A DNA stretch of 33,678 nucleotides, taken from positions 1-33,678 of the forward strand of contig JALRJE010000072.1 of the NCBI GenBank assembly GCA_023268965.1. The letters are read 5' to 3'. A program made the translations under genes and the position numbers. The notes under the pieces were generated by a model. The model was not told the origin of the DNA, did not search any database, and saw only the letters and a program-made list of their open reading frames with translations. This stretch comes from Crocinitomicaceae bacterium (lineage in GTDB: Bacteria; Bacteroidota; Bacteroidia; Flavobacteriales_D; Crocinitomicaceae). Each line of letters starts with the position of its first letter. The first letter of the stretch is position 1. Of the stretch, positions 1 through 33,678 are shown one piece after another.

Positions 1-13
1 CGAATCGGGCGAG

Positions 14-667
14 GTGTTTATCCGCGTTGTCCGTCAGTCGTTTGGTGGCAGCACTGTCCCGATGGGGCTGGAAATCATCGAGTCGGATCTGCTCGACGAT
101 GACTACAACGCCGTTGAGAAGAACGGCAATTTTGTTGGGCTCGTATCTGAATCAGAATTATTAGATCAGACAACCCTAGAAGAAAGCCTAGATCAACTTT
201 TCCAACATTTACCTCGTCCTTTTGCTTACGCTGATGCACACTTATTTGACTTGTTGCAGCATTTTGCACTTTTTAAGCTCACTGTGCTTCCAGTACTGGA
301 CCGACAAGAGAATTTTCTTGGCGTAATTAGTGCCCAAGAATTATTACAATTTTTGGCAGAGACCAGCGGTCTTTACGAAGAGGGCTCAGTGTTGGTGTTA
401 GAAATGAATGCTATCGATTACACGCTTGCTCAAATTGCTCAAATCGTGGAAAGCAACCAAGCTAAAATCCTAAATGTATTTGTGAGTAATATCGCGGATA
501 GCACCAAAATACAAGTGAATTTACGCATCAATCAACATAATTTAAGTGCAATTATCCGTACCTTTGAGCGCTATGACTACCAAGTTCTTGTCAGTTATCA
601 AAATAGTCAGCAAACCGATGAACTTCAGGACCGCTATCAAGAACTCATGCATTATTTAAGCATGTAA
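14..667 (+). CDS. CBS-domain protein with C-terminal ACT-like region (5' end probably chimeric)
   Basis: This belongs to the Bacteroidota family of ~220-residue CBS-pair proteins encoded just before NAD kinase. The end of the first CBS motif (VEKNGNFVGLVSESELL, about residues 33-50) and a complete second CBS motif (about 68-115, ending FLGVISAQELLQF) are visible. An ACT-like tail follows (about 125-190). CBS pairs usually bind adenosine nucleotides; the ligand here is unknown. The first ~35 residues, encoded by GC-richer DNA to about base 110, do not resemble a CBS N-terminus, and the frame is open to the window edge. The GTG at 14 is therefore only a formal start. The stop codon overlaps the nadK ATG by one base, indicating co-transcription. 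Confidence 0.75.
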   Translation: MFIRVVRQSFGGSTVPMGLEIIESDLLDDDYNAVEKNGNFVGLVSESELLDQTTLEESLDQLFQHLPRPFAYADAHLFDLLQHFALFKLTVLPVLDRQENFLGVISAQELLQFLAETSGLYEEGSVLVLEMNAIDYTLAQIAQIVESNQAKILNVFVSNIADSTKIQVNLRINQHNLSAIIRTFERYDYQVLVSYQNSQQTDELQDRYQELMHYLSM

Positions 668-1554
668 TGAAACGAATCGCCATATTCGCAAAAAAAGTAT
701 TTAAGCAAGACCTCAGTGTCTTTGAAGACCTACTCAAAGGAATAATTGAGCTCGGGTGGGAGCCCATATTGGAGCAAGATTTAGCCCAACAACTCCACAC
801 TAAATTTCAATGGAAAACCACACACCAAACTTTTAGTACGTTTCAAGATCTGCAAAATGGTTTTGACCTCATGATTAGTTTGGGTGGCGATGGCACATTT
901 CTGAAGGCTGTTTCGTTTGTGCGTAATTCCGGTATTCCAATTCTCGGTATCAATACAGGTCGCTTGGGTTTTTTATCAAATATCCCCAAGACGCATATTG
1001 ACCAAACCCTGCAAAGATTCAATGCGGGCCATTACGAGTTCCAAAATCGTTCCTTGTTAAGAGTTCATACTGAAAACGACCTCTTATCCGATGAAAACTT
1101 TGCACTCAACGAACTTACGCTCCAGAAAAAAGACACCTCCTCAATGATTAAAGTTCATGCGTACATCGGAGATAAGTTCTTAAATACATACTGGGCCGAC
1201 GGCCTCATAGTCGCTACTCCTACAGGCTCAACAGCCTATAGTTTAAGTTGTGGCGGCCCTATTATTACCCCCGGTTGCCAGGTTCATATCCTCACGCCTA
1301 TTGCACCGCACAACCTGAATGTACGTCCGGTTGTTGTTCCAGACCACATGCCTATTTCCTTGGAAGTTGAGGGCCGAGACCGCTCTTATTTGCTCTCCTT
1401 AGATGGTCACTCACAACACATCAAACAAGGAGAAAAGCTCACAATCACCAAGGCTGAATTTATGATCAACGTCATCAAATTTGAAGACAATAATTTTTTA
1501 GATACCATCCGTAACAAAATGTTTTGGGGCTCAGATATCCGAAACGAACGCTAA
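667..1554 (+). CDS. nadK: NAD kinase
   Basis: ATP-NAD kinase phosphorylates NAD to NADP in the cytoplasm and is the sole de novo NADP source in most bacteria. The 295-residue length fits the family. The diagnostic GGDGT motif is at residues 73-77, followed by NTGRLGFL near 98-105 and the substrate-binding WADGLIVATPTGSTAYSLS segment near 177-195. The ATG overlaps the upstream stop in a TAATGA junction. The CBS-nadK pairing is common in Bacteroidota, although there it is often followed by uppS and bamA; here it is followed by secreted prolyl isomerases. Confidence 0.97.
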   Translation: MKRIAIFAKKVFKQDLSVFEDLLKGIIELGWEPILEQDLAQQLHTKFQWKTTHQTFSTFQDLQNGFDLMISLGGDGTFLKAVSFVRNSGIPILGINTGRLGFLSNIPKTHIDQTLQRFNAGHYEFQNRSLLRVHTENDLLSDENFALNELTLQKKDTSSMIKVHAYIGDKFLNTYWADGLIVATPTGSTAYSLSCGGPIITPGCQVHILTPIAPHNLNVRPVVVPDHMPISLEVEGRDRSYLLSLDGHSQHIKQGEKLTITKAEFMINVIKFEDNNFLDTIRNKMFWGSDIRNER

Positions 1555-1559
1555 ATCCT

Positions 1560-2273
1560 ATGAAACACTATTTTTTACCACTCAGTGTGTTGCTAGTCTC
1601 GCATTTAAACGCACAAACGCCTCAAGTGAACACCCGAATTGACTCCGTAAGTTATCTTGCAGGGCAAAATATTGCACAAAGCGTGCTCAAGGATTTCCCC
1701 GAAGCGAATGTTGAACTTCTCCTCTTAGGACTCAGTGATGCTATGATGCAACGCCAAAGCTTGATTCAAGATCCAAATAATCAATGCGTCATGTCCTATT
1801 TTCAAGAGAAAATGCAAGCTAGCCAAGAAGCTGAAGAGGCGGGCAATCAAGAAGCATTAGCCGCCGCCCAAGAAGCGGGGAGAGCCAATCGCGAGAAAGG
1901 GGAAGCTTTTCTACTAGAAAACGCGAAAAAAAAGGATATCCAAGTAACGGCCAGTGGCTTACAATACGAAGTCTTGAAAAAGGGTCGAGGCGACAAACCA
2001 ACTGCGAGTTCGACAGTAAAAGTGCATTACACCGGCACGACCATCAACGGAGAAATCTTTGATAGCTCTGTAGAGCGTAAAGAACCAATCTCGTTTCCAC
2101 TCAATGCCGTCATTCCCGGCTGGACCGAAGGTGTACAGCTCATGAGCGTGGGTTCAAAGTACCGTTTTTATATTCCTCAGCAATTGGCTTATGGGCCAGG
2201 TTCTCCAACCGAACTCATCCCGCCATTTTCTGTACTGATCTTTGAAGTTGAACTATTAGACATCGAAAAATAA
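1560..2273 (+). CDS. Exported FKBP-type peptidyl-prolyl cis-trans isomerase
   Basis: This Mip/FkpA-like folding catalyst acts outside the inner membrane. I place the start at 1560 because [19 protein letters not shown] is a clean signal peptide; a longer in-frame ATG at 1524 lies inside nadK and would add a charged leader. The 237-residue product has a helical FKBP_N-type dimerisation region rich in Glu, Ala and Gln (about 60-125). An FKBP domain follows (about 130-235) with [27 protein letters not shown] and YGPGSP motifs. The gene starts 6 bases after nadK and precedes a second isomerase by 4 bases, so all are probably one transcript. Confidence 0.93.
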
Positions 2274-2277
2274 TCCC

Positions 2278-3375
2278 ATGAAAAATCTATTTTTTACATT
2301 GCTATCCTTTACATTTACGAGTTTGTTAAATGCGCAAATCACGAAACAAACTGACGATGGTATTTACGCGCGCTTTACCACCAACAAAGGTGTAATTGTC
2401 TGTAATCTCGAGTATAAAAAAACACCCATGACCGTTGGGAATTTTGTTGGTTTGGCTGAAGGTAATTTTAAGGTTGGTAATCAATCATTTTCCAAACCAT
2501 TTTTCGACGGCCTTATTTTTCACCGTGTGATCGCCGACTTTATGATTCAAGGCGGAGACCCACAAGGTACTGGTATGGGTGACCCTGGCTATAAGTTCTA
2601 TGATGAAATTGATCCAACGCTCAAACACAGTGGACCTGGTATTTTATCTATGGCCAATTCAGGCCCCAATACCAATGGTTCTCAGTTTTTTATAACCCAC
2701 AAAGAAACCCCTTGGCTAGATGGCAAGCATACCGTTTTTGGACAAGTAGTTTCGGGTCAAGAGGTCGTCAATGCTATAGCTCAAAACGACACCATGCGTA
2801 AAGTAGAGATTATACGTGTGGGTAGAGAAGCCGAAAAATGGAATGCACAGGCAGCCTTCGATGCTGTTTTTATTGCTCGGAAAGCACAAGATGCAGCAGA
2901 ACAAGAAGAGGTAGCTAAAATTGCAGCTATGTCGCAAGACGACTACAAAGCTTACATGTACAACGAGGTCAAAAAAAATCATCCCAAAGCCCAACAAAGC
3001 CCAACAGGTTTAGTATATGTCATTTTAGACAGCGGAAAGGGCAATGTAGTTGAAGAAGGCAAAAAAGTAAGCCTCCACTACACAGGTACTTTTAGACGTG
3101 GTGGCAAGAAGTTCGATTCTTCAAAGGATCGCAATATGCCTATGGATTTTCAATACAAAGTACAGCGCATGATTCCAGGTTTTGAAGAGGGCATAACCTA
3201 TATTCAAGAAGGAGGAAAAATTTTATTGTTTATTCCTTACTACAACGCCTATGGCCAACAAGGTAGGCCTGGTGCTATTCCACCCTATGCCGATTTAGTA
3301 TTTGAAATCGAATTGTTGCAAGTCACGGATGCAAATAGCGCACCCCATGACGAGCACGATGGCCATCAACATTAA
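2278..3375 (+). CDS. Exported dual-family isomerase: cyclophilin-FKBP fusion
   Basis: This 365-residue protein joins two unrelated prolyl-isomerase folds. A signal peptide ([20 protein letters not shown]) is followed by a cyclophilin domain at about 28-182, with the catalytic FHRVI segment (Arg83), [21 protein letters not shown] and a Trp-Leu-Asp-Gly-Lys-His motif near 146-151. A charged helical linker (about 185-240) leads to an FKBP domain at about 255-350 ([33 protein letters not shown]). The tail ends in a His/Asp-rich stretch ([11 protein letters not shown]) that could bind metal, as in SlyD; this is inference. Fusions of this type are known in some flavobacteria and protists. Its stop is shared, as TTAA, with the convergent gene. 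Confidence 0.95.
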
Positions 3376-4022
3376 TTTGAAAAGGCATAAGAAATAATAT
3401 TGGCGCCCATCTGTAAAGCTTGGCGCCTTTTTTCTGGCGGGTCATTGTGTACTTGAGGATCTTCCCAACCATCTGATAAATCGGTTTCATAGGTATACAA
3501 ACAAACCAGGCGCCCGTCCATAACGATTCCAAAAGCTTGTGGACTTTTACCGTCATGCTCATGAATTTTTGGCAAGCCATTTGGAAAAGTATAACGCTTT
3601 TTATAAATCGGATGGTCTGTAGGAAGTTCAGTGAGCGTAGCTTCAGGAAAAACTTTTTTGAGTTCGGCCCGAACAAAGCCGTCCATTCCATAATTGTCAT
3701 CTATGTGTAAAAAGCCTCCGGACAACAAGTAGGTTCGTAAATTATTAGCCTCTGCTTTAGAGAATACAACATTACCGTGCCCGGTCATGTGAACCAGTGG
3801 GTATTGAAATAAATCGGTACTACCCACCTCTACGTAGGGTACCTCTTTTGAAATAGTCATTCCAAGCTCTGTGTTACAGAATTTGATTAGGTTGGGTAGG
3901 GCGGTAGGGTTGGCGTAGTAGTCTCCGCCACCATTATATTTTAAAACGGCAATTTGGTATCCTTGAGCAGCAATTTTAAAGCACAGGATAAGCAGAATAA
4001 AAAGTATGGTTGATTTTCTCAC
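3372..4022 (-). CDS. Exported DUF4159-family protein
   Basis: This 216-residue protein has a signal peptide ([20 protein letters not shown]) followed by a DUF4159 domain. The visible hallmarks are the start of the mature protein ([13 protein letters not shown]), a central [12 protein letters not shown] segment and [15 protein letters not shown]. The fold resembles class I glutamine amidotransferase-like domains of BatA/aerotolerance-type proteins, but no catalytic role is established and I assign none. It lies downstream of ribD with a 4-base ATGA overlap, so translation is probably coupled although no functional link is obvious. The 3' end runs into the oppositely oriented isomerase gene. 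Confidence 0.88.
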
Positions 4023-5053
4023 GTGCGTCTTTTGAAATAATAAATTTGGTCGGTACCAAAATGATGAACATGGGTCGGTACCCTATTTAGAATAGGTGCT
4101 TTTACGCCTTCTCCGAAATGTAAATCTCCTACGAGTACATAGGCTTCATCCCAAACATTATCGATAATAAAATACTGTAGTGTACGGCTTCCGCCTTCTA
4201 CCATTACAGAGTGAATACCTCGTTGATATAACTCGTCTAAGATATACTTAGTCGAAGTTTCGGGTATTTTTATCCATTCAATATTTTCTTTTTTCTCGTT
4301 TTTAAGGCGATTGAAGATGAGGGTAGGGGCATCTGTCGAAAAAAGACAAATATCGTTTTGGACCTGAAGTTGACTATCTATTAAGATTCGAATGGGATTT
4401 TTGCCGCTGACATCTCTAACAGTAAGTGAGGGGTTATCGTTGAGCGCTGTATGTTTACCTACCAAGATGCTCATTTCCTGACTGCGCCAATGGTGTACCA
4501 ATGATCGAGATTCTTCAGAGGAAATCCAATTGATTTTTTTTTGATTGCCAGTGCGCAATCGGTCTAAAAAACCATCCTTGGTTTGAGCCCACTTGAGCAC
4601 CACGTATGGTCGTTGTTTTTGGTGTAAACAAAAAAATCGCTTGTTGAGTTGTTGTGCAGCTGTATTTAGTATGCCAACTTCAACTTCGATGCCTGCTTTT
4701 TGAAGTCTTTCAATGCCTTTTCCAGCAACCTTTGGGTTGGGGTCTTTGCAAGCAATAACTACATGCGCTATTTTTTTCTCGATTAGCAAATTGCTACAGG
4801 GTGGTGTCTTGCCAAAGTGTGCGCAGGGCTCTAGGCTCACATAAACCGTTGCTCCTTCTAGTAAGTGTTGTTCTTTAACCGCAGCAATTGCCATTACTTC
4901 TGCGTGCGGCCCGCCAAATTTTTGATGATACCCTTCTCCGATAATTTTGTCATCTTTGACAATGACACAGCCCACCATTGGGTTTGGGGAAACAGAACCC
5001 TGCCCAAGAAGAGCAAGATCAAGACAGCGCTGCATATAGTCTTGTGGTTTCAT
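4019..5053 (-). CDS. ribD: Bifunctional riboflavin biosynthesis deaminase/reductase RibD
   Basis: RibD carries out two consecutive steps of riboflavin synthesis: deamination of the diaminopyrimidine made from GTP, then NADPH-dependent reduction of the ribosyl side chain. The N-terminal deaminase (about 1-145) has the zinc ligands His50 and Glu52 in HAEVMAI, and Cys77 and Cys86 in EPCAHFGKTPPC. The reductase domain follows (about 148-344) with VVLKWAQTKDGF and VEGGSRTL. A TAACTTTG promoter motif ends 5 bases before the ATG, so ribD can be transcribed separately from the upstream alkB-like gene. No other riboflavin genes are in the window. Confidence 0.96.
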   Translation of the reverse strand: MKPQDYMQRCLDLALLGQGSVSPNPMVGCVIVKDDKIIGEGYHQKFGGPHAEVMAIAAVKEQHLLEGATVYVSLEPCAHFGKTPPCSNLLIEKKIAHVVIACKDPNPKVAGKGIERLQKAGIEVEVGILNTAAQQLNKRFFCLHQKQRPYVVLKWAQTKDGFLDRLRTGNQKKINWISSEESRSLVHHWRSQEMSILVGKHTALNDNPSLTVRDVSGKNPIRILIDSQLQVQNDICLFSTDAPTLIFNRLKNEKKENIEWIKIPETSTKYILDELYQRGIHSVMVEGGSRTLQYFIIDNVWDEAYVLVGDLHFGEGVKAPILNRVPTHVHHFGTDQIYYFKRRT

Positions 5054-5058
5054 TTTCC

Positions 5059-5066
5059 CAAAGTTA
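5059..5066 (-). promoter_or_regulatory. Bacteroidota -7 promoter motif (TAACTTTG) for ribD
   Basis: This is an exact match to TAnnTTTG on the minus strand, separated from the ribD ATG by only 5 bases. Such spacing predicts a leaderless or nearly leaderless mRNA. I see no convincing -33 TTG at 17-23 bases upstream. Confidence 0.55.
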
Positions 5067-5072
5067 CTGATT

Positions 5073-5684
5073 TCAAACAGATGGCCGGACCCAGCGAAAG
5101 GTTAAATTCAAGCGTGCTTGCTGCAAACCTTTTATTTTCGGAAGCTGATGCTTGTAGTGCTTTTGAAGTTGCCCGTGCATGTGCAATAAACTCCCGTTGG
5201 CGAGAATGATATTTTTTTTCATGCCACTTGCCATGTGCTTGAATTCAAAACGACGCGCCGCACCCAAGCTAAGGGATGCAATATTGGGTTCTTCGCCAAG
5301 TGTTTTTTCATTATCGGCATGCCATCCATTTGAATCTTGCCCGTCGCGGTAATAATTGATCAAAAGCGCATTAAATTGACTATTGGTTTTTTCTTGTACC
5401 TGAAGACGCAGCTCATTAAGGTAGTTCGGAAATAATTGCACTGTTAATGCTTGACCTGAGTAACCATATACTTCTCCATTCAGGGCATAATACGCTTCAA
5501 GCCTAGGTACTTTGACTCTTTTACCAAAGAGTAAAATTTCGTTCTGGTCAAATTTTTCAGCGGAACATATTTTTTCAAACAAAAATGTGCTTTGGTCTAA
5601 ATGCAAAAAATGAGGGTAATAATCTACGATGCCATCTTCTCTAAGTAATTCAATTTTCTCTAAATATTCGAACTCGCTAAACAT
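5073..5684 (-). CDS. AlkB-family 2-oxoglutarate/Fe(II) dioxygenase
   Basis: AlkB-like enzymes oxidatively remove alkyl lesions from DNA or RNA bases, using Fe(II) and 2-oxoglutarate. The 203-residue protein shows the HxD iron motif (His122, Asp124 in WHADNE) and a second iron-ligand His near 179 in YKHQLPK. It also has the 2-oxoglutarate/substrate motif RLNLTFR (191-197), and LGAARRFEFKH, typical of the ALKBH2/3-like subgroup. The ATG at 5684 lies back-to-back with the remnant MscS gene. A near-consensus TATTTTTA element (5699-5706, minus strand) could be its promoter. Substrate choice cannot be read from sequence. Confidence 0.93.
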   Translation of the reverse strand: MFSEFEYLEKIELLREDGIVDYYPHFLHLDQSTFLFEKICSAEKFDQNEILLFGKRVKVPRLEAYYALNGEVYGYSGQALTVQLFPNYLNELRLQVQEKTNSQFNALLINYYRDGQDSNGWHADNEKTLGEEPNIASLSLGAARRFEFKHMASGMKKNIILANGSLLHMHGQLQKHYKHQLPKIKGLQQARLNLTFRWVRPSV

Positions 5685-5687
5685 TTC

Positions 5688-5695
5688 TATTTTTG
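5688..5695 (+). promoter_or_regulatory. Bacteroidota -7 promoter motif (TATTTTTG) before the MscS remnant
   Basis: This exact TAnnTTTG match lies 15 bases before an ATG at 5711 that opens MHFIETLFDLK, probably the original MscS N-terminus. It suggests that the native promoter and start survive although most of the membrane domain does not. Confidence 0.45.
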
Positions 5696-5732
5696 TAGTA
5701 AAAATACGACATGCACTTCATCGAAACGCTAT

Positions 5733-6176
5733 TTGATCTTAAAACCTTTCAAAGTGGGCGACGATATTGTGGCCCTTGGTGAGCAAGGCGTTGTATCTGA
5801 AATTCACATCTTCAATACCTATTTAAAATCCTCAGATAATAAAATTTTGATTTTTCCGAACGGGCCGCTGGCTAATGGGACCATCATTAATTACACCAAG
5901 GAAGTAACGCGTCGCATTGAATGGACCTTTGTTTTTGAACATTCAGCTGAAATTGCAAGCATTGAGCAGGTAATCATGTCAACATTAAAAGCGAACAAAG
6001 GATTTCTCCAAAAGCCAGAGCCCATTGTAGGAATTCAAAAAATGTCTAACGAAGGTCGTGAGGTTAAAGGCAGGTGCTGGGTACAAACACCAGACTACAG
6101 CAAGTATTTTTTCAAACGCCAGCATTTATTTATCGAGGCTTTAAGAGAAGCAAAAATTCCATTTGCTCAGTCTTAA
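5733..6176 (+). CDS. MscS-family mechanosensitive channel, C-terminal part only (probable pseudogene)
   Basis: The 147 residues match the cytoplasmic part of small-conductance mechanosensitive channels. KPFKVGDDIVA begins the beta domain, and FNTYLKSSDNKILIFPNGPL with IINYTKE is diagnostic. An alpha/beta C-terminal domain follows. The three transmembrane helices (about 120 residues in a ~270-residue protein) are absent. The frame opens only at a TTG, and reading upstream in this frame gives no hydrophobic sequence before a stop at 5661. A short reading frame from ATG 5711 (MHFIETLFDLK) behind a consensus promoter looks like the real N-terminus. It is out of frame with the remainder, as expected of an internal deletion around 5735-5745. 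The product should be unable to form a pore. Confidence 0.72.
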   Translation: MILKPFKVGDDIVALGEQGVVSEIHIFNTYLKSSDNKILIFPNGPLANGTIINYTKEVTRRIEWTFVFEHSAEIASIEQVIMSTLKANKGFLQKPEPIVGIQKMSNEGREVKGRCWVQTPDYSKYFFKRQHLFIEALREAKIPFAQS

Positions 6177-6244
6177 AAAAAAATCTTATATTCGGCTTAA
6201 CCTAATGTTATCTATTTTTAATAGGTTCCTAAAACTATATTCAT

Positions 6245-7174
6245 ATGCTACTAACGATCCTATTGCTCATATTCACCGTTGTGGTGGCACCATTTATTTG
6301 CTTTAATTTTGGATATACACCCAATGACTTACAGTATGAAATCCTAGGTCAAATGGCTTTCCCTATTGCTATGGTTATTGCCTATTGTTTTCTTGTTGGT
6401 GAAATCTCTAGAAATAATTCGCAAGTAGATAAGCTTTGGAGCATCGTGCCTATATACTATGTTTGGCGCATGACTTTATTATCGCCAATAATTTCTGAGC
6501 GAATGATACTCATGGCAATTTTAGTGACCATTTGGGGGGTTAGACTCACCTTTAATTTTGCGCGTCGAGGCGCCTACACTTGGCGTTTTTGGGCAGGTGA
6601 AGAAGATTATCGTTGGGAAGAATTGCGCAAGCGCCCCGGATTTAATAACAAATTCATTTGGGGTATTTTTAATCTTTTCTTTATCTCAGCCTATCAGAAT
6701 ATCTTAATTTTTTCTTTTACGGTGCCCATTCTTTCCGCGCTTTCATCCAATGCACAACCTCAAATTAATGCAATCGACTGGTTGTTGTCTTTTGTTTTCA
6801 TCGTTGCGGTCGTTATAGAGTTTATTGCCGATCAGCAACAGTATAATTTTCAGACAGAAAAACACCGCAGAATAAAAGCTGGTGAACCGCTCGAAGCTTA
6901 TGAAATTGGCTTTGTTTCAACAGGTTTGTGGGGAATTGTTCGCCATCCAAACTACGCAATGGAGCAAAGCATTTGGGTAATTTTCTATTTGTTTAGTGTC
7001 AATGCAACGGGTCAATGGATCAACTGGACTATTGGCGGTTGCATACTTCTATTGATACTTTTCAAAGGAAGCTCTGATTTTTCAGAAGAACTATCTGCCA
7101 CCAAATATACGGGCTATGCAGATTACCAAAAGCGGGTGCCGAGATTTATTCCTTGGCCACGTTTCGGAAAGTAA
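6245..7174 (+). CDS. DUF1295-family integral membrane protein (steroid 5-alpha-reductase-like)
   Basis: This 309-residue multi-pass protein belongs to the DUF1295 family, related to the steroid 5-alpha-reductase/isoprenylcysteine methyltransferase superfamily. Hydrophobic helices are evident at about 1-22, 35-57, 75-100, 135-160, 175-200 and 240-270. Family signatures include EEDYRWEELRKRPG, the acidic/aromatic segment after EFIADQQQ, LWGIVRHPNYAMEQSIW near the cofactor-binding loop, and a terminal TKYTGYADYQKRVPRFIPW. The physiological substrate is unknown. Its stop lies one base from the stop of the convergent gene, leaving no room for a terminator. Confidence 0.88.
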   Translation: MLLTILLLIFTVVVAPFICFNFGYTPNDLQYEILGQMAFPIAMVIAYCFLVGEISRNNSQVDKLWSIVPIYYVWRMTLLSPIISERMILMAILVTIWGVRLTFNFARRGAYTWRFWAGEEDYRWEELRKRPGFNNKFIWGIFNLFFISAYQNILIFSFTVPILSALSSNAQPQINAIDWLLSFVFIVAVVIEFIADQQQYNFQTEKHRRIKAGEPLEAYEIGFVSTGLWGIVRHPNYAMEQSIWVIFYLFSVNATGQWINWTIGGCILLLILFKGSSDFSEELSATKYTGYADYQKRVPRFIPWPRFGK

Positions 7175-7175
7175 G

Positions 7176-7631
7176 TTAAATTAAACCGAATTGTTCAAAA
7201 TGATGCGCAAAATGCTTACTGTGCAGGCGCTGCCATTGATTATAGTTCAGGTTTCCATAAAATGGATGAACTGCAGTGCGCTGCTCGTTTTCTTCGTACC
7301 ATTCTTCAAAGGTTAAAAAGGCATCGGTAAACTCATCTATGGCGGTTTCGAGTTCGTCGTTGCGCAAGGGGGTTTCAGGCGTAGCAAAAGATACTTGAAC
7401 ATCTTTGGCCATTGGTTTGTCAGTTTCTAACCATGCTTGCATGCGTTCGATACGGTCTTCCGCCACTTCGATTTTGAAGTCTCCTTTTCCGACAGACATA
7501 TAAAGAGCGTCAGCGAGGTGCTCAACCATGCGTTGTGACTGCATTTGACCCCAAACGGGTGTTGTGTTTGGATTGAGCTTGCAGAGTTGGGCCAGGAGTG
7601 GCTCGAGTGCTAATGAGAAAGTATTGGACAT
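7176..7631 (-). CDS. DUF1569/DinB-like four-helix protein
   Basis: This 151-residue soluble protein has helical content and family features of DUF1569 (DinB-like superfamily). These include WGQMQSQRMVEHLADAL near residues 27-43 and the C-terminal HPFYGNLNYNQWQRLHSKHF segment with His residues placed for a possible metal site. Similar modules occur near phenylacetate-degradation genes elsewhere, but no such genes are here. The ATG overlaps the stop of the upstream lipid kinase by one base (TAATG), so the two are co-transcribed. Biochemical function is unassigned. Confidence 0.75.
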   Translation of the reverse strand: MSNTFSLALEPLLAQLCKLNPNTTPVWGQMQSQRMVEHLADALYMSVGKGDFKIEVAEDRIERMQAWLETDKPMAKDVQVSFATPETPLRNDELETAIDEFTDAFLTFEEWYEENEQRTAVHPFYGNLNYNQWQRLHSKHFAHHFEQFGLI

Positions 7632-8509
7632 TATTTTTGACCTACGATGATGTGAAGGGAGTGCGGCACTACGCGTACATTGAGTTCGCGCATTACTGTA
7701 ACGGGTTCGCCGTCGTGATGAGCTACACCATTTGGCAAAGAAATTTTAGCTTTTTTAAAGGAGATGACTTCCGTGTAAAAAGATTGGTCGGACCGCCCCG
7801 TAAAGAACTGAAAAATCATTTTGGGAACACCAAACAAAGAAAAAGGTTTGAGTAAGAATAGCTCGAGTTTGCCGTCGGTGGCATCTGATTTCGGAGACAC
7901 TTTAAAACCATTGCCAAATTCAGAAGTGTTGGCAATAGTACAAAGTACAACGGGTAACTTTTTGATTTGGCCGTTTGTATCAATAGAGATATTCATTGGG
8001 TTGTAACGGAAAAATTCTTTAAAGCCATGCTTGACGTAGGTCCAGAAACCTCTTTTGTGGTCTTCATCAAATTTTTGGGCAATAACTGCATCTAAACCAT
8101 AGCCCCCTACACCTAAAAATGCTTGGTCATTGACCATAACGGTATCCATTGTAATTTGGTGGTTGAGGTTGATGGTTTGAATGGCTTTTTTGATGTTTCG
8201 GGGTATAAACATGTGGCGTGCCAGACCATTACCTGAACCAATTGGGATAACGGCCAGACTTGTGTTTGTACCGATAAGGGCGGTACCGACTTCGTGAACA
8301 GAGCCGTCGCCACCTACGGCACAAACCGTATCTATGCCGAGCTGAACAGCTTCTTTCGCTATTTCGATGGCATGGCCTTTATATTTGGTATATTGAATTT
8401 CGAAAGTGTAAGTTTCGTGGTTTAAAAAGCGACGGATGAGCGCAGGGATATCGTCTTTGCGACGAACTCCGGAAATGGGATTGATAATAAACCATATGCG
8501 CTTTTTCAT
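7631..8509 (-). CDS. Diacylglycerol kinase-family lipid kinase (YegS/BmrU type)
   Basis: This is a soluble lipid kinase of the DAGK catalytic-domain family, predicted to phosphorylate a diacylglycerol-like or related lipid. Of 292 residues, the N-terminus IWFIINPISG opens the fold. AVGGDGSVHEVGTALIG is the GGDG nucleotide motif, and VIPIGSGNGLARH is the characteristic GTGN-like motif. The start at 8509 is preferred over an in-frame TTG at 8539. The protein then begins MKKRIWFIINP, and the promoter motif at 8537-8544 falls sensibly upstream. It is co-transcribed with the DUF1569 gene. Confidence 0.92.
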   Translation of the reverse strand: MKKRIWFIINPISGVRRKDDIPALIRRFLNHETYTFEIQYTKYKGHAIEIAKEAVQLGIDTVCAVGGDGSVHEVGTALIGTNTSLAVIPIGSGNGLARHMFIPRNIKKAIQTINLNHQITMDTVMVNDQAFLGVGGYGLDAVIAQKFDEDHKRGFWTYVKHGFKEFFRYNPMNISIDTNGQIKKLPVVLCTIANTSEFGNGFKVSPKSDATDGKLELFLLKPFSLFGVPKMIFQFFTGRSDQSFYTEVISFKKAKISLPNGVAHHDGEPVTVMRELNVRVVPHSLHIIVGQK

Positions 8510-8536
8510 AGAAGCAGTGCGCCAATGCGCTTTTTT

Positions 8537-8544
8537 CAAAATTA
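8537..8544 (-). promoter_or_regulatory. Bacteroidota -7 promoter motif (TAATTTTG) for the lipid kinase operon
   Basis: This exact TAnnTTTG match on the minus strand lies 27 bases before the chosen ATG at 8509, allowing a 5' leader of about 20 bases. It overlaps the alternative TTG at 8539 and so argues against that start. Confidence 0.5.
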
Positions 8545-8634
8545 AACAATTTTTAGCAATGCGCGTAAAAGTTTTATCTTCTTTCTGCTCCCAAATGTTT
8601 CAATTGCGGTATTTTTAACAACAAAAACCGCGCC

Positions 8635-9342
8635 ATGAAAAAAAAAGTCACCAAAAACCCAATAGAAGCAAACCGACAGCAACTGGTTGACATCCTCTTA
8701 CATAAATCTGCGCTCAAGCAAGATGTCGCCGATGATCTCGAAAGGGTATTTAGCGAACTACGCGCGCTGATCGACACTGAAATGGCAGCCCTCAAAGAGG
8801 TCATAACTGATGAGCGTGTGCGTTTGTGGGTTAAAGATAGGGGTGACCACGAGTTTCATGTTTTTATCGGCAGTGATGTGCTTGTATTTAATTTGCATCA
8901 TAATGTTTTTCGTCTGCCAGACAACAATCCTTTGTGGGGCACGGCATATTTCAAAGCCAACTCCAATAATGGTTATTTTGGCACCATCCATGTTTATAAT
9001 TTTTTGGCAGAATCCATGCAGCAAAATCGTCTTGACGATGTCGGAAATTTAATTGCCCGTATTTTTGTCAATCACGAACGTCATTTTTTCATTGAAGGAA
9101 AAGGGTCTTTGGGTGCAACTTTCAACGATCCTGAGCACATGTTGCTTTCCGAGCAGCTTTTACAATTAATTGCACAAATGGCCTTTGCTTATGCCTTGCA
9201 ATTTGACCTCTATATTCCACCATTTGAATACATGGATAATATCAGTGTAGGTCAGATATTTATGATGGGCGAACAATTAAAGCTAAAAACGGGAAAACGC
9301 TTGGGCTTCAAAATGAGTTCAGACCAGGCAGATTTTTCTTAA
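8635..9342 (+). CDS. Conserved protein of unknown function
   Basis: I do not recognise a named family in this 235-residue, probably cytoplasmic protein. It starts with a lysine-rich stretch (MKKKVTKNP) and continues with an amphipathic helical region (about 15-65). A predicted alpha/beta core follows, containing RLWVKDRGDHEFHVFIGSD and NNGYFGTIHVYNFLAE. A helical segment (about 165-190) and GQIFMMGEQLKLKTGKRLG near the C-terminus complete it. There is no signal peptide or membrane segment. It is transcribed divergently from the lipid kinase, with a 125-base intergenic region holding a near-consensus TATTTTTA at 8610-8617. Codon use matches its neighbours. Confidence 0.75.
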   Translation: MKKKVTKNPIEANRQQLVDILLHKSALKQDVADDLERVFSELRALIDTEMAALKEVITDERVRLWVKDRGDHEFHVFIGSDVLVFNLHHNVFRLPDNNPLWGTAYFKANSNNGYFGTIHVYNFLAESMQQNRLDDVGNLIARIFVNHERHFFIEGKGSLGATFNDPEHMLLSEQLLQLIAQMAFAYALQFDLYIPPFEYMDNISVGQIFMMGEQLKLKTGKRLGFKMSSDQADFS

Positions 9343-9359
9343 AAAAATGGGTGGCTCCC

Positions 9360-9389
9360 TTGCGCTTCAAGAAATTCCTAGTATATTTG
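9360..9389 (+). promoter_or_regulatory. Bacteroidota promoter for tRNA-Glu and rpsT (TTG-N19-TATATTTG)
   Basis: TTG at 9360-9362 is followed after exactly 19 bases by TATATTTG at 9382-9389, the canonical two-part Bacteroidota primary sigma promoter. Transcription should begin near 9396, some 24 bases before the mature tRNA. This is the best promoter match in the window. Confidence 0.75.
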
Positions 9390-9419
9390 CAATCCCAAAT
9401 TCTGGGGTTTTGACATTTT

Positions 9420-9491
9420 GGCCCATTCGTCTAGTGGTTAGGACGCAAGGTTTTCATCCTTGAAACAGGAGTTCGATTCTCCTATGGGCTG
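9420..9491 (+). tRNA. tRNA-Glu (anticodon TTC)
   Basis: The cloverleaf folds fully. The acceptor stem GGCCCAT pairs with ATGGGCT (9484-9490), with one G-T end pair. The D arm is GTC-loop-GAC with TAGTGGTTAG. The anticodon stem CAAGG/CCTTG encloses loop TTTTCAT, giving anticodon TTC. The T arm is AGGAG-TTCGATT-CTCCT. The discriminator is G, and the CCA end is not encoded. It lies 33 bases before rpsT, an arrangement common in Bacteroidota, and shares its promoter. Confidence 0.97.
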
Positions 9492-9524
9492 CATTTTTTA
9501 ACGAGATTATTAATAAAAACAGCT

Positions 9525-9776
9525 ATGGCAAACCATAAATCATCCATCAAGCGCATTCGTTCCAATGAAACTAAGCGCGTATTGAATAAATACCAGCACA
9601 AAACCACACGTAATGCAATGCGTAAATTGCGTGCAACCAAAGACCGCAAAGAAGCCGAAGGTTTGTTTCCTGCTGTTGTTGCTATGTTAGACAAACTAGC
9701 TAAACGCAACATCATTCACAAGAACAAAGCAGCAAATTTGAAATCCGGCTTGCAGTTGCGAATCAACGCACTATAA
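9525..9776 (+). CDS. rpsT: 30S ribosomal protein S20
   Basis: S20 binds 16S rRNA early in assembly of the small subunit. The 83-residue, strongly basic, all-helical protein starts [18 protein letters not shown]. It carries the conserved [16 protein letters not shown] and the C-terminal helix ending [19 protein letters not shown]. It follows tRNA-Glu without its own evident promoter and is closed by a rho-independent terminator at 9801-9833, so tRNA and S20 form one unit whose transcript must be processed. Confidence 0.98.
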
Positions 9777-9800
9777 GTTTATCGCTTTATCGAATGCTTA

Positions 9801-9833
9801 GGGCTACCTCAATGGGGTGGCCCTTCTTTTTTT
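9801..9833 (+). terminator. Rho-independent terminator after rpsT
   Basis: GGGCTACC pairs with GGTGGCCC over eight base pairs (one G-T) around a seven-base loop, followed by TTCTTTTTTT. It is the only strong intrinsic terminator I find in the window and separates rpsT from the porin gene. Confidence 0.9.
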
Positions 9834-9835
9834 AG

Positions 9836-9843
9836 TAAGTTTG
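9836..9843 (+). promoter_or_regulatory. Bacteroidota -7 promoter motif (TAAGTTTG) for the porin gene
   Basis: This exact TAnnTTTG match lies 4 bases before the porin ATG and directly downstream of the rpsT terminator. Transcription would start at or within the initiation codon, implying a leaderless mRNA. Confidence 0.55.
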
Positions 9844-9847
9844 CAAC

Positions 9848-11587
9848 ATGCGCTTGACTTTACCGCTATTCATTACCTGTTGCCTTGCCTTCAGTGCTCG
9901 GTCTCAACTTCTGGTTGCACCCGATACACTGCGCGCTCATGAACGCGTATTGGGTACTGCAGACTCTTTATTGCAATTCATGGAAGGATTCTCCTCTCCT
10001 TTTTTTATTGGTACCGGGCAATCAAGCCCCGATCTCTGGACTATTTTCAAACCGGGAATTGCACCACTTTCACCAACGGTTCTTCGCGAGCGAAGACTCG
10101 TTTTTAGCGCCTTGCCACATTTGGGTTTTGCTTACGGTTTTGGCGCACAAGGTTCGCAGCGCTTGCGCTTAGACTACGAGCAACAATTTGCAAAACATAC
10201 ACTCTTAAACCTGCGCTATGACCGTCACCAACAAACAGGCTTTTTAAGAGCGAGTGATTTGCGCTTTAGTGCGCTAGACTTGCAAGTCGTTCACTTTGCT
10301 AAACGCTATCAGTTGGGCGCTACATTTGCAAATGTCAGCCATGACCGGCAGTGGTCTAGTGGACTAGCTAGTTGGTCTCAGGTTGGAATTTTTTCTTCAG
10401 AACTTCTCCCAGTTGTCAAGACCAATGCCTATAGTTTTCAGAATGGATACCGTGCTAAAATAGAGGCCGCCTACTTTTTAAATGCAGACAGTATTGCTGG
10501 ATTGCGACTCATCACCAAGCATTCCTACCATAGTCAAATCCGTCGTTATGAAGAAACAGATTCTCTGGAACTATTTTACACCCAACTTAATTTCAGTCCT
10601 GACTCCTGTCGAGATGTTTTTGCCACCCAAATCTGGGACCATCAATTGGGTTTAGCGTATGTTCAAAATAGGCTATTTTTAAGCTCAGCCTTGGCTTTTC
10701 GAAGGCTTTCTTGGCAAGACACCCAATTGCGTTACGACACGACAGAATTAAACGTTGTGAATACGCTACAGTATCAATTCAATAAAAGTTATTTGAATCA
10801 CCACAGCACACTTAATTTCTACGGTGCAGGCAATGGTATCAACACTGATACACGTTTAATGACGGAATTGCCTTTCGGTATTTTACACGTTCAGCATCTT
10901 TTCTTGCGCGGATGGCCTGAACTTCTGCAGCGTACTTATTTGAGTAATCTTACGAGTTATCAAGTTGATCAACCTCAATTACAACAAAGTATGTTAATTG
11001 CCACGAATTTGGCAATACCTATTGGTTCATTTAAGAGTAATTATGCGCTGTCTTTGATGCGCAATAAACAAGTCTACCGTTTTAATAGCCAAGAGATGGA
11101 TTGGCAGCTAACTGGGCCCCAGAGCGCAGTGCAAATTGGCTTAGGCCTAGCCTATGAAAGTAAATCTTTGGAAATTTCAACTCAAACGACTTACATTGGC
11201 TGGCAATTAGCTGATCAGCATGTACTACCGCCTTTGACCTCAGATTTGCGTTTGCAGTGGAAGGGTGGAGTTTTCAAGAATAAACAACTCAAACTACTTG
11301 CTGCTGCAACAGTTCAGGCAATGTATGGGGGTACTTTCAGCCGAATGGCCTATTTACCATTTTTAGAAACCATAGATTGGCAATACTACCAAAGTGCTAC
11401 AACGGATTTGCTTCATCGAATTGTGAATGCAAAAATAGATATTGTATTAGAAGTGAAGACCTTCAGATTTTTTGTGCAGGCAAATAACTTACTTGGATTT
11501 ATAGACCCGACGGCAAGTTTGTATAAAGGTATTCCGTATCCAACCACACAAATTAGGTTAGGCCTTACCTGGGATTTCTGGAATTAA
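9848..11587 (+). CDS. Putative outer-membrane porin (Porin_10-like)
   Basis: This 579-residue exported protein starts with a signal peptide (MRLTLPLFITCCLAFSARSQ). The rest is rich in alternating polar/aromatic beta strands, such as HTLLNLRYDRHQQTGFLRAS and YQLGATFANVSHD. It ends in a terminal aromatic strand finishing LTWDFWN, typical of an outer-membrane beta barrel. Length, early FFIGTGQSSPD segment and strand pattern resemble the Bacteroidota putative porin family PF14121. Transported solute is unknown. It appears monocistronic: a terminator stands upstream and the convergent sucD lies 7 bases downstream. Confidence 0.8.
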   Translation: MRLTLPLFITCCLAFSARSQLLVAPDTLRAHERVLGTADSLLQFMEGFSSPFFIGTGQSSPDLWTIFKPGIAPLSPTVLRERRLVFSALPHLGFAYGFGAQGSQRLRLDYEQQFAKHTLLNLRYDRHQQTGFLRASDLRFSALDLQVVHFAKRYQLGATFANVSHDRQWSSGLASWSQVGIFSSELLPVVKTNAYSFQNGYRAKIEAAYFLNADSIAGLRLITKHSYHSQIRRYEETDSLELFYTQLNFSPDSCRDVFATQIWDHQLGLAYVQNRLFLSSALAFRRLSWQDTQLRYDTTELNVVNTLQYQFNKSYLNHHSTLNFYGAGNGINTDTRLMTELPFGILHVQHLFLRGWPELLQRTYLSNLTSYQVDQPQLQQSMLIATNLAIPIGSFKSNYALSLMRNKQVYRFNSQEMDWQLTGPQSAVQIGLGLAYESKSLEISTQTTYIGWQLADQHVLPPLTSDLRLQWKGGVFKNKQLKLLAAATVQAMYGGTFSRMAYLPFLETIDWQYYQSATTDLLHRIVNAKIDIVLEVKTFRFFVQANNLLGFIDPTASLYKGIPYPTTQIRLGLTWDFWN

Positions 11588-11593
11588 TTTTGC

Positions 11594-12466
11594 TTACAGG
11601 GCAAGTACTTCAGCCATTTTTGACCCGATTTGCGCAGGAGAGTCAACCACGTGGATACCACATTCGCGCATAATACGTTTTTTGGCCTCTGCAGTGTCAT
11701 CTGCACCGCCAACAATTGCTCCGGCGTGTCCCATTGTGCGTCCTTTTGGAGCGGTTTCTCCGGCAATAAAACCAACCACTGGTTTGGTTCCATTTTCTTT
11801 GATCCAACGTGCTGCAATTGCTTCAAGGTTGCCGCCAATTTCTCCAATCATGACGATTCCTTCAGTTTCAGGGTCATTCATGAGGAGTTCTACAGCCTCT
11901 CGGGTTGTGGTACCAATGATTGGGTCTCCACCAATACCGATAGCAGTGGTAATACCCATTCCTGCTTTGGCAACTTGGTCAGCAGCCTCGTAGGTCAATG
12001 TTCCTGATTTTGACACAATACCGATCTTTCCTTTTTTAAACACGAAGCCTGGCATGATGCCTACTTTGGCTTCGCCGGCAGTAATTACACCCGGACAGTT
12101 TGGCCCTATTAAACGGGTATCAAAGGCTTTGATGTATTCTTTGGCCTTGACCATGTCATTCACAGGAATACCTTCGGTAATACAAACAATCACTTTAATA
12201 CCAGCTTGGGCCGCTTCCATAATGGCATCGGCTGCAAAGGCAGGTGGAACAAAAATGATGGAGGTATCTGCGCCTGTTTGAGTAACTGCGTCTGCAACGG
12301 TATTAAAAACGGGTCTTTCTAAGTGCGTAGATCCGCCTTTTCCAGGCGTGACGCCACCAACTAGATTGGTGCCAAATTCGATCATTTGACTGGCATGAAA
12401 GGTGCCTTCGCTGCCAGTGAAACCTTGTACTATTACTTTGGAGTTTTTATTGACCAATACGCTCAT
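11594..12466 (-). CDS. sucD: Succinate-CoA ligase subunit alpha
   Basis: SucD binds CoA and carries the phosphohistidine in the TCA-cycle step from succinyl-CoA to succinate with nucleotide triphosphate formation. The 290 residues fit the family. The Rossmann CoA-binding start ([15 protein letters not shown]), [17 protein letters not shown] and the active-site GHAGAIVGG with His near 247 are all present. The beta subunit gene sucC is not adjacent, which is usual in Bacteroidota. A TATTTTTG motif at 12489-12496 gives it a promoter of its own inside the gap after the FKBP lipoprotein gene. Confidence 0.97.
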
Positions 12467-12488
12467 AATATCTTCTTTTTTTGCGTGT

Positions 12489-12496
12489 CAAAAATA
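12489..12496 (-). promoter_or_regulatory. Bacteroidota -7 promoter motif (TATTTTTG) for sucD
   Basis: This exact TAnnTTTG match on the minus strand lies 22 bases before the sucD ATG. A TTG at 12513-12515 sits 16 bases further upstream, slightly short of the usual 17-23 spacing. Confidence 0.5.
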
Positions 12497-12501
12497 AGCA
12501 T

Positions 12502-12945
12502 TTATTTGGCAGCAACTACCTTCATTTTAAAATATAGGATTTTATCTTTTCCAATTTGATCTGTTCCACTCTGACCATATCCAAGTTGCGGAGGAATCAT
12601 ACATTTCAAGTGACTCCCTACCGGCAGACCAAAAAGGGCTTCTTGCCAACCTTTTATAAGACCGGCGAGTGGAAGCCCAATGGGTTGATCTTGGACTTCA
12701 ATAATTTTGCCCGACAATAATTTGAGGGAGTAACTTACCCAAACGCTATCTTGTATTTGAATGTTGCGGCCTGCACCAAGGGAGTCTATTTTTAAATACA
12801 AGCCACTACCGGTAGGTTTCAGGCCCAAATTGTATTTTTTGTTGTAGGCCTTTATCTGTTTTTCAAATGCCGAGCGTTCCGTTTTTGAATAGCCACAAGA
12901 GCTCATTAAGCAAATAACGCTTAATATCAAGAAAAAGGACTTCAT
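12502..12945 (-). CDS. FKBP-type prolyl isomerase lipoprotein
   Basis: This 147-residue lipoprotein has signal sequence MKSFFLILSVICLMSSC, with lipobox Leu-Met-Ser-Ser-Cys, so it should be anchored in the envelope. One FKBP domain covers about 45-145: VWVSYSLKLLSGKIIEV replaces the usual VHYTG strand, then LIKGWQEALFGLPVGS and MIPPQLGYGQSG. The YTG-to-SLK change and the absence of the FDSS acid suggest weakened or altered isomerase activity; this is inference. It is a compact relative of gliding-motility GldI-like FKBPs, but I cannot confirm that role. The ATG overlaps the upstream methyltransferase stop (ATGA). Confidence 0.88.
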   Translation of the reverse strand: MKSFFLILSVICLMSSCGYSKTERSAFEKQIKAYNKKYNLGLKPTGSGLYLKIDSLGAGRNIQIQDSVWVSYSLKLLSGKIIEVQDQPIGLPLAGLIKGWQEALFGLPVGSHLKCMIPPQLGYGQSGTDQIGKDKILYFKMKVVAAK

Positions 12946-13667
12946 ATTTTTTCCAAAACAGCTAAATAATTTTCTTCAATAGTGTAGGCACGTCGACATT
13001 TAAAGCCGCAGGCCGTTGCATGCTCGTGAAGGGTGTCGTAATCGACATACAACCAGTCGAAAGTAGGGCCACTGATTTTTTTGTAGTGCATTTGAAATTG
13101 AAAGTTTCCGTAATAGGCTGAATTTAAATCTAACCAATAACCTCCGTCTTCGTCTTCATAGAGGTATTTTACATCTGTGGAGTCAGCTACAAATCGACCT
13201 CCAGGTAGAAGAAGCGCATGAATTTTTTTTAAAAAAACAGGTAGGTTTTCTAAATTTTGAGCTAATCCTAGACCATTCATAAGAGACAAAATAGTGTCGT
13301 ATTGGATTTGTGGCTTGAGCGCATAGAAATCGATCTGTTCGGCACTAATTCCATTGAGTTTCATGTATGCAACTGCACCTGCTGACGTATCAATAGCATT
13401 TACACGTTGGCCGCGGTCTTGCAGGGCAAGGGCATGCACACCAGCTCCTGCACCGATATCCAATACATGTCCCTTACATTGGTCTAGTGCCATTAGTTCG
13501 AGTTCGGGCATTTGTTCTTCCTTGCGAAAAAGTACTTCGATAGGAATGATGTCGTCATCGCAAAGATCCGAACTGACAATGATGTCAAAAGGTTTTTTCG
13601 ACTGCGCGTAGTCTAGTATGGCCTGACCAATTGGATCGCCATTTTCGATAGGTTGATTAGTATTCAT
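12942..13667 (-). CDS. Class I SAM-dependent methyltransferase
   Basis: The Rossmann-like methyltransferase motif I is clear as VLDIGAGAGVHALALQDRG (about 88-106 of 241). An acidic post-I position follows (VNAIDTS), then ILSLMNGLGLA and LLPGGRFVADSTDV as motifs IV and V. The substrate is unknown. The start is placed at 13667 (MNTNQPIENGDPIG); longer in-frame options read through the tail of the preceding gene and give unlikely low-complexity Thr/Ser sequence. It overlaps the preceding gene by 11 bases and the FKBP lipoprotein by 4. Confidence 0.88.
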   Translation of the reverse strand: MNTNQPIENGDPIGQAILDYAQSKKPFDIIVSSDLCDDDIIPIEVLFRKEEQMPELELMALDQCKGHVLDIGAGAGVHALALQDRGQRVNAIDTSAGAVAYMKLNGISAEQIDFYALKPQIQYDTILSLMNGLGLAQNLENLPVFLKKIHALLLPGGRFVADSTDVKYLYEDEDGGYWLDLNSAYYGNFQFQMHYKKISGPTFDWLYVDYDTLHEHATACGFKCRRAYTIEENYLAVLEKI

Positions 13668-14220
13668 ATTCGCTGTAATCGTTGAGGTCGTCGTCGGCAT
13701 AGTCGTCGTCAAAATCTTGAAAACCGAATTCGTCCTCTTCTTCATCGGTATCGGCCAATTGGCTTTCGGGTCCAAATAAATTTTCATCGAGCATTGACTT
13801 GGTGCTTTCTTGAGGTGCTTTACCTATTGCAAAGGCCAAAATAGGAGCTTCTGGTGTGTCCTTTTCGTAGGCAATGAGCTCGATTAGAAAAATCCACATG
13901 CGCATAAAATCATAGACAAGAATGTAGCGTTGGTCAGGTTCAGTTAAAAAATCTTGAATACGGGCCTGTTTCATCACCGACGCAGGTTCATCTATGGCGT
14001 CGTCGTCGTAAGACATATCGATAAGAGAAAGCTCATGACCTTTGTCCCAGTTGTCGTTGGAGACGTAAAAACTTGCCATTTGGTCACCATTAAATCCGAA
14101 TGCCGACATGATGGCATGGTAAAAGGTTTCAAAATCAGCTTCATTTGAAATGATGATATCTCGAAAGACTTCTTCGTTTTTGTCGCTGTCGAGTAATACG
14201 CGAAATTTTAAACCAGGCAT
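13657..14220 (-). CDS. pRiA4b ORF-3-like protein ('IS1096 passenger TnpR' family)
   Basis: This 187-residue cytoplasmic protein opens MPGLKFRVLLDSDKNEEVFR and continues with FETFYHAIMSAFGF and MASFYVSNDNWDKGHELSL. These are hallmarks of the plasmid pRiA4b ORF-3 family, often mislabelled as an IS1096 passenger resolvase. No inverted repeats or transposase are nearby, so it is a resident chromosomal gene. The C-terminal ~45 residues are extremely acidic and end in DYSEYEY. The start at 14220 matches the family N-terminus; longer reading toward 14274 overlaps the CCA enzyme gene. Function is unknown. Confidence 0.82.
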   Translation of the reverse strand: MPGLKFRVLLDSDKNEEVFRDIIISNEADFETFYHAIMSAFGFNGDQMASFYVSNDNWDKGHELSLIDMSYDDDAIDEPASVMKQARIQDFLTEPDQRYILVYDFMRMWIFLIELIAYEKDTPEAPILAFAIGKAPQESTKSMLDENLFGPESQLADTDEEEDEFGFQDFDDDYADDDLNDYSEYEY

Positions 14221-14248
14221 GAGTTTGGATTTCCGATAAAGATAAGTA

Positions 14249-15685
14249 TTATTCAGGCTTTGTTGTTGCGTCAATGGCTTTTAAACCAAGTTCTGCACCA
14301 AAACGCAGCATTTCGGCATATGCTTCCTGAAAATCATTGGCAATTTGCCCCTCTAAAATGGCATCTTTAATGTGTGTTTTGATGGTGCCGATTGCCGAAC
14401 ATGGGCCAATTTGAAAAGTGTCCATGATCAATTGTCCAGTCACTGGAGGCTGAAAATTACGGACCCGGTCTTTTTCTTCGACAATTTTGAGTTTTTCGGA
14501 AACAAGTTCAAAATTTTGTCTGTAGCGCTTTACTTTGAATTCATTTTTACTCGTAATATCTGCATTGCAGAGTAACATGAGGTCTTCGATGTCGTCACCG
14601 GCTTCATTTAAAAGTCTTCGAATGGCGGCGTCGGTAACGGATCCTTTAACCAAAGCAATAGGGCGCAAATGCAATTTTACTAACTTTTGAACATATTTCA
14701 TTTGTTGATCGAGCGGTAGGCGCAAGCGCTTGAATAACTTTGGTACCATTTTGGAACCGAGTTCTTCATGGCCGTGGAAGGTCCAGCCCACTTCCGGATC
14801 AAAGCGCTTGGTGGGTGCTTTTGCAATATCGTGCAGAATTGCAGCCCAGCGCAACCATAAATTGTTGGTATGCTGCGCAACATTATCGAGTACCTCTAGC
14901 GTATGTAAAAAGTTATCTTTGTGCGCTTTTCCGTCGCGCGTTTCTATACCTTGCAGTGCCAATAATTCTTCAAAAAAATAGGCTAACATTCCAGTTGCTT
15001 GCATTAATTTAAAGCCTCTAGAAGGTTGCCTTGTCAGGATGATTTTATTGATTTCATCGGTGATGCGCTCTTGGGATAGAATTTCTAGTCTTTGGGCATT
15101 GGCTTTCATCGCTTCTAAGCAAGTTGCCGTAATTTGAAAGTCTAAACGTGTCGCAAAGCGAATAGCTCTTAGCATTCTAAGTGGATCGTCACTAAATGTA
15201 ATATGTGGGTCAAGCGGCGTTCGAATAATACCTGCTTCTAGGTCTGCTTGCCCATTGAAGGGATCTATTAGTTGGCCTAAGGTTTCTTGCCTCAGGCTTA
15301 TTGCCATGGTGTTAATAGTAAAATCTCTTCTGTTTTGGTCGTCTTGGAGAGAGCCAGCTGCGGTTGTTGGTTTGCGTGATTGCGGACTGTAAGATTCTTT
15401 TCTTGCACCAACAAATTCGATGTCGAGGTCTTTGTATTTGAAATGCGCAGTGCCAAAGTTTTTAAAAATATTGACTTTTTTTACCTTTAAGAGTGCTGCG
15501 CTTGCTTTTGCGAGTGCGGGTCCATCGCCGAGTACTAAAATATCGATATCCTTACTAGGTTGATCCATCAGCAGGTCGCGAACCCAACCACCAATGACAT
15601 AAACGTCTAGCTGTTGCGCGGTTGCGTATTGGGTTAAGACCTTAAATACGGGGTGTTTGAGTTGACTAGCGTAAGAAACATCCAT
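14249..15685 (-). CDS. cca: CCA tRNA nucleotidyltransferase with HD domain
   Basis: This enzyme adds or repairs the CCA 3' end of tRNAs, which fits the window's tRNA-Glu lacking an encoded CCA. In 478 residues the class II nucleotidyltransferase core shows VIGGWVRDLL, the DID metal site in SKDIDILVLGDG, and RRDFTINTMAISL. It also has the tRNA-binding DDPLRMLRAIRFATRL. An HD domain follows (about 255-400; AAILHDIAKAPTKRF, FHGHEELG). I choose ATG 15685: a TTG nine bases upstream overlaps the promoter motif. Downstream genes follow closely. Confidence 0.95.
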   Translation of the reverse strand: MDVSYASQLKHPVFKVLTQYATAQQLDVYVIGGWVRDLLMDQPSKDIDILVLGDGPALAKASAALLKVKKVNIFKNFGTAHFKYKDLDIEFVGARKESYSPQSRKPTTAAGSLQDDQNRRDFTINTMAISLRQETLGQLIDPFNGQADLEAGIIRTPLDPHITFSDDPLRMLRAIRFATRLDFQITATCLEAMKANAQRLEILSQERITDEINKIILTRQPSRGFKLMQATGMLAYFFEELLALQGIETRDGKAHKDNFLHTLEVLDNVAQHTNNLWLRWAAILHDIAKAPTKRFDPEVGWTFHGHEELGSKMVPKLFKRLRLPLDQQMKYVQKLVKLHLRPIALVKGSVTDAAIRRLLNEAGDDIEDLMLLCNADITSKNEFKVKRYRQNFELVSEKLKIVEEKDRVRNFQPPVTGQLIMDTFQIGPCSAIGTIKTHIKDAILEGQIANDFQEAYAEMLRFGAELGLKAIDATTKPE

Positions 15686-15691
15686 GTCGTG

Positions 15692-15699
15692 CAAAGTTA
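15692..15699 (-). promoter_or_regulatory. Bacteroidota -7 promoter motif (TAACTTTG) for the cca operon
   Basis: This exact TAnnTTTG match on the minus strand lies 6 bases before the chosen cca ATG at 15685, again implying a nearly leaderless mRNA and supporting that start. Confidence 0.55.
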
Positions 15700-15732
15700 A
15701 GCGTAATCGCTGAATTGTGCACCTGACAGTTC

Positions 15733-16335
15733 TTAGAAATCGTCTTCGTCTTCGTCTTCGTCAAGGAAATCGTCTTCGTCTGGCTTTTTGTAATTGAGCA
15801 AATCATCGTCTAGGTCGTCTTCGTCTTCGTCAAAAAACCGCGGATTTTTGCCGCTTTTTTTATAGGCATCCATTTTTGGTTTTTTCGTGCGATTGTCTTC
15901 TTCGACTTTGCGCTCTTTGTCTTTGGTTTTTTTGCGCGGCTCTACTTTCGGCAAAATAAATGAAGATACGGGGCTACTGTAGTCTCCGTCTAATGCACGC
16001 ACATCTGTACGTGGCGCTACTGCATCAGTACTTCGTGTTGGAGCATTTTCTCTTGGTGGGTAAGAGGGTCTTGGATTTGGTCGGTTGTCTGTGCGCTGCT
16101 CCGCTTCTTTTACTGCGAGTGCACGACCGTTAATGATGTGACCGTCCAGTGCTTGAATGGCACGTTGGGCCTCTGAACTATCCGCCATTTCAACAAAGGC
16201 GAATCCGCGTGGTTTACCTGTTTCACGGTCGGTAGCTACAGTGGCTTTGAGTACCGTACCGTAGTTTTCAAAAAGTTGGCGCAACTCCTGATTGCTGACA
16301 CCAAAATCAAGTTTGGCAACAAAAATACTTATCAT
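15733..16335 (-). CDS. RRM RNA-binding protein with charged, acidic C-terminal tail
   Basis: A single RNA recognition motif occupies about residues 1-78: RNP2-like ISIFVAKLDF and RNP1-like KPRGFAFVEM, with family-typical FENYGTVLKATVATDRETG between. The remaining ~120 residues are low complexity. They form a proline/arginine-rich linker, a Lys/Glu-rich block (PRKKTKDKERKVEEDNRTKK) and a Asp/Glu tail ending DEDEDEDDF, and are presumably disordered. Bacteroidota RRM proteins are known to bind RNA broadly. The tail is encoded by TCGTCT-type hexanucleotide repeats (15740-15762). The gene is separated from cca by a promoter and is divergent from the small gene at 16495. Confidence 0.92.
   Translation of the reverse strand: MISIFVAKLDFGVSNQELRQLFENYGTVLKATVATDRETGKPRGFAFVEMADSSEAQRAIQALDGHIINGRALAVKEAEQRTDNRPNPRPSYPPRENAPTRSTDAVAPRTDVRALDGDYSSPVSSFILPKVEPRKKTKDKERKVEEDNRTKKPKMDAYKKSGKNPRFFDEDEDDLDDDLLNYKKPDEDDFLDEDEDEDDF
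15740..15762. repeat. Hexanucleotide tandem repeat (TCGTCT)
   Basis: Almost four copies of TCGTCT stand in tandem inside the RRM gene, encoding alternating Asp and Glu. A shorter related run lies at 15815-15830. Slippage by whole units would change tail length without breaking the frame. Confidence 0.8.
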
Positions 16336-16482
16336 AATTTAAGATAAACAACACAGATTTAGGTAAATACTTTATGTTCTTGCTTCGAAATTAGAATAAA
16401 AATGAAAAACTGCCTACTTTTTCAAAAAAAATATTCTAATCAATCGATTTCTATCATTCTCTAAGGCTTAGTAGAAAAGAAT

Positions 16483-16490
16483 TATATTTG
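16483..16490 (+). promoter_or_regulatory. Bacteroidota -7 promoter motif (TATATTTG) for the 16495 operon
   Basis: This exact TAnnTTTG match lies 4 bases before ATG 16495 at the end of the largest intergenic gap. The rest of that gap (16336-16482) is AT-rich; I see no RNA gene or strong hairpin in it. Confidence 0.55.
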
Positions 16491-16494
16491 TAAA

Positions 16495-16743
16495 ATGCGT
16501 TTGGTCCGTCAAATTCCCCACGAGCATTTTTTAGTCTCGCTTCATCAATACAATGATAAATACATGCTCAGTATTACCCTCGACGACTACGAGCAGCACT
16601 TCAAAGTTCCAGTTTCAGACCTTTCAGATATTCAACAACTTGAACAACAACTAAGTCCTGCGTTTTATTCAGCCTGTTTACACGATTTTGTGCGCATGCG
16701 CGAGCGCTGGATCCAACTACTTCATACGTTACATCATGACTAA
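16495..16743 (+). CDS. Small protein of unknown function
   Basis: I do not recognise a family. The 82-residue product is soluble-looking, without signal peptide or membrane segment. A beta-rich first half (FLVSLHQYNDKYMLSITLDD) leads into an amphipathic helical second half (FYSACLHDFVRMRERWIQLL) ending in His residues. It is supported as real by a consensus promoter 4 bases upstream and an 8-base overlap with the following lipoprotein gene. Confidence 0.68.
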   Translation: MRLVRQIPHEHFLVSLHQYNDKYMLSITLDDYEQHFKVPVSDLSDIQQLEQQLSPAFYSACLHDFVRMRERWIQLLHTLHHD

Positions 16744-17323
16744 ATCAATTCTTTCACTTTGTCTTTTGTGTTTTTTAATGGCGTGTTCGGCACCCAAACC
16801 TTCAAAGAGGGACACAACTCCAAAAGTCCCGACCACCCGTACAGATGGGCTAAAAATTGCCTATTATGCCAATGATAGCCTAAAAAAGTATTTTGTGTAT
16901 TTCAAGCGCGAAGAAGCCCTTGCTGAGAAAAATCAAAAACGCTTCGAAAACGAACTTAAAAGACGCAACAAAGCGTACGAAGATTACATCATCAAAAAAG
17001 ATCAAGAGGCACGTTCTGGACTGCTCTCTCAGAACGAAATTGCGATGGTTCAGCAAAAGGCACAACAAATGCAAAATGAATTAATGCAGTTCCAGCAAAA
17101 GGAAGGCCAACGCATCGAAGAGCAAACCTTTAAATCCCTAGAAGCGATCAATAAAAAAGTCGAGTTGTGGGGCAAGAAGTATTGCGAGCAACACAACATC
17201 GATATTTTATTGATACAAGGACAAGGAGGACAAATTAACTTCATTAATAAAGAAATGGATGTCACTGATGCATTTATCAATTTCTTGAACGAGAATCAAG
17301 CCCAAATAGAAAAAGATCGTTAA
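16736..17323 (+). CDS. Skp/OmpH-like coiled-coil lipoprotein
   Basis: The signal sequence MTKSILSLCLLCFLMAC ends in a lipobox (Leu-Met-Ala-Cys), predicting a lipid-anchored protein. The mature 178 residues resemble the OmpH/Skp periplasmic chaperone family. A short strand (DGLKIAYYANDSLKKYF) is followed by a long Lys/Glu/Gln-rich coiled coil (about 60-140) and a terminal strand pair with INFINKEMDVTDAFINFLN, the typical Skp C-terminal ending. Free Skp is soluble; lipid anchoring is a variation. The start at 16736 overlaps the upstream gene by 8 bases; a longer in-frame start at 16688 would spoil the signal peptide. Confidence 0.85.
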   Translation: MTKSILSLCLLCFLMACSAPKPSKRDTTPKVPTTRTDGLKIAYYANDSLKKYFVYFKREEALAEKNQKRFENELKRRNKAYEDYIIKKDQEARSGLLSQNEIAMVQQKAQQMQNELMQFQQKEGQRIEEQTFKSLEAINKKVELWGKKYCEQHNIDILLIQGQGGQINFINKEMDVTDAFINFLNENQAQIEKDR

Positions 17324-17328
17324 GACCC

Positions 17329-17880
17329 ATGCGCCCAAATCCAAAACTACAAACCGAAAACGTTGCAGAGTACTTGCTCTATATTTTTCAGCTAGAGGCG
17401 CTGGTACGCACCCTAGACCTCGATATTTCACGCATCCAACACGAGCTTTTGGCTCCTTCATTTTCAGATGCTGAGCAGTTGAGCTATCAACTTTCATGGT
17501 ACCAAGAATTGGTCACTGAAATGAGCCAACGCGGATTACAAAAGGAGGGGCATATTGACCACGTAGATGAAATCTTATTGGAGTTAATTTATCTGCACAA
17601 TACTTTACTGACGGTTCTAAATGACGAAAAGTATAGAGGATTGTGCGAGCACGCCCAAGATGCGTTGAACGCCTTTAAAACGAAGTCTAATATGGTCAAT
17701 CGTCACGATGTAGAGGTATTGCTACACGCCATGTTTATGAAGCTACAGCTTAAAATGAAAAAGCAAGAAATTAGTCCAGAAACGGAATCTGCTTTTGATT
17801 TATTTCGTATTCAATTGGCGTATTTATCCAAAAATTATCAACGCATGAAGGCTGGAGCGCTTAATTTTATTCAAAATTAG
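17329..17880 (+). CDS. DUF4924-family protein
   Basis: The 183-residue helical, cytoplasmic protein matches the Bacteroidota-specific DUF4924 family. It has an N-terminal ENVAEYLLYIFQLEALVR helix, a middle HVDEILLELIYLHNTLL helix and a C-terminal FDLFRIQLAYLSKNYQRMK. No catalytic motif is visible and its role is unknown. It follows the Skp-like lipoprotein by 5 bases in the same operon and faces the stop of the oppositely directed nuclease-fold gene 9 bases away. Confidence 0.85.
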   Translation: MRPNPKLQTENVAEYLLYIFQLEALVRTLDLDISRIQHELLAPSFSDAEQLSYQLSWYQELVTEMSQRGLQKEGHIDHVDEILLELIYLHNTLLTVLNDEKYRGLCEHAQDALNAFKTKSNMVNRHDVEVLLHAMFMKLQLKMKKQEISPETESAFDLFRIQLAYLSKNYQRMKAGALNFIQN

Positions 17881-17889
17881 GAAGTACTT

Positions 17890-18342
17890 TTAGCTTGATC
17901 TAGGAAATTCTTTCATTGTAGTCAAACGCTGTTCTTGCTGATCTACGGCGTAAATCAAGTGGGTGTCTCCATTACTCAATATAAGATAGTTCGCGCCTAG
18001 CATTTTTTGATAAGTAGAAATTTGTATAAATACTTCGTGCGAGAGCTTAACCTCAGGCGCTTTGCACTCTACTAAAATTTCGGGTTCAAAATGTTGGTTA
18101 TAGACAACGATATCCCAGCGCCGGGTGAAACCTTCATATTGAACTTGCTTTTCAACGGCAATTTTTTCAAAAGGATAACCTTGGTTTAAATGCAAATAGG
18201 CAATTAAATGTTGTCTTACCCATTCTTCAGGAGTGAGGATGATTGCTTTTTTTCGAACAAGGCAATTGACAAAAATGCGCCCTGCACGACTACTTAATTT
18301 AAGTGGAGCCTTTGGCAAATTTAGCGCGCGCAGGAGAGACAT
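17890..18342 (-). CDS. Stand-alone HsdR N-terminal-like (PD-(D/E)XK fold) protein
   Basis: The 150-residue protein resembles the HSDR_N_2 domain, the nuclease portion of type I restriction R subunits. It occurs here without helicase, methylase or specificity subunits. The PD-(D/E)XK core is readable as Asp77 in TRRWDIVVY and the Glu92-x-Lys94 pair in ILVECKAPEV. A following Gln in FIQISTYQ fits the family's extra catalytic motif. It is a conserved Bacteroidota orphan rather than a restriction system. Its ATG overlaps the ald stop (TAATG), making it the last gene of an eleven-gene operon. Confidence 0.85.
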   Translation of the reverse strand: MSLLRALNLPKAPLKLSSRAGRIFVNCLVRKKAIILTPEEWVRQHLIAYLHLNQGYPFEKIAVEKQVQYEGFTRRWDIVVYNQHFEPEILVECKAPEVKLSHEVFIQISTYQKMLGANYLILSNGDTHLIYAVDQQEQRLTTMKEFPRSS

Positions 18343-19562
18343 TAGATTCCAGGTAAAATAAGGTGGATGTCTTTGTATTGTAAATCAAAAACTTTACCGA
18401 GTACTTCGTTGGTCAAAATACCTCGAAACATGTAAACGCCATTTCTAAAGCCTGAATGGCTGCGAATGAGATCGGCTACACCTCCGCGTTCGCCCATTTC
18501 TAAGAGCAAGGGAGAAAGTGTATTGGAAAGTGCAAAAGAAGCTGTTCTTGAAACTCTTGATGCGATGTTTGGAACACAATAGTGGGTCACGCCATGCTTA
18601 ATGAAGGTGGGTTCGCTATGATTGGTTATCCGCGAAGTTTCAAAACATCCTCCTTGGTCAATACTGATATCTAAAACAACTGATCCGGGTTTCATTTGTG
18701 CAATCATTTCTTCTGTTACAACGCAAGGTGTACGGCCTATGGTAGAGCGCAGCGCACCTATGACGATATCCGCTCTTCTTACAGCCTTGGCTAGTACCTT
18801 AGGTTGTATAATGGAGGTAAAAGCGCGCTGCCCAATATCGTTCTGAAGTCGTCGTAATCTCGATAGAGAATTATCGAAAATTTTCACTGACGCACCAAGG
18901 CCAAGGGCCGCACGGGTAGCAAATTCACCAACTGTTCCTGCGCCGAGAACGACTATTTCTGTTGGTTGTACACCTGCAATACCGCCTAACATGAGACCTT
19001 TACCCTCTGAAAAAGAAGACAAGAGCTCTCCTGCAACTAAAACGGAGGTGGTTCCGGCGATTTCACTCATTGTGCGCACAATAGAAAAAACACCTTCTTC
19101 GTCTCGGATGTAGTCCCAGGCGATAGCAGTAATTTTTTTGGTGCTGAGTTGTTTTAATATTTCTTTGGGTTGGGTAGCCAGCTGCAGCGCAGAAATAAAT
19201 GTCTGATTTCCAGGCATAAAAGAAATTTCTTCTTCTGAGGGTGGAGCTACTTTTAAAATAATAGCTGACTGATAAATGGCCTGACGATCATATATTATTT
19301 GGGCTCCGGCTTCGCTGTATTCATTGTCTGTAAAATGTGCGCCTTCACCAGCTTTACTTTCAATGAGCACATCGTGTCCATTGGCAACCAGTAAGCCTAC
19401 TGCTTCGGGTACCAAGGCGACTCTTCTTTCTTGAAATGAAGTTTCTTTTGGAATACCAATGAGGAGTTTTCCTTTTTTACGACGCACTTCTAGTAAATCC
19501 TCTTTAGGCAACAAAGCACCTTGTTGGATGAGTGTTTTGAGTAAGTGTGGATCAGTAGTCAT
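18342..19562 (-). CDS. ald: Alanine dehydrogenase
   Basis: The enzyme interconverts L-alanine and pyruvate plus ammonia with NAD. The 406 residues contain an N-terminal PNT/AlaDH domain (KLLIGIPKETSFQERRVAL, catalytic Lys and Arg region). The NAD-binding Rossmann motif is VVLGAGTVGEFATRAALGLG. SVVLDISIDQGGCFETS and HYCVPNIASRVSRTASFALS complete the signature. It is ~30 residues longer at the N-terminus than the usual ~370-residue enzymes, as is common in Bacteroidota. It overlaps tsaE by 11 bases, a pairing often conserved in this phylum. Confidence 0.95.
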   Translation of the reverse strand: MTTDPHLLKTLIQQGALLPKEDLLEVRRKKGKLLIGIPKETSFQERRVALVPEAVGLLVANGHDVLIESKAGEGAHFTDNEYSEAGAQIIYDRQAIYQSAIILKVAPPSEEEISFMPGNQTFISALQLATQPKEILKQLSTKKITAIAWDYIRDEEGVFSIVRTMSEIAGTTSVLVAGELLSSFSEGKGLMLGGIAGVQPTEIVVLGAGTVGEFATRAALGLGASVKIFDNSLSRLRRLQNDIGQRAFTSIIQPKVLAKAVRRADIVIGALRSTIGRTPCVVTEEMIAQMKPGSVVLDISIDQGGCFETSRITNHSEPTFIKHGVTHYCVPNIASRVSRTASFALSNTLSPLLLEMGERGGVADLIRSHSGFRNGVYMFRGILTNEVLGKVFDLQYKDIHLILPGI

Positions 19563-19992
19563 AATAAAGGGTCATTTCTCGACTTAGGTCAGATTCAATA
19601 CGAATATACAGCCTAAAGTGGGGTTTTGGAATAAATGTTTGGATTTTTTCTGGCCATTCAATAAAAATGTAAGCAGTGGAATCGAGTAAATCCTCCAAGC
19701 CCAAATGTAGAACTTCTTGTTCATTTTCAATACGATAGCAGTCTAAATGATAAATTTGTCCTTTGGTTTTACTGTCATAGGTATTCATAATAGCGAAGGT
19801 TGGAGAACCTTGAAAGTGTTCCGTTCTTGCTTCTTCAAGTAGATTTCTTACTAGGGTCGTTTTGCCACTACCCATTTCAGCCTGGAGTGTCAAAATGCAC
19901 GGTGCTGGTAGGTGACTCCAAATGTCTTGTGCAAGAGCCGGGAGCGTTTCAAGCCCGATATTAGCCCACTTTGCTCTTAATTCAGTCGGCAT
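19552..19992 (-). CDS. tsaE: tRNA threonylcarbamoyladenosine biosynthesis ATPase TsaE
   Basis: TsaE is the ATPase that cycles the TsaB-TsaD complex during t6A37 modification of ANN-decoding tRNAs. In 146 residues the Walker A motif is LQAEMGSGKTTLVRNLL (about 37-53). It is followed by FQGSPTFAIMNTY, a YHLDCYRI segment with the conserved Asp, and FIEWPEKI as the Walker-B-like region. It is short, as expected. It overlaps lpxH upstream by 11 bases and ald downstream by 11 bases. Confidence 0.95.
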   Translation of the reverse strand: MPTELRAKWANIGLETLPALAQDIWSHLPAPCILTLQAEMGSGKTTLVRNLLEEARTEHFQGSPTFAIMNTYDSKTKGQIYHLDCYRIENEQEVLHLGLEDLLDSTAYIFIEWPEKIQTFIPKPHFRLYIRIESDLSREMTLYYDY

Positions 19993-20761
19993 TGTATGGT
20001 CGGACTTCGTTGTCTATCCACTGTAAAAGCGCTAATTGATTGTTGTCAAATCGGGCAAAGGTTTGATACTTCAGCCAATCTCCAGTATTGACATACAACG
20101 TGTTTTGGTGGGGTAAAAATAAAGGGAGGTGGCGATGACCAAATAGGTAGAAATCATGGTGCTGATTTGACTCCATTTCTTGAACATATTTATAAAGCCA
20201 TTCTTGTTGCGGCCCCTTATATATGATATCTTTTGCACCACCATTAGCCCGACTTCTTTTTGATAAAATGCTTGCCAATTGAATACCAAAATTTGGATGT
20301 AAACGGGCAAATAACCATTGGCAAATGGGACTTCTGAAAATCTGTTTAAGAAATTTATACTTGTAATCTCCAGGTCCTAAACCATCTCCATGATGCAGAT
20401 AAAAACGCTTGTTTGCCCACTCAAAAGTAAGTTCATTGCTATGGATTTGCAAACCGAGTTCTTTCTCAAAGTAGTCTAAAACCCACATGTCGTGATTCCC
20501 TTTGAAAAAATGGATTTCAATACCGGTGTCAGAGAGCTCAGCTAATTTGCCAAACAAACGAGTGTAGCCTTTTGGAACCACAGTTTTGTACTCAAACCAA
20601 AAGTCAAAAACATCACCCAGTAAGTAGATTGCTTTTGCTGTGGGTTGAATGTAATTGAGCCAAGTAATGAACGCCTTCTCTCTCTGAATACTTTGAAGCG
20701 CGTTTGGTGCTCCTAGATGTAAGTCAGAGGCAAAATAGAGGTATTGACCATCTGCAGCCAT
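19982..20761 (-). CDS. lpxH: UDP-2,3-diacylglucosamine diphosphatase (LpxH family)
   Basis: LpxH hydrolyses UDP-2,3-diacylglucosamine to lipid X and UMP in lipid A synthesis at the inner membrane. The calcineurin-like metal site is complete: FASDLHLG, LLGDVFDFWFE, FKGNHDMW, LHHGDGLG and FGHRHLP. The 259-residue length fits the Bacteroidota LpxH family. A lid region, FRSPICQWLFARLHPNFG, covers the substrate site. With lpxK in the same operon, two lipid A steps are co-expressed. The start codon overlaps the upstream TlpA gene's stop by one base. Confidence 0.92.
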   Translation of the reverse strand: MAADGQYLYFASDLHLGAPNALQSIQREKAFITWLNYIQPTAKAIYLLGDVFDFWFEYKTVVPKGYTRLFGKLAELSDTGIEIHFFKGNHDMWVLDYFEKELGLQIHSNELTFEWANKRFYLHHGDGLGPGDYKYKFLKQIFRSPICQWLFARLHPNFGIQLASILSKRSRANGGAKDIIYKGPQQEWLYKYVQEMESNQHHDFYLFGHRHLPLFLPHQNTLYVNTGDWLKYQTFARFDNNQLALLQWIDNEVRPYNAD

Positions 20762-21864
20762 TAAAACCCGAAGAGTTGTTGTAGTGTTTGCTCGAGGGCA
20801 GCGCCTCTGAGATTGGTGGCAATAACGCGTCCTTCTTTATCGAGCAAGACGGTGAAAGGAATAGAGTTAACCCCGTATAGTTGAGCTACCTTACTTTGCC
20901 ATCCTCCTAGGTCACTTACGTGGTTTGGCCAACTTAACTGATCTGCTGCAATTGCTGCCAACCATTTGTCTTTGTTGGAGTCTAAGGAAACGCTCATGAC
21001 AGTAAAACCTGCATCTTTGTATTTTTGGTAGTTCTTAACTACATTCGGATTTTCAGCTCTACATGGGCCACACCAAGAGGCCCAAAAGTCGAGCAACACA
21101 ACTTGTCCTTTGAGCTCAGATAATTTCATTTTCTTTTTGCCATCTACGCGCAGTTCTTCGAAATCTGGAACAGTCTTTCCTCTAGCGAACGGATTTGCCG
21201 CATCCCTTGCTTGTTTTTCTGTCAGGTAATTTTTGTACATATTTTGCACAATGGCACTCTGGTTAAAGCTCTGGTAAAGCGGTAGAATGAGTTTTTCATA
21301 GGATTCAAAATCTTGCTCAAGCTGTATGCTACTTAGCGGCATAATGAGTGCTGCCGAGTTGCCGTATTGCCCTAAAAAACTTTGTATAGCTGTCTGATAT
21401 TTGCTGTATTCTTGGGTCATGTAGGTATTGATGTCCGCTTCTTTAGACGGATCTAATTTGATTGCATTGAGGGCGGAGTCAGCTTTGAAGCGCCAATTGG
21501 TAGTCAAAACAATATATTCATGCATTTGTCTGGATTCCTCTGAATTAACAAAGTTGCAAAACTGAAGCAAATTGCGACCGTCGCCAAAAATTTGGATAGG
21601 TGTGGTATCTCTGATCACTACATTGAGATTGTTTTGACCTATACGCAATAGGTAGTAATCTGGACCGCCCAGGATCCCTTTTAGTTCAAAAGAGCCATTC
21701 TCACCGAGCGGACTTGACATATAATTTTTAAAAGTAGTGCCGAATTGTTGTGATAAATAAATGGAGTCGGCTCCGCTCGCGAAGATTTGCCCACTAATTT
21801 TAAAGACTTGCCCTTGACTAAAGCCAAGGATTGGGACTAATAAACAAAAGAAAAGTAGTTTCAT
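20761..21864 (-). CDS. Exported TlpA-like thioredoxin with DUF4369-type N-terminal domain
   Basis: A signal peptide (MKLLFFCLLVPILGFSQ) exports this 367-residue protein. A beta-sandwich DUF4369-like domain (about 20-110; VFKISGQIFASGADSIYL) is followed by a helical linker. The TlpA thioredoxin fold (about 230-365) has active site FWASWCGPCRAENP at about 260-273, the cis-proline in NSIPFTVLLD, and a terminal helix. It probably reduces envelope disulfides; the partner is unknown. It is one of two adjacent, similarly built paralogues. Confidence 0.9.
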   Translation of the reverse strand: MKLLFFCLLVPILGFSQGQVFKISGQIFASGADSIYLSQQFGTTFKNYMSSPLGENGSFELKGILGGPDYYLLRIGQNNLNVVIRDTTPIQIFGDGRNLLQFCNFVNSEESRQMHEYIVLTTNWRFKADSALNAIKLDPSKEADINTYMTQEYSKYQTAIQSFLGQYGNSAALIMPLSSIQLEQDFESYEKLILPLYQSFNQSAIVQNMYKNYLTEKQARDAANPFARGKTVPDFEELRVDGKKKMKLSELKGQVVLLDFWASWCGPCRAENPNVVKNYQKYKDAGFTVMSVSLDSNKDKWLAAIAADQLSWPNHVSDLGGWQSKVAQLYGVNSIPFTVLLDKEGRVIATNLRGAALEQTLQQLFGF

Positions 21865-21865
21865 T

Positions 21866-23056
21866 TTAATTGAATATTTGAGCCAATTTATCGAGAAGTT
21901 TTTGACCGCGAAGATTGGTTCCGATAATTTTACCTTCAGGATTGATCAATACGGTATAGGGTATTCCATCGAATTGATACAGTTGGGGTAATTCAGAATT
22001 CCATCCTTTATTTTCATTGACTTGATACGGCCAGGGCATAGCTAGTGATTGAATACCCTCTAGCCACTTGTTTTTATCTTCGTCTAAAGAAACACTAAAG
22101 ACATTAAATCCTTTATTCTTGTATCGGTTATAGGCTGCAATTACATTCGGCATTTCGCTTTTACATGGCCCGCACCAAGAAGCCCAAAAGTCAATGAGTA
22201 CGTATTTGCCTCTTAAAGAGCTTAAGTTGATCAGTTTTCCATTTGGGTCTGGCAATGAAATTTCAGGGGCAAGCATAGTGCCATTGGTCATTTGCGTATA
22301 TGCAAAAAAAGCATCTTCAATTTGTGTGTATTGCGCCTGCATATTTTCACTAGGTTTTTGACCAGCGTAATGTTTTGCATATGCGCTACTGAGTTTGGCA
22401 AGTGTTTGTAAATGTGTGGCGTCCCAGTCTTCAAAACCAGTAGTAGGCATCAAATTCATGCTCAGCAGGATATTTAAAGGACTCTTGAGGTCTTGTAAGA
22501 TGGCGTTTGAACAGAATTGTTCGTATGCTTTTTTTGCCTTTTGATAACTGTTGCTAATTTGTTCTTGGGTAAGACCCTGGGTGTTAGCTTGCAGCGCTTG
22601 TTGTTTGTTTTCGAATTTTTTGGTTTCTAAAAGGAGTTTGGCGTAGGATTTGCTCCATGATACGCCCTTCAGTCCTGGTTGATAACTGAAATCTTGCAGG
22701 CGACAATTGAGGGTGAGTTCATCTTTTGGTTGTAATGGCAACCAAAGCGTACTGCCGTTAAGGTCAGAAATACGCAGATTGTAAATACCTAATCCGGGTA
22801 TATTAGCTGGGAATTCAAAATGGCCATCTTCATCTATTTCGGTCTGAGCTACGGAGATAATTCCGCGGTCACTAGGTGCCTCTAGAAAGAGTTGCAAACC
22901 TCCTGCACCCGATATTTGACCGCTTATATAAAGGTTTTCTTCTAGACCATTTTTTTCGATTTCGCTGCGTGAAACCCACCAAATGATACTAAGAATGCCG
23001 AGTAAAACCCCTGCAGTTATTGCGATTTGTTGGCGTGTCCAGGCTTGCTTTTTCAT
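21866..23056 (-). CDS. Membrane-anchored TlpA-like thioredoxin with DUF4369-type N-terminal domain
   Basis: This 396-residue paralogue of the next gene starts with a basic stretch and one hydrophobic helix (IAITAGVLLGILSIIWWV, about 11-28). The helix is better read as an uncleaved anchor than a signal peptide. A DUF4369-like domain (about 40-120, YISGQISGAGGLQLFLEAPS), a helical linker and a TlpA domain with FWASWCGPCKSEMP (about 290-303) and DGIPYTVLIN follow. The spacing to the next paralogue is one base, indicating tandem duplication within the operon. The start overlaps the gatB stop by one base. Confidence 0.9.
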   Translation of the reverse strand: MKKQAWTRQQIAITAGVLLGILSIIWWVSRSEIEKNGLEENLYISGQISGAGGLQLFLEAPSDRGIISVAQTEIDEDGHFEFPANIPGLGIYNLRISDLNGSTLWLPLQPKDELTLNCRLQDFSYQPGLKGVSWSKSYAKLLLETKKFENKQQALQANTQGLTQEQISNSYQKAKKAYEQFCSNAILQDLKSPLNILLSMNLMPTTGFEDWDATHLQTLAKLSSAYAKHYAGQKPSENMQAQYTQIEDAFFAYTQMTNGTMLAPEISLPDPNGKLINLSSLRGKYVLIDFWASWCGPCKSEMPNVIAAYNRYKNKGFNVFSVSLDEDKNKWLEGIQSLAMPWPYQVNENKGWNSELPQLYQFDGIPYTVLINPEGKIIGTNLRGQKLLDKLAQIFN

Positions 23057-24510
23057 TAGACCTCTAATTTTTGACGAAGGAGCAAATTGGAGGCTTTTGG
23101 GTCGGCTTTTCCACCAGAAACCTTCATAAGTTGCCCCATAAAAAAACCAATGAGTTGTTTTTCTCCATTGCGATAACGCTCGACCTCAGCGGTATTTTGT
23201 GCGATGACTTGCGCAATAAACCCTTCAATGACCGAACTATCTGAACTCTGGATTAAATTCAGCCTTTCAGCAATTTCTAGAGGGGTTTCTGAGCTCTGAA
23301 AAAGCGTCGGAAACAATTTTTGTGCAGCTACAGAGTTCGATACCTTACCTTGATCGATCAGTGCAATTAAGTCAGCGATGCGCGCTGCATTTATTGGAAA
23401 AGCGGTGATATCAACCCCTTGTTCATTTAAATAGGATTTGATCTCTCCCATGAGCCAATTGGCAGCTGCTTTGTAGTTGGATGTATGACTGATGAGGTCC
23501 TCGTAATAGCTCGCTAGACCTTTTTGATCGGTGATATTATAGGCATCGTAGTCACTCAGACCATAGCTTTTGGTGTAACGCTCAAACAATGCTTGCGGTA
23601 GCGCTGGCATATCTTTGGCAATAGCCGCAATTTGATCCGAACTCACTGTTATTGGCGGTAGGTCTGGTTCTGGGAAGTAGCGGTAGTCGTTGGCGGCTTC
23701 TTTGGTTCGCATAGAAATAGTACTGCCTTTGAGTGCGTCGAAAGCTCTGGTTTCTTGGGTGAGCACTTCACCACTCTCTAGTGCTTCAATTTGTCGTGTG
23801 ATTTCAAACTCAATAGCACGTTGAACATTGCGTATCGAGTTCATGTTTTTAACTTCTACCTTGGTTCCAAAATCTTTGGCGCCAACAAGTCGAACCGAGA
23901 CATTGGCATCGCAACGCATCGAGCCTTCTTCCATGTTGCCATCGCAGATATCGAGATATCGGAGTAGTTTGCGAACTTCTGTCAGATAATTGTATGCCTC
24001 ACTAGAAGAGCGGATATCTGGTTCTGAGACAATTTCTAAAAGGGGAGTGCCAGCGCGGTTGAGGTCAACGAGGGTATCGTAAACATCGACATCGTGTATG
24101 CTTTTGCCAGCATCTTCTTCCATATGGATTCTAGTCAGGCCAATTGATTTTTGTCCACCGTCTTCGGTGCGTATTAAAATCTGACCACCGGTGCATATTG
24201 GAGTGGTATCTTGTGTAATTTGATAGCCTTTTGGAAGATCTGGATAAAAATAGTTTTTACGGGCAAAGTGCTGTTGAGGAGCAATTTGACAGCCACAGGC
24301 AAGCCCAAGTCTGATGGCGAAATCAATGGTTTTTTTATTCATGACGGGCAAGGTGCCAGGATGCCCGAGTGTAATGGCGCTAATGTTTGTATTTGGTGCG
24401 GAACCATAAGAATTGAGATCCGACGAATAGGCCTTAGTTTGGGTAAGCAATTGTGCATGGACTTCTAGTCCGATCACAACCTCATAGCGATCTCTTAACG
24501 TCTGTTCCAT
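23056..24510 (-). CDS. gatB: Asp-tRNA(Asn)/Glu-tRNA(Gln) amidotransferase subunit B
   Basis: GatB phosphorylates and helps amidate mischarged Glu-tRNA(Gln) or Asp-tRNA(Asn), acting with GatA and GatC, which are not in the window. The 484-residue protein has the catalytic-fold signatures EVVIGLEVHAQLLT, SRKNYFYPDLPKGYQ-like ARKNYFYPDLPKGYQITQ, LLEIVSEPDIRSS and GSMRCDANVSVR. A C-terminal tRNA-binding YqeY-like tail includes LIGFFMGQLMKVSGGKADP. It starts 13 bases after the PNP stop, the largest gap in the operon. Confidence 0.97.
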   Translation of the reverse strand: MEQTLRDRYEVVIGLEVHAQLLTQTKAYSSDLNSYGSAPNTNISAITLGHPGTLPVMNKKTIDFAIRLGLACGCQIAPQQHFARKNYFYPDLPKGYQITQDTTPICTGGQILIRTEDGGQKSIGLTRIHMEEDAGKSIHDVDVYDTLVDLNRAGTPLLEIVSEPDIRSSSEAYNYLTEVRKLLRYLDICDGNMEEGSMRCDANVSVRLVGAKDFGTKVEVKNMNSIRNVQRAIEFEITRQIEALESGEVLTQETRAFDALKGSTISMRTKEAANDYRYFPEPDLPPITVSSDQIAAIAKDMPALPQALFERYTKSYGLSDYDAYNITDQKGLASYYEDLISHTSNYKAAANWLMGEIKSYLNEQGVDITAFPINAARIADLIALIDQGKVSNSVAAQKLFPTLFQSSETPLEIAERLNLIQSSDSSVIEGFIAQVIAQNTAEVERYRNGEKQLIGFFMGQLMKVSGGKADPKASNLLLRQKLEV

Positions 24511-24523
24511 GTTTGGTATTTGT

Positions 24524-25336
24524 TTAGATGCTGGATATGAGTTCTTTCATGATTTGTGTCATTTTCGGTTCTTGTCGGCTCGCTACCTCAATAACATCCT
24601 GGACACTCACTTTTTTGATTTTACCAGGCACACCAAGGTCAGTAATAATCGATATGGCAAAACAAGGGATACTCATATGGCGCGCAACAATGACCTCTGG
24701 TACAGTAGACATACCAACGGCATCGGCTCCGATGGCCCGCACATATTTGTATTCAGAGGGTGTTTCAAGGGTTGGGCCAGTGAGGCCTGCATAGCAACCT
24801 ATAGAAACGCGAATACCGAGGTTTTTGGCGATATCATTTGCTTTATCGATCATTTCTTGATCGTAAGGGTCACTCATGTCTGGAAAGCGGGGTCCGAGTT
24901 CATCGATATTTGGACCAATGAGCGGGTTCCCTGGAAAAAGATTGATGTGATCATTCATGATCATGATTTCTCCAACCTCAAATTCTGGATTCACACCTCC
25001 TGAAGCGTTACTTACAAATAGGCGTTCAATACCGAGTAGTTTCATCACGCGGACAGGAAAGGTCACTTGTTGAAGCGTGTAACCTTCATAATAATGAAAG
25101 CGTCCTTGCATGGCAACAACATTTTTTCCGCCGATGCGCCCAAAAATGAGTTTGCCTGAGTGGCTCTCAACGGTAGAAATGGGAAAGTGAGGAATATCTT
25201 GGTAATTAATTTCGTCGATGATTTCGATCTCTTTGACTAAACCCCCAAGGCCCGTACCTAAAATAATACCAATTGTAGGCTGAACGTTTGTTTTGCTTTG
25301 AATGTAGGCGGTACTTTCTTTAATTTGAGACAACAT
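24524..25336 (-). CDS. Purine nucleoside phosphorylase (PNP I, inosine/guanosine type)
   Basis: The trimeric PNP family cleaves purine nucleosides with phosphate for salvage. Motifs are the phosphate-binding IILGTGLGG and HSGKLIFG. LFVSNASGGVNPEFEVGEIM is followed by MSTVPEVIVARHM, which contains the conserved Glu/Met active-site region. The start at 25336 (MLSQIKESTAYIQSK, 270 residues) overlaps lpxK by 17 bases. Longer in-frame starts would lie deeper in lpxK. The lpxK-PNP order is common in Bacteroidota. Confidence 0.95.
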   Translation of the reverse strand: MLSQIKESTAYIQSKTNVQPTIGIILGTGLGGLVKEIEIIDEINYQDIPHFPISTVESHSGKLIFGRIGGKNVVAMQGRFHYYEGYTLQQVTFPVRVMKLLGIERLFVSNASGGVNPEFEVGEIMIMNDHINLFPGNPLIGPNIDELGPRFPDMSDPYDQEMIDKANDIAKNLGIRVSIGCYAGLTGPTLETPSEYKYVRAIGADAVGMSTVPEVIVARHMSIPCFAISIITDLGVPGKIKKVSVQDVIEVASRQEPKMTQIMKELISSI

Positions 25337-26336
25337 AAGTGCTGATAAATTGATTAAATGCATTTTGATCCGACCATTCGAGCTCAAAAGTCAACAAATA
25401 CCAGGGGTATTTTTGTAAGTCTTCAGCGCCCAACAAAGGCTGGATTTTAACCCAATCTTTGGCGGTAGTAACAATTGCAGAATTTGTAGTTGCAAAGGTA
25501 TCAAAAAAATGATGAATTTCTTCCATATCCATTGGTGTGTAGGTATGGTGATCACGAAAAGTACGATGTCTAATGTTGGTGCTTGGTGGAAATGCCTCAT
25601 TGAGTTGTTTTGGAAGCGCTACGCCGCTCACAATGAACACCTCATTGATTTGTTCAAGAATTCTTCCTTTGGATTGCAGGGCATGGTAAGTATACCGGGA
25701 AAAAAATACGGGAATTTGCCATTTTTGATATTGCTTCTTCAGCTCGTTTAGATCAAAAGTTTCAAATTCCGGACATTTAGTAATCACAATTGCATCGGCG
25801 CGTTTTAATCCACTCATTGGTTCGCGTAGCCTGCCTGCTGGTAAGAGGTAATCCTCATGCACAGGTTGATCATAAACACTAAGTACGATATTTAGCCCGG
25901 CCTTGACATAGCGGTGTTGAAACGCATCGTCGAGTAAAATGAGGGAAGCGGGTTGTTCTTTTCTTAGGCGATCTATTCCGATACTACGTTTTTCGCAAAC
26001 TGCAAAATGGGCTTTGTCTTTGTATTGATTAAACAGCATTTGGGGTTCGTCCCCAACATGGGCAGCAGTTGAATTTGTGGAAAGCGCAATAAACCCTTTT
26101 GTTTTCCGACCATAACCCCGGCTTAATACTTGAACTTGGACCAGGGGTGAAAGCAGCTCGATGAGGTAGCCAACGTGTGGAGATTTACCTGTACCACCAA
26201 CGTTCAGGTTTCCGATACAAATGGACTTACCTGAGATGTGTTGGGTTTGTAGAATACCGAGATCAAAAAACAGATTGCGCACCCATATAGCCAATCCATA
26301 GAGGAGTGAAAGAGGGTAGAGCGCTAGTTTGCGCAT
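25320..26336 (-). CDS. lpxK: Tetraacyldisaccharide 4'-kinase (lipid A 4'-kinase)
   Basis: LpxK phosphorylates the 4' position of the lipid A disaccharide at the inner-membrane face. The P-loop is ICIGNLNVGGTGKSPHVGYL, preceded by a membrane-associating N-terminal helix (LYPLSLLYGLAIWVRNLFFD). The DDAFQHRYVKAGLNIVL segment carries the conserved DDGFQH-like catalytic motif, here with Ala for Gly. RLREPMSGLKRADAIVITK also fits. The start at 26336 gives 338 residues and lies one base after the DUF4956 stop. Confidence 0.95.
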   Translation of the reverse strand: MRKLALYPLSLLYGLAIWVRNLFFDLGILQTQHISGKSICIGNLNVGGTGKSPHVGYLIELLSPLVQVQVLSRGYGRKTKGFIALSTNSTAAHVGDEPQMLFNQYKDKAHFAVCEKRSIGIDRLRKEQPASLILLDDAFQHRYVKAGLNIVLSVYDQPVHEDYLLPAGRLREPMSGLKRADAIVITKCPEFETFDLNELKKQYQKWQIPVFFSRYTYHALQSKGRILEQINEVFIVSGVALPKQLNEAFPPSTNIRHRTFRDHHTYTPMDMEEIHHFFDTFATTNSAIVTTAKDWVKIQPLLGAEDLQKYPWYLLTFELEWSDQNAFNQFISTYVVSN

Positions 26337-26337
26337 G

Positions 26338-27009
26338 TTATTGCACGTGATAGTCAGAATATTCTTGTTCGTCGGCATAGTAATAAATACGCACCATTGC
26401 AGTATCGTTCAAGAAGTCAATTTTACCGACTTCTACGCGGTTGATGGTGAGTCCGGTTCTTTTCTCTAAATCTGCTTTGAGGAGGTCTTGGTTTTCCGGT
26501 TTAATGAGGTCTATACGCTCATAGTTGATGGTCTTGCGTGTTTCGTGTTTCATCAGTACTACGTTTTCTAGAACATAGGTGAGTAGTACGACGGCAACAT
26601 TAATAACCGCTACCTCTGAAATACTAAGTTCATTCGATGCCAATGCATTCACTACACTTAGGCCGATGACCATGAATAAATAGGTCATCTCTTTGATTTC
26701 AATGGCATCGGTACGGTATCGGATAATTCCAAAAATAGCAAACAACCCTAGCCCCATTCCGGTATCAATATCCATTTGCATTAGCCCAAAACATAAGAAA
26801 AAGGTAATGGTACCAATCAAATAGTAGGTGAACAAGTAATCTTTGCGGCGTGTTTTCGTGTAGTAAAGTACACGAATTAAAATGGTCAAAAAGAGAAGGT
26901 TGATTCCGAATCTGATTAAAAGTCCGTAAAAGTCTTCACTAAACCAGGTGATGGTATTTGGCGAGATTGCTTTTTTGAGCGGAAAGAAAAATAAAAGGTC
27001 AGTGAGCAT
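26338..27009 (-). CDS. DUF4956-family membrane protein
   Basis: The 223-residue integral membrane protein has an N-terminal hydrophobic stretch and about four further helices. These lie near residues 30-48 (LLIRFGINLLFLTILIRVLY), 57-75, 82-120 and 130-148. The family hallmark is the conserved loop FAIFGIIRYRTDAIEIKEM between helices. A ~70-residue soluble C-terminal domain follows, rich in charged residues. Biochemical function is unestablished. It overlaps the upstream VTC-like gene by 11 bases; this pairing recurs in bacteria and suggests a joint complex. Confidence 0.88.
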   Translation of the reverse strand: MLTDLLFFFPLKKAISPNTITWFSEDFYGLLIRFGINLLFLTILIRVLYYTKTRRKDYLFTYYLIGTITFFLCFGLMQMDIDTGMGLGLFAIFGIIRYRTDAIEIKEMTYLFMVIGLSVVNALASNELSISEVAVINVAVVLLTYVLENVVLMKHETRKTINYERIDLIKPENQDLLKADLEKRTGLTINRVEVGKIDFLNDTAMVRIYYYADEQEYSDYHVQ

Positions 27010-27754
27010 GGTTGATTTTGTTTAAAAAAAGCAGCTTCTTTTTGAAGCGATTAAATTTGAGTACTTCTTCGCCGTAGATTTCTACACTTCCAATGCAATA
27101 TTTGGAGAGGCGATATGGTCTGATTCGTTCCTTTTTCATGAGTTTGTAAAAAGGGGAATTGCGGTCTAGGTCTTCTTGTTTGAGTTCTGCAATCACCAAC
27201 TGATCAAAATTGCGCTGGACTTCTCCCATATGAAAGTGGATGTTGAAGTCGAGGGTTAATCTTTCTCGGGAGGTTCTAGAAACGAGCGTGATGCGCTGAA
27301 AAGCATTCCACATCGTTGGTTTTAATTGTGTGTCTTCGTTGAGTTGTCGGCGCAAAAAATCACGTTCCTTTTCGTCCTGAAGTTCATTGAAATCATTGGT
27401 GAGGATTCTGCGCTTGTCGGTTCTTCCCTTCATCTTGTGCTTGATTTCCAAAAAGAAGATATTGGACTCCACATATTTGCGGATACGCACCTTGAATCGA
27501 TCGGTTTTGCCATTGTGGTGATCGCGAAAAAAGGAAAATGTAGCATCGTCGAAATAAAGGCTTTCATAATGAGGCAGCATGGTTCCTTCAACTTTTAACG
27601 CGCGATAGTCCGGAGCTAAAATGGGTAGAAAACGCAGGAGGTCTTCTTGGCGGAAGGCAAACTTGGTGTCTATGCGATTCATTAGGTTGACGTCGGCCAT
27701 TTCTCTAAGAAAAATGGGGTCAAACTCTTCGATTGCTGTTTTAATACTACTCAT
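26999..27754 (-). CDS. VTC-domain protein (CYTH/triphosphate-tunnel fold), putative polyphosphate polymerase
   Basis: The protein matches the VTC domain of yeast Vtc4, a triphosphate-tunnel metalloenzyme that makes polyphosphate. Visible tunnel features are the paired basic/acid elements [48 protein letters not shown], and the metal-type glutamate in [10 protein letters not shown]. The final strand is [15 protein letters not shown]. Length is 251 residues from ATG 27754; a TTG at 27757 is less likely. Yeast Vtc4 has SPX and membrane domains that are lacking here; the DUF4956 partner may supply the membrane part (inference). Polymerase activity is not shown. Confidence 0.85.
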
Positions 27755-27764
27755 CAATATCTTT

Positions 27765-27772
27765 CAAAAATA
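27765..27772 (-). promoter_or_regulatory. Bacteroidota -7 promoter motif (TATTTTTG) for the 11-gene operon
   Basis: This exact TAnnTTTG match on the minus strand lies 10 bases before the VTC-like ATG at 27754. It shares a 51-base divergent intergenic region with the purT promoter. Confidence 0.55.
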
Positions 27773-27793
27773 ACAATTTCTTTGCTGTTTATG

Positions 27794-27801
27794 TACATTT
27801 G
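27794..27801 (+). promoter_or_regulatory. Bacteroidota -7 promoter motif (TACATTTG) for purT
   Basis: This exact TAnnTTTG match lies 4 bases before the chosen purT ATG at 27806. It supports that start over the in-frame ATG at 27782, which would lie upstream of the promoter element. Confidence 0.55.
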
Positions 27802-27805
27802 TCCT

Positions 27806-28978
27806 ATGAAGTTTAAAATTCTACTACTTGGCTCTGGCGAACTCGGAAAAGAGTTTGCTATAGCTGCTCAACGCTACGGACAGACCATTATTGCTGTGGA
27901 TAGCTACCCGGGTGCACCCGCAATGCAGGTTGCCGACCATTTTGAGGTGATCGATATGTTAGACGCTACTGAACTTGATAAGGTTGTTGCCAAACATCAT
28001 CCAGATCTCATTGTTCCAGAGATCGAAGCAATTCGAACAGAAAGATTTTATAGCTATGAAGCGCAAGGCATTCAAGTTGTACCGAGTGCAAAAGCTGCGA
28101 ATTTCACTATGAATCGCAAGGCCATTCGCGATTTAGCCGCCAAAGAAGTTGGCGTTCGCACCGCTCCTTATCGCTACGCCACCAGCCTACAAGAACTCAA
28201 AGAGGGTGTTTCGTTTTGTGGTTTGCCTTGTGTGGTTAAGCCCTTGATGTCTAGCTCCGGAAAAGGGCAATCAGTGATTCATACAGAAGCGGACACCGAG
28301 AAAGCTTGGAATTACGCCATGGAAGGTTCACGCGGGGATTTAAAAGAAGTTATCGTCGAAGGATTTATCAATTTTGACTATGAAATCACTTTGCTAACGG
28401 TGACGCAAAAGAATGGTCCAACTTTATTTTGCGCACCAATTGGGCATCGTCAAGAGCGCGGTGATTACCAAGAAAGTTGGCAGCCGATGGCCATGGATCC
28501 CATTCATTTAGCAGAGGCTCAAGATATGGCCGCTCGGGTTACAAAAGAACTAGGAGGCGCTGGTATTTGGGGTGTAGAATTTTTTATTACACAAGATGGC
28601 GCTTACTTCTCAGAGCTTTCGCCGCGCCCTCACGATACCGGTATGGTTACTTTAGCCGGCACCCAAAATCTCAATGAATTTGAGTTGCATGCACGTGCTG
28701 TACTCGGCCTCCCTATTTCAGAAATTCGTCAAATCCAAAATGGGGCCAGCGCTGTAATTTTAGCCGAAGAAACTAGCCCAGCCGCACCAAGTTTTTTGGG
28801 CCTTGACCACGTATTAAAGGACCCATATACCGAGGTGCGTATATTTGGCAAGCCGAGTACTCGCCCCTACAGGCGCATGGCTGTAGCTTTGTGTTTTGGA
28901 TCAGATCCGGTAGAAAGTTTGGTTCAAAAAGCTAAATTAGCTGCGGCGGCTGTTCAACTCAGCTATTCAAACGATTAA
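27806..28978 (+). CDS. purT: Formate-dependent phosphoribosylglycinamide formyltransferase
   Basis: PurT makes formyl-GAR from GAR, formate and ATP, a folate-independent third step of purine synthesis. The 390-residue ATP-grasp protein starts [17 protein letters not shown]. It shows [14 protein letters not shown] and [11 protein letters not shown] in the N-terminal domain. The ATP-grasp loop is [15 protein letters not shown], and the metal/ATP site is [36 protein letters not shown] closes the C-terminal domain. It heads a forward operon with the M61 peptidase 22 bases downstream. Confidence 0.96.
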
Positions 28979-29000
28979 TTCCATATTTCAAACTTTTTAA

Positions 29001-30773
29001 ATGATGAAACCTCGTTTTTTTCTTGTGATCTTGTTTTGGCTTCCACTTTGGTTGCATGCTAGTCAGCTCACCTATCATTTATCGATGCCGCAGCCAAATT
29101 CACATTACTTCGCTGTCAAAATAGAGGTTCAGCAAAATGAAGCGGCAGTGCAGCAGTTCAAATTGCCGGTTTGGACGCCAGGTTCGTATTTAGTGCGCGA
29201 ATTTTCTAAAAATATCAATCAGGTGCGCGCAATTGATGCCCAAGGAAAGCCACTATCTGTTCAAAAAACGACCAAAAATGCATGGGAAGTTCAGTGTAAA
29301 GGTGTTCCCACTTACACAGTATTTTACGAAGTATACGCTTTTGAGCTCTCTGTTCGCACCCCATTTCTAGACAATACACATGGTTTTGTTGCCGGTGCAG
29401 GGGTATTCATGTACACAGAAGAAAACCGCAATCAAAAAGGAGTTTTGCATATTCATCCGCATGCTTCATTCAAAAAAATCAGCACAGCTCTCGTCATCGC
29501 AGACTTCAAATCGGATCCGTCTGATCAAACCTTTGTATTCGACGATTACGATCAATTGGTAGATAGTCCTATAGAAATTGGAAATCACCAAGAATTTACC
29601 TTTTTAGCGTCGGGTGTCAGACACCGTGTTGCCATGTATGGTGAGTCCAATGCGAATATCAAAGAATTGCAAAGAGATATGCCCAAAGTAGTGGAGGCCG
29701 CAACCGGTGTTTTTGGCAGCAACCCCAACAATGATTATCTTTTTATTGTACACAATGTAAAAGATGGCCAAGGTGGTCTTGAACATAAAAATTCTTGCGT
29801 ATTGAGCGTAGGTCGTTGGTCATACACTGGCGGCGGTTATTTAGGGTTCATCAATTTAGTTGCACACGAATATTTTCATCTCTGGAATGTAAAGCGTATC
29901 CGACCTATAGAACTTGGGCCATTTAATTATGACCAAGAGTGCTATACTTCTTTGCTCTGGGTCATGGAAGGGATTACTTCTTATTATGATGAATTATTGC
30001 TTCTACGCGCAGGATTTTACACCAAAACAGATTTTCTTAATAAATTACAGAGCCAAATTAATTATGTAGAAGGAAGCCCAGGATCGAGAATACAGCCCGT
30101 TGCCCATGCAAGTTTTGATGCTTGGATCAAAGCGTATCGCCCTAATGAGAATTCAGCCAACACTACCATGACCTATTATTCTCGGGGTGCAGTAATAGGC
30201 GCAGTTCTCGATGCATTTTTAATACAGAAATCAAAAGGAAAACAAAGCTTGGATGGCTTCATGCAACTGCTTTATCAAAAGTATGCACTAGAGCTCCAAC
30301 GTGGATTTACTTCGGCCGAATTTGAGCAAGAATTGGCTAATTATTGCGGGCAAGACATGCATGCATTTTTTGCCCAATACGTGAACGGAACAGAAATTAT
30401 TCCGTATCAAAAGTACTTTGAACCCATCGGTATAAAAGTGACAGACCTCACCAATACACTTACCAATTTTGGTGCTGCTTTAGAAGGAGGGGAGATACTA
30501 AAGGTAAGAACTGTTCGCAGCGGCTCGGCCGCAGAAGACGCAGGCATTAGTGCAGGTGATGAAATCCTCGCCTGTGATGGTTATAGAATAGACAAAACCA
30601 GCTTGGAGAACAAATACAACAACTTGCTTCCTGGCGTTGAAATGGAATTATTAGTTTCGAGAGACGGTAAAGTTTTTACCACTAAATGCGTCATGAAAAC
30701 CTATGCTAAACCTCAATTTTCACTTCAAATTACAGATGTCAATGCACCGTTACTTTCTTATTGGTTGCGCTAA
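29001..30773 (+). CDS. M61-family (glycyl aminopeptidase-like) metallopeptidase with PDZ domain
   Basis: This exported zinc peptidase starts with signal peptide MMKPRFFLVILFWLPLWLHA. The M61 N-terminal beta domain (about 22-200; VWTPGSYLVREFSKNI is a family signature) precedes the catalytic domain with HEYFHLWNVKRIRP. His289, Glu290 and His293 form HEXXH, with a third ligand in WVMEGITSYYDE. A PDZ domain near 490-575 (VRSGSAAEDAGISAGDEILA) should bind substrates or control access. Total 590 residues, a typical length. ATG 29004 is an equally possible start. Its 3' end overlaps the start of the BNR-repeat gene. Confidence 0.93.
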   Translation: MMKPRFFLVILFWLPLWLHASQLTYHLSMPQPNSHYFAVKIEVQQNEAAVQQFKLPVWTPGSYLVREFSKNINQVRAIDAQGKPLSVQKTTKNAWEVQCKGVPTYTVFYEVYAFELSVRTPFLDNTHGFVAGAGVFMYTEENRNQKGVLHIHPHASFKKISTALVIADFKSDPSDQTFVFDDYDQLVDSPIEIGNHQEFTFLASGVRHRVAMYGESNANIKELQRDMPKVVEAATGVFGSNPNNDYLFIVHNVKDGQGGLEHKNSCVLSVGRWSYTGGGYLGFINLVAHEYFHLWNVKRIRPIELGPFNYDQECYTSLLWVMEGITSYYDELLLLRAGFYTKTDFLNKLQSQINYVEGSPGSRIQPVAHASFDAWIKAYRPNENSANTTMTYYSRGAVIGAVLDAFLIQKSKGKQSLDGFMQLLYQKYALELQRGFTSAEFEQELANYCGQDMHAFFAQYVNGTEIIPYQKYFEPIGIKVTDLTNTLTNFGAALEGGEILKVRTVRSGSAAEDAGISAGDEILACDGYRIDKTSLENKYNNLLPGVEMELLVSRDGKVFTTKCVMKTYAKPQFSLQITDVNAPLLSYWLR

Positions 30774-32013
30774 TTTTTTGGTACTTGGGCTGCTGGCTCA
30801 ACCCTTCAAAAATATTCAAATTCCGCCGGTTGCTTCTAAATATGATTTCAATGAGTGCGAGCCCTCCATTGCGATAAATCCGCGCAATCCGAAAGAAATT
30901 TCGGCAGGTACCGTCTTGCAGGGATATCATTATTCCTCCGACGGAGGCTTAACCTGGAAATCAAATGCTTTAAAAAGTCCATTTGGGGTCTACGGCGACC
31001 CTGTTTTGCAATATGATCAAAATGGCCGATTGTATTATTTCCACCTGAGTGATTACACCAAAACTAGTCACCTCGACCGAATTGTTTGCCAGGTTGCAGA
31101 CAAACCAGGTCAGTTTTCAAAAGGTTCTTTTCCTGCACCGAATGGCGCAAAAGTACAGGACAAGCATTGGGTGGTAATAGACCCCAAAACAAATGTGGTT
31201 TACATGACCTGGACACAATTTGACGCCTATGATTCTGCAGATCCTAAAGACAGCTCTATCATTGTTTTTTCCAAATCTTTAGACCGAGGCCAAAGTTGGA
31301 CCCAACCCATTCGGATTTCAAAATATGGTGGAGATTGCCTCGATGGCGACAACACGGTTGAAGGTGCCGTGCCCGCACTTGGTCCAAACGGTGAAATTTA
31401 CGTCTGTTGGACGGGCCCCCGCGGAATTATGTTTCAAAAATCTACAGATGGCGGACGCACGTGGTTGGCTGAAGAACGTAAGCTTTCCGAACATGTAGGA
31501 GGTTGGGACATCCAGATTCCCGGTATTTATCGTGCCAATGGCCTACCATTTTTAATGTCCGATCTCAGTGGGGGCCCAAACAATGGTGCGCTTTATCTTA
31601 ACTGGTGCGACCAACGCAATGGCGCAGACAACACTGACGTTTGGCTCATGAAATCTACCGACGGAGGCCTTACTTGGGCCGAGCCGCAACGCGTGAATCA
31701 GGATAAAGAATCTCGTCATCAGTTTCTCACCTCGATGTGTGTAGATCCTGTGCGCGGAGATTTACATTTTGTCTACTACGACCGCAGGCGTTTCAAAGAT
31801 AACCGAACAGATGTCATATGGGCAACAAGTACCGACGGAGGCATCTCTTTTAAAGAACAACGCATCTCTGAACAACCATTTGTGCCAAATCCGTTGGTAT
31901 TTTTTGGAGATTACCTCGGAATTGCTGCCTACAATGGAAAGGTAAGACCAATTTGGCCGCGCATGGACAACAGTAAAATTTCCTTGTGGGTAGCCTTAAT
32001 TGATCTTGACTGA
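30736..32013 (+). CDS. Exported BNR/Asp-box repeat protein (sialidase-like beta propeller)
   Basis: After a signal peptide (MHRYFLIGCANFLVLGLLAQ from the second ATG at 30742), the protein is a predicted beta propeller. It has five Asp-box motifs: YSSDGGLTWKS, SKSLDRGQSWTQ, QKSTDGGRTWLA, MKSTDGGLTWAE and ATSTDGGISFKE. Asp boxes occur in sialidases but also in many non-enzymatic propellers. I do not see a convincing FRIP arginine motif, so sialidase activity should not be assumed. The start lies 38 bases inside the M61 gene (32 if 30742 is used), so signal-peptide codons overlap the peptidase's end in another frame. Confidence 0.85.
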   Translation: MSMHRYFLIGCANFLVLGLLAQPFKNIQIPPVASKYDFNECEPSIAINPRNPKEISAGTVLQGYHYSSDGGLTWKSNALKSPFGVYGDPVLQYDQNGRLYYFHLSDYTKTSHLDRIVCQVADKPGQFSKGSFPAPNGAKVQDKHWVVIDPKTNVVYMTWTQFDAYDSADPKDSSIIVFSKSLDRGQSWTQPIRISKYGGDCLDGDNTVEGAVPALGPNGEIYVCWTGPRGIMFQKSTDGGRTWLAEERKLSEHVGGWDIQIPGIYRANGLPFLMSDLSGGPNNGALYLNWCDQRNGADNTDVWLMKSTDGGLTWAEPQRVNQDKESRHQFLTSMCVDPVRGDLHFVYYDRRRFKDNRTDVIWATSTDGGISFKEQRISEQPFVPNPLVFFGDYLGIAAYNGKVRPIWPRMDNSKISLWVALIDLD

Positions 32014-32014
32014 T

Positions 32015-32686
32015 ATGAATTTTCCAAAAGAAACCTCTTGGCATCGTGTTTTAATAGATGAATTCAAGTCTCCTTATTATTTAAAGCTTCAAAATAAAGT
32101 AGAGGAGGCATTTAAGCAAACCCCAGAACGTATTTTTCCACCAAAGTCGCAAATTTTTAAGGCATTTGAATTATGTCCTTGGGAAGATCTTCGAGTGGTG
32201 ATGTTAGGTCAGGATCCGTACCCAACAAAAGGTCATGCGCACGGCTTGTGTTTTTCTGTTGCAACTGACGTCAAGCCTTTGCCCAAAAGTTTGAATAATA
32301 TTTTCAAGGAAAGAACCTCAGACCTAGATTTGCCATATTTACCTGATGGAAATCTGGAGGGCTGGGCGCGCCAAGGAGTCTTGTTGCTTAACAATGTACT
32401 TACAGTAAGCGAAGGAGAACCTGATAGCCATAAAAACTGGGGTTGGGAGCAGTTTACCGATGCAGTTATTCAAAAAATCGCCGCTGAAAAAGAGCATATT
32501 GTATATATCCTTTGGGGGGCAAAAGCCCAAGCGAAAGCAAGTTGGATAGATGAATCCAGGAACTTCATCTTGAGGGCAGTGCATCCTTCCCCTCTTTCAG
32601 CTCATCGGGGCTTTTTTGGCTGCAAGCATTTTAGTAAAACAAATGCTTATTTGCAGAAGCTTGGAACGCAAGAAATTCAATGGTAA
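32015..32686 (+). CDS. ung: Uracil-DNA glycosylase (family 1)
   Basis: Ung removes uracil from DNA and begins base-excision repair. In 223 residues the water-activating motif GQDPYP includes Asp67. The uracil pocket has HGLCFSV, and LLLNNVLTV is the family's conserved strand. The Leu intercalation loop HPSPLSAHRGFFG carries the catalytic His near 188. I choose ATG 32015, one base after the preceding stop; an in-frame start at 32000 lies inside the upstream gene. It is the last gene of the purT operon before hemE, which has its own promoter. Confidence 0.97.
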   Translation: MNFPKETSWHRVLIDEFKSPYYLKLQNKVEEAFKQTPERIFPPKSQIFKAFELCPWEDLRVVMLGQDPYPTKGHAHGLCFSVATDVKPLPKSLNNIFKERTSDLDLPYLPDGNLEGWARQGVLLLNNVLTVSEGEPDSHKNWGWEQFTDAVIQKIAAEKEHIVYILWGAKAQAKASWIDESRNFILRAVHPSPLSAHRGFFGCKHFSKTNAYLQKLGTQEIQW

Positions 32687-32691
32687 TTGCG

Positions 32692-32699
32692 TACCTTTG
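32692..32699 (+). promoter_or_regulatory. Bacteroidota -7 promoter motif (TACCTTTG) for hemE
   Basis: This exact TAnnTTTG match lies 5 bases before the hemE ATG at 32705 and supports that start over an in-frame TTG at 32687. Confidence 0.55.
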
Positions 32700-32704
32700 T
32701 AGAG

Positions 32705-33661
32705 ATGATTCAAAACGATTTATTTCTACGCGCACACCGTGGCGAGGCCATCGAGCGTTATCCAGTATGGCTCATGCGGCAAGCAGGCCGAATCTTACCC
32801 GAATACCGCGCAGTACGCGCCAAGCTTTCCGGATTTAAAGAATTAGTAGAAACACCAGCGTTTGCCACGGAAGTTACCATACAACCTGTCGATCTACTCG
32901 GTGTAGATGCGGCCATTATTTTTTCTGATATTTTGGTCATACCAGAAGCAATGGGTTTACCTTATCAGATGATAGAGCAAAAGGGCCCATGGTTTGAAAA
33001 CACCATTCGAACGCAAGCACAACTAGATTTACTCGATACGCACATAGATGTGCAAGATCGTTTATGGTATGTTTTTGAGGCGCTCAAGCAGACCAAAACT
33101 GCTTTAAATAACAGGGTACCTCTCATTGGTTTTGCAGGCGCACCCTGGACTATTCTTTGTTATATGGTAGAAGGCAAAGGGTCCAAAACTTTTAGTGAAT
33201 CGAGAAAATTACTTTACACGCAGCCAAAATTAGCACACGAACTCCTACAGCGCATCACAGACGTCACCATTGCCTACTTAAAAGGTCAACTTGCTGCGGG
33301 CGCCGATGCCCTTCAGCTTTTTGATTCATGGGCCGGCATTCTTGGCGAAGACCAATACAATGTGTTTGGTTTGCGCTATATCCAACAAATTTGTCAGGCT
33401 TTAGAAGGCATTCCATTTACTGTATTTTCTAAAGGAGCAGTGGCCTCTTTACCAGAAATCTCGCAACTACCGTGCACAACTATTGGACTTGATTGGAACA
33501 TGTCTGTTCCTGTGGCACGAAGTTTGGTCCAAGATCAAAAGACTTTACAAGGCAATTTGGATCCTTGTGTGCTCTATGGAAGCCCACAAATGATTGAGCA
33601 AGAAACCAAAAAAATGCTCAATTCCTTTCACTTCAACCACTCTTGGTTTTCCACCAAATAA
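32705..33661 (+). CDS. hemE: Uroporphyrinogen decarboxylase (C-terminus disrupted)
   Basis: HemE converts uroporphyrinogen III to coproporphyrinogen III in haem synthesis. The signature [16 protein letters not shown] with substrate-binding Arg residues is present near 21-36. ISF-type strand [17 protein letters not shown] carries the catalytic Asp. [29 protein letters not shown] and [12 protein letters not shown] follow. The product is 318 residues against ~340 usual. After KKMLNSF it stops within 11 residues and lacks the conserved NLGHG motif and last helix. The stop lies 17 bases from the window end. A frameshift, assembly error or true truncation are all possible. Confidence 0.9.
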
Positions 33662-33678
33662 AGTTCCAGAAACAGATC

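Follow-up and report, generated by a model that had tools for sequence, protein, structure and literature searches.

The analyzed window, a DNA stretch of 33,678 nt from a freshwater bacterium of the Crocinitomicaceae (Flavobacteriales), carries on its minus strand a gene for a VTC-domain protein, which is followed by one for a DUF4956 membrane protein and then by lpxK. The features of this locus are as follows.

27794-27801, plus strand: TACATTTG, a mirrored candidate −7 box that precedes purT (direct reading)
27765..27772, minus strand: TATTTTTG, a candidate −7 box upstream of the VTC gene, matching TAnnTTTG (direct reading)
26999..27754, minus strand: VTC-domain, polyphosphate-polymerase-type triphosphate tunnel protein of 251 aa with its ATG at 27754 (PF09359)
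26999..27009, minus strand: stretch of 11 nt shared by the VTC and DUF4956 reading frames (direct reading)
26338..27009, minus strand: DUF4956 membrane protein of 223 aa (PF16316)
25320..26336, minus strand: lpxK (PF02606, 2e-69; TIGR00682), a lineage-specific neighbor outside the conserved cassette described below

We take TAnnTTTG to be the −7 box consensus of Bacteroidetes. The arrangement described in a first-pass annotation of this DNA, namely VTC-fold and DUF4956 genes that overlap by 11 bases and lead into lpxK, can be read directly from the sequence and the PF09359/PF16316 assignments. The DUF4956 stop codon ends at 26338, and the likely ATG of lpxK lies one base on, at 26336. In many close relatives, lpxK encodes 338 aa and begins 1–2 nt past the DUF4956 stop, and the 352-aa lpxK reading frame is therefore regarded as an in-frame upstream over-extension. 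Among 61 related loci, the 11-nt overlap was kept in 32, and lpxK was found next to the pair in 45, all of the Crocinitomicaceae type. This retention indicates that the overlap and the lpxK order are not a chance arrangement of reading frames. Further downstream on the same strand lie genes for a purine nucleoside phosphorylase, a gatB-like protein, two thioredoxin-like proteins and an lpxH-like protein.

VTC is the sole Pfam domain of the 251-aa protein (PF09359, E=1.3e-25, 90.8 bits against a cut-off of 23), and no SPX domain was detected in it by Pfam. NCBI already names it a ‘polyphosphate polymerase domain-containing protein’, and its closest named record is UBA952 (96% identity). A profile built from 58 VTC homologues matched yeast Vtc4 (PDB 3g3q) at E=1e-14, with its significant PDB matches being Vtc proteins only. 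The AF2 model shows a closed tunnel (pLDDT 95.5, pTM 0.91), and in a Foldseek comparison of this model with the PDB, Vtc4, Vtc2 and Vtc3 chains took all of the first 13 places (E about 1e-11 to 1e-9), with ygiF, SaTTM and CyaB-type tunnel enzymes ranking next. The alignment of the 58 sequences has 20 invariant columns. When residues were mapped onto native Vtc4 numbering by profile alignment, the equivalents of K200, R264, R266, K281, R361, R373, E426, K428, S457 and K458 were found invariant in all homologues, including the R264/R266/E426 triad, whose replacement inactivates yeast VTC (PMC9911596). The tunnel basic residues, the possible loss of which had been raised in the first-pass annotation, are thus kept. 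Because the Vtc4 tunnel residues are invariant and yeast Vtc subunits head both the structural and the profile matches, a polyphosphate-polymerase-type site is predicted to be retained.

Several positions depart from Vtc4: H283 is replaced by a lysine (K107), and the invariant R86 and K88 correspond to alanines (A260 and A262) in the yeast protein. These departures, together with the many activities served by the CYTH/TTM superfamily tunnel fold, the triphosphatases among the weaker fold matches and the presence of PPK1 in many genomes as well, would fit a tunnel enzyme with another activity, such as a tri- or polyphosphatase or reverse transfer to a nucleotide or protein, in which case the pair would degrade or use polyphosphate or triphosphate. 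We consider this unlikely, as the protein groups with the VTC polymerases, and not with the CYTH phosphatases, in the Pfam, profile and fold searches alike.

The partner protein matches PF16316 over the whole model (positions 1–169 of 169, E=6e-56), which is its sole Pfam match. Its AF2 model (pLDDT 87) has helices at residues 25–52, 56–78, 83–100, 105–123 and 130–151, four or five of which would be membrane helices, followed at the C terminus by a beta-alpha-beta-beta domain of ferredoxin/ACT-like fold. This domain had been called basic in the first-pass annotation but proved slightly acidic, with 11 K/R versus 14 D/E in residues 152–223. The RYRT motif (R97/R99), whose loop had been pointed to as a candidate interaction surface, sits at the end of helix 3 and shows the highest conservation in the family: among 63 sequences, R99 is present in 100% and R97 in 98%; Y49 and G88 are also (nearly) invariant. 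Conservation of two arginines in helix 1, R33 and R46, is limited to the DUF4956 subclass of the window, in which they resemble the arginines described in TM1 of yeast VTC (PMC9911596). Searches of the PDB by sequence profile and by fold returned no significant solved homologue and no channel fold for DUF4956; VTC complex chains were absent from its best 50 fold matches and from its profile matches, and no homology to the Vtc1 membrane domain was detected.

Kinship of DUF4956 to MgtC is likely, judging from remote sequence similarities. The window protein itself has no match to MgtC (PF02308) in Pfam. This model weakly matches four DUF4956 homologues (E 4e-5 to 1e-3, below the curated cut-off) and 5 of the 63 alignment members (likewise below it), with some DUF4956 membrane domains aligning over nearly the whole MgtC/SapB model, and hhalign of MgtC against the DUF4956 membrane domain gave P=1.7e-4 and a probability of 49%. 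In four genomes (L214–L217, same phylum), the extra matches of the MgtC search all proved to be DUF4956 genes in the vicinity of VTC, which suggests that DUF4956 is a remote relative of MgtC. The two families also share a cytoplasmic ACT-like C-terminal domain, whereas only DUF4956 has the RYRT motif; a streptococcal DUF4956 homologue has independently been described as combining a membrane domain of the MgtC type with an ACT domain in the cytoplasm (PMC12345266).

Co-occurrence of the two genes was calculated in 247 Bacteroidia genomes, of which 137 have DUF4956, 122 have VTC and 121 have both. DUF4956 was thus present in 121/122 genomes with VTC versus 16/125 without it (p=5e-51, uncorrected for phylogeny), and the sole VTC genome lacking DUF4956 (G224) has its VTC gene at a contig end. 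For 129 of 136 VTC genes, a DUF4956 gene lies on the same strand at a distance of ≤1.5 kb, with VTC being first in 120. Similarly, in 61 loci fetched separately from named genomes, the order VTC-DUF4956 was constant, with an overlap of usually 11–20 nt. The pairing of VTC with DUF4956 is very tight and specific. Long DUF4956 frames in two genomes (G008 and G238) were considered as natural VTC-DUF4956 fusions and rejected, as they represent alternate-frame read-through of the VTC gene. DUF4956 is not strictly dependent on VTC, because 16 genomes carry it without VTC. All 16 have PPK1 (p=0.02, a phylogenetically biased value driven by few families), which weakly favors a polyphosphate link.

PPK1, whose family is unrelated to VTC, makes the same product that is proposed here, polyphosphate. 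The expectation that ppk would be absent where the pair is present did not hold, since PPK1 was found in 90/122 VTC genomes (74%) versus 105/125 others (84%, p=0.06). This indicates that the pair is neither PPK1-dependent nor a general PPK1 replacement, and substitution for PPK1 was rejected as a general rule. In the own assembly of the window (G000; 127 contigs, 95% complete), neither PPK1 nor PPK2 was matched; most siblings of this genome have PPK1, and PPK2 was found in none of the siblings searched. VTC would be the only recognized polyphosphate synthase of this genome, provided that ppk1 has not been lost in assembly.

Outside Crocinitomicaceae-type genomes, a recurrent gene set surrounds the pair, consisting of CotH, c5, c6, VTC, DUF4956 and DUF2490. 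The members besides the pair are as follows.

CotH: secreted CotH-domain protein (PF08757), kinase-like, in many cases carrying type IX sorting domains
c5: lipoprotein of about 133 aa with a lipobox-like N terminus
c6: secreted protein of about 180 aa with a signal-peptide-like start, repeat-like
DUF2490: outer-membrane barrel (PF10677)

One genome (G272, locus L120) carries the full series, CotH-CotH-c5-c6-VTC-DUF4956-DUF2490, and its genes overlap. In Flavobacterium, the order is CotH-c5-VTC-DUF4956-DUF2490, or this order with no CotH gene in the vicinity. At the genome level, CotH was present in 119/122 VTC genomes versus 25/125 others, and c5 in 102/122 versus 8/125. In the window's genus, the pair stands with lpxK, and CotH, c5 and DUF2490 stand at a second locus, at which c5 and DUF2490 were adjacent in 16/16 genus members searched and mostly divergent from a CotH gene of ~1000 aa. 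In the own genome of the window, the second locus is composed as follows.

Contig C54 (L101): CotH of 1020 aa, c5 of 148 aa and DUF2490 of 236 aa

The 1020-aa CotH protein contains lamin-tail, CotH, TSP3 and CHU_C domains, and in the PDB a chitobiase-type module was its sole match. G162, which belongs to the family of the window's genome, has none of VTC, DUF4956, CotH and c5 but retains PPK1; three further genomes (G002, G011 and G015) lack DUF4956, VTC, CotH and c5 together, and other members of their families carry the set. The parts are split in the own genome and yet are retained or lost as a group, which is the strongest argument for regarding the cassette as one system. A Bacteroides control genome has VTC and DUF4956, and CotH is absent. 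As a separate observation, family f29 (L049/G028 and L056/G105) has c5-c6-DUF4956-DUF2490 in this order, with no VTC and no gap at its place.

As far as it is set by lpxK, the envelope-operon context proposed in the first-pass annotation is not supported: the link to lpxK applies only in Crocinitomicaceae, whereas elsewhere the CotH/c5/DUF2490 cassette provides an envelope setting. A functional tie of the pair to lpxK/lpxH, for example in phosphate modification of lipid A, would draw on the lpxK gene that follows the pair in the 45 Crocinitomicaceae-type loci and on the lpxH-like gene further downstream. Nevertheless, pairs of other Bacteroidia lie away from lpxK and have CotH, c5 and DUF2490 instead, and the pair is also present in Deinococcus. 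The lpxK adjacency being lineage-specific, we rejected this tie and regard it as highly improbable.

Based on the genes, fold, residues, co-occurrence and gene order observed, we infer an enzymatic activity, a complex and a direction of transport, and see roughly an even chance that the two proteins jointly represent a bacterial equivalent of the eukaryotic VTC polymerase, in which the VTC protein makes polyphosphate and DUF4956 docks it and receives the chain. The soluble tunnel enzyme would produce polyphosphate from NTP at the cytoplasmic face of the inner membrane, and the translationally coupled DUF4956 protein, with its MgtC-like membrane domain and cytoplasmic ACT-like domain, would dock the enzyme and take up the chain. 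The chain would most likely cross the membrane along conserved arginines, namely R33 and R46 in helix 1 and the terminal R97 and R99 of helix 3, and polyphosphate might then serve the envelope cassette of the CotH kinase-like protein, c5, c6 and the DUF2490 barrel. A conduit role for DUF4956 is suggested by the near-obligatory pairing, the envelope partners including an outer-membrane barrel, and the arginines of the membrane part. It is weakened by the lineages having DUF4956 without VTC, by the lack of a channel homologue, by the restriction of R33 and R46 to one subclass, and by results in Streptococcus intermedius, in which deletion of the VTC homologue SIR_1593 did not abolish aggregation or Pel, while deletion of the DUF4956 and CotH homologues altered both (PMC12345266). 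The Bacteroides genome that has the pair but no CotH likewise speaks against the overall proposal.

Less probably, though it deserves serious consideration, VTC makes polyphosphate and DUF4956 is its sensor, anchor or regulator and not a conduit; DUF4956 would balance phosphate or ATP in an MgtC-like manner, with its ACT-like domain binding a small ligand, and polyphosphate would stay in the cytoplasm while the cassette tunes production of a surface polymer. The weak MgtC similarity and ACT-like fold are consistent with this, as are the persistence of DUF4956 without VTC, the failure to find a channel fold, and the S. intermedius homologue, an MgtC plus ACT protein whose deletion changes Pel level and aggregation (PMC12345266). 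However, the near-obligatory pairing with a polymerase and the links to secreted, lipoprotein and outer-membrane partners are better explained by envelope crossing, and the (nearly) invariant RYRT arginines also argue against a purely regulatory DUF4956.

Building on the conduit proposal, a further step can be imagined that we regard as a long shot: VTC/DUF4956 would thread polyphosphate to the periplasm, c5 and DUF2490 would carry it outward, and type IX-secreted CotH would draw on the exported polyphosphate, rather than ATP, when it modifies surface proteins or polymers, with the chain acting as substrate or as source of phosphoryl groups. The scarcity of ATP outside the cell would, on this speculative link between polyphosphate and CotH, be the reason for polyphosphate serving as the donor.

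Compared with the eukaryotic VTC complex (Vtc1/Vtc3/Vtc4, a polymerase-translocase), bacterial VTC has the tunnel fold and the invariant catalytic residues in common, and a membrane partner is likewise present almost without exception. In contrast, the bacterial pair has no SPX domain, its polymerase and membrane parts are separate genes, its membrane part is the MgtC-like DUF4956 and not the three-helix domain of the Vtc1 type, and its predicted site is the plasma membrane and not the vacuole. If the conduit proposal is true, about half of the sampled Bacteroidia would have a membrane-coupled VTC-type polyphosphate machine distinct from PPK1, which would make polyphosphate of the envelope or the extracellular space accessible to genetics, suggest what two uncharacterized families, DUF4956 and DUF2490, might do, and hint at the source from which secreted kinases of the CotH family take their phosphoryl groups outside the cell.

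The families themselves, and their trio at Gram-positive Pel loci, are already known. CotH, PPP, DUF4956 and DUF4832 have been listed as accessory genes of Gram-positive Pel loci (PMC7112168), as have SIR_1591-1594 of S. intermedius (PMC12345266). Those loci hold the same three families (CotH, VTC-type polymerase and DUF4956) side by side, whereas the Bacteroidia set has the extra c5 lipoprotein, c6 and the DUF2490 barrel. Pel families were absent from the 25 most frequent Pfam families listed (112 neighbors; 128 rarer families lie beyond these). The trio was stated in 2025 not to be found outside Pel (PMC12345266); in the present analysis, it is frequent in Bacteroidia and also present in Deinococcus. 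The three genes lie side by side, or almost so, in Flavobacterium, other Bacteroidia and Deinococcus, and are distributed over two loci in the window's genus. Among open-licence papers, the literature on CotH with polyphosphate, DUF2490 and DUF4956 was scant and held no description of the Gram-negative cassette, and nothing useful was found on PPK-independent bacterial polyphosphate with the cassette genes. As far as the searchable literature goes, the wide occurrence in Bacteroidia, the c5, c6 and DUF2490 additions, the two-locus dispersal in the window's genus and the Deinococcus occurrence appear to be unreported.

Outside Bacteroidota, an annotated plasmid of Deinococcus taeanensis carries CotH-VTC-DUF4956, with no pel genes in the annotated stretch. 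On a plasmid of Deinococcus sp. QL22, VTC-DUF4956 adjoins acid phosphatase and phnDCE genes; on one of Nitratireductor, DUF4956-VTC adjoins genes for an inorganic phosphate transporter and a phytase-like esterase; and plasmids of Shinella and Aminobacter have DUF4956-VTC-phytase-like esterase. These phosphate-related neighbors would fit a polyphosphate role of the pair. On the Alphaproteobacteria plasmids (L228, L229 and L231) the gene order is reversed, with DUF4956 before VTC and then the phytase-like esterase. A locus described in C. perfringens (CP4_0460-0464; PMC2879425), in which VTC and CotH stand with genes called tubulin-like, probably represents the same set. Its ‘tubulin/FtsZ GTPase’ genes (222–226 aa), reported as membrane-located and standing beside VTC genes and cotH, probably encode misannotated DUF4956 proteins.

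Several minor observations concern the cassette and its genomes. The c5 gene is tandem-duplicated, giving two c5 domains in a reading frame of ~250 aa, at G030:C35:52245-52976, G137:C5:174219-174953, G007:C54:12575-13297 and others. Some Crocinitomicaceae-type MAG contigs (among L129, L143, L147, L155, L162 and L170) bear implausible names, such as Chryseobacterium gleum, Chitinophaga pinensis and Sphingomonadales. In B. thetaiotaomicron, the DUF4956-DUF2490 pair BT3498-BT3499 is iron-responsive, being listed at −7.6 (PMC10434189), and this pair is a convenient genetic model of the cassette.
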